Shown here one piece after another: positions 1 through 60,570 of a DNA stretch of 60,570 nucleotides (position 1 is its first letter; every line of letters begins with the position of its first letter). The position numbers and the translations under genes are program-made. Source of the stretch: an uncultured Campylobacterales bacterium (GTDB taxonomy: Bacteria; Campylobacterota; Campylobacteria; Campylobacterales; Sulfurimonadaceae). The notes beneath the pieces are model-generated. The model was not told where the DNA came from and ran no database searches. It worked only from the letters and a program-made list of their open reading frames with translations. The stretch spans positions 1 through 60,570 of the forward strand of contig CAISHH010000135.1 of the NCBI GenBank assembly GCA_903885085.1. The letters are read 5' to 3'.

Positions 1-120
1 AATATTGAGAACGACATCCGGCCACCTTGTGCTAGAATTGTGTTACAGAAAATATCTCTTTAAAAGTGGCCGGATATGCTCCGCGTTTACTGGCCGGTTT
101 GAACGCTATACGCATCCAAA
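1..120. mobile_element. Remnant of an IS terminus, possibly IS21 family
   Basis: Repeated TGGCCGG motifs: ATCCGGCCAC 16-25 is the exact reverse complement of GTGGCCGGAT 66-75, and TGGCCGGTTT is at 91-100. This resembles the multiple terminal repeats of IS21-type elements. No transposase ORF is present in the window. Confidence 0.4.
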
Positions 121-126
121 CCATTA

Positions 127-279
127 GAACGGTTAGAATTTTGCTTTAAAGGTGCTTATTTTCCAAAGGGAATGAAGCTCAAGGATTTAGATAAAAACTT
201 TATTTCAAAAATAGAAAAAAGTATAAAACGCTTTAGTGGAATAGATGCGAAAATATTCCCTTTAAGTTACATTGTTTAA
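127..279 (+). pseudogene. 3' fragment of a truncated ORF (…RLEFCFKGAYFPKGMKLKDLDKNFISKIEKSIKRFSGIDAKIFPLSYIV*)
   Basis: Open reading frame with no start codon, directly abutting the IS-like terminus and ending in TAA at 277-279. Confidence 0.4.
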
Positions 280-291
280 ATTTTCAAAAAT

Positions 292-321
292 AGCCCGTGC
301 AAACTCCACACAGTACGGGCT
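292..321 (+). terminator. Hairpin AGCCCGT…ACGGGCT downstream of the truncated ORF
   Basis: 7-bp inverted repeat just after the stop codon. Confidence 0.45.
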
Positions 322-433
322 TAAATACACTTCTTAAACTTTGCTTAAAGCATAGCTATTTTCAGAGACAAAACTACTCATCTTTTTATTACGATATACT
401 ATCATTACAATATAACGAAATGAAAGGGTACTG

Positions 434-748
434 ATGAGATTAACGCTCACAGATGATGAGGTAATGGAGTTGATGAAATCAATCGCAAAATCAAACTATC
501 CTCTTTATTCTAAAATACAAAAGCAATATAACGATGATATTAATCGAGACATAACCAAAAAGCAATCATCTATCCAAGAAGCAACAAAGAGCCGAGAACG
601 TACCGCAAAAGCAAAAATCCTCAATGCTATTAATATACTCAGGTTGCAAGGCAAAGAGATCACGCCTTATGCAATTACTAAAGAGAGTGGGTGCAGTTAT
701 AACACGGTTAAAAAATATTATTCCAAAGGGGTATCAGATGGACGCTAA
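434..748 (+). CDS. Small HTH protein, possibly mobile-element accessory (TnpC/DUF6262-like C-terminus)
   Basis: Contains AKAKILNAINILRLQGKEITPYAITKESGCSYNTVKKYY, an HTH-like segment; start of a tightly overlapping three-ORF operon. Confidence 0.5.
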   Translation: MRLTLTDDEVMELMKSIAKSNYPLYSKIQKQYNDDINRDITKKQSSIQEATKSRERTAKAKILNAINILRLQGKEITPYAITKESGCSYNTVKKYYSKGVSDGR

Positions 749-1151
749 ACAAAGAGAATTTATTTTGCTTCGAGCTGATGGGATTAGTTACGACAAAATA
801 GCATTGCAACTCAAAACATCAAAAGCGACTTTGATACAATGGAGTAAGCTATTTGAAGATGAAATCAAAGATATACAATTTCAGAGTTTTTTACAGATCA
901 AAGAAACGTACTCATACAGCCAAAAATCAAAATATGAAACGCTACTCAAACAGCTCAATAAGATAGATGATGCAATCCTTGAAGCTGATTTAACGGGTAC
1001 GCAGTTAAAAGACCTCTTCGCTATCAAGAATAATATTTCATCACAGTTGGAAGCGATAGAGAAAAGAATCTCAACTGATGCAAAAGTGACGACTACCAAC
1101 GAGATGGGATACAAAGAACACTTAAGGCTAAAACTAAGTGAAATTGAATAG
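738..1151 (+). CDS. HTH-containing hypothetical protein
   Basis: ATG at 738 overlaps the upstream stop; MDAKQREFILLRADGISYDKIALQLKTSKATLIQWS is HTH-like, followed by a coiled-coil-like region. Shorter start chosen than in the ORF track. Confidence 0.5.
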   Translation: MDAKQREFILLRADGISYDKIALQLKTSKATLIQWSKLFEDEIKDIQFQSFLQIKETYSYSQKSKYETLLKQLNKIDDAILEADLTGTQLKDLFAIKNNISSQLEAIEKRISTDAKVTTTNEMGYKEHLRLKLSEIE

Positions 1152-1488
1152 CCTGCAAGCGATAAGAGAGCTTAAAAGTGTTGGAAGCTTACCAAGTATC
1201 AAACCGATGATATACAAGCGTGTAACGATAGATAAAAGCCGTTTTAGTGCTATTGAACTTCTCAATCACTCAAGTAGTATGTGTTTATTTGCTATGAGAT
1301 TATTACACGATGAAATCAAAGTAACAAATAAGACTCAATCTCTTCAAATTGCAATGAATGAAATTTTAAAACTAAACTCTATAATCTCAAAAGATGATTA
1401 TTATCTGATGAGCGACTACACAAAAAAAGATACAAAGAAGTCGTACAAAGAGATAGGATTAAAAGCCAAACATCTTGAAAGATGGTAA
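1138..1488 (+). CDS. Hypothetical protein
   Basis: Overlaps the upstream ORF by 14 bp, consistent with translational coupling. Confidence 0.45.
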   Translation: MKLNSLQAIRELKSVGSLPSIKPMIYKRVTIDKSRFSAIELLNHSSSMCLFAMRLLHDEIKVTNKTQSLQIAMNEILKLNSIISKDDYYLMSDYTKKDTKKSYKEIGLKAKHLERW

Positions 1489-1660
1489 AACCATACAAAA
1501 CCGATTTTAGACCTAAAAAGATGATTATTTTGAAATTTACAAAAAGGGATTTTTCAATAATAAAAAGTAGAAATTTTAGTGAGTAGGTATAAATGAGGTA
1601 GAAATGAGCTTCAAAAAGAAAACTTAAAAAGCTTTGGAAGTCCGTAGAATAGGAGAATAC

Positions 1661-1674
1661 AAGCCCGAAGGCTT
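1661..1674 (-). terminator. Short hairpin AAGCC-CGAA-GGCTT downstream of rpsU
   Basis: 5-bp stem with 4-nt loop immediately 3' of rpsU. Confidence 0.4.
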
Positions 1675-1677
1675 ATA

Positions 1678-1890
1678 CTATAGGCGTGATTCATAACGTC
1701 TCATCATGTAGAGGCGTTTAAGCATTTTCTTACGAGCGCTAATTTTGTCTTTCTTACGCTTTTCAGTCGCTGTTTCGTGGAAACGGCGAGCACGCGCTTC
1801 AGTTACAATCAGATTTCTATCTGTTTGTTTCTTGAAACGGCGGTAAGAAGCATCAAAATTATCGTCATGGCGTAATACGATACCAGGCAT
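1678..1890 (-). CDS. rpsU: 30S ribosomal protein S21
   Basis: [49 protein letters not shown]… matches bS21 length and pattern. Confidence 0.93.
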
Positions 1891-1964
1891 TCACATCACC
1901 CACTTTCTTTTAAAATTTTTGAAAGCGAATTGTAGCATAAGTTTTTCTTAAAACCTAATTTACT

Positions 1965-4900
1965 TTAACATTTTGCGATGTGCTGTTTTACGAAAACCTC
2001 AAATTCACTCGCTGGGATCGGCCTGCTAAAGTAATATCCTTGTATCTCATTACAGCCGTTTTGTTGTAAAAACTCTAACTGATCTCTTGTCTCCACACCC
2101 TCCGCAATCGTTATCATGTTAAGATTGTGAGCCATACTGATTATTGTTTTGACAATATTTCTATCATCAAGATTTTCATTAATATCACAAATAAAGGATT
2201 GATCTATTTTCAGTTTATATACGCTGAATTTTTTGAGATAACTCAAAGATGAATATCCAGTTCCAAAATCATCGATTGACATTCGTATCCCATGACTGTG
2301 AAGCTCATTCATAATAGCTATAGCATCCATTGGATCTTGCATCGTAATACTTTCTGTAAGCTCCAACTCAAGATACTCGGATGAAACTCCACTCTCTTCT
2401 AACGCACTTAAAACTAGAGAGATAAGTTTAGGATGGCGAAATTGAACAGCTGAGAGATTGATAGCCATAAGAAAAGGTTTCATTCCTTCATCTATCCACT
2501 TTTTCAGCTGCTCTAAGGCAGTACGAAGCACCCACTCGCCAATGGCAATAATTTGTCCACTACTTTCTGCAATAGGGATAAACTCTGCTGGAGAAACCAT
2601 TCCAAGTGTTGGATGTTTCCAGCGAAGCAAAGCTTCACTTCCAACTAATTTCTCTGTCATCGCATCGATCTGCGGCTGATAATAAACCTCTAATTCATCA
2701 TTCTCTATTGCCTGACGTAAAGCATTTTCAATTTGAAGATTACGAGCTGCACTTATTTGAAGTTCAGAAGTATAAAAACGATAGCAGTTTCGCCCATCAT
2801 TTTTTGCACGATACATCGCAACATCAGCGGCTTGAAATAAAGTCTGAAAATCTTTACCATCCATCGGGTACATGGCAATTCCGATGGATGGAGTAACTGT
2901 AAGATCATGATCTTCAATCTGATATACTTGAGAGATAATATGTGTCACCTTTTCAGCGAAATGAATAGCTCCATCAACGTCAGCGTCTGGAAGCAGAATA
3001 ACGAACTCATCACCCCCTTGACGAGAAAGAGTATCGCCATATCGTGTAATCAACTTCATGCGTGAAGCAATTTCAACCAAAAGAGTGTCACCCACAGAGT
3101 GTCCAAGCGTATCGTTAATATTTTTAAAATGATCCAGATCAAGAAGCATTACCGCTAGTGAAGTATCTGTTCTATCGGCAATACTAATTGCATGCTGAGC
3201 CCTATCGTTAAGTAATAGTCTATTTGGCAATCCCGTCAAAGCATCAAAATGCGCCAACCACTCAACTTGATCCTGCGCTGTTTTTTGAGCCGTAACATCT
3301 TGCATTGAACCGCGAATGCGAATGACTTCCCCATTTTCGATAGCCGGAGTACCAATGGTACGTATCCATTTATCATTTCCCTTGAGCGTTCTCATCTGAA
3401 GTTCCAAATCATAAGGAGTATGATCCATAACAGCTAGATCTATAGCATTTTTGATTTTTTGAAGCCACTCACCGTGATAGACACTAAGCCCTATCTCTAA
3501 AGATGTAAGATCGTTTGGATCCATATCATGAATACGAGACACTTCAGCAGTCCACTCCCCTTCCCCTGTTTTTACATCAAATTCCCATGCTCCTACATGA
3601 GCCATTGCACTCATATCTTCTAAGAGTTTTTCTGTTTTTATTAAGCGATTTTGTGCCTCTTGTTGTTTCGCTTTACGATCAAAATTGTCCATAGCAAAAC
3701 TGAGTTCTGTTGTCATTTCTTGAATTAATTTTTGACTTAATGTATCAAATGCATTCAGGGTGGTAGAATAAAGGGTAAAAGCTCCTATAACTTTGCCGTT
3801 TTGATAAAAAGGGATCGAAGCAGAAGCTTGTAAGCCCATTGTTTTAGCTTTTTCCTGCCACGGAGCCGTAGAAGGATCATTCATAAAATCCTGACACCAA
3901 ACTGGATGTTTTTCACGAACGGCAGTACCAGTAGGTCCTTGTCCAAAAAGAACATCCCCGCGGGTAGAAATTTCGATTTCATCAAGATAATGATGCACAT
4001 CTCCGTAAGAAGCAGCGAGACATATCGTCTCCTCTTGCTTATCGACAAGACCTATCCATGACATACTCATCCCACCGAGGGTAACGGCATATTTACAGAT
4101 CTGCTCAAAAAGCTCTTGGGGATTTAGTGCATGGATAATCACCTGATTACATTGACTCAAAGTTGCATACATCTGAGTCAGTCGCTGTATAGATATTTTG
4201 TCTTTATTTTGCTGAGTTATATCGATCATAGAAGCTATTGTTTGACCGCTATCTGGTAAATAAACAGCAGTAACAGATCCCAGTCCCTTTTTTCCCTTGG
4301 CAGAAACAAAATTAAATTCATACCGATCCGGTATTGTTTCATCAAATGAACGTCTAAGATGATAGGTTTTCATCCGTTCTTTATCTACGTCATCTACAAA
4401 ATTTAAAAAAGAGGTTCCAACCAATGACTCTTTCGATGATTCTGCAAGCTCTAAGAACTGCTCATTAGCTAAAGCAATAGTCCCATCCGCTTCTATAATA
4501 GCCGTACATGTACCGTTTCTTTCAAACAAGGTACGATATCTATTTTCTTGATTTTTAAGATTAGTGATATCGCGTGCAATTCCCAAGATACCGATTAAAT
4601 TATGAGCATCATCATACAAAGGTGTTTTAACCGTCTCGAAAAGACCTCTATATCCGTTATCAGCGAACGTCAGCCACTCTTCATTGCGGCTTGGTCCATC
4701 GGCTTCCATCGCCAAGCGATCATTTACACGGAAAAAATCGGCAAGTTCCTTGTCTACAAAATCGTAGTCTGTTTTTCCAACAATATCTTTTTCTTTACTG
4801 CCAAACAAACGTTCAAACGCAGGGTTGCATGCGAGATAAACTCCATCACTGCTTTTAAGCCAAATTAGATCTTCAATTGTGTCTATAATATCATTGAGCT

Positions 4901-5333
4901 GGGATATTGTTTGATTGTATTCTTGATAAGAAAAAAGATAGCTTGAATGACGATCTCTTACAAAACTATTTTCTGGCACATTCTCAGAAATATCTCGATT
5001 TTTCGGTAAAAAGTTCAAATTTTCAAGGATATGGATAGAAACAGGAAGAGAGAAATCCGAGAGCTGAGTTCTTATAGAGCGGCTTAAATAAGGCTGTTGA
5101 TTTAGTATGAGAGTTTCACTACACTCAGAAACATCTCCACTTTTCAACGACTTCAAACAGCTTTCAAGCGGACCATCACGCACAGGTAGGATTTCATAAT
5201 AGGGACGTCCGACCACCTCTTCAAGTTTTTTTTCACAAAATGAAAGATAAGCATCATTCGCAAAAACAATTTTATACTCACTATCGTGAACAAAAATTAA
5301 ATCTTTAATAAGATTAAAAACCTGTAGATACAT
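1965..5333 (-). CDS. Multi-PAS/GAF GGDEF-EAL c-di-GMP turnover protein
   Basis: RQGGDEFVILL (GGDEF) and SEALLRW…DDFGTGYSSLSYL (EAL), preceded by several PAS-like segments and one GAF-like segment. Confidence 0.93.
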   Translation of the reverse strand: MYLQVFNLIKDLIFVHDSEYKIVFANDAYLSFCEKKLEEVVGRPYYEILPVRDGPLESCLKSLKSGDVSECSETLILNQQPYLSRSIRTQLSDFSLPVSIHILENLNFLPKNRDISENVPENSFVRDRHSSYLFSYQEYNQTISQLNDIIDTIEDLIWLKSSDGVYLACNPAFERLFGSKEKDIVGKTDYDFVDKELADFFRVNDRLAMEADGPSRNEEWLTFADNGYRGLFETVKTPLYDDAHNLIGILGIARDITNLKNQENRYRTLFERNGTCTAIIEADGTIALANEQFLELAESSKESLVGTSFLNFVDDVDKERMKTYHLRRSFDETIPDRYEFNFVSAKGKKGLGSVTAVYLPDSGQTIASMIDITQQNKDKISIQRLTQMYATLSQCNQVIIHALNPQELFEQICKYAVTLGGMSMSWIGLVDKQEETICLAASYGDVHHYLDEIEISTRGDVLFGQGPTGTAVREKHPVWCQDFMNDPSTAPWQEKAKTMGLQASASIPFYQNGKVIGAFTLYSTTLNAFDTLSQKLIQEMTTELSFAMDNFDRKAKQQEAQNRLIKTEKLLEDMSAMAHVGAWEFDVKTGEGEWTAEVSRIHDMDPNDLTSLEIGLSVYHGEWLQKIKNAIDLAVMDHTPYDLELQMRTLKGNDKWIRTIGTPAIENGEVIRIRGSMQDVTAQKTAQDQVEWLAHFDALTGLPNRLLLNDRAQHAISIADRTDTSLAVMLLDLDHFKNINDTLGHSVGDTLLVEIASRMKLITRYGDTLSRQGGDEFVILLPDADVDGAIHFAEKVTHIISQVYQIEDHDLTVTPSIGIAMYPMDGKDFQTLFQAADVAMYRAKNDGRNCYRFYTSELQISAARNLQIENALRQAIENDELEVYYQPQIDAMTEKLVGSEALLRWKHPTLGMVSPAEFIPIAESSGQIIAIGEWVLRTALEQLKKWIDEGMKPFLMAINLSAVQFRHPKLISLVLSALEESGVSSEYLELELTESITMQDPMDAIAIMNELHSHGIRMSIDDFGTGYSSLSYLKKFSVYKLKIDQSFICDINENLDDRNIVKTIISMAHNLNMITIAEGVETRDQLEFLQQNGCNEIQGYYFSRPIPASEFEVFVKQHIAKC

Positions 5334-5399
5334 CAGACGACCCTCTCTTCAAAATATACTAGATATAGTATAACATAAATGGATTACTATATTTTATAC

Positions 5400-8180
5400 C
5401 TATCCATGTCTTTTTCCTTTATACTCTTTTCTAAAACAGCTCTGGCAAATACCATAGTTTGAGTTCAGAGGAAGCGGTTTTGTACACATCCTGCATCTTG
5501 GCACAAAGTGGCTATTTTTGAGAGAGTTTTCTATATATCTGTTGAGTACACTTCTAAAATGTCTTGCATTGTCCGCATCTATGAAAAACTCATCAAATCT
5601 GTAACTAAGCCATAAATAAAGTGTGATCTCTTTAACACGATCCTCTATTTCAAGGAGCTCTTCCATCGTGCTTGCAAACTCGCTTTTCATCTCAGGAGGC
5701 AAATACATGATAGGTTCTTTTTGCTCTAACTTATGCACATAGCGCTCAAATGAAGCCACAATAAATGGCGATTTAAGTGTCAGCGGCGCAGAAGCGAGAT
5801 GATATTTTGCCGCGATATCGATATCATATCCATCGACTATTTTTGCCGCTTCAAGCATTGTTTCAATATTTGCCGCGGTAAAAGGACCATTAAACTTCAT
5901 ATTTTCAACAAAAAACTCTAAAATTTTTGTAAGTGAAGTCTCTTCTAAAATAGAGCCAACAAGTTTGATGTGATCAAGATTTGCCATCACTTTAAAAGGA
6001 ATATCCACAGGTTTTGCAGGTTTTGACATATTTTTTTCGATTACATGTAAGGCATCGCTTTTAAGCGCGCCGACATAGCCGACTTCATTGAGTCCGTAAC
6101 GTCCCGCGCGTCCTGAGATCTGATGAATCTCTGAGGGTGTCAAAAAGCGGTCTTTTTCACCGTCAAACTTAATGACTTTAGAGAAAAGAATCGTCTTAAT
6201 TGGCAAGTTCATTCCCATTGCGATAGCATCGGTGGCAATTAAAATATCCGTCTCTTTTTCTCGAAATCTTCTTGCTTCCTCACGTCTAACTTCTGGCGAG
6301 AGATTGCCATAGACGACACTTACTTTGTAACTGCGTGAGAAGTTTTGTTTGAGACGTAAGACATCTTTTCTTGAAAATGCAATGATGGCGGTTGCTGGCA
6401 TAACATCCGCTATCGCCGTCGCTGTTGGAAGAAGTTTGAGAGGATTTTTTCTCTCAAATTCTATGATGGTGAGTTTCTCTCCAAGATACTCAGCAAGCGC
6501 GACGATAGCATCTTTTGCATTGATAGAACCCGTCATGATGATCTTTTTCGCAGGTGCACCGATGATGGCATTTGCCCATGCCCAGCCGCGATCACGGTCA
6601 TCAAGCATTTGCACCTCATCGATAACACAGACATCTACGTCAACATCGAAGTTGAGCATCTCGATGGTCGAGCTGATATGTGTCGCCTCTTCGTTAATGA
6701 GCTGTTCTTCACCTGTTATAAGTGAAGCATCGACTCCACTCGCATTTAAGTCCTCATAGCCCTCTAACGCCAAGAGTCGGAGCGGTGCGAGGTAATAACC
6801 TGTGTCTGCTTTTTTTAAAGCTTGCAGTGCTTCGTATGTTTTACCGCTGTTAGTTGGTCCGATGTGTAAAATCAACTCTCGTTTCATAGAACGAGCGATA
6901 GGAAAAAGGTTTTTAAAGTCGCGAATAGTTCGAGCTAAGAGCATCTGTTTTTGACGTTTTAAAAGCTCCTCTTGAATCTGCTTATTAAAGGCGTAAATAA
7001 TTTTTCTATGTGTTTTTGCAGAGATACTGAGTGTGTTATAAAGATACGGAGAAAGGTGTTCAAACACTATTTCAAGAAGCTCTTGTTTTGGAAGTTGTAA
7101 AAGTGTCGAAGCTTTTTGACACTCATCGACAAGAAGATTGAACTCTTTTACAAACTCATCTTCTTGCTCTTTTTTTGCCATCTCTATTTGAGTATTGAGT
7201 GAAAGATCCTGCCCATTCCAGATAAGTTTGAAAAGTTCTTCTAACTCTATAACAACGTGTACTTCATATTTTATCTCGATATCAAGATCACTAAAATCAA
7301 ACTTCTCTTTTGAAGTCAATACAACATCATCTTGGCTTACATGTAAGCCCTCAACACTTGAATATTGTTTTAAGATAACAGCTAACAAAGTTTCACTCAA
7401 AGGTGGAAGTTTTAAATCAGCTGTCGGAGAAGCGGTTTTTAGAGCAGTGAGTATCTGTTGATCGCTGAGATATGGGTGTGGAGATTTGAGATTCTTTATA
7501 AATTCATCCACCTCTTTTTGCTTTCTCAAAGTTGCAGTCATCTTTAATGACTCTATTTTTCCTATCAGATGTTCATCATTTTCAGCAATCAGTTCATCAA
7601 TATCTATAACAGATGTTTTTAAAACTGTTATTTTTTTAAAACTCTGCTCTGAAGTTGTTATAGCAATGGAAGCGTTAAATTCAAGTCTATCATCATTGTC
7701 AAATTTGCCATCTAGGGCTTTTTGCAGACGCTCTTTTTTCTTTTCAAATCTTAGATGTCTGAGTTTTGATTCTATCTTTGCGTAAGTGATTTTTTTACTT
7801 CTTACATCTAAAAATGCACCAAATATCTGCAAACGCTCATCTGGGGAAAGGTCTTTAAACTCTTCTAAAAGCGAGTCTATCTTCTCCTCTTTTTCCATTG
7901 AGGGTTCAGGCGCTGTGAGTGGAGGATAAAGCTTTTTATCTGCTTGAAAAAAGTGCAAGATATCATCACGCACCATCGTATCGCCGGTAGACCAAAGCTG
8001 ACGGAGTGCGCGTAAAAGCTCTTTTTTATTAAACTCCACATCGAAGAGACCAATGGTGTGAGCAAGCTCTATAAGTGTTTTTTCATCAACACGTTCTATC
8101 CCAACATCAAAAGGATCATCGCCGAAAAAATGTCTTATTTTTGTATTTATTTTTATTGAGTGTTTATTTTTCTTTGCCAT
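5400..8180 (-). CDS. SUV3-like DEAD/DEAH-type RNA helicase with C-terminal Zn-ribbon-like motif
   Basis: ILHIGPTNSGKTYEAL Walker A, VCVIDEVQMLDDRDRG, SVVYGNLSPEVRREEARRFR, HQISGRAGR; C-terminus CRMCTKPLPLNSNYGICQSC. Confidence 0.85.
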   Translation of the reverse strand: MAKKNKHSIKINTKIRHFFGDDPFDVGIERVDEKTLIELAHTIGLFDVEFNKKELLRALRQLWSTGDTMVRDDILHFFQADKKLYPPLTAPEPSMEKEEKIDSLLEEFKDLSPDERLQIFGAFLDVRSKKITYAKIESKLRHLRFEKKKERLQKALDGKFDNDDRLEFNASIAITTSEQSFKKITVLKTSVIDIDELIAENDEHLIGKIESLKMTATLRKQKEVDEFIKNLKSPHPYLSDQQILTALKTASPTADLKLPPLSETLLAVILKQYSSVEGLHVSQDDVVLTSKEKFDFSDLDIEIKYEVHVVIELEELFKLIWNGQDLSLNTQIEMAKKEQEDEFVKEFNLLVDECQKASTLLQLPKQELLEIVFEHLSPYLYNTLSISAKTHRKIIYAFNKQIQEELLKRQKQMLLARTIRDFKNLFPIARSMKRELILHIGPTNSGKTYEALQALKKADTGYYLAPLRLLALEGYEDLNASGVDASLITGEEQLINEEATHISSTIEMLNFDVDVDVCVIDEVQMLDDRDRGWAWANAIIGAPAKKIIMTGSINAKDAIVALAEYLGEKLTIIEFERKNPLKLLPTATAIADVMPATAIIAFSRKDVLRLKQNFSRSYKVSVVYGNLSPEVRREEARRFREKETDILIATDAIAMGMNLPIKTILFSKVIKFDGEKDRFLTPSEIHQISGRAGRYGLNEVGYVGALKSDALHVIEKNMSKPAKPVDIPFKVMANLDHIKLVGSILEETSLTKILEFFVENMKFNGPFTAANIETMLEAAKIVDGYDIDIAAKYHLASAPLTLKSPFIVASFERYVHKLEQKEPIMYLPPEMKSEFASTMEELLEIEDRVKEITLYLWLSYRFDEFFIDADNARHFRSVLNRYIENSLKNSHFVPRCRMCTKPLPLNSNYGICQSCFRKEYKGKRHG
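6041..6050. repeat. TTACATGTAA copy 1
   Basis: Exact; in helicase CDS, LHV frame (DALHVIEK). Confidence 0.9.
7337..7346. repeat. TTACATGTAA copy 2
   Basis: Exact; core of 16-bp palindrome GGCTTACATGTAAGCC; in helicase CDS, LHV frame (EGLHVSQ). Confidence 0.9.
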
Positions 8181-8920
8181 ACATAATTGTATCCAATTAC
8201 TAGCATTATGGATGTTACTACAAGTGTAAATATAATGGTGTATCCCGTTGGAAGATCATAAGTATATGAGAGAAAAAGTGCCGCGATAACACTCAGTGAA
8301 CCAAAGATCCAAGCATACGCGAACTTGTTGAATCTGCTCTGCACGACTGCAATATATGCCGGTGCGATGAGTAGAGCAAAGACGACTAAAACTCCCGCTT
8401 CCTGCACAGACGAAGTCACGGTAATGGCAAGCATCGTAAAAAAAAGGATCTCTTTTTTCATCCCGCTCAACCTAGGATAAACAAAAAACATAATAACACC
8501 TACAAACGCGTAGATACCTGTACTTTTAAATACATCAGAAGAAGAGACAAATAAAATATCTGCCGCGCTTAGTTTGCTATAAAGCTCAGTTCCCTCGGCG
8601 CTTTGAGCCAAAATAAGCATAATTGCAGAAACTCCAAATGCATACAAAAGTCCTATAAAAGCTTCAATATGCTGAAGTTTAGCGTTTGCCCATGTTATAA
8701 CACCCGCACCCAAAAGTGCAAACAAAAGCGTCATCTCTGTTTGCGCGTTCCCGTGCATAAAAGCGATGCTTATCGCCATCCCGATAGCTGCGATCTGCCC
8801 GATAGCGAGGTCGGTAAAGATAACACCGCGCTTTATAATCTCGATTCCAAATATCGCGTGTACAAAAACAAGCGATATAGCCAGCACGAAGGCCGGCCAT
8901 AAAAGTTCTATTATTTGCAT
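8153..8920 (-). CDS. Metal ABC transporter permease (ZnuB family)
   Basis: Polytopic 255-aa protein with a permease pattern; overlaps the substrate-binding-protein gene. Confidence 0.85.
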   Translation of the reverse strand: MQIIELLWPAFVLAISLVFVHAIFGIEIIKRGVIFTDLAIGQIAAIGMAISIAFMHGNAQTEMTLLFALLGAGVITWANAKLQHIEAFIGLLYAFGVSAIMLILAQSAEGTELYSKLSAADILFVSSSDVFKSTGIYAFVGVIMFFVYPRLSGMKKEILFFTMLAITVTSSVQEAGVLVVFALLIAPAYIAVVQSRFNKFAYAWIFGSLSVIAALFLSYTYDLPTGYTIIFTLVVTSIMLVIGYNYVWQRKINTQ

Positions 8921-9789
8921 ATTTGTGAAGCGATATCGCCGTAGAAAGTTTCTAGTGTGTCTGTACCGGAAACAGCACCCATTTCATGCGGAAGTATGAC
9001 AACTCTTGCTCCAGATTTTGCAGCTATAAAGTCCGCTGTTTTTCTCTCATGGTACACATCTTGTAAGATGATTTTCACACCGTTTTTCTCCATCGTATTT
9101 AGCGTCTCTATTGTATGTTTTGAACTTGGAGAAACACCCGGGAGTGGCTCGATATTGCCATAACTCGTAAAGCCGTACTCTTTTAAGAAATAGTTGAAGA
9201 GTTCATGATACTGGATCACTTTTTTATCCTTACATGTAAGCATCTTCGCATCGAAATTTTTGAGATAAACATCCCACTCTTTTAAAAACTTTGCTAGATT
9301 TGTATTGTATTTTCCAGCATTAGCTTCATCTATCATTGAGAGTTTTTTCGCGATCACTTTTGCGATAGTAGGTACCATATGCGGGTCTGTGATATAGTGA
9401 GGATTGCCCTCTGCGTGGATATCTCCAAACCCACGCGAAACCGTTGTAGGCTTATCTATCAGTGGGATAAAATGAGAAATATCTAAAAATCCTTTTGCTC
9501 CTGACTGAATGTTTGCGTTGTTAGCACTTTTTATAAGTGGCGGCAACCAACCAATCTCTAAACCTGCGCCATTGATGACAAGCAGATCTGCATTTCTAAG
9601 TTTTGCAAGCAGTGAGGGCTTTGGAGTGATAAAGTGCGGATCATATTTACTCGCGCCAAGCACGACAACATCCACTTTGTCACCTCCTACTTTTTTAACG
9701 ATCTCGCCAAAAGTAGCGTAAGTCGTATCTACTTGGATATTTGCAAACACTGCCGTCGCCATCAAAACTGATAATAATATTTTTTTCAT
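8911..9789 (-). CDS. Metal ABC transporter substrate-binding protein (ZnuA family)
   Basis: Signal peptide; SKYDPHFITPKPSLLAKLRNADLLVINGAGLEIGWLP and KKVIQYHELFNYFLKEYGF are ZnuA-like. Confidence 0.88.
   Translation of the reverse strand: MKKILLSVLMATAVFANIQVDTTYATFGEIVKKVGGDKVDVVVLGASKYDPHFITPKPSLLAKLRNADLLVINGAGLEIGWLPPLIKSANNANIQSGAKGFLDISHFIPLIDKPTTVSRGFGDIHAEGNPHYITDPHMVPTIAKVIAKKLSMIDEANAGKYNTNLAKFLKEWDVYLKNFDAKMLTCKDKKVIQYHELFNYFLKEYGFTSYGNIEPLPGVSPSSKHTIETLNTMEKNGVKIILQDVYHERKTADFIAAKSGARVVILPHEMGAVSGTDTLETFYGDIASQICK
9230..9239. repeat. TTACATGTAA copy 3
   Basis: Exact; in substrate-binding-protein CDS, LTCK frame (KMLTCKDKK). Confidence 0.9.
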
Positions 9790-9816
9790 CTATTTTCCTT
9801 TTATTGTTTAGCGGTA

Positions 9817-11067
9817 CTAATACGCATGTGCGCCGTGTGAACCGGCTTCGATTGTTAGATTTAACATCACTTCTTGGATATTTTTTCTTTGTCCATCTAT
9901 AATCTTTGATCTATCGTCAGTGTACTCAAGTCTCAAACGTGAAAACTCAAAAGGTTTGTATTGAAGCATTACTGTCGTTCTGTCTAAGTTATTTGTATTT
10001 ACACCAGCGGGTGCATATAGGCTCATATCACCCACATCATTTTGTACAATTCTGTCATAACGAGCACCAGTTGCCCAGTTTTCATCGATGTTATAGATAA
10101 GTTCTGAGTAGACTCCTGCTTGTTTGTCTTTTGTCAGACCTGATGTCATATTGTTGTCCATATCGCGTTTGAGATATTCACTCTGCCAAACCAAAGAACT
10201 GTAGTTTCCAAGCTCCGCGCGCACTGTCAAATCTGCACCGTAGACGTTAGTATTGCCGTTTGGATTTTTCCCTGTTACACCGCTGATACCGCCTAAGACT
10301 GAGATATCATCTGTGAGATCTACACTGCTTTTTAGGTAACCGATATACAAGTTATTACGCTCTACATTTCCAAAGCTTTGTGTATTTGTGCCCTGCATCG
10401 CTTCAACACCTGCCATCAAATAAGTGTTAGTCGGCGCTATCCACTGAAGCTGAACACCAGGATCGCTGATGCCATCAGGTCCAAAAAGTCCCGCGTAGAT
10501 AAGAGGCTGAGATGAAAAAGCCCATGAATGCTGATGTTTTGCATTGATACGGCCAAAATCACTCTTAAACTTTCCGGCTTTTACAAGCAGTGAATATGGA
10601 AGCGCTCTCGTTCTTACATACGCTTCTTCGACCTCGATAGCAGTCGGATGGATGTGAAATACTGCAAACACATCAAAGTAAGGATCGACCACAGAGTGCA
10701 TAGAAACTTCTGCATAATTGAGGTTAAAACCATTATCTTTGTTAAATGGAAAATCACCATTTGGATCACTTTGTAAAAATCCCGGCATCGCTTGAGTGAG
10801 ATACGCGGTATTGTCTATATTTCTGGAAAGTGCCGACATATCTAAAACAAGCCCGATATCTGGCAAATATGCCGCTTGTGAAAAGCTTGACGAAGTGTCG
10901 TTTGCCACTTTAGCATCTATACTTGCTTGTTCTTTTTGCGCGTTTTGTTTCTCAATATTTTGTACTTTTTCTTGAAGCTGCTGGATTTGCAACTTTAACT
11001 GATCTAAGTCACTATCTGCAAATAAAATTGCTGACGCAAGCATAGAAAGGGATACTATTTTTTTCAT
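9817..11067 (-). CDS. Putative outer-membrane beta-barrel/porin-like protein with N-terminal coiled coil
   Basis: Signal peptide, coiled coil (DQLKLQIQQLQEKVQNIEKQ) and an amphipathic beta-rich body. Confidence 0.7.
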   Translation of the reverse strand: MKKIVSLSMLASAILFADSDLDQLKLQIQQLQEKVQNIEKQNAQKEQASIDAKVANDTSSSFSQAAYLPDIGLVLDMSALSRNIDNTAYLTQAMPGFLQSDPNGDFPFNKDNGFNLNYAEVSMHSVVDPYFDVFAVFHIHPTAIEVEEAYVRTRALPYSLLVKAGKFKSDFGRINAKHQHSWAFSSQPLIYAGLFGPDGISDPGVQLQWIAPTNTYLMAGVEAMQGTNTQSFGNVERNNLYIGYLKSSVDLTDDISVLGGISGVTGKNPNGNTNVYGADLTVRAELGNYSSLVWQSEYLKRDMDNNMTSGLTKDKQAGVYSELIYNIDENWATGARYDRIVQNDVGDMSLYAPAGVNTNNLDRTTVMLQYKPFEFSRLRLEYTDDRSKIIDGQRKNIQEVMLNLTIEAGSHGAHAY

Positions 11068-11115
11068 AGTTTTTTTCCTAAATTAATTTGGTGTTGATAT
11101 TTTTTTAAATGAAAT

Positions 11116-11385
11116 TTAGGAGAAAAAAGGAGGTGCGCGGGCGTTGAGATTGGTTTGTAAAGTGCTTACATGTAAGCTAAAAAGTTCTGCGAGCACAGGA
11201 GAAGAAAAGTTGCTTATCTCTTGAAGATAAACGGGTTCTACAGGCGTGTCACCGCTTGAAATATTTTGTTGAAGGGTACATATCTGACAGTCAGAATGGG
11301 TCTTAAAATCATTATGATGGTGCATCGCGCTAAGCATTGTAGCAACAACAAAAATGATACTAAGGAGATATCTGAATCTTTTCAT
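11116..11385 (-). CDS. Small secreted His/Cys-containing protein
   Basis: MKRFRYLLSIIFVVATMLSAMHHHNDFKTHSDCQIC…: signal-like N-terminus followed by HHH and CQIC. Confidence 0.6.
   Translation of the reverse strand: MKRFRYLLSIIFVVATMLSAMHHHNDFKTHSDCQICTLQQNISSGDTPVEPVYLQEISNFSSPVLAELFSLHVSTLQTNLNARAPPFFS
11166..11175. repeat. TTACATGTAA copy 4
   Basis: Exact; GCTTACATGTAAGC; LHV frame (FSLHVST). Confidence 0.9.
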
Positions 11386-11406
11386 ATTGGAATTATACAG
11401 TTATTT

Positions 11407-12027
11407 TTATCCTATTTCATCTTCTGTTTTCCTTGTCGTCATCGCACGAACAAGAAACCAAGTGATAACCAATAGCGTCAAAAGTGTTCCGATGTAGATA
11501 TAAAATGTCATCTGTTTTGCTTTATTGACAAGGAGAGTATTTTCACCTTGAAACATTGTAACTGCTTGATTTAAAACAGGAAGCAGTTCTTCACTTTGTG
11601 CGCTGATCACAGCTAGTTTTATAACACTTGGTCTTTGCATGTAAGTATCTAAAGATGCAATATACGTTTCTAACTGCTCTTCGAGTCCCTCTTGTTTGGT
11701 ATAAAAATCTTTCACGTTTTGTGAGACAATACTTCCAATGATCTCCTGATTATCGCTTTTCATGGAAACAAGCAGACCGCCCAGCAGTTCTCTATTTTTT
11801 TGCGAAGACGTAACATAAAGATAGGATGCATATAAGGCTGTCCTCTGAGAAAGCATGCACTGTTTTTGGCTCAGATTGATCAGTTTTACATAGGTTTCTT
11901 GATCTCTAACAATTTTTTCAGATATATAATACGCAAATGTACTCCAAGCCACAAGTACAGCAAGTGCTATGATATACGTTCTTTGTAAAATAAAATAGTT
12001 TTCTTTATTCACGAAAAATCCTTTCAC
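11407..12027 (-). CDS. Membrane-anchored PilJ-type sensor domain protein
   Basis: Two TM segments flank a periplasmic domain with INLSQKQCMLSQRTALYASYL, a PilJ/NarX-like signature. Confidence 0.6.
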   Translation of the reverse strand: MKGFFVNKENYFILQRTYIIALAVLVAWSTFAYYISEKIVRDQETYVKLINLSQKQCMLSQRTALYASYLYVTSSQKNRELLGGLLVSMKSDNQEIIGSIVSQNVKDFYTKQEGLEEQLETYIASLDTYMQRPSVIKLAVISAQSEELLPVLNQAVTMFQGENTLLVNKAKQMTFYIYIGTLLTLLVITWFLVRAMTTRKTEDEIG

Positions 12028-12129
12028 GTTTAAAATTTATGGATTCTCATTCTAACACTTTCTATGCATAAATGACAAGCGCGCACAAAATCTGCTACCA
12101 TTAGATATAGATTATTCAAAAGGACACGT

Positions 12130-12567
12130 ATGTTAGAAGAGTTTAAAAAGTTTCTCATTCAGGGAAATATGATCGATATGGCCGTAGGCTTTATCTTTGG
12201 TGCTGCGTTTGCAACTCTCGTAAAATCTCTTGTCACAAACATCATTATGCCTCCAGTTGGCTTGCTTATGGGGAAAGTTGATTTTTCACAACTCTATATC
12301 TCACTTGATGGTAACAGCTATGAGAATATGGCGGCCCTTGACAAAGCTGGCGCACCTGCTATCAAGTATGGTGTTTTTGTGAACGACGCAATCTCTTTTT
12401 TAATCCTTGGTTTTGTCATGTTTATGATGATCAAAGTATATACAAAGATGAAAAATGAGAAAGCGCCGGCGCCAGCAGAACCAACAACAAAAGTATGTGG
12501 CGAATGTGCAATGGAGATTCCTCTTGCTGCGAAAAAATGTGGACACTGCGGCAATACAAACGTTTAA
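12130..12567 (+). CDS. mscL: Large-conductance mechanosensitive channel with C-terminal zinc ribbon
   Basis: MLEEFKKFLIQGNMIDMAVGFIFGAAFATLVKSLVTNIIMPPVG is MscL; tail KVCGECAMEIPLAAKKCGHCGN has CxxC…CxxC. Confidence 0.93.
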   Translation: MLEEFKKFLIQGNMIDMAVGFIFGAAFATLVKSLVTNIIMPPVGLLMGKVDFSQLYISLDGNSYENMAALDKAGAPAIKYGVFVNDAISFLILGFVMFMMIKVYTKMKNEKAPAPAEPTTKVCGECAMEIPLAAKKCGHCGNTNV

Positions 12568-12694
12568 TTTTCACAACTTCTTTTTGGGACTACTCTGGTT
12601 TTATTTTAAAACCTCTGAGTCTCAAGCCTTTCTCTAAACTTTAATCTTTTCATAAAATTTATCCACTATAATTCACAAAAAAAATGGATAAACT

Positions 12695-13009
12695 ATGAAT
12701 TTTCCCGATGAATGGACACAAGAAGAGTATCTTGCAAACAAGATTGCCTTAGAGAAAAACGGTGTAAAAGTACTCCTCGTAGATACGATTCTCACTCCCA
12801 TAGAAAAAGCAAATAGTGTCGTTTACAACCCTTTTGAGCTAAAAAATGAACCAAAAGGAAGTGTTTTTGTCTTTTATTGCGACAGTGGCAAGGCAACACT
12901 CAACCGCCTTAAAGAGTACAAAGAAAAATTTCCCGATCATATCTGTATCTCTCTTCGAGGTGGCAGAGGTTACTGGAGAAAAAATATGACGGTTCGCGAT
13001 GAGCAGTAA
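12695..13009 (+). CDS. Rhodanese-like protein
   Basis: Small protein with VFVFYCDSGKATLNRLKEY, rhodanese-like active-site context. Confidence 0.5.
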   Translation: MNFPDEWTQEEYLANKIALEKNGVKVLLVDTILTPIEKANSVVYNPFELKNEPKGSVFVFYCDSGKATLNRLKEYKEKFPDHICISLRGGRGYWRKNMTVRDEQ

Positions 13010-13316
13010 ACATCTTGATGAGTTCTTAATTTGTCTGAATGAAGAGCGTTTTTACGATGCTCATGAAGCTTTAGAAGCTGTCTGGTTTCCACGCCGCTTT
13101 GAAGAAGATGATGAGATGAAACTTCTCAAAGGTTATATTAACGCAGCTGTCAGTTTTGAGCTTATTAAACGCGGAAGAAAAGATTCAGCGAGGAAGGTTT
13201 ACAATAATTATCTCAAATACAAATTCTTACGCTTACATGTAATAAGTGTATATGCAAAAAAATATGAAGAGATCGAACAAAAAATAGAAACTATACAAAG
13301 GTTGAAAAATGATTAA
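12999..13316 (+). CDS. DUF309 family protein
   Basis: NEERFYDAHEALEAVWFPRR…LLKGYINAAVSFELIKRG pattern. Confidence 0.75.
   Translation: MSSKHLDEFLICLNEERFYDAHEALEAVWFPRRFEEDDEMKLLKGYINAAVSFELIKRGRKDSARKVYNNYLKYKFLRLHVISVYAKKYEEIEQKIETIQRLKND
13233..13242. repeat. TTACATGTAA copy 5
   Basis: Exact; in DUF309 CDS, LHV frame (LRLHVIS). Confidence 0.9.
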
Positions 13317-14133
13317 TACGCAGCTATATGTCAAATATTTTGATATGGCTCTAAACTATGCTTCAGTGTACAGTTTTAAAATTTTAGGTGCGCTGGTTAT
13401 CTTTATTGTCGGTCGCTGGTTTGTGAAAAAACTCACAATCCTCTCTAAGCAACTGATGTTAAAATCAAAACTCGATACAACCTTAGTTGAATTTAGCCAA
13501 AGTATCATCTACTTTATTCTTTTACTAGCCGTTATCATCGCCTCTTTAAACGCACTGGGAATTGAGACGACTTCTTTTGTCGCAGTTTTTGGAGCGGTCG
13601 GTTTGGCAGTGGGTTTAGCACTTCAAGGATCTCTTGCAAACATCGGTGCGGCTGTGCTTATCATGTTCTTTCGTCCCTTTAAGATCGGTGATACCGTCGA
13701 TGTAGCGGGTGCTATGGGAACAGTTGATGAGATTAACCTTTTTTCTACAACCATCACACCCATCGATAATCGAACCATCATCATCCCAAATGCCAAGATC
13801 ATCGCAGGCAATATCACAAACTTTTCTATGCAGGAAAAAAGAAGACTCGATATTACCGTAGGAATATCATATGAAGATGATTTAAAAGCCGCAAAAAATG
13901 TCTTTCTCGAACTTTTACGTAGCAATGAAAAAATCATCCAAGATCCAGAGCCTTTTGTTGGCGTTTTGGAACTCGCAGACAATAGTGTCAATCTCGCCCT
14001 TCGTGCATGGGTCAAAACTGAAGATTATGGAGATCTTCGTTTTGAAGTTTTTGAGAGTATCAAACTTGCTTGTGATGCACATGGAATCTCTATCCCTTAT
14101 CCACAAATGGATTTACACCAAAAAATAGTTTAG
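13309..14133 (+). CDS. Small-conductance mechanosensitive channel (MscS family)
   Basis: FGAVGLAVGLALQGSLANIGAAVLIMFFRPFKIGD is the MscS pore helix and following region. Confidence 0.93.
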   Translation: MINTQLYVKYFDMALNYASVYSFKILGALVIFIVGRWFVKKLTILSKQLMLKSKLDTTLVEFSQSIIYFILLLAVIIASLNALGIETTSFVAVFGAVGLAVGLALQGSLANIGAAVLIMFFRPFKIGDTVDVAGAMGTVDEINLFSTTITPIDNRTIIIPNAKIIAGNITNFSMQEKRRLDITVGISYEDDLKAAKNVFLELLRSNEKIIQDPEPFVGVLELADNSVNLALRAWVKTEDYGDLRFEVFESIKLACDAHGISIPYPQMDLHQKIV

Positions 14134-14158
14134 AAGAAAAATAGATAATCAAAAAGGA

Positions 14159-15292
14159 TTACGCCCTTACACCCACGGGGCACTTCGAATGTAAGCCTTT
14201 TTTTGCCTCATAAACTATAAATAAAAATGCTAAAAATGCCACTACAGCCGAACTCAAAAAGAGGTATGTACTAAAATACTGATACACATATCCGCTATAA
14301 ATCGCTCCTAAAAATCCACCAAGTCCATAGGTGATACCCAAAAAGAACTGCTGTGCAAGTTTGCGTTTTTTATACAGCGTAAAAAGATAGCTGATTGCCG
14401 CTGAGTGAAACAGTGCAAAAGAGATGGCATGCATAGACTGAGTAAAGAACGAGATGCCAAGACTATGAGGAAAAAGATAGAGTAAAAACCAGCGCAGAGC
14501 CGTCACAAATGTGGCAACCTGAAGAATCATAAGTGCATTTTTTTGCAGGAGTCTGCCTTGAAAGAAAAGCATAAATATCTCCATAATAACGCCAAAACTC
14601 CATAAGTAAATAGTCATATCCATGCTGATGCCATGATCTGTTTCATAGAGAGTAAAAAAGTTATAAAACGGACCAAAACTCACTTGCATAAGCGTGAGTC
14701 CCACCCACAAACTCCAGTGAGAAAAGAGTTTGATCTCTCCACCCTCGCCAATGGCAACATCTTCACTCTCGTCTGTTTCATGTTTTGCTAAAAAGTATCC
14801 AAACAAAGCTGTCATTACACTCACAGAGATAAGATAAAAGATCGCGATATTTGCACTGCTTAAAAACTTTACCAGCACAAGCGCAACGACGATAAAACCG
14901 ATGGAACCAAAAAGACGCACTCTTCCATAACGCTCTTTGGAAATAACGGAAAGTGCCATCACTTCAACATAGGGCAAAAGAAGACTAAGTCCAACACCAA
15001 AGAGGATATTTGTAAAGATAAGCGCATAAAAATTGTGAAGTGTCAAATAAAAAAGAAAGGAGGTTATGATAATAAGTAAAAGCGCGAAATTAAATGTGTG
15101 TCGGCTAAGCTTAAAACCTTTAATAAAAGCAAAAGGAACTAAAAAGCGTACAAGCGGAGCCGTGGCAAAGATGATGCCGATCTGCACTCCATCGTAACCC
15201 ACCATCGCCAATACTTTTGGCAAGAAGATAACATAGATGCCAACAATGGCAAAATAAAAAAAGTAAAAACCCGAAAGTAATAACTGCATCAA
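14159..15292 (-). CDS. MFS transporter
   Basis: About 12 TM segments; PFAFIKGFKLSRHTF, VALSVISKERYGRVRLFGSIGFI. Confidence 0.85.
   Translation of the reverse strand: MMQLLLSGFYFFYFAIVGIYVIFLPKVLAMVGYDGVQIGIIFATAPLVRFLVPFAFIKGFKLSRHTFNFALLLIIITSFLFYLTLHNFYALIFTNILFGVGLSLLLPYVEVMALSVISKERYGRVRLFGSIGFIVVALVLVKFLSSANIAIFYLISVSVMTALFGYFLAKHETDESEDVAIGEGGEIKLFSHWSLWVGLTLMQVSFGPFYNFFTLYETDHGISMDMTIYLWSFGVIMEIFMLFFQGRLLQKNALMILQVATFVTALRWFLLYLFPHSLGISFFTQSMHAISFALFHSAAISYLFTLYKKRKLAQQFFLGITYGLGGFLGAIYSGYVYQYFSTYLFLSSAVVAFLAFLFIVYEAKKGLHSKCPVGVRA
14166..14195. repeat. 30-bp expanded copy of the CTTACA/TGTAAG palindrome
   Basis: CTTACA-CCCACGGGGCACTTCGAA-TGTAAG; 25 of 30 bases identical to 51488-51517. 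Encodes LHSKCPVGV at the MFS C-terminus. Confidence 0.8.
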
Positions 15293-15295
15293 AAG

Positions 15296-15793
15296 CTAAG
15301 CACGGATCTCTATCTCTACGCTTGCACTCAGTAGATCATGCAAGGCACGTTTATCTTTTCTGTAAAAAGGAAGAAGCAATCCTACAAGTGTAGTCGCAGT
15401 CAATAAAAAAGCTATAAAACGCCAAAATGCACGAAAGAAAGAGAGTTTTTTATGAGTCTTAACATCAACGACTTTCAACCCATACGCTTTTTTTCCAGGG
15501 GTCTGTCCCATAAAAGCGAGGAGTGAAGCGTAGATAATACCATAAAGCAAAACACCCAGAAACTGCGCAGACGCAGAAGCTTGAAATGCCTCTTTTCCAT
15601 TTAAAATAACATAGGTTATGATATACAAAATAGGAGTATAAATCATAAAAAGATCTGTGATAAATCCTTTTATTTTGTCTGTGTATTTTGGATACACAAA
15701 ATCCGGAGTAGTGTCAGTATTGTTATGCAGTTTTTTCTGCTTTAGTTTTCGCCATCTCATGGCGAAATTATAACGCATAAAAGGTGATTTCAC
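15296..15793 (-). CDS. RDD family membrane protein
   Basis: GQTPGKKAYGLKVVDVKTHKKLSFFRAFWRFI is the RDD domain core. Confidence 0.85.
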   Translation of the reverse strand: MKSPFMRYNFAMRWRKLKQKKLHNNTDTTPDFVYPKYTDKIKGFITDLFMIYTPILYIITYVILNGKEAFQASASAQFLGVLLYGIIYASLLAFMGQTPGKKAYGLKVVDVKTHKKLSFFRAFWRFIAFLLTATTLVGLLLPFYRKDKRALHDLLSASVEIEIRA

Positions 15794-15855
15794 TTGATCT
15801 GTTATTAATATGTGATGTAATCGTTATATAATGTGTATCTTGAAAAGGTTCGAAC

Positions 15856-17712
15856 TTGCTTAACAAAAATTTTAAATTTTTATTCACAATATATTTTATT
15901 GTCTTTGGTATATTTATCACTACGCTTGGTGCGTTTATAAGCTACAAAGTCCATATTTCTAACATCAATGAAACAATCAGTCACTATGCACAAGTGGCAT
16001 CTTACAGTAAACTCAACGACTATTTAACTCCGCATATTGAACATATGAACTCTCTTACAGAAGCTTTAGCAAATGATAAAATATTGCAATCTTATATCCA
16101 AACAAAGGATACGCAAAAGAGTCCTGAGCTCAATAACCTTTTTTTAACCATTGCAAACTCTGAAAAAGATATTATGCAGATACGATATATTGATGCAGAT
16201 GGAAAAGAGATCATCCGTGTTGATAGAGACAACAAACAGTCACTTCCCCGTATAATCCCTAAAGAGAAACTTCAGGATAAAAGTCTTCGGGATTACTTTA
16301 TCAGCATCAAAAATATGAGCACTTCACAAATATGGCATTCAGCTGTTAATCTCAATATAGAACATGGAAAAGTAGACGTACCGTACAGACCAACGCTCAG
16401 AGTCGCAATGCCTCTTTTTAAAAATAAAAAATTTGCAGGAACGGTTATTATCAACGTCCTTGTAAACAAACTCTTTGCATCGATCAGTTCTCCTATCTTT
16501 AATATCTACATCATCGACAAAGATGGCTATTATCTGCTCCATCCTGATAAAAGATATTCATGGAACAAATATACAGGCGTAAAAAGAACTCTGTATCAAG
16601 ATTTTCCCGATAGTGCTTCTGATATCTTAGCCGGAAAAACAGATGGAAACGGTTTCTTTGCCTATAAAATGAATCATATTTTACACAATAGTGATGATGC
16701 GATCCTTGTACTGCAGCCAAAACAGGTAATTAAACAATCCATGAAAAATGAGAATCTTATGACATCGGCTATAGTTGCAATACTGAGTATACTTTTAAGT
16801 ATCCCTCTTGCTATGTACGCTGCGGCAACTCCATCAAAACTCCAAAGAAAACTCCAAGATACAAATACAGAACTGGAACGCTTTAGATCCATTATTGATA
16901 AATATGTTGTCACTGCATGTACAAATATCAGCGGTGTTATTACTAGCGTGAGTGCAGCTTTTTGCAAAGCAAGTGGCTACACCCACGATGAACTTATAAA
17001 TCAAAAGATGAATATCATTAAAGATCCCGTTATAGAAAAAAGCTTTTACCATAATTTATGGGAAACTATTTTAAAAGGTAACAATTGGAATGGGGAGATT
17101 GAAAATAGAACTAAAGAGGGTGAAATTTACTGGCTGGAACAGACAATTATTCCTGTAAAAGACAAGAACGATAAAATCAGCTATTTTATGTCAGTTGGCA
17201 CAGATATTAGTGCAAAGAAAAAACTGGAAACTCTCTCCATTATGGACAAGCTGACAAATGTTTTTAACAGACGTAAAATTGATGAATCACTTCGCTTAGA
17301 GATCCAAAGAGCAGAGCGTTACAACAAAAAACTTTCTCTTATCATCGTAGATATTGACCATTTTAAGCATGTGAATGATAATTTTGGTCATCAAGTGGGT
17401 GACGATGTTCTAATAAAAGTGGCAGAAATTTTACAAAAAAGTATTAGAAAGATCGATATTCTTGGAAGGTTTGGTGGAGAGGAATTTCTCATCGTTTGTC
17501 CTCAAACGGAGAAAGAAGGAGTTCTCAAGCTTGCAGAAAATATCAGAAAAAATATAGAAAGTTATAAGTTTAATACAGTGAGAGATATCACCATAAGTCT
17601 AGGACTGACAAGTTATCAATCTGGCGATGATGAAGATAGTATAATAAAAAGATCTGATGATGCTCTATACGCATCTAAGGATGAGGGTAGAAACAAAGCC
17701 ACATTTTTATAG
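15856..17712 (+). CDS. Diguanylate cyclase with periplasmic sensor (Cache-like), PAS and GGDEF domains
   Basis: RFGGEEFLIVCPQ; TM-flanked extracellular domain; PAS-like segment TNISGVITSVSAAFCKASGYTHDELI. TTG start. Confidence 0.92.
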   Translation: MLNKNFKFLFTIYFIVFGIFITTLGAFISYKVHISNINETISHYAQVASYSKLNDYLTPHIEHMNSLTEALANDKILQSYIQTKDTQKSPELNNLFLTIANSEKDIMQIRYIDADGKEIIRVDRDNKQSLPRIIPKEKLQDKSLRDYFISIKNMSTSQIWHSAVNLNIEHGKVDVPYRPTLRVAMPLFKNKKFAGTVIINVLVNKLFASISSPIFNIYIIDKDGYYLLHPDKRYSWNKYTGVKRTLYQDFPDSASDILAGKTDGNGFFAYKMNHILHNSDDAILVLQPKQVIKQSMKNENLMTSAIVAILSILLSIPLAMYAAATPSKLQRKLQDTNTELERFRSIIDKYVVTACTNISGVITSVSAAFCKASGYTHDELINQKMNIIKDPVIEKSFYHNLWETILKGNNWNGEIENRTKEGEIYWLEQTIIPVKDKNDKISYFMSVGTDISAKKKLETLSIMDKLTNVFNRRKIDESLRLEIQRAERYNKKLSLIIVDIDHFKHVNDNFGHQVGDDVLIKVAEILQKSIRKIDILGRFGGEEFLIVCPQTEKEGVLKLAENIRKNIESYKFNTVRDITISLGLTSYQSGDDEDSIIKRSDDALYASKDEGRNKATFL

Positions 17713-17828
17713 CTTCGATTTACGAATTGTTAACTATAGAATCTTATACTTTTAAATCTCAAATATGTTCCCCCTTAGCATTTTTAGAGATTTTCATTTT
17801 TATACACTCCTTAAAAATTTAAAGTGTA

Positions 17829-17862
17829 GTTGGACAGATTTCACCCCCTTTGTCTGTCTAAC
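17829..17862. repeat. Inverted repeat GTTGGACAG…CTGTCTAAC, possible IS remnant
   Basis: 9-bp near-perfect inverted repeat in a gene-free spacer. The minus strand then shows an RBS-like AAGGAG and a 12-codon ORF (MKISKNAKGEHI*). Confidence 0.35.
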
Positions 17863-17909
17863 TCCTTTAAAATTTCATCCCCTTTACATTTGATTTGATA
17901 TAATCCCTT

Positions 17910-19421
17910 ATGAATATAATTTTAACAACTTTAAACTCTAGGTTTACACACTCATCACTTGGTCTTCGGTACATTTTGGCAAACATGAAAGAGCTGACTT
18001 GTAAGACAAAACTACTTGAATTTAGCATCAATAACGCACTTCAAAGCGTCGCTGAGCAGATACTCGATGAAGAACCTTCCATCGTCGGCATCGGTGTTTA
18101 TATTTGGAATGCGACAGAGGTCAAAGAGCTTATAGAACTTATCAAAAAAGTCTCTCCAACTACGACCATTATCCTCGGCGGACCAGAAGTGAGTTATGAG
18201 CCTTTTCGTGTGGATTATTCTTTGGCTGATTTTATCATTCAAGGCGAAGGCGATACCTCTTTTTACAATCTTGCAAAAAAGATCAGTGAGGGTAAAAAAC
18301 CCGAGATTCGCATTATAAAACCTGTCATGGAAAACCTCAAAGAAGTCAATCTTCCTTATGAATATTACACCGACGAAGATATCAAAAACCGTTATATCTA
18401 CGTAGAGGCTTCTCGCGGATGTCCATTTTCATGTGAATTTTGTCTCTCTTCGATGGATGAAAAAGTCCGTACTTTTGATCTTGATCTTCTCATGGAAGAG
18501 TTTGAAAAGCTTTGGCAACGAGGGGCAAGAAACTTCAAGTTTGTAGATCGCACATTTAATATAAATATGCGTCTTGCAAATAGAATCCTTGATTTTTTTC
18601 TCGCAAAAGACGCGGAATATTTCGCCCATTTCGAGGTGATTCCAGACCATTTTCCAGAATCTATCAAAGAAAAAATCGCTCTTTTTCCCCACGGCGCACT
18701 TCAGCTTGAGATAGGGATACAAACGCTGAATGAACTTATCGCAGAAAATATCAGCAGACCTTTAAAACTTGACAAGATAAAAGAAAACATCGCCTTTTTA
18801 GAAGAGTATACAACAGCGCATATCCATCTTGACCTCATCGTCGGACTTCCCGGAGAAGATTTAAAAAGTTTTGGCAAAAACCTTGATATGCTTATCTCAA
18901 TGAGCAGTTGCGAGATACAAATCGGCATCTTAAAAAAACTCTCAGGAACAGCCATCGACCGTCATGATAGAACTTTTGGTATGGTTTATTCGGATATTCC
19001 CCCTTATGATATTTTAAAGACAAATGAAGTGAGTTTTAAAGAGATTCAAAATATGAAAAGATTTGCACGTTTTTGGGATATCTACTATAACAGCGGAAAT
19101 TTTAAAAACAGTATCAATCTTTTAAAAACAGAGGAAGCGATCTATGAAAACTTCAGTGATTTTAGTTTATGGATTTATGAACAGACAGCATCTACCTATA
19201 AAATCTCTATAGAAAGACAAGCTCAGCTTCTTTTTGATTATCTTACATGTACATTATTTCTTAAAAAAGAAGTGGTTGCAGAGGCCATGCTAAAAGATAT
19301 TTCAAAAGTCAAAGGACGCGCTGTTCCTGCTTATTTAAGGCCTTATCATTTGATGAAAAAAGATGAAGTAGAAATAAAAAATTCTAATTTCAACAAACGT
19401 CAATCCAAACACATGTTATAA
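17910..19421 (+). CDS. B12-binding-domain radical SAM protein (DUF4080-like)
   Basis: B12-binding-like N-terminus and YVEASRGCPFSCEFCLSS (CxxxCxxC radical SAM motif). Confidence 0.92.
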   Translation: MNIILTTLNSRFTHSSLGLRYILANMKELTCKTKLLEFSINNALQSVAEQILDEEPSIVGIGVYIWNATEVKELIELIKKVSPTTTIILGGPEVSYEPFRVDYSLADFIIQGEGDTSFYNLAKKISEGKKPEIRIIKPVMENLKEVNLPYEYYTDEDIKNRYIYVEASRGCPFSCEFCLSSMDEKVRTFDLDLLMEEFEKLWQRGARNFKFVDRTFNINMRLANRILDFFLAKDAEYFAHFEVIPDHFPESIKEKIALFPHGALQLEIGIQTLNELIAENISRPLKLDKIKENIAFLEEYTTAHIHLDLIVGLPGEDLKSFGKNLDMLISMSSCEIQIGILKKLSGTAIDRHDRTFGMVYSDIPPYDILKTNEVSFKEIQNMKRFARFWDIYYNSGNFKNSINLLKTEEAIYENFSDFSLWIYEQTASTYKISIERQAQLLFDYLTCTLFLKKEVVAEAMLKDISKVKGRAVPAYLRPYHLMKKDEVEIKNSNFNKRQSKHML

Positions 19422-19429
19422 TCTTTTCT

Positions 19430-20047
19430 ATGATATTGAAGTACATTATCCTTTTTTTATTGGCACTGACTTTTGCAAATGCAGAAGCATATGTATCGCA
19501 GGATATGATTAACAATGTCGCAAAAAAGTACAACAAATTTGCAGAAAATAGATTTATCAATATGGAACATAAACTTGAGGGACTCCAAGATAAAACAACT
19601 ATCATAAAACTCAATACTGTGAATACTTTTTTCAATCAAGTCAACTACAAATCGGATATGGAAAATTATAATATGGCCGATTATTGGGCGACACCTTGGG
19701 AATTTTTGGCTCGAGATGCTGGTGACTGTGAGGATTATGTTATCGCAAAATATTTCGCACTTAAATACCTGGGCATCGATCCCAAGCAAATGTATTTTAC
19801 CTATGTCAAGTCAACACAGTTCAAAGAGGCTCACATGGTACTCACTTATTTTGAAACTCCTACTTCTGAGCCTTTAGTTTTAGACAATAACAACCGTTTT
19901 GTTCTTCCTGCGAGTAAAAGGGTCGATCTTACTCCTGTCTATAACTTTAACGGAGATGTTCTCTCTGCTTCTGCAAAAAAGGCAAATCAAAAAACCACTC
20001 AAAAATGGGATGATCTTATCCTCAATATAAAAAAAGGAAAAATATGA
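19430..20047 (+). CDS. LapG-like periplasmic transglutaminase-like cysteine protease
   Basis: WATPWEFLARDAGDCEDYVIAKYFALKYLGI (Cys/His/Asp BTLCP signature) with signal peptide. Confidence 0.9.
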   Translation: MILKYIILFLLALTFANAEAYVSQDMINNVAKKYNKFAENRFINMEHKLEGLQDKTTIIKLNTVNTFFNQVNYKSDMENYNMADYWATPWEFLARDAGDCEDYVIAKYFALKYLGIDPKQMYFTYVKSTQFKEAHMVLTYFETPTSEPLVLDNNNRFVLPASKRVDLTPVYNFNGDVLSASAKKANQKTTQKWDDLILNIKKGKI

Positions 20048-21963
20048 CACTCTTTAAGCAATTATCCATTCTCGTTACTCTTCTACTGCTGAGTATCTTT
20101 GCAACCGTTTTGGGAGTCAATTTTCAAAATTCCGCAAAATCTGTTCAAGACCAACTCTACACCGATGCCAAAAATACGGCTACATCTCTTAGTCTTTCAC
20201 TTGCGAGTGCAAATGGGAATATCTCAATGATATCGACCATGATCAACGCAAATTTTGATAATGGAACCTATCAGAGCATCTCTTTAGTAGATATGAATGG
20301 TCAAGTCTTATATGAGCGTCATAGTGAAAGAAAAATCGCAGATGTCCCAAAATGGTTTGTCAAATATATCCCTATAAAAGCGCCGATTGCTGCTGCAAAT
20401 GTTTCTGCGGGATGGAATCCTATCGGCTTGCTCAATGTTCAGTGTGATACAGCAACAGCATACCTGCATCTTTACACTATTCTTTACTCTTTAACAATCT
20501 CTTTTTCTGTGATCTTTATCATCTCTTTAATTTTGTTATATATACTGCTCATAATGCTGTTAAAACCTTTAAAAAATATCCGTTTACAAGCAGAAGCCAT
20601 CTCTAACAACAAATTTATTATTCAAGAAAAGCTTCCGTATACGCAGGATTTTAAAGAGGTTGTTCAAGTTATGAATATTATGGTAAAAAAAGTGGAAGAT
20701 ATCTTCAATCATGCAAACGAAACACTTCGCCATCAATCAGAATTACTCTACAAAGATGAAGCTACAGGACTTTATAATAAAAAATATCTTCTAAACAAAC
20801 TACCGGAATATCTAAAAGTAGATGCCCAGATACCTGATGGCATCTGTATGATGATAGCTCTCAGCGGAGGGGCTGAAGCAAATCAGGCTCTAGGCCGCGA
20901 GCTCGTCGATAAACTGTATGTCGATATTACGACGATGCTCAGACGTCAAGCAAAAGATTTTAACAATTCTCTTGTCGTAAGAATGAACGGAACAGAGTTT
21001 TTTCTGCTTCTACCTGAATGTAGTGAAGAAAATGCTTTATCTTTGGCAAATTATATGGATCATGGAAGCACAATTTTACTGAGTAAAGACCTTGACGAAA
21101 AAGTCACATTTCTTAGCTTCGGAGTCTACAAATATCATCATACTCAAAGTGTAAAACAGGTGATCAGTGCTTCTGACTATGCGCTTGCTCAAGCAAAACT
21201 TATCCCGCACAAAGAGCGTGTTTATCTTCATAAAACAGTCTCAAATGATGAAATCATGGGCAAAGAGGAGTGGCGTAAATTGATCAAATTTGCTCTTGAT
21301 CACAATACTATTCATTTTGATACCTATAAAGTTTTAAATATAAAAAGCGGTGAGCTTGTTCACAATGTCCTCTCTATCGCATTGCTTTCAGAGAGTCAAA
21401 AATACTCTTACGGACACTTTATTGCCCCGGCAATCTCACTAGGTCTTGATATCGAGATTCACAAAAAAGCAGTAGAAAAACTGCTCAAAGAACCGCCGTT
21501 TGAACTAAAGGGCACTATCTGTTCTCTTAGATTATCAGAACACTATCTTGATAATCCGGCAACTTATAATGAGTTAAAATCACTTTTTGAAAAATATGCA
21601 AAAAATTTATCATTTAAACTTATTATTGAGCTTCCAGATATTGTGCTTGCCAAAAATTCTAAACAACTGCAAGTGTTCAAAGAGCTTTTTGAAAACTACA
21701 ATATTCAAATCGGTATATTTGAATTTATTGGCGAACCTCGTGATTACAACTATCTCAAAGAACTCAGACCAGCTTATATCAAAGCTGAAGTGAACTATTT
21801 TCTCAGTCAAACAAGTGAAAATATTTCATCACTTCAAGTTGCGGCAAATTCTATAGGGATCGACCTTATTGCTACAAGTGTGATGGAACTAGAAGCATTG
21901 GGCACTCTCAAAGCACGCAAAATAAATATGATTCAGGGACGCGCGACAGAGATGCTAGGTTAA
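20044..21963 (+). CDS. LapD-like degenerate GGDEF-EAL c-di-GMP receptor
   Basis: Overlaps the lapG-like gene by 4 bp; two TMs flank a periplasmic domain, HAMP-like segment, non-consensus MNGTEFFLLLPE and degenerate EAL. Confidence 0.88.
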   Translation: MTLFKQLSILVTLLLLSIFATVLGVNFQNSAKSVQDQLYTDAKNTATSLSLSLASANGNISMISTMINANFDNGTYQSISLVDMNGQVLYERHSERKIADVPKWFVKYIPIKAPIAAANVSAGWNPIGLLNVQCDTATAYLHLYTILYSLTISFSVIFIISLILLYILLIMLLKPLKNIRLQAEAISNNKFIIQEKLPYTQDFKEVVQVMNIMVKKVEDIFNHANETLRHQSELLYKDEATGLYNKKYLLNKLPEYLKVDAQIPDGICMMIALSGGAEANQALGRELVDKLYVDITTMLRRQAKDFNNSLVVRMNGTEFFLLLPECSEENALSLANYMDHGSTILLSKDLDEKVTFLSFGVYKYHHTQSVKQVISASDYALAQAKLIPHKERVYLHKTVSNDEIMGKEEWRKLIKFALDHNTIHFDTYKVLNIKSGELVHNVLSIALLSESQKYSYGHFIAPAISLGLDIEIHKKAVEKLLKEPPFELKGTICSLRLSEHYLDNPATYNELKSLFEKYAKNLSFKLIIELPDIVLAKNSKQLQVFKELFENYNIQIGIFEFIGEPRDYNYLKELRPAYIKAEVNYFLSQTSENISSLQVAANSIGIDLIATSVMELEALGTLKARKINMIQGRATEMLG

Positions 21964-22412
21964 ACTCTTGAGTTTAACCCTTTTGTGATCGTGTCATTGA
22001 TATCTTTTTCATAAGTAGGATTTTTAGCTCTGAGCTCTTTGTCAAACTTCACAACCATCTTAGAGTCAGCTCGCGGATGGCGACATAACCTTATTATCAC
22101 ATCTATATAGTTATCAAATTCTGGATGTGTTCTTATACCAAGCTTTGGATGGATCTCTCCATGATACTTAATGATGAGATCAAGAGCTTCGCTAAGCTGC
22201 AATGCACTGCTTTTTTTATTTTTTATGATCTTTCTTAATGACTCAAAATCATGTGGTATTTTTGGCTCTAGGCTGAGCACTTTTGTACTGTTTGATACTG
22301 CTTTGGCTTTTATATCAGAATCTTCTCGACTTGATCTAATAATCAAAAAAACTACAATTATTAAAACAATAAGCAGTATAAAAACTGAAGCAATTATATA
22401 TAATGTATTCAT
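21960..22412 (-). CDS. Hypothetical single-TM membrane protein
   Basis: N-terminal TM followed by a soluble helical domain. Confidence 0.6.
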   Translation of the reverse strand: MNTLYIIASVFILLIVLIIVVFLIIRSSREDSDIKAKAVSNSTKVLSLEPKIPHDFESLRKIIKNKKSSALQLSEALDLIIKYHGEIHPKLGIRTHPEFDNYIDVIIRLCRHPRADSKMVVKFDKELRAKNPTYEKDINDTITKGLNSRV

Positions 22413-22456
22413 ATTGGCATTTTATCAGGTTTTTTTCTACTTTAAAAGGAAAAGCA

Positions 22457-22490
22457 TTGAGAGAAAACAGGGTGGCGGCCCAACTCTCAA
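22457..22490 (+). ncRNA. Candidate structured RNA element (TTGAGAG…CTCTCAA hairpin)
   Basis: 7-bp perfect inverted repeat enclosing AAAACAGGGTGGCGGCCCAA, directly upstream of a short ORF. Confidence 0.3.
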
Positions 22491-22509
22491 AGCTTATAAG
22501 GAGAATGAA

Positions 22510-22557
22510 ATGAAATCGTGGCGACAAACACGATGGAAGAAGTATAAAAAAAATTAA
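22510..22557 (+). CDS. Candidate 15-aa cationic peptide MKSWRQTRWKKYKKN
   Basis: ATG preceded by AAGGAG; below the ORF-track size threshold as an independent ORF. Confidence 0.3.
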   Translation: MKSWRQTRWKKYKKN

Positions 22558-22651
22558 TTACACTTCGATTACATAGTAAAAATAATCTCTGGAATAACAA
22601 TTGCTTTCATTATATAAAATCTCTTAGATGTAGAGAACTTTGGAGCAGATT

Positions 22652-24406
22652 ATGATAACAGTTCAAACAAAAGATGTTGCATCCCCATTGTCGCTTGCAA
22701 CAGAATCGAAGTCTTCAAAATCGGAGTCAGGTAGTTTTGCCGCTCTTTTACAATCTTTCTCATCCAAAAGTAATACGCCTATTATAAAAAATAGTGTTTT
22801 AGCTTTGCATCTTGATGATAAAAAAGCTTTGCCATCTGTCAAAACAGTTACTAAAGATACGAACACTCCTATTGACTCTAAAAATACTAAAGAGCCTACA
22901 AGTAAAAGTGATCTTCTTTCACTTCTTAAAGGTGATGAGCAAAAAGTACACACTGTCAATCCAGCTCTCACGAATGCTCTTGATACAAAAACTTTAAAAT
23001 CAGTGATGAAAGATGCAAAAAATTATCTCGCTGAGCAGATTAAAGAAACCGATGCCTTTAAAAAGGGTGAAATCAAAGAGCTTCCAAAAACTACGCAGGG
23101 TTTAGTCGCTCTTGCAAAAAAGGTCGGAATCGATGTCAGCAAGATAACAGTTGAAACCGTGCAGACAAAAACTCCAAAAGAAACAAAGAGCAATTCTACG
23201 ACTGATCCCAAAACTGATCTTGAAACAAAATCAAAAATCGACACAAAAAATGAGCCTAAGCTAGTTCAAAAGACAGAACTACTCGCCAAAGATGATAAAA
23301 ATATCCCTTTAAAAAATGAGCCCTCTTCAAAAACAGAATCCTCTATCATTACGAAAAATCAAAATGATAGTAAATCAGAAATTTCAAAAGAAAATATCAA
23401 ACAGCATGCAAAGAGTGATGCTCTGAGTGTCATTTCTGTGCAAAGTGAACAAAAAATTCAAACACCAAAAACCGACACAGTAAAAGATGATAAAGCCTTA
23501 CATGTAAAGGGTGTCGAGCCTCAAAATGAAAAAATTGAAACTCCAAAACAAGTCCAAAAACAAGACACGGTTTTAGCGCAAGCACTCACACAAGATGAAT
23601 CCCTCAAAAAGATGCCTCTTTTTAGTGTACCAGATGAAACACTCTCTGCTCATTCAACAGCTGAACTTGTAGGAAAAAAACAATCCAAACCACCTCAAGA
23701 ATTATCAATAACAAAACCGCAAAGTCCACTAAGTGCACTTCTTCACGGAGAAAAAATTCTTCCTGCTCAAACACAGGTAGCTGAAGTAAAAAAAGATGTT
23801 AAAACAGAAATCAAAACTGATACAAAAATAAAAGCCAATTCAACAGTTTTAAGCCAACTCTTACATGGAGAAAATCAACAAACAACAGAACAAACTGCGT
23901 CTGAGGGTGGAACTCAGGGGATCTCTGCGACTCAAGGGAACGGCGTGCATGTAAAGCAAACAGAAGCTGATCTCACCGTGAAAATGAATGAAGCAAAACA
24001 GATGGTCAAATATCTCGCTCAAGATATCAAGCAGGCAATAGAAGATTATAAACCACCATTTACAAGGATAAAAGTCAAACTCAATCCGCAGAAATTTGGA
24101 GAAGTAGATCTTACCGTTATTCAACGTGGTAAAAATGTTCATGTCAACATCTCATCAAACAGCGCAGCTATCAATATGCTCTCTCAAAATGCAGGAGATT
24201 TGAAAGTTCAACTGACTCAAAATGGAATGAATAATGCTTCATTAAACTTTAATAGCTCCACTGATACACAAAGTCAACAGCAGCAGCAGCAACAAAATGG
24301 ACATCAAAAAGAAAGTGCGAAACAGGCATATGAAGCTTTCAATCAAGATGAGACAAGTGAAGAGATTTTAAGCTCTTTAGAGATCGTGGTTCCACGATAC
24401 GTATAA
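22652..24406 (+). CDS. fliK: Flagellar hook-length control protein FliK
   Basis: Low-complexity K/T/Q/S-rich body; C-terminal PPFTRIKVKLNPQKFGEVDLTVIQRGKNVHVNISS is FliK-C; upstream of flgD. ATG 22652 preferred over TTG 22640. Confidence 0.87.
   Translation: MITVQTKDVASPLSLATESKSSKSESGSFAALLQSFSSKSNTPIIKNSVLALHLDDKKALPSVKTVTKDTNTPIDSKNTKEPTSKSDLLSLLKGDEQKVHTVNPALTNALDTKTLKSVMKDAKNYLAEQIKETDAFKKGEIKELPKTTQGLVALAKKVGIDVSKITVETVQTKTPKETKSNSTTDPKTDLETKSKIDTKNEPKLVQKTELLAKDDKNIPLKNEPSSKTESSIITKNQNDSKSEISKENIKQHAKSDALSVISVQSEQKIQTPKTDTVKDDKALHVKGVEPQNEKIETPKQVQKQDTVLAQALTQDESLKKMPLFSVPDETLSAHSTAELVGKKQSKPPQELSITKPQSPLSALLHGEKILPAQTQVAEVKKDVKTEIKTDTKIKANSTVLSQLLHGENQQTTEQTASEGGTQGISATQGNGVHVKQTEADLTVKMNEAKQMVKYLAQDIKQAIEDYKPPFTRIKVKLNPQKFGEVDLTVIQRGKNVHVNISSNSAAINMLSQNAGDLKVQLTQNGMNNASLNFNSSTDTQSQQQQQQQNGHQKESAKQAYEAFNQDETSEEILSSLEIVVPRYV
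23498..23507. repeat. TTACATGTAA copy 6
   Basis: Exact; in fliK, LHV frame (KALHVKG). Confidence 0.9.
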
Positions 24407-24416
24407 AGGATAGATT

Positions 24417-25094
24417 ATGTCAGTAACAAGCACAAGTTCAACCGTATAAACTGCGGCAACAGGAGGAACAACATCTACTGGAACAGCGAACAATCCAGCT
24501 GCTGCTTTAGGTAAAGATGACTTTTTAAAACTTCTCCTTACAGAGATGCAGTATCAAGATCCGACACAGCCAATGGACACAGATAAGATCTTATCTCAAA
24601 CATCACAGCTAGCAACTCTGGAGTCTGCTGACAATACAAACAAAACGCTAACAGCCCTCGCTGCATCTCTTCAAGGCTCGCAACAGCTCTCAACCGTCTC
24701 TGCAATCGGAAAAATTGCTGATCTCGGCGATGATACAGTCACAACAAAAGCAGATGGAAATGCTGTTAGTTTTCCTATCTATTTTCCATCAGATGTATCA
24801 AGTGGAACAGCAACCATTACCGACACAAACGGAAATAAAATTTCAACTATTGCTATCGGTGCCAACGCTGCTGGAACCTACTCATTTTCATGGGATGGAA
24901 AAGATTCTACTGGAAAAGTTGCAGATGCAGGTGCATATCATGTAGCTGTAGCATATACAGACCCAAGTGGTAATGCAAAAGCAACAAAAGTCGGCGTTTA
25001 TCCTATTGACTCAGTCAAGTTTGACGGCACAAACACTCTATTAGGTATTGGCCCTAACTACGTTCCGCTTTCAAGCGTTCAGACAATTTATTAG
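24417..25094 (+). pseudogene. flgD: flgD with an in-frame TAA at codon 11 (24447-24449)
   Basis: ATG 24417 reads [58 protein letters not shown]…; the conserved FlgD N-terminus lies upstream of the ORF-track start (24546) in the same frame. Confidence 0.85.
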
Positions 25095-25102
25095 GAACAC
25101 AC

Positions 25103-26368
25103 ATGACACAGGGATATTACACGGGAATCAGCGCTCTTATGGCCCAACAGTCTGGTATTGATGTCACTGCAAATAACCTTTCCAATGCAGATGCGGTAGG
25201 ATTTAAGGGAAACGGCATTGAGTTTCAGTCTCTCTTTGAAAATGCTGTATCATCTAGTTCAAAAGGACCCGTTAATTCGACTATTGGCGTAGGTGTAGGC
25301 CTTCAAGCTACTCCAACCATACTCAAAGAAGGCGCCATCAATAATACTGACAGTGGAACTGATCTTGCCATAAATGGAGAGGGCTGGTTTGGTCTACAGG
25401 GTCAAGGGCAAACAATGTATACCAGAAATGGTATCTTTAATTTTGATGCCTCGAGAGATCTTGTCAATGCAGATGGATATTACGTACTTGGGACACTCGC
25501 AAGTAATTTTGATGCTAACAATGTTTTAACCTCCAAACAGACCACAACAAATCTTGGTGCAGTAGGCTCACAAACGAGTATTAAACTTCCTGAGACTTTA
25601 ACTTATCCTGCTGAACCAACAACACTTGTCACTTTTACTGGAAATCTAGGACAAGCTGATACTGTACAAACTATGGGCGCGACCATGGTCGATGCACAGG
25701 GCAATAAAAATGCTCTATCTTTAACATTTACCAAAACGGTTCCTCAACCAGCAACTGGGCTCTCATGGGATGTGACTGCAAAAGCAAGTTCACCTGCAAC
25801 AGTTGGAGGAACTCCGACAATCTATGATACACAAACAGGAACTATGCTTTTTGATACAGCTGGCGCACAACTAAGTTCAACCTTAGGTTCTATCAATAAT
25901 AATGGAACAAGTGTCGCTCTTGACCTAGGAACTGGCTACATTGGTATCACATCAAATGATACACCTGTAACATCCTCTTCTTCAGCAAATGGACTCCCAC
26001 AAGGGGATTTGGCGGGATACAAAATCAATCAAAATGCTGAAGTTATGGCTACTTTTACAAATGGCAGACAAGTTTCTATGGCAAAAATAGGTGTTTTTCA
26101 TTTTGCAAACGATCAGGGTTTAAATAATATCAACGGAACAAACTTTTTACAAAGTGCAAACAGCGGAAAGCCACTTTTTTATCAAGATGCCAATGGCAAC
26201 AATATTAATGGTTCAACCGTTATGACAAATACTTTAGAGAGTTCAAATGTAGACCCTACAGCAGGACTTACGGACCTTATTATTTATCAACGCGCATACG
26301 ACGCAGCAGCAAAGCTTATCACTACGGGCGACCAAATGATACAAAAAGCTTTACAGATGCATAAATAA
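25103..26368 (+). CDS. Flagellar hook protein FlgE-like, copy 1
   Basis: TQGYYTGISALMAQQSGIDVTANNLSNADAVGFKG and C-terminal NTLESSNVDPTAGLTDLIIYQRAYDAAAKLI. Confidence 0.88.
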   Translation: MTQGYYTGISALMAQQSGIDVTANNLSNADAVGFKGNGIEFQSLFENAVSSSSKGPVNSTIGVGVGLQATPTILKEGAINNTDSGTDLAINGEGWFGLQGQGQTMYTRNGIFNFDASRDLVNADGYYVLGTLASNFDANNVLTSKQTTTNLGAVGSQTSIKLPETLTYPAEPTTLVTFTGNLGQADTVQTMGATMVDAQGNKNALSLTFTKTVPQPATGLSWDVTAKASSPATVGGTPTIYDTQTGTMLFDTAGAQLSSTLGSINNNGTSVALDLGTGYIGITSNDTPVTSSSSANGLPQGDLAGYKINQNAEVMATFTNGRQVSMAKIGVFHFANDQGLNNINGTNFLQSANSGKPLFYQDANGNNINGSTVMTNTLESSNVDPTAGLTDLIIYQRAYDAAAKLITTGDQMIQKALQMHK

Positions 26369-26421
26369 TATGGAATATAAATTGCTTATCATATTTACTT
26401 ATTTAGCAGAAAGGATTTAAA

Positions 26422-28615
26422 ATGTTAAAATCTCTGTCTTCTGGCGTTTCTGGTCTTCAGGCGCACCAAATCGCGATGGATGTCGAATCAAACAACATCG
26501 CTAACGTTAACACTGTGGGGTTTAAATATTCTCGTGCAAACTTTTCAAACCTACTCTCACAAGTAAATCAGATTGCAACCGCACCTCAAGGCGATCTTGG
26601 CGGTAAAAACTCCACAGGTGTCGGTCTTGGAACAACAATCAGTTCTATGACTCGCATCGATTCTCAAGGTTCTGTGCAAAATACCGACAAAAATACCGAC
26701 TGTGCTATCCAAGGCGATGGTTTTTTTGTTGTAAGTAGTGACGCTGGAAAAACAAACTCATTTACCCGTAATGGAGATTTTAGTTTTGATGCATCAGGTA
26801 ACTTTGTAGACAATAACGGCTATGTCGTTCAAGGCTGGCTCCGTGATCCAGTGACTGGAAAAGTTGATTCAACTGCACCAATCGCACCTATAAGTATCCC
26901 TCCAGGACTTACAACTCCTGCTCAGGCAAGTACTCAAGTTGTACTCAAAGCGAATCTTGATTCTGGAGCTACTGTTAATACTTTTGGAGCTATCAGCGCA
27001 CTTGATTCAGTTCATGGAGCAGTCGATTTAAATGGCAATGGGGTACTTGATCTCGGTGAAGCCAACAATGAAACATCAAATATGATTTTACAAGATACGA
27101 ATGGTCTAAGAATTGAACATGCAGAAAATATGAATGTTATGGTCAACGGAAGTGGTCAGGCAATTCTTCTGCAAAATGGTCAAGGTGAAAATATTGGTTT
27201 TAGAAGTGCCCAAGTTGCAGCCTCTACCGCTCCTACTGCCGCTGCAGCTAGCACAATTACTGGTACTGATATTCAAATAAATGGAGTACCTATAGCAGAT
27301 GTTGGCCCATTAACAGGTAGTGCTGTGACAGATGGCAATACTATTGCTGGTGCCATCATCAACAGGTGTTACTGCGTCTGTTGATGCAACTGGTAAGATC
27401 ACTCTTTCAAATGATAATTCTGGAACACACACAAACATAGATCTAGTAGTAGCTGGGACGGGAACAACATCTGGCCTAGTTACCGCTAATGATTCGCCTT
27501 CCAAACAATTTATATATACGGATGGAAGTGTAAATCAAGTTGGATGGAATGCACCTACCAATAGCGTATATTATTTTACAAACAGCGAAGACCTTCGTAA
27601 CGGATTACAAAATCTTGCACAAGATACACAGATGAAGGGAATTGCAGGAGATCTAAATCCAAAAGCTACAGTTACAGTAGATTCGTCTGGAAAATTTCAA
27701 GTATCCAATCCTGATGCGACTGGAAAAAATATTAATATCGCTGTTACACCTTTTACAAGTGCTACGACCATTGCCAATGCAAATTTTGATACTATGATCG
27801 GTGCATTAAGTGGTTCTCTTCCAGCGGGAAGCGCAACAACACGTTCATCTCAAGCCTTTAGTGTGCCAACACACTCTGCGAGTATCGATATTTATGATTC
27901 ACTTGGTTCAAAACACACAGTAAAGGTAGATTTTACAAAATCTTCTTTTGATCCTACAAAAGGAAGTACTTGGGATGTGAGCGTTACAGTTCCACCACCG
28001 AGCACACTTAATCCATCTCCGGCTGGAACTCTAGGTCAACCATCAAATATCGTGCTTGGAACAGTAGAGTTTAATCCGGATGGTTCACTCAAAAATGCGG
28101 GGAATACCATAACAAATCTAACATTTTCAGCAAACAACGGTTCAAAGCCAAATCAACCAATCAATCTTGCTCTAGGTACTACCGGTGCATTTGATGGGCT
28201 GACAAGTTTTGATAGTTCTTCCGCGACATCAGGTATCAGCCAAGATGGTTTTACTGGTGGGGATTTAGTAGGGATTCGTATCGATCAAAGTGGTACTTTA
28301 GTTGGATCATTTACAAATGGTAGAAGTTTTGGCCTCGCACAGATCGCGATGGCAAAATTTGCAAATAATGGTGGTCTTTCTGTTGAGGGTGGAAATCTTT
28401 ATACACAATCAGCAAACTCAGGAGATCCTATCTATGGAACTGCTGCAACTGGTGGACGCGGATTTATCCAAAGTTCTGCGCTTGAGTCGTCAAACGTCGA
28501 TCTTTCACGCTCACTCACAGAGCTCATCGTTATCCAAAGAGGATATCAGGCAAACTCTAAAACTATTACAACTTCGGATCAACTTCTTCAGACTCTAATA
28601 GGTCTAAAACAGTAA
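26422..28615 (+). pseudogene. flgE: Large FlgE-like hook gene, copy 2, interrupted by a frameshift near 27350
   Basis: 26422-27384 has the N-terminus (SGVSGLQAHQIAMDVESNNIANVNTVGFKYS); 27332-28615, one frame over, has the C-terminus (ALESSNVDLSRSLTELIVIQRGYQANSKTI). Confidence 0.83.
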
Positions 28616-28621
28616 TCTAAT

Positions 28622-28643
28622 ATATAGGCTCTAGAGCCTATAT
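28622..28643. terminator. Perfect 22-bp palindrome between convergent genes, putative bidirectional terminator
   Basis: ATATAGGCTCTAGAGCCTATAT between the flgE copy 2 stop and the dgt 3' end. Confidence 0.65.
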
Positions 28644-29735
28644 CCTTCCATACAACTCATTATAAAGCTTCATCGCATATCTATCACTCATAGAAGCCAT
28701 ATAGTCCGCTACGACTCTGTGTTTAGCTCTACCATGCAAGAGTTCTCTATAATATGTCGGTAATATTTTCTCATCTTCCATTAAAGCGTTGTATAGCCCT
28801 TTAATAGCCTGTTTTCCCGCAAACATCTTTCGTGTAATCTCTTTACTTTGGTAGAGTTTGACAAAAAGCAGTTTTTTCAGCTTTTTCACCTGTGTTTCAA
28901 GCTCACTATCCAATCCAATTGGAATTTCCTGTTTAGCATCAATGACACCGCTAAGAACTCCGCTATCGATTACCTTATGTTTTGAATATTCTAAAAGTGA
29001 ATAAACAAGATGGTTGATAAGATGTGAACTAAAACGGTAGCGAAACATCTCATCATTCTCTTCATCAATCCCCTCATCATGCACTTTTTTAAGTATGTAA
29101 GAGACCAGTTCACTCTCTTTTAGGTCATCAAAAGTGATAAGTCCAGAGTTAATGCCATCATCAATATCATGACTGATATAAGCAATCTCATCTGCGCGAT
29201 CAACGACCATCGCTTCAATGGAAGGATGCGTAGAAAGATGAAAACGCTCATCGATGATAGGTGGAAGAAAATTTTTTTTGTATGGATAAGAATGTTTGAG
29301 GATTCCCTCTAAGGTTGCAAAAGTAAGATTTAAACCATCAAAAGCTTTATAGCGTTTTTCCAAAGAACTCACAACACGAAAGCTCTGAAAATTATGCTCA
29401 AAACCATTATGAAAGCCATCTTTTTTCAAACACTCATCGAGCGTATCTCCGCCAATATGTCCAAAAGGTGTATGACCAAGGTCATGAGCGAGAGCGATCG
29501 CTTCTGCAAGAGGTTCTTGTAGTCCAAGATTATTTGAAATAGAGCGAGCTATCTGAGAAACTTCTATGGAGTGGGTAAGACGCGTACGAAAGAAGTCTCC
29601 CTCATGGTTTAAAAAAACCTGAGTTTTGTACTCAAGCTTTCGAAAACTTCCCGAGTGGATAATGCGATCACGGTCTCTTGAATAAGCGGAGCGGAAATCA
29701 TCTTCCACTCTAAAAAAACGCTCATAGGGCTGCAT
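28638..29735 (-). CDS. dgt: dGTPase-like HD-domain triphosphohydrolase
   Basis: RDRDRIIHSGSFRKLEYKTQVFLNHEGDFFRTRLTHSIEV…ALAHDLGHTPFGHIG. Confidence 0.93.
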   Translation of the reverse strand: MQPYERFFRVEDDFRSAYSRDRDRIIHSGSFRKLEYKTQVFLNHEGDFFRTRLTHSIEVSQIARSISNNLGLQEPLAEAIALAHDLGHTPFGHIGGDTLDECLKKDGFHNGFEHNFQSFRVVSSLEKRYKAFDGLNLTFATLEGILKHSYPYKKNFLPPIIDERFHLSTHPSIEAMVVDRADEIAYISHDIDDGINSGLITFDDLKESELVSYILKKVHDEGIDEENDEMFRYRFSSHLINHLVYSLLEYSKHKVIDSGVLSGVIDAKQEIPIGLDSELETQVKKLKKLLFVKLYQSKEITRKMFAGKQAIKGLYNALMEDEKILPTYYRELLHGRAKHRVVADYMASMSDRYAMKLYNELYGRI

Positions 29736-29959
29736 TATTTCTCTTTTGGAGAAAACTTGATGATATCGCTACCGTTGATCTCATGATTAATCACAGAAGC
29801 TTTTTCTGCCTCTTTTTCATCATAGTTTCGACACTCTTGAGGAATTACAGCATTTGGATCTGTTCGTATCTGATCACACATTGCAGCATTGACAGTGAAA
29901 GAACATCCACTAATTGCAAACGGTAGAATAAAGAGGCTTATATGTAAAAGTTTACGCAT
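29735..29959 (-). CDS. Small lipoprotein
   Basis: LPFAISGCSF lipobox. Confidence 0.65.
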   Translation of the reverse strand: MRKLLHISLFILPFAISGCSFTVNAAMCDQIRTDPNAVIPQECRNYDEKEAEKASVINHEINGSDIIKFSPKEK

Positions 29960-30791
29960 TTTCTTTTCCTTTTTTAATTATAAGATCCAGATATTTTTTT
30001 GGAGTTACTTTCATCATCTCTTGAGCCAACCAGCGTATTTGAAAATAAGCCGCTCCACTCTCACGAAGAGTAAAATAGTTTTTGAGACTCCTGAGATTAA
30101 AGGTCACGACCATATCTACTTTGAAGTTGTCTGTAACAATATGCTTGAAAGCATCTCCAACATTTCGTTTCTTTTTACCAGCTTGCAGAGCTGTAAAAAG
30201 AGCTTCACTATCGCCTTGATGTATTTCCAAAAGAGATAAAGAACTCTTCGCTACGGCAAGTTCATAAAAATCTTCTACAGCTTGTTTCTGATAAGAAAGC
30301 TTGTCAAATATCCCAGCGATTTCAAGACGATTGTATGCTTCATTTGTTGTGACAAGCATATTAAAGCCCAAAACTTTCCTTGTAAAAAACTCTTTTGGAT
30401 TACTATCTTGAAGTGAAGCAACAAAAGCGTTGATAACAGAACTCATTGTATATCTCGTACTCCGAACACTAATAGCCTGAATACGATGACGTGCATGTTC
30501 TTGAAGAACGCCACGACTCGTTCCGCGAACAAGAAAACTCAAATTTGCATGTTCTAAGATCGAATGATGAAAGTAAGTCCATGCCAAATCATCAAGTAAA
30601 GCGGACTCTTCGATAGCGTTAATTTCCGCGCACATAGTCTCATCTGGAAGCACACACTCTAAAGATTTTATAACCTCATTTTCACTGTTTTCAAATGAGT
30701 CATAACAAGTTCTAGCCGCCGCTTCTGCAACACCGATACCCGTATCTTGTAAAAGAACTACTTCTGGCTTAGAATAATCAATTCCATACAT
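29952..30791 (-). CDS. thyX: FAD-dependent thymidylate synthase ThyX
   Basis: EHARHRIQAISVRSTRYT (ThyX motif RHR…S.RY). ATG 30791 (MYGIDYSKPEV) preferred. Confidence 0.88.
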   Translation of the reverse strand: MYGIDYSKPEVVLLQDTGIGVAEAAARTCYDSFENSENEVIKSLECVLPDETMCAEINAIEESALLDDLAWTYFHHSILEHANLSFLVRGTSRGVLQEHARHRIQAISVRSTRYTMSSVINAFVASLQDSNPKEFFTRKVLGFNMLVTTNEAYNRLEIAGIFDKLSYQKQAVEDFYELAVAKSSLSLLEIHQGDSEALFTALQAGKKKRNVGDAFKHIVTDNFKVDMVVTFNLRSLKNYFTLRESGAAYFQIRWLAQEMMKVTPKKYLDLIIKKGKENA

Positions 30792-30908
30792 GCAAAGATT
30801 CCTTACCCTTATTATTTTTTTTATTATATCCAAACAAACCTACAAAAATTAACCTTCGATATATCTCGAGTGTGCTAATCTTTTTAAAACAACATACAAA
30901 GGAACGGC

Positions 30909-31358
30909 ATGAGAAACCTCAATACAAAGTTAGAAGAGTATGCAAAACGATGTGACGAAGCATATCTTTCAGAACATCTCAAAGCACTTATAGATGAGGC
31001 AAACAGCCAAATTAAAACGATCGAAGTTGAAGAGCTTTATGATATTGCAAAAGCTGTTGTCCTTGTAGATGTTAGAGAACCTGAAGAGTTTGCATCTGGA
31101 TATATTGATGCACATACCGTAGTGACAATGCCAAGAGGAAAACTGGAGTTTATGGCGATAGATAAACTTGCAAAACAGTTTGGACAAGATGTGGAGATCG
31201 TGACTTATTGTCTAAAAGGTCCTCGCGGAGCACTTGCCGCTTATCAGCTTCAAAAACTTGGATTTACCAATGTCAAAAACCTCAAAGGAGGCATTTTAGA
31301 GTGGCTTGCCAAAGGAAATACTATTCACAGCTATCTTGGAGAGCTCAGCCTCGTTTAG
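30909..31358 (+). CDS. Rhodanese-domain protein
   Basis: AVVLVDVREPEEFASGYIDAH…VTYCLKGPRGALAAYQLQKLGF. Confidence 0.88.
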   Translation: MRNLNTKLEEYAKRCDEAYLSEHLKALIDEANSQIKTIEVEELYDIAKAVVLVDVREPEEFASGYIDAHTVVTMPRGKLEFMAIDKLAKQFGQDVEIVTYCLKGPRGALAAYQLQKLGFTNVKNLKGGILEWLAKGNTIHSYLGELSLV

Positions 31359-31996
31359 AACTTTTGTATCCCATCTAAAATAGGAACGAACTCACAATCT
31401 TCGAGCTCCTCTTCTTTAATGGTAAACCCTCTTTTTGTATATCTCATAATTACTTGCTTGTTCCCTTTTTGAATTGGTGCAACCAAGATACCACCATCAC
31501 ATAACTGATCAAAAAGTTTTTTTGGAACTTCTTTAGCAGTTGCTGAAAAAAGTATTCGCTCAAAGGGTGCATACTTTTCCCAGCCGTTTTGCCCATCATC
31601 GACTCGGGTATGGACATTATGAATACCCAATTTTTTAAACCGCTCTTTTGCTTCAAGCATCAAAGATTCTATTCGCTCAATCGTAAATACTCCACGAAAA
31701 AGATGTGAAAGCACTGCCGCTTGATAACCGCTCCCACATCCTACTTCTAGGACTCTGTCCGCTCCATGAGAGATAAGATACTCACTCATCTTAGCAACTG
31801 TAAGAGGGGAACTTATCCACTGGTAAGAACCCATCGGCAAAGCATCAAGTTTATAAGCATTGTGTGTAAAACCTTTAGGTACAAAGGCTTCGCGATTTGT
31901 TTTGGCAATAGCCGCTGATACCTCTTTTGAGATGGGAAACTTTTTCTCTATCTCCTGCGCCAAACGCGCTGTTTTCATCGCTGTTATTTTATCCAA
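31355..31996 (-). CDS. pcm: Protein-L-isoaspartate O-methyltransferase
   Basis: ISSPLTVAKMSEYL…VLEVGCGSGYQAAVLSHL…TRVDDGQNGW. Confidence 0.93.
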   Translation of the reverse strand: MDKITAMKTARLAQEIEKKFPISKEVSAAIAKTNREAFVPKGFTHNAYKLDALPMGSYQWISSPLTVAKMSEYLISHGADRVLEVGCGSGYQAAVLSHLFRGVFTIERIESLMLEAKERFKKLGIHNVHTRVDDGQNGWEKYAPFERILFSATAKEVPKKLFDQLCDGGILVAPIQKGNKQVIMRYTKRGFTIKEEELEDCEFVPILDGIQKF

Positions 31997-32714
31997 TACC
32001 TACATCCAAATACCGGCGCATAGTCTGCACCTCTTTTTTATCATATATCACTCCTAAGCAAGCCTTGTTCTCATTTCTCTCATCCACGCCAAAAGGTGTG
32101 ATAATTCCACTTTGTTTTGTACATTCGTCGTTAGCACTGTCGCTTGCTACAACATAACACTGATTCATAATTGCCAAACTTTGTGTTAGCACTTTAAAGT
32201 GTTCAGTTCTTAAAACTCCCCACCACGAAGGGATTACAATGATATCAGCACCCTCTAACTGCTGCCATAACGCTTTAAAACGAAGTTCAAAACAGATCAA
32301 AACACCGAGTTTTAATCCATCAACTTCAACTATCTCAACTTTCTCATCACTATCTTCAAAAAAGTAGTTTTCTTCTCCGCCAAAACGAAAAAGACGACAT
32401 TTTCCTCTTTCATAAACTACCTCGCCGTTATGAAAGATTTTTGCCATATTGTAGACTTTTTCATCTCTCTTTTCAATCATAGTTAAAACAATGATTTTAT
32501 TTTTTGATCCCTTTTTTATTGCATCTACTGCATAAGGCGCGAACTCGATAACTTTGTCAAAATTTTCATAATCAAAACCCGTTAGCGAGACTTCTGGTGC
32601 AACCATCAATGAATTATCAGGTGCTTCATTAATAAGTTTTAAAAGTGTTTGGAGATTCTCTTCATAATTTTGTGTTGTTTCAAATGCCAATGAGCATAAT
32701 TTATAATTTTTCAC
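31989..32714 (-). CDS. Carbon-nitrogen hydrolase family protein
   Basis: MVAPEVSLTGFDY (Glu), RGKCRLF (Lys), GVLICFELRF (Cys) nitrilase triad. Confidence 0.85.
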   Translation of the reverse strand: MKNYKLCSLAFETTQNYEENLQTLLKLINEAPDNSLMVAPEVSLTGFDYENFDKVIEFAPYAVDAIKKGSKNKIIVLTMIEKRDEKVYNMAKIFHNGEVVYERGKCRLFRFGGEENYFFEDSDEKVEIVEVDGLKLGVLICFELRFKALWQQLEGADIIVIPSWWGVLRTEHFKVLTQSLAIMNQCYVVASDSANDECTKQSGIITPFGVDERNENKACLGVIYDKKEVQTMRRYLDVGIG

Positions 32715-34077
32715 AAATATCCTTTACCACTGTCTCAAACACTGTATTCCACTCACCAATTTTCTTTTGTCTGTAGATATTAACAGAATCATACCAGTTA
32801 CTCTTAGAATCATCAATGCCCCATCTCCAATCAGGTGCAAATGGAAGCAATAATAATGTTTTTTTAGCCAAGGCACCGCTTACATGTACAAGAGAACTGT
32901 CAATCGTAATGTTCAGATCCATACACGCTACCATCACGGCTGTGTCATAAAAATCTTTGATTTGACTACCTAAATCTACGATATCATACTCTTTTAGAAG
33001 CTTCTTTTCATCCTCATTAAGGCCGCACTGTAAAGAGTAAAGTCTTGCATCTCCTTGAAGTTTAAAAACTCCCTCTAAAAAAATAGAAAGTTCAATAGAA
33101 CGATTTGTATCATTTTGATGTAGAGAACTTCCTTTAAAAGAAAACCCTATTTTTTGGATAGAAGTTTCCAAGCTATTTGCCACCCTAAAGACATTAACAT
33201 CTTTTTCATCTACTTGTAAATAACCTTCGTTGCTTGGGATATTCTCATAGCTAAGACCCAGAAGATAACTCGCATCCATGATGGGAAAATAGTAACTAAA
33301 CTCTTTTAATTTATCAACGCCCACAAAACTTATCTCGGGGAAATTGTAGGCAAAGAGTCTCTGTAGTGGCTCTTGTATATAAAATGATAACTCCGCGTTC
33401 ACAGTTGCAAGTAAAGAGCTAAACCTTATAAATTGAATTGCATCCCCAAATCCCTGCTCGAAGCTTATCAACACTTTATTGCCCTTAACTCCTTCAAGAG
33501 ATTGAATCAAACTCATATTTTTCACTAATTCTGCATTCGTGTAGAGATCATACTTGTGATATCTGTATCTATAAAGCTCAAAACCCTTTTCATACTCTTT
33601 TTGAAGAAGACAGAGCAATGAAATATTTAAAAGTGTATCAACGCTTGTCGGATCAAGTTCTATCGCTTTTTTATAACAATTTTCTGCTTTTAAGAGATCC
33701 TTGTTTTCTTTATAGATGACACCCAGATTATTGTACGCATCAGAATTTTCAAAATCAAGTTCAATCACTTTAAGTGCGCATTCTTTGGCTTTTGTTAGTT
33801 CATTATCTAACTTGTAAACTATGGTCAGCTTATTTAAAACATTGATCATATTTTTTATTGCATCAAAATAATCCGGCTTACATATAAGCGCTTTTTCATA
33901 ATGAAATCTGGCAGTTTCATAGTTTTGCGATGCTTGATATATTGTTCCAAGATTATTATGTACTTGCGGATGCCCAGGATTAAGAGTTAGTGCTAGAAGA
34001 TAATATTTTTGCGCATTTTTAAGATCGTTTTGCGTATGAAATTCATACGCAAGAGTGATCAACTCCTCTTCAGTCAA
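32701..34077 (-). CDS. TPR protein with glycosyltransferase-like C-terminal domain
   Basis: Repeated TPR units (NPGHPQVHNNLGTIYQASQNYETARFHYEKAL) and C-terminal ITIDSSLVHVSGALAKKTLLLLPFAPDWRW. Confidence 0.8.
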   Translation of the reverse strand: MTEEELITLAYEFHTQNDLKNAQKYYLLALTLNPGHPQVHNNLGTIYQASQNYETARFHYEKALICKPDYFDAIKNMINVLNKLTIVYKLDNELTKAKECALKVIELDFENSDAYNNLGVIYKENKDLLKAENCYKKAIELDPTSVDTLLNISLLCLLQKEYEKGFELYRYRYHKYDLYTNAELVKNMSLIQSLEGVKGNKVLISFEQGFGDAIQFIRFSSLLATVNAELSFYIQEPLQRLFAYNFPEISFVGVDKLKEFSYYFPIMDASYLLGLSYENIPSNEGYLQVDEKDVNVFRVANSLETSIQKIGFSFKGSSLHQNDTNRSIELSIFLEGVFKLQGDARLYSLQCGLNEDEKKLLKEYDIVDLGSQIKDFYDTAVMVACMDLNITIDSSLVHVSGALAKKTLLLLPFAPDWRWGIDDSKSNWYDSVNIYRQKKIGEWNTVFETVVKDICEKL

Positions 34078-34089
34078 AGAAGAACCTTT

Positions 34090-35112
34090 TTAAAAATCAT
34101 CAAAGCTTAGGCTTCCTTTTGAGTAGTTAGTCACTGTTCCCTCGAAGAAGTTTGTTTTTTGATCATTAAATTTTGCAAAATCTTCAACCCATTTGATTGG
34201 ATTTGTAACATTATAGATTTTCTCAAATCCCACGGATGTCAAACGATCATCTGCAAGATATTTTATATACTGATCAACGATCTCATTTGTAAGTCCAAGT
34301 ATCTGCCCTTGAGTAATATACTGACCCCAGTTACTTTCAAGCTCAACAGCTTTTTTAAACATCTCAATCACTTCAGCTTTTAACTGTTCTGTGAAAAGAT
34401 AAGGCTTATCACGACGAAGCGTGTTGATAAGATTTTTAAAGAGTACGAGGTGAGTCACTTCATCTCTTTGGATAAAGCGTATCATCTGCGCAGAACCGAG
34501 CATTTTACCTGAACGCGCCAAAGTATAGATATATGCAAAACCGCTATAAAAATAGATCCCTTCTAGAATCTGATTTGCAAAACAAGCTTTTAAGAAATTG
34601 GTTTCAGTTGGCTCTTTTGAAAGTTGCTCATACACAGCTGCAATCGCATCATTTTTATGTTTTAGCATCATATCTTTGCGCCAAAGATCGTATATTTCAG
34701 CAGAATTTTGAGAGATACTATCAACCATAACCGCATAACTTTGCGAGTGAAGCGCTTCTTCAAAAGATTGACGTACTAAGATAAGATTAACTTCCGATGC
34801 TGTTACATAAGGATTGATATTATCTATAATGTTATTTGTTTGGAGTGAATCCATAAATATGAGCTGAGAGAGTGCTTTGTCATACGCTGTTTTTTCAGCA
34901 TCTGTAAGATTTTTATAATCATTTGCATCACGTGTAAGGTCAACTTCTTTTGGAAACCAAGTGTTATTTAGCATAACTTCCCAAAGATTATAAGCCCACT
35001 GGTATTTGATATTATTTAACTCGAAAATACCTGTAGGATTTCCGCCAAAGATCTGTCTGTCATTGACGTGTTCTGTTGATTCTGGATTGTAAATCTTTTT
35101 TCTATTGATCAT
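34090..35112 (-). CDS. nrdB: Ribonucleotide reductase beta subunit
   Basis: [17 protein letters not shown] and [14 protein letters not shown] diiron ligands. Confidence 0.95.
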
Positions 35113-35192
35113 TTTTGCACCTCTTTATAAGTCCATGATTATAGTCCTAAACTCTTTAAGAAAAGTTTATTGGTTTTAGAGGTGCTAAAAAC

Positions 35193-35606
35193 TTATTTAG
35201 TAAGTTTCCATTTGTTTTCAATAAGTTTAAGTTTTGTCGGTTTTCCATCGATCAGAACAACTTTACTTTCTTTATCTGAACCATCTTGAACTGTGATATT
35301 TGTACAGTTGATATCAGCCATTTTTTGTTTAACCATAGCCATTTGTCCATCAAAAACTTTTTGTATGCTATCACGTTGTTCTGCAGGAAGAGCTGCTATT
35401 TGAGTTTTTGCTTCTTCTAGCTTCTTTTGACCAGCATCTATCTCTTTTGTTGACTCTTCATCAGTATATTTTTTCAACTCAGTAAAATCCATAACCTGAA
35501 GCGCTTTACAAATTTTTGTTCCAATCTCTTTTGGATCTTCTTGTTTTGTACATCCACTTAAAAATAAAACTGATGCACTTACTGCTAATACTATAATTTT
35601 TTTCAT
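35193..35606 (-). CDS. Lipoprotein, DUF4878-like
   Basis: ASVLFLSGCTKQ lipobox; small alpha/beta domain. Confidence 0.65.
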   Translation of the reverse strand: MKKIIVLAVSASVLFLSGCTKQEDPKEIGTKICKALQVMDFTELKKYTDEESTKEIDAGQKKLEEAKTQIAALPAEQRDSIQKVFDGQMAMVKQKMADINCTNITVQDGSDKESKVVLIDGKPTKLKLIENKWKLTK

Positions 35607-35685
35607 TCTATCTTACCTTGTAAATTAATAAATATGTTGTTGATTGAGCGTGATGAATGCATCAGCAAAACCACTTAAAAGAGGG

Positions 35686-35695
35686 TTACATGTAA
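35686..35695. repeat. TTACATGTAA copy 7
   Basis: Exact; intergenic, paired with copy 8. Confidence 0.9.
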
Positions 35696-35705
35696 GGATA
35701 AAACC

Positions 35706-35715
35706 TTACATGTAA
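35706..35715. repeat. TTACATGTAA copy 8
   Basis: Exact; intergenic. Confidence 0.9.
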
Positions 35716-35726
35716 GGGGGTATAAA

Positions 35727-37529
35727 TTATTTACGAGTATTACGTTTACGTTCACTTTCAGTTAAGAAACGTTTACGAATACGGATACTTAATGGTGTTA
35801 CTTCTAAAAGCTCATCATCTTCGATCCACTCTAATGCACGTTCCAAACTCATATCACGTGGTGGAACAAGTTTGATCGCTTCATCAGCACCTGATGAACG
35901 AACATTTGACTGTGCTTTACCTTTAATCGGGTTAACAGCCAAGTCATTTGAACGTGAATGCTCTCCAACGATCATACCTTCGTAAACTTTAACTTGTGGA
36001 CCTATGAAGATAACTCCACGATCTTGTAAGTTAAATAGTGAGTATGCAAGAGTAACACCTGTTTCCATAGAGATAAGTGCTCCATACTGGCGAGACTCAA
36101 CAGAACCGCTAAATGGACGGAATTCTAAGAATGAGTGGTTCATAATCCCTTCACCCTTTGTATCTGTCAAGAACTGTCCACGGAAACCGATCAATGAACG
36201 TGCAGGGATTTCGAACTCGATACGTTGGAAACCTTCACCCATTGGGATCATAGATTTCATCTCAGCTTTACGTTTACCAAGACGTTCGATAATAGAACCA
36301 CTAAAATCTGCAGGAAGATCGATCACAAGGTGCTCAAATGGTTCACATTTTACCCCTTCAATGACTCTAACGATAACTTCTGGACGAGAAATACCGAATT
36401 CAAAACCTTCACGACGCATATTTTCAGCAAGAATCGTGATTTGAAGTTCACCACGTCCTGAAACTTTAAATTTACCTTCACCTACTGTTTCATATCTCAT
36501 GGCAACGTTTGTTTGCATTTCTGATTCTAAACGCTCTTTGATCTTGTTTGAAGTGACGTGTTTACCCTCTTGACCTGCAAGTGGAGAATCATTTACTGAA
36601 AATACAACGCTCAAAGTCGGCTCTTCAATATGAAGAGGATCAAGTGGCATTGGTTTAGTCGGATCACAAACAGTATCTCCAACATCAACAGTTTCAATAC
36701 CTGCAAATGCAACGATATCGCCAGCTTCAGCTTCATCAATTTCCATACGGTTTAGACCATGAAAACCGATAAGTTTAGTAATCTTACCTTTAACCATCTC
36801 TCCATCTGCCTTAGCAAGAAGAATGTTACTTCCTTTTCTAACAACACCATTGAAAATACGAGAAATACCAATTTTTCCAACATAGTTATCATAATCAAGT
36901 GTAAATACTTGAGCTTGCACAGGATTTTCTCTGTCACCCTCAGGCTCTGGGATTTGGCTTAAGATAGTTTCGAAAATACATTCGAAGTTACCATCTGGAT
37001 CGGCCATATCAAGTTTTGCTATACCATTACGTGCAGCAGCATAAATAACTGGGAAATCTAGTTGATCTTCTGTCGCATCCATAGCAGCAAAAAGGTCGAA
37101 CATCTCATCTACAACACGCTCAGGATCAGCTGAAGGTTTGTCGATTTTATTGATAACAACAATTGGTTTTTTACCAAGAGCAAGCATCTTTTTAACAACA
37201 AATTTTGTTTGTGGCATAACACCTTCATAAGCGTCAACTAAAACTAAAACACCATCAACCATTTTTAAAACGCGCTCAACTTCTCCACCGAAATCGGCGT
37301 GGCCCGGAGTGTCAATAATATTGATTTTGTAATCTTTGTAACGAATTGCTGTATTTTTAGAAAGAATTGTAATTCCTCTTTCTTTTTCTAAAGCATTGCT
37401 ATCCATTGCTCTTTCATCATGTTGCTCGTGAGCTCCGTATGTTCCTGATTGCTCTAACAAACCATCAACTAATGTAGTTTTACCGTGGTCAACGTGCGCG
37501 ATAACCGCTATGTTTCTAATCTTTTGCAA
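35727..37529 (-). CDS. typA: Translational GTPase TypA/BipA
   Basis: [27 protein letters not shown]…[12 protein letters not shown]…[20 protein letters not shown]. Confidence 0.97.
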
Positions 37530-37687
37530 GGTGTTTTCCTCGTAGTTCTCTATAATTTAGAGATAAATTTTCGGGATTATACCTAAAAACTACTGTTATT
37601 TTGGTTATCACTCTCAATATTGGAAATTTAGCTTGTAATCAGATAGTAATCATTATTTTGATATCATAAATAAAAAGTGGTAAAAAT

Positions 37688-38362
37688 ATGAGTAATTTAA
37701 TTGTAATTGTTGAAGATCAAGAGGATATTTTAGAGCTGATCGAGTATTCTCTAAACAAAGAAGGACTTGAAACTATCGGTTTTTTAAACACTAAAAATGT
37801 CAAAGAGCTTCTTGAAGAGGAAAAAGTCGACCTTATCATCATGGATAGAAATCTTCCCGGAGTTGAAGGCAGTGAGTTCGTTGCTACTTTACGCAAAAAT
37901 GGTGTTACAACGCCGGTAATCTACCTCAGCGCAAAAAATAGCGAACAAAATATTGAAGAGGGCTTTTTAAGCGGTGGAGATGACTACATCACAAAACCAT
38001 TTAACATGAAAGAGCTTGTTCTTAGAATCAAAGCAGTTTTAAAAAGAACAAATCCTCTCTCTTCAATGAAAGAGATAGAATATAAAGATATTGTATTAAA
38101 TCTTGAAGCAAGAACTGTTTTTGTTTCTGAAGAAAAAATCGATCTTACAAAACTGGAGTTTGAACTTCTTTTAACTCTTATTCAAAATCAAAATATCGTC
38201 CTAGACCGCGATTATTTACTTGAAAAAGTTTGGGGAAATGATGAAATTTATCAAGACCGCACTGTCAATGTTGCGATAAACAGACTGAAAGAAAAAATAG
38301 ATCCGACAAAAGAGAAAGAGTATATCAAGAGTGTGCGTGGTGTCGGTTACACAATTTCATAA
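37688..38362 (+). CDS. OmpR-family response regulator
   Basis: Receiver domain (LIIMDRNLPGVEG…ITKPFNMKEL) and winged helix (DRTVNVAINRLKEKI). Confidence 0.94.
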   Translation: MSNLIVIVEDQEDILELIEYSLNKEGLETIGFLNTKNVKELLEEEKVDLIIMDRNLPGVEGSEFVATLRKNGVTTPVIYLSAKNSEQNIEEGFLSGGDDYITKPFNMKELVLRIKAVLKRTNPLSSMKEIEYKDIVLNLEARTVFVSEEKIDLTKLEFELLLTLIQNQNIVLDRDYLLEKVWGNDEIYQDRTVNVAINRLKEKIDPTKEKEYIKSVRGVGYTIS

Positions 38363-38376
38363 GTCAAGGATAAATT

Positions 38377-39759
38377 TTGATAAAACTTCATAAATATTTT
38401 TTATATAATTTTTTAGGTCTTTATATTGCAACACTTTTAATCTCTTCCGTGGTTAGCTATTATGCTCTCAAATCAATTATCTTAGAAAATTCCAAAAGAG
38501 AGCTGATTGATATTGTTAATATTGTAGATCTTAATTTAGAGAACGTTGACAATCTTACTCAATATATAAATAGCATCCATACAATAGCGGACAGACGTCT
38601 TACAATTATTGATGAATATGGTAAAGTTCTTGCAGAAACGAATTTCAATAAAGAAAAGATGGAAAATCATCTCAAAAGAATCGAAATTATACAAGCAAAA
38701 CAATCAACTTTTGGCTCCTCCGTACGGCTCTCAGCGACACTCAATAGCCAGTTTTTATATGTTGCAAAATATACAAATTCAAAAAAATATATAAGGGTTG
38801 CACAAAACCTTGGTTCTATCGAAAAAGAGTTTTATAGCATCTATATCAAAATTATTATTGTGTATACTATTTTCATGTTTATCGCCCTCATTATTACAAG
38901 CAAGATAAGCAAACGAGTCAGTTACGATATTAGTCAGATTTCCAACTATCTTAATGAAATTTCCAATAAAAATTATAAGGCAGTCATCAAAACTCAATAT
39001 TTCAGCGAGTTTTTACAGATATCACTTCTCTTAAAAAATCTTGTAAAAAAACTTGCAAATCGAGATAAGAAAAAACGAAAGCATGAAGCCAAAATGCGAC
39101 TTATCAATAAGCAGAGAAACGATATTCTCTCAGCTATCTCTCATGAGTTTAAAAACCCTATTGCAGCTATTATGGGTTATACGGAAACTATTCGCGATGA
39201 TGAAAATATCAATATCAATATACGCAATAAGTTTTTGGACAAAATTCTTTCAAATGGCAAAAAAATGTCTTCTATGATAGATAGACTCGCACTTTCTATC
39301 AAACTCGAAAATAATGATCTTTCCATCTCTTTTACTGAGTTTGATATTTTCGATCTTTGTATTGAAGTTGCAAATAATCTCAAAGCAAAATACAAAGACA
39401 GAAGCATCGATCTCCATATCCAACATCTCAAAATCCACGCAGATAAAACGATGCTTGAACTTGTCCTTATCAACCTCGCAGATAACGCGCTGAAATATTC
39501 TGAGGATAATATTGAGATAACAATATCGGATGGCATTTTGTATGTTAATGACAATGGAATCGGTTTTGCCGAGTCTGAGATAGAAAAAATTACCTCTAAA
39601 TTTTACAGAGTAAGAACAAATAGCTGGGATAATTCTATGGGACTTGGACTTGCTATAGTCTCGTTTATCCTTAAACTTCATCATACGACTCTTCTAATTT
39701 CAAGCCAACCAAATGTTGGATCTTCATTTGGATTTGACCTAAAGCCGCTTATAAAATGA
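38377..39759 (+). CDS. Sensor histidine kinase
   Basis: LSAISHEFKNPIAAIMGYTETI (H box), NLADNALKYSEDN (N box), GLGLAIVSFIL (G box). Confidence 0.94.
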   Translation: MIKLHKYFLYNFLGLYIATLLISSVVSYYALKSIILENSKRELIDIVNIVDLNLENVDNLTQYINSIHTIADRRLTIIDEYGKVLAETNFNKEKMENHLKRIEIIQAKQSTFGSSVRLSATLNSQFLYVAKYTNSKKYIRVAQNLGSIEKEFYSIYIKIIIVYTIFMFIALIITSKISKRVSYDISQISNYLNEISNKNYKAVIKTQYFSEFLQISLLLKNLVKKLANRDKKKRKHEAKMRLINKQRNDILSAISHEFKNPIAAIMGYTETIRDDENININIRNKFLDKILSNGKKMSSMIDRLALSIKLENNDLSISFTEFDIFDLCIEVANNLKAKYKDRSIDLHIQHLKIHADKTMLELVLINLADNALKYSEDNIEITISDGILYVNDNGIGFAESEIEKITSKFYRVRTNSWDNSMGLGLAIVSFILKLHHTTLLISSQPNVGSSFGFDLKPLIK

Positions 39760-40997
39760 TAAACGTACCAAAGTTTTTAGAACCTATTATCACAGCTTTA
39801 CAAAACAGTGGTGCTTCACCTATTTTGGTCGGCGGATTTGTAAGAGATTCTCTGCTTGGATTTGCCATCAAAGATATCGATATCGAGGTATATAACATCG
39901 CTGATTTTGATGCGATGATGAAGATTTTAAAGCCTTTTGGAAGTATAAATCTTGTTGGAAAAAGCTTTGGGATTTTAAAACTCTCCTATGCTGGCTATGA
40001 GTTAGACTTTTCTCTTCCTCGACTTGAAAAAAAAACGGGATCTGGACATAAAGGTTTTGATGTTTTGCTTGATCCAAAACTCTCATTTGCTGAAGCTGCC
40101 GCGCGACGTGACTTTACAATAAATGCGATAGGCTTTGATCTTAATAGTCATACTTTACTAGATCCTTACAACGGACAAAAAGATCTAAACAATAAAATAC
40201 TAAGCTATGTGAATAAAGAGACTTTTATAGAAGATCCGCTGCGTGTTTTGCGAGCAGTTCAGTTTTGCGCAAGATTTGGGCTTACATGTAAAGAAGAACT
40301 GATTGAATTATGTCGTTATCTTTGTGAGAAGGGTTTTATAAAAGAACTTCCTAAAGAGCGAATATATGAAGAGTTTTCAAAGCTTTTGCTCAAATCTAAA
40401 AAGCCTTCTATCGGCTTGGCTCTTTTTGAGACATTTGGACTTACAAAATATTTTCCAGAAATCTCCAATAAAAATAATCTATTTGAACATATAGATGTTA
40501 TAACAAATCTTAAAACTGAAAATTCTAAAAGAGATATGGTTTTGATGTTAAGTTTGATAGTTTTGCATTTTGATTTAACCGAAGATGTGGAACTTTTTTT
40601 ACAAAAACTTTTAGATGAAACGCAGATAATAGATGAAGTACTAAATCTTTACATGTACAGATATGCTTTAAATGATCTTGCACAAAAGCCGCTGAGTAAT
40701 TACGATATTCTATTATTGAGCACAAAAACAATAATTCAAAATTTATTGATTTTAGGTGAAGCGCAAGGTAAAGATTTTAAAGAGATAAAAAAGAGAGCAG
40801 AACAACTCAGCGTACTTACATGTAAGCCAAAACCTCTCTTATATGGACGAGATCTTATAGAACTTGGACTAAACCCATCTACTTTATTTTCAACTATTTT
40901 AGAAGTAGCGTATGATGCTCAACTTCAAGAACATTTTACAAATATAAAAGACGCAAAAATATGGCTTAAAAACTATGTTGATGTATTTATCTGTTGA
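39756..40997 (+). CDS. cca: CCA tRNA nucleotidyltransferase/poly(A) polymerase family
   Basis: ILVGGFVRDSLLGFAIKDIDIEVY…RRDFTINAIGFDL…FIEDPLRVLRAVQFCARF. Confidence 0.92.
   Translation: MINVPKFLEPIITALQNSGASPILVGGFVRDSLLGFAIKDIDIEVYNIADFDAMMKILKPFGSINLVGKSFGILKLSYAGYELDFSLPRLEKKTGSGHKGFDVLLDPKLSFAEAAARRDFTINAIGFDLNSHTLLDPYNGQKDLNNKILSYVNKETFIEDPLRVLRAVQFCARFGLTCKEELIELCRYLCEKGFIKELPKERIYEEFSKLLLKSKKPSIGLALFETFGLTKYFPEISNKNNLFEHIDVITNLKTENSKRDMVLMLSLIVLHFDLTEDVELFLQKLLDETQIIDEVLNLYMYRYALNDLAQKPLSNYDILLLSTKTIIQNLLILGEAQGKDFKEIKKRAEQLSVLTCKPKPLLYGRDLIELGLNPSTLFSTILEVAYDAQLQEHFTNIKDAKIWLKNYVDVFIC
40282..40291. repeat. TTACATGTAA copy 9
   Basis: Exact; in cca, LTCK frame (GLTCKEE). Confidence 0.9.
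40816..40825. repeat. TTACATGTAA copy 10
   Basis: Exact; in cca, LTCK frame (VLTCKPK). Confidence 0.9.
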
Positions 40998-41451
40998 TTA
41001 CGGCCATTTTATTTATGTAAGCTGTTAGCTGTTCTACTGTGTTGATGGAAAGCTCTATCGCTTTTGTTAATTTATGCATATATATTTGCTTATTTCTTGT
41101 ATCAAAACCATCAATGAGATCTGTATACATAAGGATAAATTTTTGAATTAATTCAATCGCTTCAACAGACATTTTTTTACTACTTGCAGCCGTAATAACT
41201 GTTTCAAATGCTTTTTTGAGTTTACTATCAGCATCACTACTCTCAAGAAATCGTTTACCAGATTTGTCATCTTGATAAGTCATTTTTTTAAGTATTTCTA
41301 CTATCATCTCTTCATTAATAGGAAACTTTTCAATTTGTCCAAGTAAAAGATTTCTCATTTCAGAAATACCTATATTAGAAAGATATTCATGAAGCTCATT
41401 TAAACCTTTTTCAGCCGTTTTTTCACTTTTTTTTAACAATCTACCAAACAT
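40987..41451 (-). CDS. Hypothetical protein
   Basis: Intact helical ORF, 3' end overlapping cca convergently. Confidence 0.6.
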   Translation of the reverse strand: MFGRLLKKSEKTAEKGLNELHEYLSNIGISEMRNLLLGQIEKFPINEEMIVEILKKMTYQDDKSGKRFLESSDADSKLKKAFETVITAASSKKMSVEAIELIQKFILMYTDLIDGFDTRNKQIYMHKLTKAIELSINTVEQLTAYINKMAVINR

Positions 41452-41476
41452 TGGATACTCTCCTGTTTATTATTGT

Positions 41477-41860
41477 TTAACGCTCTATTTTTGAACTATC
41501 GATCTCTATAAGTGTATGTACATTTCCTCTTGGATTGTAATCAGCAACAACTTTAAGATATTTTGGTTTTAATTTTGTTTCTAAAAGTTCATAAATCTCA
41601 TTTGCGCCATTTTCATGAGAGACATATCTATTTCTAAATGAATTGATGTAAAGTTTTATCGCTTTTAGTTCTATAACCCATTCATCTGGAGTGTATTCGA
41701 TATAGATCGTTGCATAATCTGGATAACCACTTCTAGGACATAAACAACTAAACTCTGGAAGAGTTAGTTTAATAAGATAATCTCTCTTGTGTAGATTTGG
41801 CCATATCTCTATATCTTGTTCAATATCAAATTCTAATACTACTTTTTCACCATATTTCAA
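41477..41860 (-). CDS. queF: NADPH-dependent 7-cyano-7-deazaguanine reductase
   Basis: FSCLCPRSGYPDYATIYIEYTPDEWVIELKAIKLYINSFRN. Confidence 0.95.
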   Translation of the reverse strand: MKYGEKVVLEFDIEQDIEIWPNLHKRDYLIKLTLPEFSCLCPRSGYPDYATIYIEYTPDEWVIELKAIKLYINSFRNRYVSHENGANEIYELLETKLKPKYLKVVADYNPRGNVHTLIEIDSSKIER

Positions 41861-43263
41861 TCTATTTCTCCTGTAAAATTTTTATTATCACAATATCTAC
41901 CTTGTAAAAGATCTATACCTATTTCATTGGATACTTTATATGTATCTTCATCTTCAATCATCTTTATCCATGACTTTGAATGAAGATCATTTATACTTTC
42001 ATGTAAACCTTTTACAATATCTCTATAGCGCATAGAACTCAAGTTTTTTGTGTATCTTGAATCAAATCGAATCATATCCACTTCTATTTCTCTAAAATAT
42101 AAAAAACTCGAATGGTATTCCCCAAATCTGTCTATTGCAATGTATACGCCCATTATTCTCAAATTTTGAATTGTTTGATTATAACGCAAAATATTATTAT
42201 AATAATCAATTTCAGAGATTAAAAGGACTATTTTGTTTTGTATTGATATGTATGTACCTAATAAGTTTTTCATATGTGATACAAATGAGGGTTCTCTAAG
42301 TGTAGTGGGTGAAACACAAATTGAATATATTCTTTCATTTGTAGATGCCATTTTTGCTACTTTATCCAAAAGAACAAGATCAAATTCTTTTGAAAGCCCC
42401 AGTCTATTTACAACTGGGATAAAAGTATTTTGATGAATTATTTTATTTTCTATTTGAAGTTTTATTGATAAGTCTTCTAAAAATATATTTCCATCTTTAT
42501 CATAGACATTTTGACTATATATTTTAAAATTACTATTTTTTATGGCATCAATTATAGATATTTGTACATCATTGGGATCAATGATATCATCTTCTTTGAA
42601 AATATTTTTTGAAGATTTATTGAGAATTTGTTGTTCAAAAAGATGATCTATCAAATAATCTAAATTTTTTGAAAAGTTGTTATCAACAATAGAAGCTATT
42701 ATTTGAACCTCAATGCCGTAAAGATTACATGTAGAAAATTTTAAACACATGAGATCAATAATAGAGGTATACTCATTTTTCTCTCCGTTTAATCCTATTA
42801 AAAAATCTCCCCCTTTTATATGACTAAGCGGAAAATCATTAATTCCTTTTGATGATAAAAAAGTTGAAATCTCTTTAACAATACCATAAAGAATATTATC
42901 TCCATTTTTTATTCCATATACTTCATTAATCGTATGAAGATTATCTATACTAATAAGAATTATGGAGTAATCTTCTTTTTGAATCTCTTTTTTTAAAAGC
43001 TTATATAGATATTCACGAGTAAATGTATGTGTGATTGGATCAGTAATTCTCTCATCAAACCCTCTATAAATCATATATAAAAAAAAGTAAATCATAATGG
43101 CAAGTATAAGAGTAGCGCCGATATAAAAGGAAGATGTTATATGTTCTGCAGGTTGATTGATAAATGAAAAGATAGATAAAAGACCCAAAAAAAAGATAGG
43201 TAAACCCATGCGAAGTGCGAGTTTAAACCTATTTTCTCTCTCTTTTTTTTCGGGTAATAGCAT
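41857..43263 (-). CDS. Degenerate GGDEF-EAL membrane protein
   Basis: DPITHTFTREYLYKLLKKEIQ and IKGGDFLIGL (GGDF, not GGDEF); EAL-like C-terminus lacks the EAL motif (LEDLSIKL). Confidence 0.75.
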   Translation of the reverse strand: MLLPEKKERENRFKLALRMGLPIFFLGLLSIFSFINQPAEHITSSFYIGATLILAIMIYFFLYMIYRGFDERITDPITHTFTREYLYKLLKKEIQKEDYSIILISIDNLHTINEVYGIKNGDNILYGIVKEISTFLSSKGINDFPLSHIKGGDFLIGLNGEKNEYTSIIDLMCLKFSTCNLYGIEVQIIASIVDNNFSKNLDYLIDHLFEQQILNKSSKNIFKEDDIIDPNDVQISIIDAIKNSNFKIYSQNVYDKDGNIFLEDLSIKLQIENKIIHQNTFIPVVNRLGLSKEFDLVLLDKVAKMASTNERIYSICVSPTTLREPSFVSHMKNLLGTYISIQNKIVLLISEIDYYNNILRYNQTIQNLRIMGVYIAIDRFGEYHSSFLYFREIEVDMIRFDSRYTKNLSSMRYRDIVKGLHESINDLHSKSWIKMIEDEDTYKVSNEIGIDLLQGRYCDNKNFTGEID

Positions 43264-43268
43264 ATCTG

Positions 43269-45614
<2,346 letters not shown>

Positions 45615-45698
45615 TTAGCTGAAAATTGTTGAGAGAAAGATTTTTTATGTCAACTTGAAAGAAAAGAGTCATTTTACAGACTCTTTTTTATAAAAATT

Positions 45699-46766
45699 TT
45701 ATATAACGATAGGCATAACGATTGTTTTAAAATTATTATTAGTTAAAACAAAAGGAAGATTTGAACTGTTAAGTCCTATTGTAAATTCTTGTGAATCTAT
45801 TTGAGCAAGAAAATCTAAAATATATCTGCTATTTACTGCAAGAACAAATGGTTCATCAAAACCAGTTTCATGAGTAATTTCTGTTTTTGCTTCAATATTA
45901 TCATTACTTAAACTTTCAAATACAATAGTATCTTTTAAAAGAGTGATTTTCATATCATTTGAAATAGTAGTGATTTGTTTTATAGAATCAATTATATTTG
46001 ATTTTGGAAGAACAATTGTTTTTGTAATCTCTTTTGGAATGATTCTAGAATAATCTGGAAATTTTCCATTAATGAGTTTTGTAAAAAATGTGTATTGATT
46101 AGAGTGAACTATGAGATAAGTATTGTCATAGTAGATCTCAATATTGTCAAAAAAGAGTTTTTGGATTTCAATAATTGCTTTTTTTGGGATAATAAGTGAA
46201 AGTTCATTTTCGGTAGAATTTTCTATACTTACTAAAGCTAAACGTCTTGTATCTGTTGAAACAAAAGAGATGCTATCATTTTTAATATCTAAAAGAGCAC
46301 CATTGAGTTCAAATTTAGGATTATTAGAATCGATTGCAGGCGTTATCTTTTTTAGTGATTCTACTAAAGTATGAGATTCTATAGATATGCTTGGTTTACC
46401 CTCATAACTTGGAAATGCAGGAAATTCATTTGATAAAAATGTTGGAAGTTTAAATTTAGAATTTGCTTGAGTAATATGTAAAATATCATTTTTAGTTTCT
46501 AAAGTAACTTCTTTATCTTTTAATATTCTGATAATGTCTAATAATTTTTTACCATTAGCAGTAACTTCTCCATCTTCTGAGGCGTGAATTTGGTCTATTT
46601 TTACTTGTAAACCTATTTCATAATCTGTAGCCTTAAGAGTTAATACAGAATTTTCTACTTTTATATATATATGAGATGTAATTTGTGAAGTATCCTTTTT
46701 TTCTAAAAAAGGTTGAGAAGAAAGTAGAATGTTTTCAAAAATAGATTTTGCTATTGTTATTTTCAT
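45699..46766 (-). CDS. dnaN: DNA polymerase III beta sliding clamp
   Basis: 355-aa clamp between gyrB and dnaA; C-terminal …NNNFKTIVMPIVI. Confidence 0.94.
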   Translation of the reverse strand: MKITIAKSIFENILLSSQPFLEKKDTSQITSHIYIKVENSVLTLKATDYEIGLQVKIDQIHASEDGEVTANGKKLLDIIRILKDKEVTLETKNDILHITQANSKFKLPTFLSNEFPAFPSYEGKPSISIESHTLVESLKKITPAIDSNNPKFELNGALLDIKNDSISFVSTDTRRLALVSIENSTENELSLIIPKKAIIEIQKLFFDNIEIYYDNTYLIVHSNQYTFFTKLINGKFPDYSRIIPKEITKTIVLPKSNIIDSIKQITTISNDMKITLLKDTIVFESLSNDNIEAKTEITHETGFDEPFVLAVNSRYILDFLAQIDSQEFTIGLNSSNLPFVLTNNNFKTIVMPIVI

Positions 46767-46824
46767 GATTTTTCCTATTTATTTTTTAAATTATTAGTAC
46801 GTAGTAGTAGGGGGTTGTGAGTAT

Positions 46825-46904
46825 GTGAAAAAACCACTATTTACCCGCTACACTCGAACATACTTGTGTGAATGCACATATCAGCATCTTTCACATCTTT
46901 TCAC
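46825..46904. promoter_or_regulatory. DnaA-box-like cluster, dnaA-dnaN spacer (putative oriC part)
   Basis: GTGAA at 46825 and 46868, TTCAC at 46890 and 46900, in an AT-rich spacer. Confidence 0.65.
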
Positions 46905-46955
46905 TTCTCAAATTATATCTTTTTTTATGTAGCTTACAAATAAATTTTATTTTAT

Positions 46956-48272
46956 CTATGAAGCAGTTTTTATTTTATTGTTCAATTCTTCTATTTTTGT
47001 TTTAAAATCTTCATCATCTTTGATAAGCTCATTGATCTTTTTCATGGTATGAGAGATAGCAGTATGGTCTTTCATACCAAAATATTGAGCAAGTTGTGGC
47101 ATTGAGTTTGTAGTAAGATCACGACACAGATAGATGGCAATTCGTCTCGCATAAACAATATTTTTTGATCTGCTTTTTGATTTTACTTCACTTGGTTTTA
47201 CATTGAGTTCTTTTGCAACAACATCCATAATAAGGTCTATGGTTATATTTGCACGATTTTCTCTTTGTTGTTCTTTTAAAACATTTTTTGCGAACTCTAT
47301 ATTAATGTCGATGTTCATTAGTTTTGCGTAAGCATGGAGTTTTGAAAGGATTCCTTCTATTTCACGTGCATTGTTTTCGATAATAGTTGCAATATAGTTG
47401 ATAACATCATTACTGAGTTTAATACGGTTGATTTCACATTTCTTTTTAATAATATTGATCTTCGTTTCAAGCTCTGGAGGCTGAATATCAGCAATGAGTC
47501 CCCATTCAAAGCGGCTTTTGAGTCTTGCTTCAAGACCGCCTATCTGTTTTGGATGTTTATCAGATGTGATAATGATCTGCTTTTTCTCATTTTTCAGAGC
47601 TTCAAAAGTGTGAAAAAATTCTTCTTGAACAGAGTCCTTTCCGCTAAGAAATTGAATATCATCGATAAGAAGAACATCACACTTTCTATATTTGTCTTTA
47701 AATCTATCCATATTCCCGTTTCTAAGATGGCGAAGAAAATCATTTAAAAACTGTTCTACAGAGGTGTAGATAACATTTTTACCTTGGTTTTGAAGCACAT
47801 TTCCTATAGCCTGCATAAGGTGTGTTTTTCCAATCCCGACACCGCCGTAAATAAAAAGAGGATTGTAAATGCCACCAGGCTTTTCGCTGACACTTTTTGC
47901 AGCCGCGTAAGCAAACTGGTTGGAACCGCCGACAACAAAGTTGTCAAAAGTATGAGAAGGGTTAAGCATAGAGTGTTTTATTTTTTCTTTATCTATAACA
48001 TTTTTGACTTCTTTTGTCTGGGACTCTAGTTTTGATGGCAAAGTTATAAGAACATTTACTTTATTTGAACTGTAAACTTCAAAAAGGTGGGATATTTTTT
48101 CGCAAAACTTTGTTTTAATGTAATTTGCTATGAGAGTATTTGGTGCATAATAGATAGCTTGGTCACTACTAGAATTTTTTTCATCAAATGTGAGCTGTTT
48201 GATATAGCGCTTATACTCTATATCAGGGATTTCTTCTTTGAGTTTGAGAAGGATTTTTTCGCCAATATTCAT
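46956..48272 (-). CDS. dnaA: Chromosomal replication initiator DnaA
   Basis: NPLFIYGGVGIGKTHLMQAIGN, VLLIDDIQFLSGKDSVQEEFFHTF, CRDLTTNSMPQLAQYFGMKDHTAISHTMKKI. Start at MNIGEKILLKL preferred. Confidence 0.98.
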   Translation of the reverse strand: MNIGEKILLKLKEEIPDIEYKRYIKQLTFDEKNSSSDQAIYYAPNTLIANYIKTKFCEKISHLFEVYSSNKVNVLITLPSKLESQTKEVKNVIDKEKIKHSMLNPSHTFDNFVVGGSNQFAYAAAKSVSEKPGGIYNPLFIYGGVGIGKTHLMQAIGNVLQNQGKNVIYTSVEQFLNDFLRHLRNGNMDRFKDKYRKCDVLLIDDIQFLSGKDSVQEEFFHTFEALKNEKKQIIITSDKHPKQIGGLEARLKSRFEWGLIADIQPPELETKINIIKKKCEINRIKLSNDVINYIATIIENNAREIEGILSKLHAYAKLMNIDINIEFAKNVLKEQQRENRANITIDLIMDVVAKELNVKPSEVKSKSRSKNIVYARRIAIYLCRDLTTNSMPQLAQYFGMKDHTAISHTMKKINELIKDDEDFKTKIEELNNKIKTAS

Positions 48273-48284
48273 AAATTGCCTTAG

Positions 48285-48391
48285 GTGAATGAAATGTGAA
48301 TTAAGTATGTGAATAATAACACGAATCACCGTAGAAGTACATTAAATAGGAGTATAAATATATGTGAATAAAAGATATTCACATGTGTGAA
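48285..48391. promoter_or_regulatory. DnaA-box-like cluster upstream of dnaA (putative oriC part)
   Basis: GTGAA/TTCAC at 48285, 48296, 48309, 48364, 48378 and 48387; TATGTGAATA twice exactly (48306, 48361). Confidence 0.75.
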
Positions 48392-48403
48392 TAGATATAG
48401 AAT

Positions 48404-49672
48404 TTAAGATTCTATTCTATTTCTTCCATTCGTTTTTGCAAGGTAAAGTTTTTGATCAACTTTTCGTATACTGTTTTCAATATTGAACTCATATCTATCC
48501 GCATGACTTGGATCTACTTCTATAATTCCAAAGGATGCCGTAATATTGATTTTTTTTGTTGCTATCTGGATATTAAAATTTTCTAAATTAACTCTAAATC
48601 TTTCTAACAGTTTTATACCATTTTCTATTGGTGTTAATGGAAAAATGATTATAAATTCCTCACCACCGTATCTTATAATATAGTCAGTTTCTCTCAAAGT
48701 TGCTTTGAGAAATGATGCAAATGATTTTAAAACTATATCGCCGCTTTCATGCCCATAAGTGTCATTAATTACTTTAAAATGATCAAGATCACACATCGCT
48801 ATAGAAAATGTTTTATCTGTAAGTTTTGCTAGTCTAAATTCATTTTCATAGATGTCATCAAGATAGTTTCTGTTTAAGAGTTTTGTGAGCGTGTCATAAT
48901 GTGCTTTTTGCATATACTCCGAACTTTTTATAAATGAAAGTTCTATCCCAATATCAATAGATAGATATTCACATTTTTGAAGCATAGATAAAATAAGCAT
49001 GTATTCAATTTTATTTTTTGAGCTCATATGAGATTTGATTCTCGATGATAACTGATGGAGTTTATCATGAGCTAATGTAAGAGTTGCATATTGGCTGTTG
49101 TTGGAGATAGTCATTTTTCCGTCTGAATCAAGCCATTTTCCAAATTCACATAGTTTTGAATTTGTTTGTGGAAAAAGATTTGTATCAAAGTTATGTATGG
49201 AAAAAGCAAGATCATTTAACCAGTCAAGATGCTGTTCATAGTATTTGATGATTTTTTTCTCTTTAAATATTTCTATAGCGCGTATTCTAAGAACATTTTT
49301 GTTTATGAGTTCTTGTGAGTAAGAGCTTAAAAAGATTTTAGCAATACTATTTTCTATCTCTCTAAAAAGTTCAAAAAGTTCAAAAAGCTTATTTGCATTT
49401 CTTTCTAGTAAAACTTTGTTTGCTACTTTATTTTTTATAAATTCAATTTCATTGAAAAAAATTGAATAAGGAATATTTTGAAATATTTTTAGATTTGAAA
49501 GTTCATGAAATATTTCTAATACTTTATCTCTTTTATCTAAAAAAAGTGCGTGTAACACTTGTTTATAATAATTCAAAATAGAATTTTTCTCATCTTCAGT
49601 ATAAAAAACTTTACAATTGGCACCCATAATCTGAAGTTCTAACTCTTCTAATATCTCATCAATTTTTTTCAT
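48404..49672 (-). CDS. Diguanylate cyclase
   Basis: RYGGEEFIIIFPL; N-terminal domain with conserved-looking His/Cys residues. Confidence 0.92.
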   Translation of the reverse strand: MKKIDEILEELELQIMGANCKVFYTEDEKNSILNYYKQVLHALFLDKRDKVLEIFHELSNLKIFQNIPYSIFFNEIEFIKNKVANKVLLERNANKLFELFELFREIENSIAKIFLSSYSQELINKNVLRIRAIEIFKEKKIIKYYEQHLDWLNDLAFSIHNFDTNLFPQTNSKLCEFGKWLDSDGKMTISNNSQYATLTLAHDKLHQLSSRIKSHMSSKNKIEYMLILSMLQKCEYLSIDIGIELSFIKSSEYMQKAHYDTLTKLLNRNYLDDIYENEFRLAKLTDKTFSIAMCDLDHFKVINDTYGHESGDIVLKSFASFLKATLRETDYIIRYGGEEFIIIFPLTPIENGIKLLERFRVNLENFNIQIATKKINITASFGIIEVDPSHADRYEFNIENSIRKVDQKLYLAKTNGRNRIES

Positions 49673-49700
49673 TGCAGCATCTTTTTATAAATTTTATTTT

Positions 49701-50198
49701 TTATGGCGTTTTTCTCTCTTTTTTAGGGAAATCAAAAAAGAGTAATTTTGTACATTTAGAGCTTATATCTTTAAAATATTCAGAATCGATTTCAAGCTCA
49801 ACAATACCACATGTCGGAATATTCTCTTTAAAATCTACAAGAGTCTCAACAAACATGTTGAGACCTGGATTGTGTCCTATTAAAAAAACAATATTACACG
49901 ACTCATCTATTGTTAAGATTGTATCGAATATATTATCTTTATTACCTTCATAAAGTTTTGAATTATATGTTATCTGTTTTTTAAAGTTTAGCTCTTTGGC
50001 GATCAATTCGGCCGTTGATTTTGCTCTTAGTGCAGGACTTGAAATAATAATATCTGGAATTACACCTTTTTGTTTGAGAATATTTGCCATAAAAGGTGTA
50101 TCTTTTTTTCCTCTTTTATTAAGCGGTCTATCAAAATCATCCAGAGTTGAGTCTTTCCAGCTTGATTTTGCGTGTCTTATAATATAAAGCTTTTTCAT
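49701..50198 (-). CDS. SixA-like phosphohistidine phosphatase
   Basis: MKKLYIIRHAKSSWKD (RHG/RHA motif), VFLIGHNPGLNMFVE. Confidence 0.85.
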   Translation of the reverse strand: MKKLYIIRHAKSSWKDSTLDDFDRPLNKRGKKDTPFMANILKQKGVIPDIIISSPALRAKSTAELIAKELNFKKQITYNSKLYEGNKDNIFDTILTIDESCNIVFLIGHNPGLNMFVETLVDFKENIPTCGIVELEIDSEYFKDISSKCTKLLFFDFPKKERKTP

Positions 50199-50299
50199 TT
50201 GTTTATTTACTCCGATGGATTCATAAAGTTGCTTTTTGTCATAATTTTGAGAATTAAAAAATTTTACATGTATAATCGTTAAAACAAGATTGGATAAAA

Positions 50300-50785
50300 A
50301 TGATAAATATTTTAGGAATAGATCCCGGAACGAGAAATATGGGTTATGCAATCATCTCTTTGGATAAGGGAAAAATCTCTTTAGTCGAAGCTGGGCTTGT
50401 GAAGATGAAAGCTGAAGATCTGCAGTTTCAAATCCCTCAGATGGCTGAAGCGCTAGAACAGCTTTTTAAATCTTTTAAGATCGATGAAGTTGCAGTTGAG
50501 AGTATGTTTTATGCGCATAATCCTAAAACGGTTATAAAACTTGCGCAGTTTCGCGGAGCTTTGATGTTAAAACTTCTTCAAGAGTTTGGGCAGTTTAGCG
50601 AGTACACGCCTCTTCAGATAAAAAAAGCGCTTACTGGAAAAGCAAAAGCGGGCAAAGAACAAGTCGCATATATGGTAAAAAATCTTTTAAATATCAAAAA
50701 AGAGATCAAACCGCTTGATATTACGGATGCGATGGCGATTGCCATTACACACTCACAGCGTGTGCGTTTGGCGGCACAAAATTAA
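50300..50785 (+). CDS. ruvC: Crossover junction endodeoxyribonuclease RuvC
   Basis: [16 protein letters not shown]…[22 protein letters not shown]…[12 protein letters not shown]. Confidence 0.96.
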
Positions 50786-50840
50786 GTTTTAATTGCAATG
50801 AGTGTAAAATGGCACTTCAAATTAATAGAAGGATTTTTAA

Positions 50841-51392
50841 ATGAGCGTAGAAAAAGAGTTAATGAGTCGTAGTGGAAGTAAATGTGAATTATGTGGAAGT
50901 GAAGAAAATTTATCAGTTTTAGAAGTCTCGCCATCAGACGCAAGTGCAGAACAATCGATCTTGGTTTGTTTACCATGTAAGACACAAATTGAATCAGACG
51001 AGCTTGATGAAAATCACTTTAATTGTCTAAACGATTCTATGTGGAGTGAAGTGCCAGCTGTAAAAGTAATGGCTTACAGACTTTTAACAAAACTTGGGCG
51101 TCAAGATCTTTTAGAGATGATGTATTTAGAAGATGAAGAAAAATCTTGGGCTGAAGCGGGTTTAAAAAGTGCAAGCGATGTAATAGTTAAAGATGCAAAC
51201 GGTGTTATCCTTCAACACGGTGATAGTGTTGTTATCTTAAAAGACTTAGATGTTAAAGGTGCTGGTTTTACGGCAAAGCGAGGAACGACTGTACGAAACA
51301 TCACGATTCCTAATGACGTTGAAGGTCATATTGAAGGTCGTGTAAACGGTGCTAAAATTTATCTTAAAACAGAGTTTTTGAAAAAAGCATAA
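50841..51392 (+). CDS. PhnA/YjdM-family zinc-ribbon protein
   Basis: CELCGSEENL…CLPCK and C-terminal VKDANGVILQHGDSVVILKDLDVKGAGFTAKRGT. Confidence 0.88.
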   Translation: MSVEKELMSRSGSKCELCGSEENLSVLEVSPSDASAEQSILVCLPCKTQIESDELDENHFNCLNDSMWSEVPAVKVMAYRLLTKLGRQDLLEMMYLEDEEKSWAEAGLKSASDVIVKDANGVILQHGDSVVILKDLDVKGAGFTAKRGTTVRNITIPNDVEGHIEGRVNGAKIYLKTEFLKKA

Positions 51393-51398
51393 TTTGTT

Positions 51399-51857
51399 AT
51401 GAACTCCGTTATTTTTGTTTGTCTAGGAAATATTTGCCGTTCACCTCTCGCTGAGGGGATTGCAAAAAAGTTAGTGCAAGAAAAAGGTCTACACCCAAAG
51501 GGCACTTCGCATGTAAGAGTTGCATCTGCTGGAACTGGTGGCTGGCATGAGGGTGAAGCACCGTGTGCAAACTCTGTCAAAGTCGCTCAAAATAATGGTA
51601 TTGATATTTCTAGTCTAAGAGCTTCTCAGATTACAAAAAAAGATCTTGAAGAGTTTGAGTTTGTTATAGCTTTGGATGAGAATAACTATAATAATTTGAA
51701 AATACTTGGCGCAAAAAATCTCTACAAACTCGGTTCATTTGGATATAACAATCAAGATGTTCCTGATCCTTATTTTTTTAATGGGTTTGAGGGTTTTGAT
51801 AAAGTGTATGAGATGATAGAAGTTTGTGTTAGGAATCTGTTTGAAGAGTTAGCCTGA
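51399..51857 (+). CDS. Low-molecular-weight protein tyrosine phosphatase
   Basis: VIFVCLGNICRSPLAEGIAKK (C-x5-R-S P-loop) and VPDPYFFNGFEGFDKVYEMIE. Confidence 0.94.
   Translation: MNSVIFVCLGNICRSPLAEGIAKKLVQEKGLHPKGTSHVRVASAGTGGWHEGEAPCANSVKVAQNNGIDISSLRASQITKKDLEEFEFVIALDENNYNNLKILGAKNLYKLGSFGYNNQDVPDPYFFNGFEGFDKVYEMIEVCVRNLFEELA
51488..51517. repeat. 30-bp expanded copy of the CTTACA/TGTAAG palindrome inside the LMW-PTP gene
   Basis: TCTACA-CCCAAAGGGCACTTCGCA-TGTAAG; 25 of 30 bases identical to 14166-14195. Confidence 0.8.
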
Positions 51858-52220
51858 AAAAGGCAACTCTTTAAATTTTATGCTTTCGCAGATGATATAA
51901 AGCGGTGAATCTTTAGCCGTTTGTAGTGAGCTATATTCCCCATGACAAAGTACAAAATACTTATCTTCAGAAATTATACTTATCCCCTCACTCATATCAA
52001 GATAAGCTAACTTACTGTTTTCGATAAATTTGGCATCATTCACATTTGATAATTCAAATACTACATCAATCCAGTCAAATGCACGTCCAGTATCTTGAAC
52101 ACTGAACTGTATTTCTATAACACTCGGGGATTTGATTGTTATATTTTTTATCTCACTTCCAGAGAACCTTTCAAAGCGAGCTTGAAATGTTTTAAGCTCG
52201 CTTACATGTAAAGGTTTCAT
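51849..52220 (-). CDS. Hypothetical protein
   Basis: 123-aa ORF directly downstream of nrdA on the same strand. Confidence 0.65.
   Translation of the reverse strand: MKPLHVSELKTFQARFERFSGSEIKNITIKSPSVIEIQFSVQDTGRAFDWIDVVFELSNVNDAKFIENSKLAYLDMSEGISIISEDKYFVLCHGEYSSLQTAKDSPLYIICESIKFKELPFSG
52202..52211. repeat. TTACATGTAA copy 11
   Basis: Exact; 5' end of the 123-aa ORF, LHV frame (KPLHVSE). Confidence 0.9.
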
Positions 52221-54587
52221 TTATTGACAACCCACACATTCCATAGAGCGGTCTTCAACATCACTTGCAGTTTCAGGTGACTGAGAACGTAGATAGTAAG
52301 TAGATTTGAGTCCAAGTTTCCAAGCTAACATATAGATGTCGTTAAGATACTTTGCGCTTGCTTTGTCGAGCGTTATAAAGATATTCAAGCTTTGACCTTG
52401 GTCTATCCATTTTTGACGTATAGCAGCAGCTCTGATAAGCACACGTTGGTCAAGCTCATACGCCGAAGTATAATAACTCCAAGTCTCAGGAGAGAGTTTT
52501 GGAGCGACGACTGGAATAAGTCCGCTCAAGTTCTCTTCAAACCATTTACGTTTAAATATCGGCTCGATAGCTTGAGTAGTACCTGTAAGAATAGAGATAG
52601 AACTTGTCGGTGCAACAGCCATCAAATACCCGTTTCTTATTCCTTGCGCTTTTACTTTTTTACGAAGATCATCCCACTCATACGTCGGTGCAAAAAGTCC
52701 GCCGCGATCAACGAGGTTTCTTACCTCTGCATTCGCATGGTCATGAGGCATAATTCCTTGACTCCATTTTGAACCAGAAAACTCAGGATATTGTCCTTTT
52801 TCAAGTGCAAGATCAGAAGATGAAGAGATAGCATTAAAACTGACCGACTCCATGATCTCATCTATTTTGTCAAAATGTTCTTGACTTCCCCAAACGATTT
52901 TTTGTTCAGCTAACATTTGAGCTTCGCCCATAACACCAAGTCCGATTGAACGGCTTCTCATGTTAGTGCGTTTTACTTTTTCCATCGGATAAAAGTTAAG
53001 GTCTATAACGTTATCCAAAGCACGGATTGCAGTCGGAACGATTCTGTCTATTTCCTCTTTTGTATTGATACGTGAGAGGTTGACCGACGCCAAGTTACAA
53101 ACAGCAGTTGCCCCGTTGACTTTCTCTTTTTCAACAATGTAGATTTTTTGTCCGCCAAGATAATCAAGTGCAGTAACTTTGTTAGCAGGTTTTTCTATAC
53201 CGCTATCAACTTTTACTAACTCATCCTCTTCATATGTTATAAACTGTCCATCTTCAAACATAATTTTTATAAGGTAATGGTTTGGCTCAGTGTTTTGGAA
53301 TATTTCTGTACAAAGGTTTGAACTTCTGATAATTCCATAATGACTATTAGGATTTGCGCGGTTTGCATTATCTTTAAAACATAAGAATGGTGAGCCAGAT
53401 TCAAAGTAACTGAGTAAGATTTTTTTCCAAAGATCTTTTGCTTTCACTTTTTCTTTGATAATTGACTCATCCTGTTCGAGTTCAAGATAACGCTTTTCAA
53501 ACTCTTCACCAAACATGTTAGTAAGTTCTTTACAATCATAAGGATCAAACAAAGTCCAGATACCATCTTGTTCAACTCTTTTCATATAAAGATCATTGAT
53601 CCAAAGAGCTGGAAAAAGATCATGCGCACGACGACGCTCTTCACCAGAGTTTTTCTTCAAATCTAAAAAGTCATGGATATCTATATGCCAAGGCTCTAAA
53701 TAAACTGCGATAGCACCTTTTCTCGTACCTAGTTGATCAACAGCGATAGCGATATCGTTTGTTATTTTCAAAAATGGTACAGTTCCACCCGCTGCGTTTT
53801 TATGTCCATCGATAGATGAACCCATAGAGCGAACCTGTGTCCAATCCCAACCGATGCCGCCGCCAAATTTTGAAAGCATAGCCATCTCTTTGTAAGAGTC
53901 AAAAATACCTTCGATATTATCCGGAGATGAACCGATGTAGCATGAGCTAAGTTGGTGTCTGGTCGTACGTGCATTTGAAAGTGTCGGTGTTGCAAGCATC
54001 ACTTCAAATTTTGAGATCATGTCATAAAACTTGATTGCCCAACCATGACGGTCTTCTTCATTTTGTGCCAAGAACATAGAGATGGCCATAAACATATGTT
54101 GAGGGAGTTCGATAGGATTATTTTTTCTATCTTTAATGAGATATCTATCATAAAGAGTTTTGACCCCAAGATAGTTAAACTCTAGATCGCGTTCAGGCAC
54201 GATATGTTTTTCCAACATGTCAAGATCGTACATCTCTCTGAGGCCCTTGAGAATACGTCCCTCTTGTTCTCCGCGCTCCATATATTTACTCAGTGAGCCA
54301 TATCCGGTAAAGCCGTTGACTTGATGATAGAGATTAAACAAGAAAAGTCTTGATGCAACAAAAGTCCAGTTTGGAGCATCGATGTCTATCTTATCTACAG
54401 CTGTTTTGATCAGAGTCTTTTGTATCTCTTCAGAGGTGATGCCATCGCGAAACTGAATCTGTGCATCCACTTCAAGTTCACTCTGAGATACATTCTCTAA
54501 GCCCTTTACAGCAGCTGATGTATATTTTTGAATTTTAGTAATATCTAATGGTTCTGTTCTACCATTTCTTTTGATAACTGTGATCAT
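52221..54587 (-). CDS. nrdA: Ribonucleotide reductase alpha subunit
   Basis: ATP-cone N-terminus, TPTLSNARTTRHQLSSCYIG, NLCTEIFQNTEP, C-terminal CVGCQ. Confidence 0.97.
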   Translation of the reverse strand: MITVIKRNGRTEPLDITKIQKYTSAAVKGLENVSQSELEVDAQIQFRDGITSEEIQKTLIKTAVDKIDIDAPNWTFVASRLFLFNLYHQVNGFTGYGSLSKYMERGEQEGRILKGLREMYDLDMLEKHIVPERDLEFNYLGVKTLYDRYLIKDRKNNPIELPQHMFMAISMFLAQNEEDRHGWAIKFYDMISKFEVMLATPTLSNARTTRHQLSSCYIGSSPDNIEGIFDSYKEMAMLSKFGGGIGWDWTQVRSMGSSIDGHKNAAGGTVPFLKITNDIAIAVDQLGTRKGAIAVYLEPWHIDIHDFLDLKKNSGEERRRAHDLFPALWINDLYMKRVEQDGIWTLFDPYDCKELTNMFGEEFEKRYLELEQDESIIKEKVKAKDLWKKILLSYFESGSPFLCFKDNANRANPNSHYGIIRSSNLCTEIFQNTEPNHYLIKIMFEDGQFITYEEDELVKVDSGIEKPANKVTALDYLGGQKIYIVEKEKVNGATAVCNLASVNLSRINTKEEIDRIVPTAIRALDNVIDLNFYPMEKVKRTNMRSRSIGLGVMGEAQMLAEQKIVWGSQEHFDKIDEIMESVSFNAISSSSDLALEKGQYPEFSGSKWSQGIMPHDHANAEVRNLVDRGGLFAPTYEWDDLRKKVKAQGIRNGYLMAVAPTSSISILTGTTQAIEPIFKRKWFEENLSGLIPVVAPKLSPETWSYYTSAYELDQRVLIRAAAIRQKWIDQGQSLNIFITLDKASAKYLNDIYMLAWKLGLKSTYYLRSQSPETASDVEDRSMECVGCQ

Positions 54588-54617
54588 AAATTATCCTAAT
54601 CTTATAAATTTTTATTA

Positions 54618-55949
54618 TTAATCTTTGAAAACTCTGGCAAATATTTTATCCACATTTTTTGTATAGTAAGAGTAATCGAAACACTCTCTTATCTGTTCTT
54701 CACTTAGAGAGTTACGTAACTCCTCATCTGCTAAAAGATGATTTAGATACAAGCTTTCTCCAGCTTCATTTGTAGTCGGTTTGCCTTGCTGAATCTCTTC
54801 CCAAACTTTCATCGCATTACGTTGAACTATTCTATATGCATCTTCGCGCGAGACACCTTTTAAAGGAAGTTCAAGAAGTACTCGTTGAGAAAATACCAAT
54901 CCACCAGTAAGGTTGAGATTTCTCATCATATTCTCTGGATAAACTGTTAGGTTAGCTATAACGTTATTCATACGATGAAGCATAAAGTCAGATGTTATAA
55001 ATGAGTCAGGAAGCCAGAAACGTTCAGTTGATGAGTGAGAGATATCACGCTCATGCCATAACGCTACGTTTTCCATAGCAGGGATAGCGTAAGAGCGTAT
55101 CATGCGTGCTAAACCTGTTATGTTTTCTGTGAGTATAGGGTTGCGTTTATGAGGCATTGCAGATGAACCTTTTTGCCCCTTTGCAAAATACTCTTCACAC
55201 TCATAGACTTCAGTACGTTGCCAATGGCGAACTTGGACTGCAAACTTTTCTATCGAGCTTGCCATTAATGCAAGTGATGTTGCAAGACGAGCATATCTAT
55301 CACGTTGTATAACTTGGTTAGATGCAGGTGCGGGTTTGAGTCCCAACTCTTTACATGTAAGCTCTTCAAGTTCTAACGGAGCGTGAGCAAAGTTACCCAT
55401 TGCTCCACTTACTTGACCAACACTTATAACATCAAGTGTTTGTTGTAAGTTTTCCAAATGGCGTGCCATCTCGTCATACCAAACAGCTAACACAAGGCCA
55501 AACGTTATAGGCTCTCCATGTATCCCGTGAGAGCGTCCGACCATCAAAGTCATCTTGTGTTCCATCGCTCTTTTTTTGATAGACTCCATTAGCATTTTTA
55601 CATCTTCGATGATCAGCTCTAGTGAAGATTTCATCTGAAGTGCGACAGCCGTATCTACTGTATCTGAACTTGTCATTCCATAATGAAACCATCTGCTCTC
55701 TTCACCAAGTGTTTCAGAGACACTTGTTGTAAATGCTATAAGGTCATGACGAGTAACCGCTTCTATCTCATCTATACGTTTTATATCAAAGCCCGCATTT
55801 TTTACTATCTTGTCTGCATCCTCTTGAGGAATCTTTCCAAGAGTTGCCCAAGCTTTAACGGCAGCTACTTCTACATCTAGCCATGCCTGATATTTTGCTT
55901 GCATCGTCCACTTAGAACTCATCTCTTCACGTGCGTAGCGCTCTACCAT
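54618..55949 (-). CDS. purB: Adenylosuccinate lyase
   Basis: VERYAREEMSSKWTMQAKYQAWLDVE…GQKGSSAMPHKRNPILTENI. Start at MVERYAREEM preferred. Confidence 0.96.
   Translation of the reverse strand: MVERYAREEMSSKWTMQAKYQAWLDVEVAAVKAWATLGKIPQEDADKIVKNAGFDIKRIDEIEAVTRHDLIAFTTSVSETLGEESRWFHYGMTSSDTVDTAVALQMKSSLELIIEDVKMLMESIKKRAMEHKMTLMVGRSHGIHGEPITFGLVLAVWYDEMARHLENLQQTLDVISVGQVSGAMGNFAHAPLELEELTCKELGLKPAPASNQVIQRDRYARLATSLALMASSIEKFAVQVRHWQRTEVYECEEYFAKGQKGSSAMPHKRNPILTENITGLARMIRSYAIPAMENVALWHERDISHSSTERFWLPDSFITSDFMLHRMNNVIANLTVYPENMMRNLNLTGGLVFSQRVLLELPLKGVSREDAYRIVQRNAMKVWEEIQQGKPTTNEAGESLYLNHLLADEELRNSLSEEQIRECFDYSYYTKNVDKIFARVFKD
55361..55370. repeat. TTACATGTAA copy 12
   Basis: Exact; in purB, LTCK frame (EELTCKE). 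Confidence 0.9.
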
Positions 55950-56031
55950 GTAACCCACCTTATTTATGTTAAAATCTCGAAAATTATAAGTTATTTATGT
56001 TATCCAACATAGACTTTTAAAGGGATTAATT

Positions 56032-56988
56032 TTGCCATTTGTCATAAAAAAATTTCATATAGAAGAGAAACAAAAAGCCTTTTTATTTTTAATGCGAGAG
56101 CTAGGGCTTTCTCAAAGTGATGCACAAAGATTTATAGCGCGTAAAAGAGTTTTTGCAAATGGAGACGTTGTAGAAAAAGATAAAGATGAGATAAGTGGTG
56201 ATATAGAGTTCATCACATTTGAGCCAATTACAAGAGGTTTAGAACCGACATTTGAAACAGAGGAGTTTGTTCTCTTTGATAAGCCCACAGGTGTGCTCAT
56301 TCATCCTCAAAATCGCTATACGCCCTATTCTCTTATAGACGAAGTCAAGTACCAATTTGGAATGGATGCAAATATCACGCATCGTATTGATATGGAGACT
56401 AGTGGCCTCGTGCTGTGTGCTAAAAACAAAGAGAGTGAGCGAGATATCAAGATGATGTTTCAAGAAAGAGATATGCAGAAACGATATCTTGCAATGGTTC
56501 GCGGAGAGTTTAAAAATGAGCTTACATGTAAGGAACCTTTGAAGATAAATAAAGATGCTACATCAGGCGTGCTTCGTTCTATCGTAAAAGTTGATGAAAC
56601 GGGTAAAAGTTCTGAGACCTACTTCAAACCTTTAGAGTATTTTAGTGATCTTGATATGACACTTGTTGCTTGTTATCCTCATACTGGAAGACAACATCAG
56701 ATTAGAGTTCATTTGCTTCACGTGAAACATCCGATTGTTGGTGATCCACTTTACGGAGTTGATGAATGGGTAACAACTAAATATTTGGATAGAGAATTAT
56801 CAACGGAAGAACGTTTAAAAATTACAGGAGCATCAAGATTACTTTTGCATGCTGATGAACTTTCTTTTGAATATAAAAATATTTCATATCAAGTGAATAG
56901 TAATGTTAATTTTTTGGATGAGATCTTCAAATCTGTTTCACGTGAAACGAAAGAGAAAAATAAACATAGTTGCGCTAATACTCACTAG
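56032..56988 (+). CDS. RluA-family pseudouridine synthase
   Basis: VLFDKPTGVLIHPQNRYTP…NITHRIDMETSGLVLCAKN…PHTGRQHQIRVHLLHV. Confidence 0.93.
   Translation: MPFVIKKFHIEEKQKAFLFLMRELGLSQSDAQRFIARKRVFANGDVVEKDKDEISGDIEFITFEPITRGLEPTFETEEFVLFDKPTGVLIHPQNRYTPYSLIDEVKYQFGMDANITHRIDMETSGLVLCAKNKESERDIKMMFQERDMQKRYLAMVRGEFKNELTCKEPLKINKDATSGVLRSIVKVDETGKSSETYFKPLEYFSDLDMTLVACYPHTGRQHQIRVHLLHVKHPIVGDPLYGVDEWVTTKYLDRELSTEERLKITGASRLLLHADELSFEYKNISYQVNSNVNFLDEIFKSVSRETKEKNKHSCANTH
56522..56531. repeat. TTACATGTAA copy 13
   Basis: Exact; in RluA-family CDS, LTCK frame (NELTCKE). Confidence 0.9.
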
Positions 56989-57020
56989 ATTGAGCATTAA
57001 ATTGTCTCGAAAATAAAATA

Positions 57021-57236
57021 TATGTGAATAACTTCTTTTATCACAATTCACATTCACTGTTTTATTAACAAATGTCGAAAAAGTGCCTATTTTAGGGATG
57101 TTATAGTTTGTGAATGAAATACTGATTAAGAGTAAATTTATATAAAATAAACCTTACATGTAAGAGAAATTTTACAATTCTTTACAAGTTTATTCACACT
57201 TTAGAACACAGTGTGAAATCTACACATTTTAGTGAA
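57021..57236. promoter_or_regulatory. Third DnaA-box-like cluster, intergenic
   Basis: GTGAA/TTCAC at 57024, 57047, 57053, 57110, 57193, 57213 and 57232; includes TATGTGAATA at 57021, the exact 10-mer seen twice upstream of dnaA. Confidence 0.5.
57154..57163. repeat. TTACATGTAA copy 14
   Basis: Exact; intergenic, within the third DnaA-box-like cluster. Confidence 0.9.
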
Positions 57237-57337
57237 AAAGAGAAGTTTTTTTTGAAAATTAATTTTGTTTAAGCAGAAAATGAACAGTTGAGGAAATTTT
57301 GTTTTCTATAAGAATAGTATGCTACTATTACAACCAT

Positions 57338-57366
57338 AAACGGTCTCCCTGGAGTGTTGACCGTTT
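57338..57366 (-). terminator. Hairpin terminator of the 37-aa sORF
   Basis: AAACGGTC…GACCGTTT 8-bp stem with inner CTCC/GGAG. Confidence 0.6.
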
Positions 57367-57372
57367 GCTTCT

Positions 57373-57486
57373 TTATTTGTCGTTTTTAAGAGCGGCATAT
57401 AAAAATCCGCCTACACCTGAGCCAACAACCAATATTATAAATATGACTTGAACGACATCCGCTGACGTTAATCCTGCTTCTTGCAT
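57373..57486 (-). CDS. 37-aa single-TM peptide MQEAGLTSADVVQVIFIILVVGSGVGGFLYAALKNDK
   Basis: Read on the minus strand; AAAGGA RBS before ATG, hydrophobic core, immediate terminator. Absent from the ORF track because of size. Confidence 0.65.
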   Translation of the reverse strand: MQEAGLTSADVVQVIFIILVVGSGVGGFLYAALKNDK

Positions 57487-57552
57487 ATAGATCCTTTGCT
57501 GTAAACACCTCGAAAGCAGAAGTATATATAAAAAGCTATTTACTTTGAAAAA

Positions 57553-58632
57553 TCAATTTGTTGCGTTTAATTCTTTTTCTTTGAGTTGTCCGCACGCAGC
57601 GCTAATATCTATTCCCTTTGAATCACGTATGGTACACAAAAGTCCATGATTAACAAGATACTCTTGAAATTTGACCATATCATCTCTACTTGGACGTTTA
57701 TAGTCAGTTCCTGGATATGGATTAAAAAAGATGAGATTTACTTTTGCCTTGATTCCACTGAGGAGTTTGACAAGTTTTTTTGCAGAGCCAATATCATCAT
57801 TTTTATCTTTGATAACAAGATACTCAAACATAACACGTTTTCTTGTATCTATGGGAAAGCGCTTAACGGCATCGATGATAGATGAGATATTGTGTGCTTT
57901 GTTCATAGGAATGAGTTCAGTTCTAAGCGCATCATCTACCGCATGTAGAGATATGGCTATATGGACGCCTAAATCCATCTCTCCTAGCTTGTCAATTTTA
58001 TTGCTTAGTCCACTAGTAGAAACTGTTTGGCGTTTTCCAGATATTGCTAGACCCTCTTCATCTTGAAAGATTTTGATTGCTTGTGTCAGGTTGTCGAGAT
58101 TATCGAGCGGTTCGCCCATTCCCATATACACAATGTTGACTCGACGATTGTGCGCGTGGTTATTATCTTTTTTTACAGCGAGTACTTGTGCTACGATCTC
58201 TCCAGCAGTTAAATCTCTTGTAAATCCGCCTTTTGCAGTCAAACAAAAACTACAGCCTACTTTACATCCCACTTGAGAGGAAACACAAATTGTATATTTT
58301 GCTTCTTGTGTGACATTTCCCGCTTCATCAGTAAGCGTTTCTTTCATCTTCAGCCAAACGGTTTCCATCGTTTTTCCATCTTGGAGTTCAAAAAGATATT
58401 TTATAGTTCCATCAGATGAGATCTCTTTTTTAGCGATTTTAAGAGGATTGATAAGATAATTTTGTGCAAGTTCTTCACGAAGTGCTTTTGGGATATTTTG
58501 CATCTCATCAAAATTTTCTGCATAGCTGTGATATAACCAGCCAAATATTTGTTTTGCTCGAAAAGCAGGTTTAACTTTTAAAGCGAGTTCCTCTTTTGTA
58601 AAATCCAAAAGAGAGGGTTTTAATTGTGTCAT
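57553..58632 (-). CDS. rlmN: 23S rRNA/tRNA (adenine-C2)-methyltransferase RlmN
   Basis: [32 protein letters not shown]…[17 protein letters not shown]. Confidence 0.97.
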
Positions 58633-59171
58633 CTTTTTGTTAGTTCCTCTACTCTTTTCTTTACATGTAAGCTTAAAAGTTCTTTTGCTTTTTCATGGTT
58701 TTTTATAAAGTCATCGTGAGCGTTTTTGTTAGTATAGTTAGTGATACAAAAAACTCCACCAGCGGGGATATCAAACTCTTGTGCAACTTTTAAAACAGCG
58801 AAGAACTCCATATTTTCAATCCCTATGCCTAGTCTTAAAAACTTTTTAGCAAGTTCTTCGTTTGTAGTAATATAGTTTGATGAGTTAACTATGATATCTT
58901 GTTTGTTTGTAGTGTTAGTTGAAACTACATTATCCAAAGGGGTGTATGCATCATCATTTAAAAAGGCTAACTCTATGTTAGCGCTTGTTTTAGACTCTAC
59001 AATATCAAAGATATTTTGTTCTCCATAACTTCCTGCAGATCCTACAAAAAGTAAAAACTCCGGCTTGTCAAACAAACAAAGTCTTGTAAGATTGATGGTA
59101 CTCTCTATGAGACCTACTCCCATCGGAGTGGCAAAATCAAAAGTCTCGCTATTTCCTGCGCAGATAATCAT
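58629..59171 (-). CDS. Nucleoside phosphorylase/MTAN-like protein
   Basis: [11 protein letters not shown]…[47 protein letters not shown]. Confidence 0.75.
58661..58670. repeat. TTACATGTAA copy 15
   Basis: Exact; in nucleoside phosphorylase CDS, LHV frame (LSLHVKK). Confidence 0.9.
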
Positions 59172-59926
59172 AAACGTACCGGTATATTATTGGCATGAAG
59201 ATAATGTTTTAAGTCCATTATATCTATTTCCTTATAGTGAAAAATACTTGCAGCAAGTGCTGCGTCTGCACCGTGTTCAAATGCTTCTTTGATGTGTTCC
59301 ATAGTTCCAGCTCCACCGCTTGCGATGACAGGGACGTTGACAGCTTTGCTGATTTGCTCAGTAATACTAAGCTCAAATCCTGCTTTTGTACCATCTGTAT
59401 CCATTGAGGTTAGAAGAATCTCTCCTGAACCTCGGTCTACTACTTCTTTTGCCCACTCGAGCGCATCTTTGCCTGTATCTACTCGTCCACCATTTAAAAA
59501 GACATGATATTTATTGCCGATTTTTTTAACATCGATTGCAGTAACAATGCACTGAGAACCAAATCTTTTTGCGCCTTCATCAATGAGCTCTGGGCGTTGT
59601 ACAGCCGCTGAGTTCACACTAACTTTGTCACAGCCGACATTTAAAAGTTTATATATGTCTTCAAGTTTGCGTATTCCGCCACCTACAGTAAGGGGGATAA
59701 AAATTTCACGAGCTACTTGCGCGACAATGTCTACGATAGTATCACGGTTGTCGCTAGAAGCGGTAATGTCCAAAAATGTCAGTTCATCAGCACCTTCTTC
59801 GTTATAACGGCGCGCGACTTCTACTGGATCTCCAGCATCTTTTAAACCGACGAAATTCACGCCTTTGACGACGCGTCCATCTTTGACATCTAGACAGGGA
59901 ATAATACGTTTTGCAAAATAATCCAT
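59168..59926 (-). CDS. hisF: Imidazole glycerol phosphate synthase subunit HisF
   Basis: [33 protein letters not shown]…[19 protein letters not shown]. Start at MDYFAKR preferred. Confidence 0.96.
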
Positions 59927-60209
59927 AGAAGGCTTTCTTATATTATATAGTTGCGTAATTTTAGCCATATTTATCTTATGATAGATATAAAGAATGACCT
60001 TCTGATTTTCATATAAGAAAAAGATATATGAAAGTCTTGCATAAAATGGTGAGATAGATGGTAGAATATTGAATATTTTCGTCTGATATATAAGAGAAAT
60101 GCAAAGTTAGTATATTATATATAACTTATAATAACAAAAGAAACTAGAAATCAAGAAGTTGTGTGGTAGAATCACACATTAAATTACATATCCTAAAAAA
60201 GGTGACTTT

Positions 60210-60527
60210 ATGGTACAAAAGTATTTTCTATCATTGGCAGCCATAAGCTGTATATTTTCGGCATCAGCTTTTGGTTTAACACTTAAAGAGAGTGTTATTG
60301 AAGTATTAAACACAAACCCGGTGGTCCAAGAACGACTCAAGAACTACAGAGCAACTCAGCAAGATCTCAATATCGCAGAATCAGAGTACTATCCAACGAT
60401 AGATTTACGGGCTACAGCAGGTACTAATTCTGCTGGAAATCTTTATGATCATGTACAAAATGTTAATTACACAAATTATGAAACATCATTACAGAGCCTT
60501 TTGCAAATCTCCAACTTCATTCTCTAA
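60210..60527 (+). pseudogene. TolC-family outer-membrane protein, truncated at about residue 95
   Basis: Signal peptide and LTLKESVIEVLNTNPVVQERLKNYRATQQDLNIAESEYYPTIDLRATAG are TolC/AggC-like; the ORF then stops abruptly. Confidence 0.75.
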
Positions 60528-60570
60528 TTTAAGGTTTTTGGAAGTTTGAAAAAAGCTCATAAAAGTCGAG

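Follow-up and report, generated by a model that had tools for sequence, protein, structure and literature searches.

An 18-bp insert, probably a tiny mobile unit, in a dispersed 12-bp palindrome of a Sulfurimonadaceae genome

The 30-bp element at the end of an MFS-type transporter gene in the window (the whole stretch of 60,570 nucleotides analyzed, contig CAISHH010000135.1 of an uncultured Campylobacterales bacterium) consists of a 12-bp palindrome, CTTACATGTAAG, with an exact 18-bp insert, CACCCAnnGGGCACTTCG, placed after CTTA. The picture that we consider probable is that of a composite, in which a palindrome born by base substitution has received a tiny, non-autonomous mobile unit of 18 bp. 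The insert was gained rather than lost by its sites, its target is the palindrome, its orientation is fixed, it lies in frame within genes, and it decays after insertion. We infer movement at the DNA level, for which strand transfer into single strands that form hairpins is the probable route.

The element at the MFS C-terminus and its family

At positions 14166 to 14195 the sequence reads CTTACACCCACGGGGCACTTCGAATGTAAG, just as the preliminary description of this DNA had it, and 25 of its 30 bases, counted by hand, agree with those of a second element at 51488 to 51517. As had also been stated, the element forms the C-terminal tail of the minus-strand MFS frame, which ends in ...KKGLHSKCPVGVRA*. 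Gene and element are built as follows:

14159..15292, minus strand: MFS-type transporter gene, the last codons of which (LHSKCPVGVRA*) come from the element
14166..14195, plus strand: 30-bp expanded element, an 18-bp insert interrupting a 12-mer
14166..14169, plus strand: left arm CTTA, part of the interrupted palindrome
14170..14187, plus strand: 18-bp insert CACCCACGGGGCACTTCG (consensus CACCCAnnGGGCACTTCG), junction set by empty/filled pairs
14188..14195, plus strand: right arm AATGTAAG (consensus CATGTAAG), the first A being private to this copy

From the copies in the window it had been proposed that they form a defined family, in which a minimal form of 12 bp is enlarged by six codons to an expanded form of 30 bp; the genome-wide search, which yields about 40 copies, bears this out. 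With up to three mismatches allowed, the core CACCCAMRGGGCACTTCG is matched 40 times in the genome (24 and 16 times by strand) versus 0 matches for a reversed-pattern control, the palindrome is present in 222 exact copies (control: 0), and with at most one mismatch it occurs 16 times in the window versus 0.17 expected. The analyzed copies of this genome have the consensus CTTA-CACCCAnnGGGCACTTCG-CATGTAAG, in which the two n denote variable positions; changes elsewhere are mostly transitions (C5, C16, and C21 to T). When the lengths of the gap between TTACA and TGTAA are tabulated, enrichment is seen at 0 and 18 only. The flanking arms deviate from CTTACATGTAAG by at most four of 12 bases in 33 of 35 distinct copies and by at most two in 31 of the 35, the two non-fitting copies being one that is cut by a contig end and one that is apparently unrelated; of random positions, 0.077% have arms within three mismatches of CTTACATGTAAG. 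Every copy follows the order CTTA-insert-CATGTAAG, with a single junction that is ambiguous by two bases in 12-mer hosts because CA is common to insert and palindrome. These sequence-level analyses drew on about 17% of the genome and on a selection of further loci. A sequencing or adapter artefact was ruled out by independent point mutations and by decayed copies common to several species.

In some 30-mers, mutation has restored a 12-mer inside the insert (CTTACATGTAAAGGGCACTT..., CTTACATGTAAAGTACCC...; locus L204 near 1630, G006:C1:1939862-1939891, and G001:C45:4144-4173), which suggests a pull towards the palindrome.

Two structural points raised in the preliminary description need correction. 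The nested inverted repeat TTCGAA is private to the copy at 14166 to 14195, the family consensus being TTCGCA with C at the position in question in 95% of copies, and a cruciform in this copy is not supported (weak fold of -2.4 kcal/mol, z about -0.8, which is unexceptional). The family consensus, in contrast, does form a fold (-5.7 kcal/mol, z -3.4), on the opposite strand.

The C-terminus of the MFS protein is not conserved among its relatives, which end differently (...EANKLS*, ...KKTAYAS*, ...KKIRQVH*, ...KTSVF*), each a few residues past the last helix, so that a conserved tail is ruled out. In genome G002 the protein ends in ...AKSLHVN*, which is the minimal (12-bp) form. No protein or RNA function was found for the tail, which is probably a neutral C-terminus specific to the lineage.

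Filled and empty sites

The second 30-bp element lies in a gene for a low-molecular-weight protein tyrosine phosphatase (LMW-PTP):

51399..51857, plus strand: LMW-PTP gene, CLGNICRSP motif read from sequence
51488..51517, plus strand: second 30-bp element of the window, in-frame LHPKGTSHV
51492..51509, plus strand: 18-bp insert; the site is uninterrupted in genomes G001, G002, G006, G007, and G012

Without the 18 bp, the site is CTTACATGTAAG or one to two changes off in the congeners G001, G002, G006, and G007 and in G012, which belongs to another genus; more distant LMW-PTPs have L-x-V with neither palindrome nor gap. As the distant proteins have L-x-V and the nearer relatives an empty 12-mer, the palindrome arose by substitution and the 18 bp came later. 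The 18 bp are absent in all aligned LMW-PTP relatives, including the closest, G007 (93% MFS identity), and the event was therefore an insertion and not a deletion.

Fifteen further coding loci of this genome (G000) were compared in five congeners. Once its 18 bp are removed, G000 aligns without gaps to at least one relative at 13 of the 15, and at 12 the empty site is, in some relative, a 12-mer with at most two mismatches. At the LMW-PTP and most tested loci the 18 bp are present in G000 only. The hosts, named from sequence motifs, include TruA, RarA, MurF, PanE, RNase HII, PseG, HypF, a P-type ATPase, and PepP; in MurF the insert is near consensus in G000 and decayed in G001 and G007. Loci L017 and L018 show the exact 18-nt gap, yet the relatives lacking the insert have no 12-mer there. 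The sole other filled allele is found in G001, with a gene identity of 82-90% versus about 69% for the genome closest overall, and we read the filled alleles in G001 as probable cases of gene transfer. In the TruA gene of G001 (L242), 18 extra bases of a different sequence follow a perfect 12-mer (CTTACATGTAAGCCTTTTCTTGAGTCTAAG).

The 12-mer itself occurs in exact form at the following places of the window:

7336..7347, no strand: exact 12-mer palindrome, no indels in the ortholog alignment
9229..9240, no strand: exact 12-mer palindrome
11165..11176, no strand: exact 12-mer palindrome
35705..35716, no strand: exact 12-mer, intergenic, paired with a 1-mismatch copy at 35685-35696
40815..40826, no strand: exact 12-mer palindrome
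56521..56532, no strand: exact 12-mer, 0-1 mismatch in G001, G002, G006, and G007
57153..57164, no strand: exact 12-mer, intergenic

Where window 12-mers were compared with syntenic relatives (13 sites), the differences were mainly substitutions. One clear indel was seen: opposite the 12-mer that G000 has at 13232, G001 (L300) carries 18 extra nt with a decayed TTATACCC...TTTACATGTAAG element. In addition, G003 shows a short gap at 23497, a site of poor conservation. Judging from the orthologous sites, base substitution creates the 12-mer in place, in the manner of HIP1 in cyanobacteria, and insertion of the 18-bp unit follows.

In the 408 kb examined, 38 of 52 exact 12-mers lie in genes and 14 between them, which amounts to an intergenic density three to four times higher (about 93% of the DNA is coding by a simple ORF rule). 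The exact genic copies use only the two stop-free frames, LHV (22) and LTCK (16). The two intergenic 12-mers at 35685-35716 are 8 bp apart and make up a large terminator-like inverted repeat; paired 12-mers recur in G001, G002, G006, G009, G012, and G026 and resemble the paired uptake sequences of Neisseria.

The insert amounts to six codons and is stop-free in four of the six frames, and for this reason it is tolerated inside housekeeping genes. In the mechanism that we propose, base substitution builds up CTTACATGTAAG within and between genes, here and in two further genera of the family, and the 18-bp unit CACCCAnnGGGCACTTCG enters these palindromes at a single point, CTTA^CATGTAAG, always in the same orientation. 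A genic insertion adds six residues, converting LHV to LHPKGTSHV, and is tolerated where the protein already varies, such as in the segment before SAGT in LMW-PTP or at the MFS C-terminus; the inserted 18 bp then decay by point mutation.

Distribution among genomes and routes of spread

In a search of 397 Campylobacterota genomes, the 18-mer was multi-copy only in the genus of the window (g1), and matches outside it were no more frequent than expected by chance (2 in some 390 genomes of the phylum). Within g1 its copy number is high in G000 and G001 and about 1 in G003. The 12-mer is abundant in the genera g1, g3, and g6 of the family, with 113-343 copies in most of their genomes (three g1 genomes have merely 7-10), and is absent from most other genera; no recurrent insert was seen in the 12-mers of g3 and g6, where many of the matches are 12-mer pairs. 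Because the counts are at chance level outside the genus, a wider distribution of the 18-mer rests on sequence context and not on counts.

Such contexts were found. A Sulfuricurvum repeat provides an empty/filled pair, AAGTTC^TCTTCAGC versus GGGTTC[CACCCTGAGGGCACTTCG]TCTTTAGC, in which the comparison of GTTC^TCTT with GTTC[CACCCTGAGGGCACTTCG]TCTT is unambiguous and delimits the unit by CACCC at one end and TTCG at the other. In another Campylobacterales MAG, REP-like hairpins hold the 18-mer at ATT^CCCG (L272-L276, L273 lying near 12711) and have empty counterparts (CTAGATT^CCCGCC); in one REP-like copy, 19 nt long, CCC and GGG are separated by a 4-nt loop (CACCC-TTAC-GGGCACTTCG). Three Parcubacterial/Falkowbacterial copies (L277, L278, L280) have the 18-mer in the context TTTTCAATTTT^CAATTTTC. 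A single insertion that spread with its host repeat could also explain the REP, Sulfuricurvum, and Parcubacterial/Falkowbacterial copies. In each well-resolved target the junction is located in the 5' arm of a hairpin, between outer arm and inner stem (read from the sequences: CTTA^CATG, ATT^CCCGC..GCGGG-AAT, AGTTC^TCT..AGA-GAGCT). We put forward only tentatively that the 18-bp hairpin unit parasitizes palindromes as a DNA element with a machinery not described so far, entering unrelated repeats (the 12-mer, the Sulfuricurvum repeat, REPs, possibly the Parcubacterial repeat) of different bacteria at a fixed point of the 5' arm.

The Y1 transposase (PF01797), the mover of REPs, had no match in G000 or in G001-G005, which counts against a mobile unit and against a RAYT/Y1 transposase as its present-day mover there. 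We know of no element with a known transposition mechanism that is as small as 18 bp. Carriage by phages or plasmids was rejected, since the 30-mer had no match in annotated phages or plasmids and the core gave only two chance-like matches in viral contigs.

The main rival, which we regard as possible though somewhat doubtful, is ectopic short-patch conversion without any transposase: single strands of the 30-mer would anneal to 12-mers by arms of 4-6 and 6-8 nt and be copied in at the replication fork, and the 12-mer family would thus convert itself to 30-mers. Donor and target indeed have exactly the required arms in common, within the genus the insert is almost confined to 12-mers, and both the spread of 12-mers by substitution, which is equally expected here, and the missing Y1 transposase (G000-G005) agree with such a process. 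However, 4-8 nt is very little for an annealing arm, neither orientation nor junction varies, and the REP and Sulfuricurvum repeats hold the 18-mer at the same junction without common arms, so that arms are not required every time. We favour the tiny non-autonomous element over conversion.

It is unlikely that the 12-mer or its expanded form is a selected DNA signal, i.e., an uptake sequence, a methylation target, or a chromosome-organization motif, with the 18-mer as a functional variant instead of a mobile element. The 12-mer is palindromic, dispersed, and kept at orthologous positions across the genus, its density between genes is raised three- to fourfold (about 7% of the DNA holds 14 of the 52 exact copies), some copies are paired as terminator-like hairpins, and some inserts are mutated such that an internal 12-mer is restored. 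All this accounts better for the 12-mer than for the 18-mer: the exact insertion of fixed length is left unexplained, and no such insert is present in genera whose 12-mers are equally or more numerous.

Largely refuted, and accordingly very improbable, is the reverse polarity, in which the 30-mer is ancestral and 12-mers result from deletion of the 18-bp core between short CA...CA repeats. CA does flank the core, and the palindrome could be restored by a slip deletion, but g3 and g6, with their hundreds of 12-mers, lack a recurrent 18-mer form, 12-mers arise by substitution where relatives have no insert, and empty sites in relatives, with the 18 bp confined to G000, rule deletion out at the LMW-PTP and most loci. 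That HPKGTS or SKCPVG is a short peptide motif under selection in the host proteins is hardly credible and is refuted as a general explanation: LHPKGTSHV is the commonest frame (about 12 of 19 30-mers inside ORFs), yet four frames give unrelated peptides (LHPKGTSHV, LTPKGHFACK, LHAKCPLGV, LTCEVPFGCK), copies are also intergenic, and the hosts are unrelated proteins, one of them with the variable MFS tail.

Comparison with known systems

A literature search on the 12-mer, on Sulfuricurvum/Sulfurimonas repeats, and on short-patch recombination returned nothing direct. The closest kinds of element are small dispersed repeats (SDR5), Rickettsia palindromic elements, and HIP1. SDR5 is reportedly a small dispersed repeat of Nostoc. 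It is about 20-27 bp long, looks mobile, has no gene of its own, and sits within other repeats, and its mover is not known. By this description it resembles the 18-bp unit, which is likewise short, near-identical, dispersed, without its own gene, located inside other repeats, and present or absent at orthologous sites; unlike SDR5, our unit occurs in another phylum, is targeted to a palindrome, and lies mostly in protein genes and in frame. Should the unit indeed move, it would rank with the smallest known units of mobile DNA, and core proteins (RNase HII, MurF, TruA, RarA, the tyrosine phosphatase) would be edited in steps of six residues. As genomes offer filled next to empty sites, the way in which such tiny repeats spread becomes directly testable.

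Rickettsia palindromic elements are 105-146 bp long and lie in frame in conserved protein genes as well as between genes (PMC2229807). The 18-bp unit matches this description in its in-frame insertion into conserved protein genes and its intergenic copies, but instead of some 105-146 bp with a long stem-loop it has 18 bp (30 bp in all) and enters a pre-existing 12-bp site. REP/REPIN sequences with RAYT (Y1) transposases are short hairpin units without genes (PMC3116915), as is the 18-bp unit, which even resides inside the REP-like hairpins of the other MAG; unlike it, REPs are extragenic, longer, and often paired, and their PF01797 transposase is the one without a match in G000-G005.

HIP1, the highly iterated palindrome GCGATCGC of cyanobacteria (PMC4390886), spreads by nucleotide substitution according to the title of Robinson et al. 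(1997), which is listed there. The 12-mer is similar in being a short, grossly over-represented palindrome that is present in genes and propagates by substitution, and it differs in being the 12-bp CTTACATGTAAG instead of GCGATCGC. To our knowledge, no discrete insert is known for HIP1; the family described here would add, for the Campylobacterota, a HIP-like palindrome with an insert of its own.

Follow-up and report, generated by a model that had tools for sequence, protein, structure and literature searches.

Results

A 30-bp element in a tyrosine phosphatase gene

The window, meaning the whole stretch of 60,570 nucleotides analysed here, comes from a draft genome in 172 contigs (G000). It contains the following features, all given on the + strand.

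51399 to 51857, +: host gene, low-molecular-weight protein tyrosine phosphatase (LMW-PTP), 152 aa (LMWPc, Pfam PF01451, E = 9.8e-34)
51488 to 51517, +: 30-bp element TCTACACCCAAAGGGCACTTCGCATGTAAG, made up of the two palindrome arms and the 18-bp insert; its family has 40 copies in this genome
51488 to 51493, +: left arm TCTACA of the older 12-mer palindrome (12-mer at this site in five relatives)
51494 to 51511, +: inserted 18-bp module CCCAAAGGGCACTTCGCA, exactly the 18 bp missing in orthologs
51512 to 51517, +: right arm TGTAAG of the older 12-mer palindrome (12-mer at this site in five relatives)
14166 to 14195, +: second 30-bp element CTTACACCCACGGGGCACTTCGAATGTAAG
35685 to 35716, +: pair of 12-mers GTTACATGTAAG...CTTACATGTAAG with 8 bp between them, a terminator-like inverted pair
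40815 to 40826, +: bare 12-mer CTTACATGTAAG, an example common to relative G006
56521 to 56532, +: bare 12-mer, an example that reads CTTACATGTAAA in G006

The codons of the first element are CTA CAC CCA AAG GGC ACT TCG CAT GTA, that is L-H-[PKGTSH]-V. A preliminary description of this DNA had reported TCTACA-CCCAAAGGGCACTTCGCA-TGTAAG here, in the frame LH[PKGTSH]V of a tyrosine phosphatase gene; sequence, coordinates and frame are all correct, and the PF01451 match identifies the host as such. The left arm is two bases away from the perfect CTTACA. Because 'CA' is common to both sides, the insert breakpoint is uncertain by up to 2 bp, and a unit of 16 bp plus a 2-bp repeat would be equally compatible with the sequence. 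Read on the minus strand, the 30-mer at 14166-14195 encodes LHSKCPVGV at the C-terminal end of an MFS-like ORF (14159-15292, -). The window also holds 16 copies of the 12-mer CTTACATGTAAG at no more than one mismatch, for an expectation of 0.17.

The hexapeptide PKGTSH is added after the first long helix of the LMW-PTP, before the strand leading to SAGTGGWHEGE, in a loop that had been proposed to be shorter in typical LMW-PTPs and that is indeed shorter in the solved homologs 4etm and 3rof. This placement relies on alignment to these two structures because the AlphaFold model of the single window protein, with a pLDDT of 36.6, was unusable. In five relatives (G001, G002, G006, G007 and G012) the gene is 18 bp shorter and carries at the exact site a 12-mer that is either exact or one to two outer bases off; in G003 (CTGGTTGTAAA) and in the outgroup G008 (CTGAATATTCTT) it has the short length and no palindrome. 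Among the relatives compared, the additional 18 bp are found in the window's genome only. The palindrome therefore originated at this very site, and the insertion of 18 bp followed. Alignment with related LMW-PTPs, which the preliminary description had suggested as a check, thus finds the genus orthologs exactly 18 bp shorter, mostly with the bare palindrome, and bears out the view of a 12-bp palindrome split centrally by exactly six codons. The idea of an expanded 30-bp insertion holds for the central 18 bp; the 30 bp did not come as one piece, the 12-mer being older. The two outcomes that would have spoken against an insert, namely a same-length loop of unrelated sequence in orthologs and a lack of further core copies, were not found.

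The 30-mer family

A search of the window's genome at no more than three mismatches, proposed at the outset as a way to find further copies of the 18-bp core, returned 40 30-mers, with none for the reversed-pattern control. Within the genus, six out of eight genomes have the 30-mer (G000 40, G001 30, G002 12, G007 12, G006 3, G003 1), and one copy is found in another genus (G012). A looser pattern run over 228 genomes of the family gave matches in the same seven genomes only. When about 85,000 species genomes were searched for an exact 26-mer, a scan that may omit records near the window's own genome, matches came only from two environmental MAGs, one of them titled Campylobacterales. The 18-bp module is nearly identical across dozens of 12-mer copies throughout the genome. 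In the contig G001:C9, three 30-mers lie within 480 bp (26552-27031), two of them inverted relative to each other and separated by about 11 bp; the JAHJGM MAG (L003) has a minus-strand 30-mer near position 4435 and, about 20 bp beyond it, the partial 12-mer GCATGTAAG.

Over 99 copies, variability is highest at positions 5, 10-12, 16 and 20-22, while A17 and T19 do not vary and C18 hardly does. Fixed and free positions are sharply divided, which is no proof of a fold. Mini-hairpins of the forms CCC-NNN-GGG and TGC-NNA-GTG fit the variable positions, with too few compensating changes to establish a conserved fold by covariation. An alternative fold was predicted to pair positions 9-13 with 18-22, but the variants contradict it.

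ORFs of 110 aa or longer read through 49 of 62 copies without a stop. Four such readings occur: LHPKGTSHV (26), LTPKGHFACK (7) and two antisense ones (8 each), giving a sense to antisense ratio of 33:16 (p = 0.02), an excess that would be expected if tolerance differs between the peptides. The translations point to DapF, RarA and RNase HII among the hosts, together with MurF-like, HypF-like, TrmA-like, heptosyltransferase-like and copper-ATPase-like proteins; Pfam confirmation covers the LMW-PTP only.

The bare 12-mer palindrome

The exact 12-mer CTTACATGTAAG is found 222 times in G000, 337 times in G001 and 129 times in G006, where 353 copies are counted at no more than one mismatch. Its distribution is patchy though wider than that of the 30-mer, with hundreds of copies in genera g3 and g6 and zero in most. 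High copy numbers also occur in isolated genomes from other families of the class (G232 193, G370 104, G276 70), most of whose relatives lack the 12-mer; there it may be a horizontally acquired trait. In G006, 69% of the exact copies fall inside ORFs by crude ORF calling, in two of the three frames (LHV 56, LTCK 33), the third having a stop. Among all G006 10-mers, the 10-bp core is outnumbered only by the same sequence shifted by one base. It is conserved without change in 16 of 39 alignments, versus 287 of 2441 for other 10-mers of the same composition. Pairs of 12-mers 1-12 bp apart are frequent genome-wide, for example at 12691, 54187 and 664116 of G006:C1; these could form long hairpins and, by analogy with paired uptake sequences, look like terminators. 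The 12-mers of G000 align mostly gap-free with G006, even where G006 lacks the palindrome, and the comparison shows that base substitution at the site itself creates and erases this highly iterated sequence.

Insertion at the centre of existing palindromes

Forty-nine 30-mer sites from several species were aligned to G006, the sole complete comparison genome (single contig). The net length difference was +18 in 32 of them, +19 in 4 and 0 in 2, and at 20 of the 49 sites G006 has the 12-mer core (at most one mismatch) with the 18 bp left out. Control random sites gave a net difference of 0 in 140 of 161 cases and +18 in one, and control 12-mer sites gave 0 in 28 of 39 and +18 in none. Moreover, the outer bases of the arms and of the G006 12-mer are the same at 63 of 80 positions versus 54.5 after shuffling (p = 0.005), an indication that the arms are those of the recipient site and that the centre alone arrives. 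These alignments show recurrent insertion of the 18-bp module CCCNNNGGGCACTNNGCA into existing 12-mers, precisely in their middle; inside genes the 30-bp form amounts to six codons added in frame. In the partial set available, most copies are not common to several species, and the few that are shared seem more conserved than their own flanks.

Two further genes illustrate this history. DapF carries the 30-mer in G000 and G001, the 12-mer in G005, G006, G007, G009 and G026 (reading LHVRTY), and neither palindrome nor insert in the outgroups G008, G010 and G017 (reading R-V-R-T-Y). RarA has the 30-mer in G000 and G002 and a degenerate version of it in G001, and G007, G006 and G003 have none. Read on a three-gene tree with modest supports, the RarA pattern needs losses or parallel gains, as possibly does that of DapF. 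The G001 RarA copy (L222) has lost its right arm, and a change of CCC to TGT has recreated a 12-mer-like sequence within the insert; a loss of 15 bp is seen near this degenerate 30-mer.

Discussion

Origin and spread of the module

The recurrence of the same 18 bp at sites with no relation to each other requires another 30-mer as the source of the copy. The most likely route is templated copying in trans from existing 30-mers with the arms as microhomology, a step that we infer. Single-stranded DNA from another 30-mer copy, endogenous or taken up, would serve as donor and would anneal through its CTTACA and (CA)TGTAAG arms; the 18-bp centre would then be copied while the recipient's local arms are retained. 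New insertions would persist where a six-residue loop is tolerated, and a drive tied to the palindrome, such as DNA uptake, could fix them. Acinetobacter is known to undergo double illegitimate recombination on transformation (cited in PMC8116780). This process also has a short-patch form. We give this two-layer explanation, with short-patch templated copying as its mechanism, a probability of about 0.5. Against the copying step stand the shortness of the arms (6-8 bp, the left arm in the window matching over only 4 bp) and the RarA distribution, which implies losses or parallel gains. Furthermore, 12-mers are equally numerous in other genera without such inserts among the matches listed, so that something genus-specific is needed, perhaps only a founding 30-mer.

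A dedicated, unrecognised enzyme would give the same traces. The module would then represent a genuine mobile element in its most reduced form, with an enzyme that recognises the 12-mer, cuts it centrally or following CTTAC, and inserts 16-18 nt at that specific site. The exact and recurrent target and length, the TTAC on both target strands, the possible 2-bp 'CA' repeat at the insert ends and the confinement of inserts to one genus plus one copy elsewhere all fit such an enzyme, the main rival reading, to which we give clearly less than even odds. Against it, the insert has no terminal inverted repeat and no longer or gene-bearing version appears among the spacings tested. Y1 transposases of the REP/IS200 kind (PF01797) are absent from G000, G001 and G002, with positive controls, and no RVT_1 reverse transcriptase was found in G000, G002, G006 or G007; as G000 is a draft, absence from it is not absolute. 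Searches for a source of the insert gave no match among viral contigs and no convincing match among plasmids. In other 12-mer-rich genera, no spacing that would point to other modules is enriched among the matches listed, and no known transposase accounts for the spread of the module.

Selection offers another reading, in which the 30-mers are functional sites, for instance an extended protein-binding or uptake signal, and owe their abundance to rare insertion followed by fixation through selection or uptake drive. The conservation of the 12-mer above background (16/39 vs 287/2441), the sharp division of fixed and variable positions and the seemingly higher conservation of the few shared copies in the partial set point this way; we consider it improbable given that most copies in that set are not common between species, that four readings in enzymes exclude a common protein role, and that no binding protein is known. 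Very improbable is the reverse course of events, in which the 12-mers are remnants of ancestral 30-mers after a precise 18-bp deletion: RarA, and possibly DapF, do need loss or parallel gain on the small tree, but the LMW-PTP and DapF outgroups are short, the 12-mer occurs in many lineages, and in other genera 12-mers number in the hundreds, with 30-mers practically lacking. Chance resemblance or an assembly artefact, which the 172-contig draft might invite, can practically be set aside in view of the 40 copies versus 0 in the control and of the 30-mers in single-contig G006 and in independent MAGs.

Comparison with known repeats

We know of no description of recurrent fixed insertion at the centre of DUS/USS or HIP1 repeats. 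The 12-mer resembles these repeats in its hundreds of copies, its turnover by substitution in place and its coding as well as intergenic location; its close inverted pairs, 1-12 bp apart, may correspond to DUS-type terminators. The high copy number (129 exact and 353 at up to one mismatch in G006) and in-place turnover (28/39) of DUS/USS are both found here, and by its sequence the 12-mer layer would qualify as an uptake-type or HIP1-type repeat.

The preliminary description had compared the 30-mer with the Rickettsia palindromic elements (RPEs), which are about 150 bp long and MITE-like (PMC10969869). The comparison is sound in that palindrome-related repeated DNA adds an in-frame peptide to unrelated, otherwise conserved proteins (49/62 copies, net +18 versus orthologs). 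It breaks down for size, target and inserted structure, since an 18-bp module, not a unit of about 150 bp inserted whole, enters a pre-existing copy of another repeat and has four stop-free readings; the relation is therefore one of analogy, not membership. The module also differs from MITEs, which have their own terminal inverted repeats and a target duplication: the inverted arms belong to the older 12-mer and the 'CA' at the breakpoint is 2 bp long and ambiguous. REP/BIME sequences, with their Y1 transposases (RAYT), are likewise 20-40 bp long, palindromic and interspersed. The 30-mers differ from them in lying mostly within genes, not extragenically, and in lacking a TnpA-REP (Y1) in the three genomes with 40, 30 and 12 copies. 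Yeast mitochondrial GC clusters such as GC42 are tiny palindromic mobile DNA with high turnover and cluster mergers (PMC4478555). Together with fungal double-hairpin elements they share with the 30-mer a very small palindromic form, high turnover and an open copying mechanism; they are larger, mitochondrial and marked by an AG target duplication, and a relation by sequence would not be expected. In a literature search, neither the 12-mer nor the insert appeared in any of the papers covered, and the shorter ttacatgtaa led to papers with unrelated titles only.

Meaning

To our knowledge, recurrent entry of a fixed insert into the middle of an iterated palindrome has not been described before. 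It is possible, at somewhat less than even odds, that we are dealing with a self-spreading unit of 16-18 bp for which a palindrome iterated throughout the genome serves as dedicated landing site, propagated by an unknown enzyme or by templated short-patch copying. This would be the smallest precisely targeted insertion unit known to us, and one that enters conserved enzymes in frame. How REPs, RPEs, HIP1 and mitochondrial GC clusters are copied is, as far as we know, a question still to be settled; the before-and-after pairs available here at dozens of sites make the copying of tiny repeats directly testable. They also provide a natural series of one six-residue insertion across unrelated proteins. 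If this interpretation is true, the module would be a parasite of a repeat and a source of near-identical hexapeptide insertions across the proteome.
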